Shown piece by piece: positions 1-6,418 of a DNA stretch of 6,418 bases (its first letter is position 1; each line of letters starts with the position of its first letter). Source of the DNA: Erythrobacter sp. (lineage in GTDB: Bacteria > Pseudomonadota > Alphaproteobacteria > Sphingomonadales > Sphingomonadaceae). A model generated the notes under the pieces. That model was not told where the DNA came from. It saw only the letters and a list, made by a program, of their open reading frames with translations, and did not search any database. Both the position numbers and the translations under genes were made by a program. Location: the NCBI GenBank assembly GCA_002695185.1, contig NZOF01000156.1, positions 1-6,418 of the forward strand. The letters run 5' to 3'.

Positions 1-19
1 GGCGACGGTCATCGCCTGA
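1..19 (+). CDS. C-terminal end of an upstream gene (partial)
   Basis: The frame starting at base 2 reads Ala-Thr-Val-Ile-Ala and then TGA at 17-19. The A of this TGA is also the A of the next gene's ATG. The same TGATG junction recurs at the next two gene borders, so this is most likely the true end of the preceding virion gene. In related phages that gene is often the major capsid protein, but five residues cannot identify it. Alternatively, the next gene's frame is also open to the left edge, so that gene could start further upstream and this stop would then be meaningless. Confidence 0.35.
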
Positions 20-621
20 TGCGCGTCACCGTCGTCACCCCGCCTGATCCCGTCGTGACGTGGGAAGAGGCGAAGACGCATCTGCGTCTGGATGGTGACG
101 ACGAGCAGGCCTTTGTCGAGGGGCTGATCGCCGCCGCTACGGCTCACATTGACGGCCCTTCGGGCTGGCTTGGCCGGGCGATAGGTTTGCAGACGCTGGA
201 GATGTGCCTGCCCGCCTTCGGCCTCACGTCGATCGCGCTGGATTATCCGCCTGCCGTCGACATCGCTTCGATTGAATATGTCGACAGTGCGGGCGAGATC
301 GCCAGCGTCGCCGATGATGACTACGAACTGGCGGGCCAATTGCTGCGCCCGGCATGGCCGCGCGTGTGGCCAAACGCTCAGTGGCGGGGTGCTGATGCTG
401 ATGTCGTTCGCATCCGCTATCGCGCTGGTTATGCCGTGAACCCTGATGCCGATCCGGTGGTGCCCAACATCCCCGCACCGATCCGCGCCGCAATCCTGCT
501 GATGGTAGGCGACCTCTACCGCTTCCGCACGTCAGCGTCGGACATGAACATCACCGCGACGTCGATCCCCATGTCAACGACGGTGGAAAGCCTGCTCCAA
601 CCCTACAGGGTCTATCGCTGA
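19..621 (+). CDS. Head-tail connector protein (gp6-like / phiE125 gp8 family)
   Basis: A 200-residue protein recognised as the phage head-tail connector (adaptor) family related to HK97 gp6 and phiE125 gp8. By family knowledge, such proteins form a ring under the portal that links the DNA-filled capsid to the neck. The N-terminal pattern is typical: a short beta segment, then a helix beginning WEEAKTHLRLD (about residues 15-25) followed by an acidic stretch and a second helix (AFVEGLIAAATAHID). A central VRIRYRAGY strand and a C-terminal helical part (IRAAILLMVGDLYRFR) preceding a terminal LLQPYRVYR also fit; the ending in L-x-P-Y-R is common in the family. The start codon shares a base with the stop of the previous gene and lacks a strong Shine-Dalgarno, so coupling is likely. 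The stop overlaps the next ATG by one base. Confidence 0.85.
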   Translation: MRVTVVTPPDPVVTWEEAKTHLRLDGDDEQAFVEGLIAAATAHIDGPSGWLGRAIGLQTLEMCLPAFGLTSIALDYPPAVDIASIEYVDSAGEIASVADDDYELAGQLLRPAWPRVWPNAQWRGADADVVRIRYRAGYAVNPDADPVVPNIPAPIRAAILLMVGDLYRFRTSASDMNITATSIPMSTTVESLLQPYRVYR

Positions 622-968
622 TGACGCTCGATGCAGGGACGCTTGACCGCCGGGTGCGCATCGAGCGCCCTGTAGCCGCCGAGGGCTTTGACGCCGCCGG
701 TTCGGGCGAGTGGGAGCCGGTCATCACCGTCTGGGCGAATGTGCAGGACATGCTGCCCAGCCGGGGCGAGCGCCTTGCCGAGGGCATCAACGTCGCCGCG
801 CGTCCCGCGCGCGTGCGCATCCGCTATCGCACCGGCATCACGTCGGCCATGCGCTTTGTCATGGGCGACCGTATTATGCAGATCGTGTCTGGCCCCGCCG
901 AGCTTGGCCGGCGCGAGGCGCTGGAGTTCATGGTCGAGGAGTACAGCCCGGCCGGGAATGCCGCGTGA
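621..968 (+). CDS. Head closure / head-tail adaptor protein (SPP1 gp16, HK97 gp7 type)
   Basis: A 115-residue protein of the phage head-tail joining family (PF05521-like). In this family the protein forms the stopper ring that closes the capsid after packaging and presents the docking surface for the tail. The sequence shows the family layout. It opens with LDRRVRIERP (residues 8-17), followed by GEWEPVITVWANVQ (29-42, the usual W...VWA strand). An arginine-rich RIRYRTGI strand (66-73) comes next, then MRFVMGDRIMQIVSG and a final EFMVEEY strand. The length is normal for the family. It starts on TGATG, sharing one base with the connector stop, and ends on TGATG with the next gene, so the four neck genes form one translationally coupled block. 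No strong Shine-Dalgarno precedes it. Confidence 0.82.
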   Translation: MTLDAGTLDRRVRIERPVAAEGFDAAGSGEWEPVITVWANVQDMLPSRGERLAEGINVAARPARVRIRYRTGITSAMRFVMGDRIMQIVSGPAELGRREALEFMVEEYSPAGNAA

Positions 969-1504
969 TGCCGACGGTGACGGGGAAAAGCGAAGTCCGA
1001 GCCTACATGAACGACCTTCCCGGCCAGATCACGCGCATGTTGCGCGGAGCGGGGCGCGCGGGCGGCAGGGTGATCGCCGAGGAAGCAAAAAGCCGATCGG
1101 CTTCCGATGACGTTGCTGAAGCCGTGATCGTGAAGTCGCGCCAGGATGAAGGTCGGATAGTCGTCACGGTGACGGTGAAGCCTGGCTATATCTGGTCCCG
1201 AGCGCTGTGGCTCGAATATGGCACAGATGCACACTTCATCAGCGTCGATGACAGCCAGCGCGAGGGTCGATCGGTTCGCCGTATCAATGTCCAGACGCGC
1301 GAGGCGGGTGGAAATGCGTCGCTGGTGATCGGCGGCAAGTTCGTCGGCAGCACGGTCTGGCATCCCGGCGCGCGGCCACACCCGTTCCTACGGCCCGCGC
1401 TGGACGTGAAGGAGCAGGACGCGATCCGCGCCGCCCAAGCTTACATCAATGCGCGGGTTTCCCGGCGCGGCATCGCCGTCACGGACGAAGGGAGCGAGGA
1501 ATGA
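968..1504 (+). CDS. HK97 gp10-like tail completion / neck protein
   Basis: A 178-residue protein recognised as HK97_gp10-like (PF04883; SPP1 gp16.1 family), a minor tail completion component needed for head-tail joining. Supporting motifs are the LEYGT signature (E83-Y84-G85-T86) and the late HPGARPHPFLRPA segment (about 132-144). Most members carry this pair of motifs: a glycine-rich turn and an aromatic Arg-Pro helix cap. A helix rich in Ala, Arg and Gly near residues 24-40 precedes them. The frame is open further upstream to an ATG at 710. I place the start at 968 because it sits in the TGATG overlap with the head closure gene and gives a family-typical length. The final TGA overlaps the next start by four bases (ATGA). 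Confidence 0.8.
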   Translation: MPTVTGKSEVRAYMNDLPGQITRMLRGAGRAGGRVIAEEAKSRSASDDVAEAVIVKSRQDEGRIVVTVTVKPGYIWSRALWLEYGTDAHFISVDDSQREGRSVRRINVQTREAGGNASLVIGGKFVGSTVWHPGARPHPFLRPALDVKEQDAIRAAQAYINARVSRRGIAVTDEGSEE

Positions 1505-1911
1505 CGGTGCTGGAAGGCAGCGACATCATCGGCGCGCTGTTGCTGGAGGACGCCGCGCTGCTGCAGCTGGTTCCCGCGGAGCGGATCAAGGCCGGTTTGT
1601 TGCCGGAAGGGATCGCGCTGGACGCGTTGCTGGTGAATGGCACCAGTTCGACTGATCGGCAGCCCCTGACGCGCGAGGCGCTGGTGCGGCGTACGGACAG
1701 GGTTTCCGTCACGGTGCGCGCCGCCAGTCACCGCAATCGCAAGGCGGTGATCGCGGCGGTGCGGCGCGCGTGCGCCGGGAAGACCGGACAGCTGGGCGGC
1801 GGGCGCAACGTGTCGATCCTGACCGCCGGCATGGGGCCTGACGTCAATGGCCCGGGCGGCAGCTTCGAAAAAACACAGGATTTCAAGATCAGCTGGGACG
1901 CTGAGGATTAG
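1501..1911 (+). CDS. Tail terminator / tail completion protein (DUF3168, gp17-like)
   Basis: A 136-residue protein fitting the DUF3168 family (PF11367), related to SPP1 gp17 and the lambda gpU-type tail terminators that cap the tail tube and join it to the head. An N-terminal helix follows the start (IIGALLLEDAALLQLVP), then a segment with a loop ending LLVNGTSSTDRQPL, a central strand DRVSVTVRAAS (about 66-76), a helix RKAVIAAVRRACAG and a C-terminal strand ending DFKISWD. This strand-helix-strand order, with the RVSVTV strand and a final F-x-I-x-W strand, is what I use to place it. The start lies inside the previous stop codon (ATGA), with GGAG at 1491-1494 six bases upstream. It ends in TAG. 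Its position between the gp10-like gene and the tail tube gene is canonical. Confidence 0.75.
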   Translation: MTVLEGSDIIGALLLEDAALLQLVPAERIKAGLLPEGIALDALLVNGTSSTDRQPLTREALVRRTDRVSVTVRAASHRNRKAVIAAVRRACAGKTGQLGGGRNVSILTAGMGPDVNGPGGSFEKTQDFKISWDAED

Positions 1912-1924
1912 CAGGAGAATATCC

Positions 1925-2107
1925 ATGTCCACCATGAAGAAGGCGAAGGTGCTGCGCAACTTCAACGATGCCGGCACGAACAAACGCTATGCGGCCGGCG
2001 AGGCGATCGACCTGACCGACGGCGAGTTCACCAATTACGCGGCGGCCGGGCTGGTAGAAGCCGCCACCGGCGCCGCCGACGCCAAGGCCGATACCAAGAA
2101 GGCCTGA
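1925..2107 (+). CDS. Small conserved-looking phage protein of unknown function
   Basis: A 60-residue protein with no function I can name. The chosen ATG has a strong AGGAG at 1913-1917 with a 7-base spacer. The frame is open upstream to 1847, but that part overlaps the tail terminator gene and looks like a shadow. The first 45 residues resemble short phage proteins with the layout 'basic strand - NF - small loop - YxxGExIDLTDxEFxxYxAAGLVE' (here KVLRNF near residue 8 and GLVEAA near 43). Such small proteins often sit between neck and tail tube genes in siphophages. The last 15 residues are a low-complexity Ala/Asp/Lys tail, probably disordered. A role as a minor neck or tube accessory protein is inference from position only. 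Confidence 0.65.
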   Translation: MSTMKKAKVLRNFNDAGTNKRYAAGEAIDLTDGEFTNYAAAGLVEAATGAADAKADTKKA

Positions 2108-2116
2108 TACGACCTT

Positions 2117-2155
2117 CGTCCGCCCGCGCGGACGGTTTCCGCCGGATAGTCCGGC
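2117..2155 (+). other. Two tandem GC-rich hairpins upstream of the tail tube gene
   Basis: Two perfect inverted repeats lie in the 69-base spacer. CGTCCGC (2117-2123) pairs with GCGGACG (2128-2134) across a CCGC loop. GCCGGA (2141-2146) pairs with TCCGGC (2150-2155) across a TAG loop. The first is followed by only three T residues, so a strong intrinsic terminator is unlikely. They may be mRNA stabilisers or processing signals, or a leaky terminator in front of a highly expressed gene. Confidence 0.5.
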
Positions 2156-2176
2156 TCGCCACACAGGAGAAATACC

Positions 2177-2620
2177 ATGGCATCCACCACTGCTGCGGGC
2201 ACGATGATCGCGATCTCGGCTGCCCTTCCCGCCACCGAAGACGCTGCAGGCTACGGCGCCCTTACCTTCACGAAGATTGGCGGCGTCGAGCAGATCGGCG
2301 TCATCGGCGCGACCACCAACAAGGTGGAATTCCAGCCGCTCGATGGCCCTAAGGAAAAGCACAAGGGGTCGACCGACTTCGGCTCGCTGCAGCCCGCGAT
2401 CGCGCATAATGACGATGATGCCGGGCAGACGCTGCTGCGCACGGCCGCCGAACCGGACAATAACGCGCTCTACTCGATCCAGGTCACCTATCCGACCGGC
2501 GAGAAGCGCTGGTCGCAGGGCCGCGCGTTCGGCTACCCCGAGAATATCGGCAACGCCGACAGCATCATCATGGTCAACCCGACCATCGAGCTCAGCAAGA
2601 AGGTCGTCCGCTCGGCCTGA
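2177..2620 (+). CDS. Major tail tube protein
   Basis: A 147-residue protein assigned as the major tail (tube) protein, whose rings stack into the hollow siphovirus tail. It has the small beta-rich tube fold expected from lambda gpV N-domain and related proteins. A Ser/Thr/Ala-rich N-terminus leads into a TFTKIGGVEQIGVIG strand-loop (30-44). A VEFQPLDGPKEKHKGSTDFG segment follows (50-69), where the K-G-x-x-D-x-G turn is typical of these families, then HNDDDAGQ (77-84), YSIQVTYPTGEKR strands and a final NPTIELSKKVV strand. It has the best ribosome binding site in the window (AGGAGA at 2165-2170, 6-base spacer), which fits a protein made in large amounts. Unlike the neck genes it does not overlap its neighbours, and both flanking spacers hold hairpins. 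There is no Ig-like C-terminal domain. Confidence 0.85.
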   Translation: MASTTAAGTMIAISAALPATEDAAGYGALTFTKIGGVEQIGVIGATTNKVEFQPLDGPKEKHKGSTDFGSLQPAIAHNDDDAGQTLLRTAAEPDNNALYSIQVTYPTGEKRWSQGRAFGYPENIGNADSIIMVNPTIELSKKVVRSA

Positions 2621-2631
2621 TTCTCTCCATT

Positions 2632-2688
2632 CCGGCAGCAGCCGGTCACTGCGCATCGGCCCGCCCCGCACATCGCGGGTGGCGGGTC
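2632..2688 (+). other. Two GC-rich hairpins downstream of the tail tube gene
   Basis: CCGGC (2632-2636) pairs with GCCGG (2641-2645) over an AGCA loop. A second, larger stem pairs 2660-2665 with 2681-2686 (CCCGCC/GGCGGG) and continues inward as 2666-2669 with 2675-2678 (CCGC/GCGG), leaving a two-base bulge and an ACATC loop. One G-C and one G-T pair extend it outward to 2658/2688. No T-run follows, so this does not read as a classical terminator. A 3' stabiliser or partial attenuator of the tail tube message is more likely. Confidence 0.5.
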
Positions 2689-2723
2689 GGGTCGGTGCAC
2701 CCTCCCGCGAAGGACGTTAACTT

Positions 2724-3143
2724 ATGTTCGATATTACCAGCCAGGCGGTGCAGGACACCGCCGCCATTCACCTCAAGGGTGCCGACGGCGAGCATCTCTA
2801 TTCCGAGGGCAAGCCTGTCCGCATCGTCATCTATGGGCCGGGCTCCAAGCAGTTCGCCGCGATCGAGGCGCGCCAGACCAATCGCGCGGTCAAGCGCATG
2901 CAGGATAATGACGGCAAGGTGTCCGTAGCCTCCCCCGAGCAGCGCGCCAACGAGCAGGCCGAGGATCTGGCCGACCTGACGGTCGCGCTGGAAAACTTCA
3001 CCTATCCACCCGCCGCCGGCGCGCAGGGCAAGGATCTGTTCAAGGCCCTCTACGCCGATATCACGCTCGGCTTCATTCCCCAGCAGATCATGAAGGCGGT
3101 CAAGGACTGGGGAAACTTCAAGCCCGGATCGACCGGGAACTGA
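2724..3143 (+). CDS. Tail assembly chaperone, gpG-like (zero-frame product)
   Basis: A 139-residue acidic protein directly after the tail tube gene, in the position and size of lambda gpG (about 140 residues). By family knowledge, gpG-type chaperones coat the tape measure protein and, with the frameshifted GT form, recruit tube subunits; they are absent from mature virions. The N-terminal half has short strands (HLKGADGEHLYSEGKPVRIVIYGP, about 16-39) followed by a helix with KQFAAIEARQTNRAVKRMQ. The middle is the charged linker EQRANEQAEDLADLTVALENF. The C-terminal part (GKDLFKALYADITLGFIPQQIMKAV) is helical and runs into the slippery site at codons 130-131. AAGGA at 2710-2714 with a 9-base spacer supports the start. 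The identification rests mainly on context, size and the frameshift signal. Confidence 0.82.
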   Translation: MFDITSQAVQDTAAIHLKGADGEHLYSEGKPVRIVIYGPGSKQFAAIEARQTNRAVKRMQDNDGKVSVASPEQRANEQAEDLADLTVALENFTYPPAAGAQGKDLFKALYADITLGFIPQQIMKAVKDWGNFKPGSTGN

Positions 3144-3145
3144 AG
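3110..3145 (+). promoter_or_regulatory. Programmed -1 ribosomal frameshift site (slippery GGGAAAC plus stem-loop)
   Basis: G GGA AAC at 3110-3116 is a canonical X XXY YYZ heptamer in phase with the gpG frame (GGA = codon 130, AAC = codon 131). It differs from the lambda GGGAAAG site only in the last base. Six bases downstream, CCCGG (3123-3127) pairs perfectly with CCGGG (3133-3137) over an ATCGA loop. An outer helix, CTTCA (3116-3120) with TGAAG (3141-3145), can stack below it and includes the gpG stop codon. The -1 frame is open from the heptamer to the TGA at 3572-3574. A slip would give a 283-residue product of 131 gpG residues plus 152 new ones. Confidence 0.88.
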
Positions 3146-3160
3146 CTTTACGTCCGGCAA

Positions 3161-3574
3161 ATGGCGTGGCTGCATGCCACGCCCAAGCCGCCAGCGGGAA
3201 CGAAGCGGGCGGCGGCGAAGGATCAGCCGCCCGCGATCAGCCGGATGGAGCGATACAAGCGGGATGGCATCGTCCCGCAGATGCCGCCCAACCCGGCCCC
3301 TCACATCATCAACCGGCTGGTGGAGATCGGCCTTTCCGAAGCGGCCGGCATGGGCTCAGGCCCGATCAGCTGGCTTACCATCGATGCATGGTGCCGGCGG
3401 ACAGGCATCGACCTTGCGCCGTGGGAGGCCCGCCTGCTGCGATCGCTCTCAGTCGCCTATGTGGCGGAAGGGCGCAGCGCCGAGAGCGAGAACTGTCCGG
3501 CGCCGTGGCGGGCAGCGCCGACGGAGCGGGAAAAAGAGCTGGAGCTTGCCCGGCTGCGGTCGGTGCTGGGGTGA
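3161..3574 (+). CDS. T-like tail assembly chaperone, expressed as the C-terminal part of a gpGT fusion
   Basis: This frame is -1 relative to gpG. The first internal ATG is at 3161, giving 137 residues, but it has no Shine-Dalgarno. The reading frame before it (ELKLYVRQ just upstream of the ATG) looks like real coding sequence back to the slippery site. The biological product is therefore most likely the join 2724..3116 with 3116..3574, 283 residues, close to lambda gpGT (about 280). The T part shows a linker rich in Pro, Ala and Lys, then PPNPAPHIINRLVEIG (residues 42-57) and the segment from GPISWLTIDAWCRR to LAPWEARLLRSLSVAYVAE. It then has a CPAPW motif (107-111) and a charged helix ending ELELARLRSVLG. 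I recognise the W-E-x-R-x-L-R-x-L-S-x-A-Y and C-P-x-P-W motifs from tail proteins at this position in proteobacterial prophages. By analogy the T domain binds tail tube subunits while the G domain binds the tape measure. Confidence 0.8.
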   Translation: MAWLHATPKPPAGTKRAAAKDQPPAISRMERYKRDGIVPQMPPNPAPHIINRLVEIGLSEAAGMGSGPISWLTIDAWCRRTGIDLAPWEARLLRSLSVAYVAEGRSAESENCPAPWRAAPTEREKELELARLRSVLG

Positions 3575-3644
3575 CTCGACTCACTCCGATCTGATTGTCA
3601 CGTTGCCACACTCATCTGCTTTGCGGGGAGTGATCAGCGTGGTC

Positions 3645-4079
3645 ATGTTGATGAAGGGTAACGGCCGTTTCGATTTCAACATCGTTGGTGAGAGCCACCG
3701 GCAAAATCACCTAAGCTGGATCGCAGGTCCAAAGTCTCCATCAGGGCATGATCTTGACTGCCTGGCAGCCCTTGTTCGACATGACGATAATCTGCACGAC
3801 GATAAGGCGGTTGCCGTCTTCATCGTTTTCGCGAGTGGAAAGATTCTGATCGTTGGCTATTTAGCGCGAAAAGATGCTCGCCGTTACAGGTCATGTCTTA
3901 AAGACCTGGGCCGCGAGGATCCCGAGGGCATGCTATGTCGCGCAAAAATTGTTGGTGGTTGGGACGATGGCGCAGGCAATGAGGGTCATTACGGCGTCAA
4001 ACTGGACCTGATGATGCCTCTTAAGTTTGGCACCATCAAATCGTGGGATAGTTGGAAACAGCGGCTGCTGCCCGGATGA
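3645..4079 (+). CDS. HIRAN-like single-domain protein (moron)
   Basis: A 144-residue protein not expected in a tail module. Its motifs match what I know of bacterial HIRAN-domain proteins: a first strand ending GESHRQ (15-20), DDNLHDDKAVAV (47-58), GYLARKDARRYR (71-82), then CRAKIVGGW (98-106) and GHYGVKLDL (114-122). HIRAN domains in the HLTF helicase family bind 3' ends of single-stranded DNA, and stand-alone bacterial forms are presumed nucleic-acid binders. A role in phage DNA protection, repair or host takeover is inference. There is no nuclease or helicase motif beside it. The start is uncertain. ATG 3645, ATG 3651 and GTG 3639 are in frame, and GGGGAG at 3625-3630 is best spaced for GTG 3639 (8 bases). 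The frame is open far upstream, but that stretch lies over the chaperone gene. Lower GC than the flanks suggests separate acquisition. The gene ends 28 bases from the convergent minus-strand gene. Confidence 0.72.
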   Translation: MLMKGNGRFDFNIVGESHRQNHLSWIAGPKSPSGHDLDCLAALVRHDDNLHDDKAVAVFIVFASGKILIVGYLARKDARRYRSCLKDLGREDPEGMLCRAKIVGGWDDGAGNEGHYGVKLDLMMPLKFGTIKSWDSWKQRLLPG

Positions 4080-4107
4080 ACGCTGAACCTTCACCAATAC
4101 TGTCCGA

Positions 4108-4458
4108 CTAGAATGCTCGTTTTGCGGGCGCGGCTTTGACGGCGCACTCTCCATGCTCGCCCGGGTCGCTCAGTGGCATGAAGGCAAATGTGCGACGTAG
4201 CGAAGACGAAACACGGTTAATGATCCACGTCGTTTGATCGTCAACGACCTTGATCTCGGTTGGACCGAACAACCCGTCACGCGAGACAGTGCGCCCGCTG
4301 GGTAAGCCGATCGTCACCTTTTGGTTATCTTCATCCAAAGCTATTTCGACTGGAATAAGACCCGTTTCTTGGACCAGCTGACATACGAGGTAGGTAGGCT
4401 CCGCCATCGCGCCTGTCGTCCATGAGAATGCAGCAATCGCTGCCATCGCCCTGATCAT
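4108..4458 (-). CDS. Small exported (periplasmic) protein of unknown function, antisense to the tail operon
   Basis: A 116-residue protein on the opposite strand to every other gene here. The N-terminus is a clear Sec signal peptide: MIR, a hydrophobic Ala/Met/Ile core, then TTGAMA with likely cleavage before EPTYLVC. The mature part of about 97 residues is beta-rich in appearance (IPVEIALDE, KVTIGLPSG, TWIINRV). It has two cysteines, one just after the start of the mature chain and one near the end (GECAVKAAPAKRAF), which could form a disulphide in the periplasm. There is no lipobox. I chose ATG 4458 because GAGAGGG lies 6 bases upstream and the signal peptide length is ideal. ATG 4464 and GTG 4473 are in-frame alternatives. 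Similar short secreted proteins occur as hypotheticals in sphingomonads, to my recollection. Function is unknown. An envelope-acting lysogenic conversion or superinfection-exclusion role is speculation from context. Confidence 0.68.
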   Translation of the reverse strand: MIRAMAAIAAFSWTTGAMAEPTYLVCQLVQETGLIPVEIALDEDNQKVTIGLPSGRTVSRDGLFGPTEIKVVDDQTTWIINRVSSSLRRTFAFMPLSDPGEHGECAVKAAPAKRAF

Positions 4459-4472
4459 CACCATCCCTCTCA

Positions 4473-4488
4473 CTGCCCAACCGGGCAG
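4473..4488. repeat. Perfect inverted repeat between the exported-protein gene and the tape measure gene
   Basis: CTGCCC (4473-4478) and GGGCAG (4483-4488) form a perfect 6-base palindrome around AACC. It sits immediately downstream of the candidate minus-strand promoter, at or just after its expected transcription start, and upstream of the tape measure ribosome binding site. It could be an operator half-site pair or a 5' stem-loop in the minus-strand message. No T-run follows on either strand, so it is a poor terminator. Confidence 0.45.
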
Positions 4489-4490
4489 CC

Positions 4491-4519
4491 CTTCTATCGT
4501 GGAGACACCCCATGGACAA
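4491..4519 (-). promoter_or_regulatory. Candidate sigma70-type promoter for the minus-strand moron
   Basis: Read on the minus strand, TTGTCC (4519-4514) and TAGAAG (4496-4491) each match 4 of 6 consensus bases and are separated by exactly 17 bases. Initiation would fall near 4485-4483, giving a leader of about 25 bases before the ATG at 4458. The -35 element overlaps the first codons of the tape measure gene. A self-standing promoter is expected for a gene opposing the late operon, but the match is modest. Confidence 0.35.
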
Positions 4520-6418
4520 TGACAGTCCCGGTCTGGGCGTCGGCTTCACGATCGATCCCGAAGGTTCATTCGACACGCTGCGCCAGCTGCAGGCCGCCAT
4601 GGACAGCACAGAAGGGCGGATCGTGCAGGAGGCCGCCCGGATCGAAAAGGCGACCAGCGGCATGGTCAAGCTGGGCGGCGCCGTGGTCGAGATGGATAGT
4701 TTCCGGAACGCCGCGACCCGCGCGGGGCGCGAGGCGGCGCAGGAATTCGCCCGTGTCGAGAAGGCCGGCGAAGCGATGGTGCGCCAGCTGGAGCGCCAGA
4801 ATGCGAGCTTCGGCAAGACGCGTGATGAGCTGCGCGCGCTTCGCGCCGCCGAACTGGCGGCGTCAGCGGAAAGCGTCGGCAATATCGACCTTGCCAACCG
4901 GCTGCGCGCCGAAGAGGCGGCGCTGTATGACAAACAGTTCGCCGCCGCGCGCCGCGCCAGCCAGGAAGCGCAGGCGATGGCTGAGGACAAGGCAATCGCG
5001 GCGCAGCGGGCGGTAGCGGCGGCGGAAGCGGAGGCGCGCGCCATCAAGGCGGCGGCGGTCGCGCATGACATCTTCCAGCTGAAGGTCCGACAGGGCGTGC
5101 AGGCGATGCGCGAAGCCGAGGCGGCGCAGAAGATCGCCGATCGCGATGCCGCTGCCGCCAAGATCCGCGCCGAGGCAGAAGCCACCGCACGCTTGACCGC
5201 CGAACATGCGCGCCTGGCTGCCATGGTGCGGGGATCGCAGGCGGCGCTGGAGGCGGATGCCGCCGCGGCCGAGCACATGCGCATGTCGACCGACCCGCTC
5301 TATGCGGCGACCAAGCGGCTGAATGACGAGATCGCCGAATCGACGCGGCTCTACCAAGCCGGCGCGACCGCTGCGCCGGAATATGCGCGACAGCAGGAAG
5401 TGCTCACCGGCCGTCTGCGCCAGCTGAGCGCCGTGCAGGACGATGCGACGCGCGTGGCGTCGAAGCATGGCGGAACGCTGACGCAGCTGTCGTTCCAGAT
5501 CAACGACATCGCCACCATGGCCGCCATGGGCGCGGCGCCAATGCAGATATTCGCCAGTCAGGCCGGTCAGATCTTCCAGGTGGCGCAGATGGCGGAAGGC
5601 GGCATCAAGGGGTTCGCGCTCCAGATGGGCGCGCTGCTGTTGCGCTTTGCGCCTGTGACGGCGGGGCTTGCCGTCGCCGGCGTGGCATTCTCGCGCTGGC
5701 ACGATCAGCTGAACGATGACGCGGGCCTCAAAGCCTATGCGTCGACGCTGGGGCTGACCGCAAAGGAGATGGACCGCCTGAAGGATGTGACGGTCACGTC
5801 CGGGGACATCATGAACGGTATCTGGAAAACGTTCGACGATCGCACGAACATTTCCGGCAATACGAAGAAGCTGATCGACTGGCTGTTTTCGCCGAATGAT
5901 GTGCAGACGGTCGCGAATTTCGTCGCCGAGATCTATGGCGCGTTCGTCGGCGGCTACAAGGCCGTCGTCGCGACCTGGGCCATGCTGCCTTCCGCCATGG
6001 GCGATCTGGTCGCCCAGGCGACCAACGCGACCATTGCCAAGCTGGAGTCCATGGTGAATGCGTCGATCGAGGGGATCAACGGCCTTGCCCGCCGCGCCAA
6101 CGACCTGCTGGGGTTCGAGCTTTTCGGCCAGATCGCCAATGTCACTATCGACCGGGTGACCAACCTCTATGAGGGCGCGGCGAGCAAGGTCGCCAGCACG
6201 TTCGGCGACAGCGTAGCGGCCGAAACGAAGCGGGCGAAGGACTGGATGTCCACGCTGGTCGGCGACATCGAGAAAAACACCTTCGCCGCGTCCCGCGCGC
6301 GCCTGGACAAGCAGCGTGACGACATCCTGAAGAAGCGGTCGGAAAAGACGGACAAGCATGCCGAAAAGCTGGCGCGTGAGGCCGCCGCGACCGAAGCGCA
6401 GATCCGCAACCTCTACGC
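4512..6418 (+). CDS. Tail tape measure protein (TMP_2-type), truncated by the window edge
   Basis: An open frame from ATG 4512 to the right edge, 635 codons with no stop, so the protein is longer. GGAG at 4501-4504 with a 7-base spacer supports the start. By family knowledge the tape measure protein spans the tail lumen, fixes tail length and helps DNA enter the cell. Residues about 20-270 are an almost unbroken Ala/Glu/Arg/Gln-rich helical stretch, predicted coiled coil. Residues 326-356 contain the signature I use for assignment, LSFQINDIATMAAMG followed by APMQIFASQAGQIFQ, matching the Q-x-x-D-I...G-x-P...QxGQ core of lambda-type tail length proteins (PF06791). Hydrophobic helices follow at about 368-393 and 467-493, candidates for membrane insertion during DNA ejection. 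The last 40 visible residues return to a Lys/Arg/Glu coiled coil. At roughly 1.5 angstrom per residue, the visible part alone implies a tail of about 95 nm or more. Confidence 0.88.
   Translation, partial: MDNDSPGLGVGFTIDPEGSFDTLRQLQAAMDSTEGRIVQEAARIEKATSGMVKLGGAVVEMDSFRNAATRAGREAAQEFARVEKAGEAMVRQLERQNASFGKTRDELRALRAAELAASAESVGNIDLANRLRAEEAALYDKQFAAARRASQEAQAMAEDKAIAAQRAVAAAEAEARAIKAAAVAHDIFQLKVRQGVQAMREAEAAQKIADRDAAAAKIRAEAEATARLTAEHARLAAMVRGSQAALEADAAAAEHMRMSTDPLYAATKRLNDEIAESTRLYQAGATAAPEYARQQEVLTGRLRQLSAVQDDATRVASKHGGTLTQLSFQINDIATMAAMGAAPMQIFASQAGQIFQVAQMAEGGIKGFALQMGALLLRFAPVTAGLAVAGVAFSRWHDQLNDDAGLKAYASTLGLTAKEMDRLKDVTVTSGDIMNGIWKTFDDRTNISGNTKKLIDWLFSPNDVQTVANFVAEIYGAFVGGYKAVVATWAMLPSAMGDLVAQATNATIAKLESMVNASIEGINGLARRANDLLGFELFGQIANVTIDRVTNLYEGAASKVASTFGDSVAAETKRAKDWMSTLVGDIEKNTFAASRARLDKQRDDILKKRSEKTDKHAEKLAREAAATEAQIRNLY

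Follow-up and report, generated by a model that had tools for sequence, protein, structure and literature searches.

The DNA analysed here (the window, 6,418 nucleotides) belongs to a virus record (L009) of 28,746 bases and contains an open reading frame (ORF) of 144 codons on the plus strand, running from an ATG at position 3645 to a stop codon at 4077-4079 (Table 1). As the first-pass annotation of this DNA had proposed, this ORF is real and lies between the genes for a tail chaperone and a tape measure protein. Pfam places both neighbours, the former through Phage_TAC_18 (9.4e-8, 32.5 bits vs. a cut-off of 27) and the latter through TMP_2 (2.4e-9, 37.7 bits vs. a cut-off of 30.2), with PHROG tape measure families matching the latter as well. 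The annotation had not mentioned, however, a gene on the minus strand that separates the ORF from the tape measure gene. The predicted product of this second gene has a signal-peptide-like N-terminus (judged by eye) and was modelled with eight beta strands (pLDDT 85). It also ends in a C-terminal RAF motif, and its mixed barrel fold matches include the PliC/MliC lysozyme inhibitors.

Table 1. Features of the window around the HIRAN gene
Feature	Position	Strand	Basis or remark
GGGGAG, Shine-Dalgarno-like	3625..3630	+	8 nt before GTG 3639; read from sequence
Tail assembly chaperone (TAC2), left border of the cargo site	3161..3574	+	Pfam Phage_TAC_18
HIRAN-fold protein	3639..4079 (or from 3645)	+	model, fold matches, Pfam matches of the family
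Second cargo gene, small protein	4108..4473	-	related genes in the same junction of other loci
Hairpin CTGCCC-AACC-GGGCAG	4474..4489	+	directly before the tape measure gene, T-poor tail; read from sequence
Tape measure protein, right border of the cargo site	4512..6418, past the window end	+	TMP_2 and PHROG

The ORF is more than a chance reading frame, as it has 55 other homologues at E ≤ 1e-3, is under purifying selection and yields a confident structural model. An alternative start at GTG 3639, with the GGGGAG stretch upstream, would give a protein of 146 amino acids; the database copy of the protein (P0001) begins at this codon (VVMLMKGNG), several homologues have matching starts (e.g. P0002, P0003, P0006, P0007, P0010, and P0012), and the GTG may be the true start rather than ATG 3645. 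A sigma-70-type scan detected no promoter upstream of the gene and a single promoter-like site within the coding sequence (3762), and no terminator was found flanking the gene in the window. Late expression is plausibly predicted from the operon strand and the lack of an upstream promoter. The hairpin before the tape measure gene, which was absent from the results of both terminator scans, would be a weak terminator at most. Rfam gave no matches in the window, and no tRNAs were found in the virus record containing it. A frameshift fusion of TAC2 and the HIRAN protein was considered and rejected: at the four full-length loci the HIRAN frame extends without a stop back into the chaperone gene, yet the window and L005 have one frame relation between the two genes and L004 and L006 the other, making a conserved programmed frameshift unlikely.

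Elsewhere in the virus record, an integrase (4384-5739) is located between two protease/capsid pairs, at 144-3602 and 10286-12116 (-). Given the two pairs, this integrase is not certain to belong to the phage of the window, and the 28.7 kb record may be a composite of two adjacent prophages, or of a prophage plus a satellite.

Fold and binding pocket of the HIRAN protein

A stand-alone HIRAN-like domain had been suggested for this ORF, with four motifs named, all of which are present (GESHRQ at residues 15-20, NLHDDKAVAV at 49-58, VGYL at 70-73, and GHYGVKLDL at 114-122). The AlphaFold model (pLDDT 92) agrees with this suggestion: it forms a single domain over the 144 amino acids with the HIRAN beta-barrel fold, and the top fold matches are lp_0118 (PDB 3k2y) and the HIRAN domains of the DNA-repair enzymes HLTF (human) and Rad5 (yeast), with no different fold ranking above them. 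TATA-binding protein, Mitoregulin, and adenylate-cyclase-like matches were discarded as weak and local; they cover the same strand-loop stretch and are not among the top folds.

Taken alone, the window protein scores 13.6 bits against Pfam PF08797, below the cut-off of 24.7, and has no Pfam match above any cut-off. Among the 48 aligned family members, 45 (window protein included) match PF08797 at E ≤ 0.1, with a best value of 1.4e-9, and the domain is precomputed on 9 of the 56 homologue rows of the protein search. Together with the fold, these family-wide matches mean that HIRAN membership is claimed by homology and structure, not by a single-sequence score. The window protein carries no detectable fused effector, HipS-like or kinase domain and has no PADLOC match at E ≤ 1, and it lacks a hydrophobic N-terminal segment, as do all 15 close-family members inspected. 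Such a segment was seen by a simple hydropathy count in 13 of the 48 sequences of alignment A1, among the more distant stand-alone HIRAN proteins (e.g. P0019, P0036, and P0041); bacteria may thus possess a DNA-end binder that is tethered to the membrane.

For human HLTF, stacking of Y72 and Y93 on the two bases of the bound dinucleotide has been described, with NN90,91AA as the point mutant in use (PMC4666394). In the profile alignment, the window protein has N49, H51, and D52 opposite HLTF N91, Y93, and D94, Y93 being replaced by a histidine. Across the 48 members, the N49 column holds N in 47, the H51 column H, Y or F in 47, and the D52 column D in all 48. A global alignment, of low confidence in this stretch, pairs HLTF Y72 with H18, a column that holds H, Y or F in 25 of 48 members, and the F142 region of HLTF has no reliable alignment with the window protein. 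The fold and the near-invariant pocket residues make DNA-end binding plausible, and we consider it rather likely that the protein would bind DNA 3' ends via the conserved HIRAN pocket.

Like the window protein, lp_0118 is a stand-alone HIRAN; this bacterial form is named uncharacterised, is 19% identical over the aligned part and has a shorter chain (109 amino acids), and the window version differs in being phage cargo. The HIRAN domains of HLTF and Rad5 share with the window protein the fold, the NxxD strand-loop, and an aromatic residue or histidine at the place of Y93, but they are parts of large multidomain proteins, whereas nothing is fused to the window HIRAN. HIRAN genes also occur in the phages DLP4, PaMx28, PaMx74, and LfeInf, and Gp253 of Bacillus phage G belongs here by fold only. 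The 2006 paper by Iyer, Babu, and Aravind that defined the HIRAN domain reportedly mentions stand-alone forms in prophages. Stand-alone phage HIRANs were already known; a HIRAN gene in a cargo role within a tail module did not appear among the open-licence PMC papers listed (titles, abstract starts, and passages). The DLP4 gene, which is of unknown function, lies within a DNA replication/repair module according to the passage describing it (PMC6469090), in contrast to the tail operon of the window. Prokaryotic HIRAN domains have been called uncharacterised (PMC11090510). Bacterial HIRAN domains have also been proposed, without a test, to sense phage DNA ends, and those described in the relevant passages occur in combination with HipS-like or kinase domains (PMC8262856). 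The window protein has neither and therefore lacks the defining parts of a HipN antitoxin or a HipL kinase.

A cargo site between the tail chaperone and tape measure genes

The first-pass annotation had regarded the HIRAN gene as out of place in a tail module, a view that did not survive comparison with related loci. Chaperone relatives were taken from viral contigs (80 retained of 124) and genomes (n = 25), which together with the window gave 106 loci and, after removal of 17 duplicates, 89 non-redundant ones. The junction, measured from the chaperone to the N-terminus of the tape measure protein, is empty in 43 of these (14-73 bp), filled in 42 (351-2598 bp), and incomplete in 4. In HK97, the same junction holds Gp15, annotated as "moron product", with a putative terminator after it; the HK022 junction measures 20 bp and is free of genes. 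The location is thus not anomalous, and the chaperone/tape-measure junction is a cargo (moron) site of Sphingomonadales phages. The HIRAN gene shares two attributes of a moron, being an extra gene between two conserved genes that is missing from close relatives and having an atypical base composition. The genome loci belong to Sphingomonas, Sphingobium, Novosphingobium, Sphingosinithalassobacter, Rhizorhabdus, and one Erythrobacteraceae bacterium, which makes a member of the Sphingomonadales the probable host of the phage. Acinetobacter, Salicola, and Mannheimia phages have more distant chaperone relatives (~27-35% identity).

HK97 gp15 resembles the window HIRAN gene in its insertion point and in being missing from a related phage, HK022. 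It is, however, a 62-codon gene whose product is predicted to reside in the inner membrane and is described as a superinfection exclusion protein (passage in PMC10883804), whereas the window protein has a DNA-binding-type fold. As the latter has no hydrophobic N-terminal segment, it does not qualify as an inner-membrane injection blocker of the gp15 type.

The same insertion point does recur in related phages, as had been anticipated. A close-family search of viral contigs yielded four further ones (L004-L007), each of which carries the gene at this junction, and a six-frame profile search found HIRAN in 5 of the 89 junctions, namely the window, L010 (=L005), L026 (=L004), L081 (=L006), and, weakly, L017 (E 0.001). 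This is a biased frequency, as the survey alignment (A3) was built from four HIRAN-bearing phages; L017 is the sole HIRAN locus found in the survey without being a seed. Four of the five proteins are of one family, and the fifth, from L017 (8457-9143, +), is a very different protein of 228 amino acids that matches Pfam HIRAN above the cut-off (1.9e-10, residues 133-200). Its BLASTP similarity to the window protein is limited to the surroundings of the NxxD stretch, and a profile-versus-sequence alignment spans 62 columns with 89% probability. A protein search with the 228 amino acid sequence, which requires shared exact words, returned itself alone; its HIRAN part has matches of 39-48% in nine phage records, including PaMx74 and A1432.

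Other junctions hold different cargo. From the 104 ORFs of at least 80 amino acids, 65 were hand-picked for a Pfam scan, dropping those that looked antisense or overlapping. The families found include TM2 membrane proteins (5 of 65 ORFs), Rha, DUF6232, and a ParE toxin with an HTH partner; five HIRAN ORFs were among those scanned, two of which passed Pfam HIRAN at E ≤ 1e-3. PADLOC matches in this set were to HTH, RmrA, capH, and PDC-M03B models, with 1-2 ORFs each. The ParE-like toxin with its HTH partner was observed as junction cargo in two phages (L026:6220-6851 and L055:2087-2718 (-)). The family of the minus-strand gene occurs in 8 of 89 junctions, window included, and L013, with a chaperone 83% identical to that of the window, has this gene and lacks the HIRAN block. 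In 41 of 42 filled junctions the gap DNA has a lower GC content than the flanks (mean difference 7.4 points), and in 10 of 42, the window not included, a terminator-like hairpin precedes the tape measure gene (0.08 expected from mononucleotide shuffles).

A GTGTAT/TGTATC stretch within 60 nt past the chaperone stop was also seen in 8 of the 42 filled junctions (L031, L034, L035, L048, L079, L092, L106, and L110) and in 0 of the 43 empty ones, a comparison of a pattern picked post hoc and affected by the fact that these 60 nt are partly tape-measure coding in empty junctions. It may represent a promoter or a recombination element common to these loci.

Nothing points to a housekeeping role on chromosomes for this sublineage. 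The close-family profile matched 2 of 397 Sphingomonadaceae genomes, both weakly (66 and 43 bits), and 0 of 385 genomes of the wider class in a search without a positive control; of 12 pattern matches obtained with the close-family profile (A2) in genome contigs, none was confirmed. The broader alignment A1 matched one of ten genomes carrying this tail module (E 3.9e-5), and Pfam HIRAN as a whole had 62 matches, spread over 41 of 298 Sphingomonadaceae genomes. Plasmids gave no DNA match and one protein match (40.5%). Outside the tail module, a HIRAN relative with 42% identity was noted in the Nostoc phage Nsp-JY10 (L002:6035-6484), beside an HTH_XRE-annotated gene.

Exchange and selection of the HIRAN cassette

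Between the window and L005, pS is 0.29 for gp17, 0.32 for the tail tube, 0.19 for the upstream tail gene, 0.35 for the chaperone, and 0.32 for the tape measure gene, compared to a saturated 0.875 for HIRAN, where pN is 0.17. Saturation of pS in HIRAN and not in the five tail genes, combined with few amino-acid changes, points to an exchanged, selected cassette, and the two HIRAN copies appear to have diverged long before the genes around them. Purifying selection also appears in the comparison of the window with L004 (dN/dS 0.125), and the frame is open in all four full-length copies (window, L004, L005, and L006). Fast arms-race evolution was rejected as an explanation for the 72% identity of the HIRAN proteins vs. 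93-97% in the adjacent tail proteins, because a saturated pS with a modest pN indicates an older or exchanged allele. Base composition also sets the gene apart, with a GC of 0.52 and a GC3 of 0.55 vs. a GC3 of 0.75-0.85 in seven tail/connector genes; the minus-strand gene has a GC3 of 0.61.

On the chaperone tree, whose bootstrap is not settled, the filled or empty state requires 16 changes (shuffled mean 28.7, 0/500 as low) and HIRAN presence 4 (shuffled mean 5.0, 22/500 as low), indicating that the filled state is in part inherited and in part switched, with weak clustering of HIRAN. In the HIRAN family tree, the four tail-site rows, with P0002 used in place of the similar L005 copy, do not form one branch; the tail-site labels exclude P0003, P0005-P0013, P0015, and P0016, which had no context assigned.

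Possible roles of the HIRAN protein

With a probability of about 0.55, we favour the reading that the window encodes a stand-alone HIRAN-fold moron, exchangeable at the chaperone/tape-measure junction of probably temperate Sphingomonadales siphophages. It builds on the computed HIRAN fold of the model, a recurrent insertion site where relatives have nothing or other cargo, cassette-like exchange, and purifying selection. The gene is probably extra cargo for the virus-host contest rather than a tail part. In such a contest, the protein would be produced from the late operon and sit on the ends or fork ends of phage DNA as it replicates, and host end-directed nucleases or end sensors, e.g. HIRAN-bearing Hip kinases, would thereby be kept off. 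We put forward this exclusion of host nucleases or sensors by a late-made HIRAN tentatively. A bolder version, in which the site gained two very different HIRAN families separately because a 3'-end-capping single domain is of use there and competes with host end-sensing defences, including Hip kinases, would be a long shot.

Alternatively, the protein might act in lysogenic conversion: made in the lysogen, it would sense or trap the free ends of incoming phage DNA, comparable to the exclusion moron of HK97. The HK97/HK022 pair described above and the exclusion function given for gp15 (in part of PMC10883804) are in line with this idea, as are the TM2 membrane proteins and toxin-antitoxin pairs among the other cargo of the site. 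Yet the HIRAN gene lies on the late-operon strand without a detected upstream promoter, close-family members lack a hydrophobic N-terminal segment, and neither a fused effector domain nor a PADLOC match was found, so that we regard a lysogenic defence as rather unlikely.

Still less probable is a role in the phage's own late DNA metabolism, where the protein would bind ends or forks while phage DNA is replicated, recombined or packaged, with no link to defence. Although the DLP4 gene within its replication/repair module (passage in PMC6469090) and the co-orientation of HIRAN with the late genes agree with such a role, no HIRAN was found in 84 of the 89 junctions of same-chaperone relatives (4 of the 89 junctions being incomplete), which implies that no conserved step depends on it unless it is encoded elsewhere in those genomes, and its cassette-like exchange argues against this role as well. 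A neutral, functionless passenger would account for the patchy presence and low GC but is strongly disfavoured by the low pN against a saturated pS (window/L005), the low dN/dS (window/L004), the frame kept open in four full-length copies, and the near-invariant pocket residues. A tail-assembly factor, e.g. an extra chaperone, has the location between chaperone and tape measure in its favour and is scarcely credible in view of the HIRAN fold, a composition unlike that of tail genes, and the many relatives in which the junction is empty.

If the bolder version holds, competition of a 3'-end-capping HIRAN with host end sensors would represent a novel form of phage counter-defence. A small stand-alone phage HIRAN with no membrane segment, situated at a known moron site and accompanied by HIRAN-plus and HIRAN-minus sister phages, provides a clean test system for end sensing. 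Moreover, the survey maps a cargo site of Sphingomonadales phages that is filled in 42 of 89 loci and holds many unstudied small genes.
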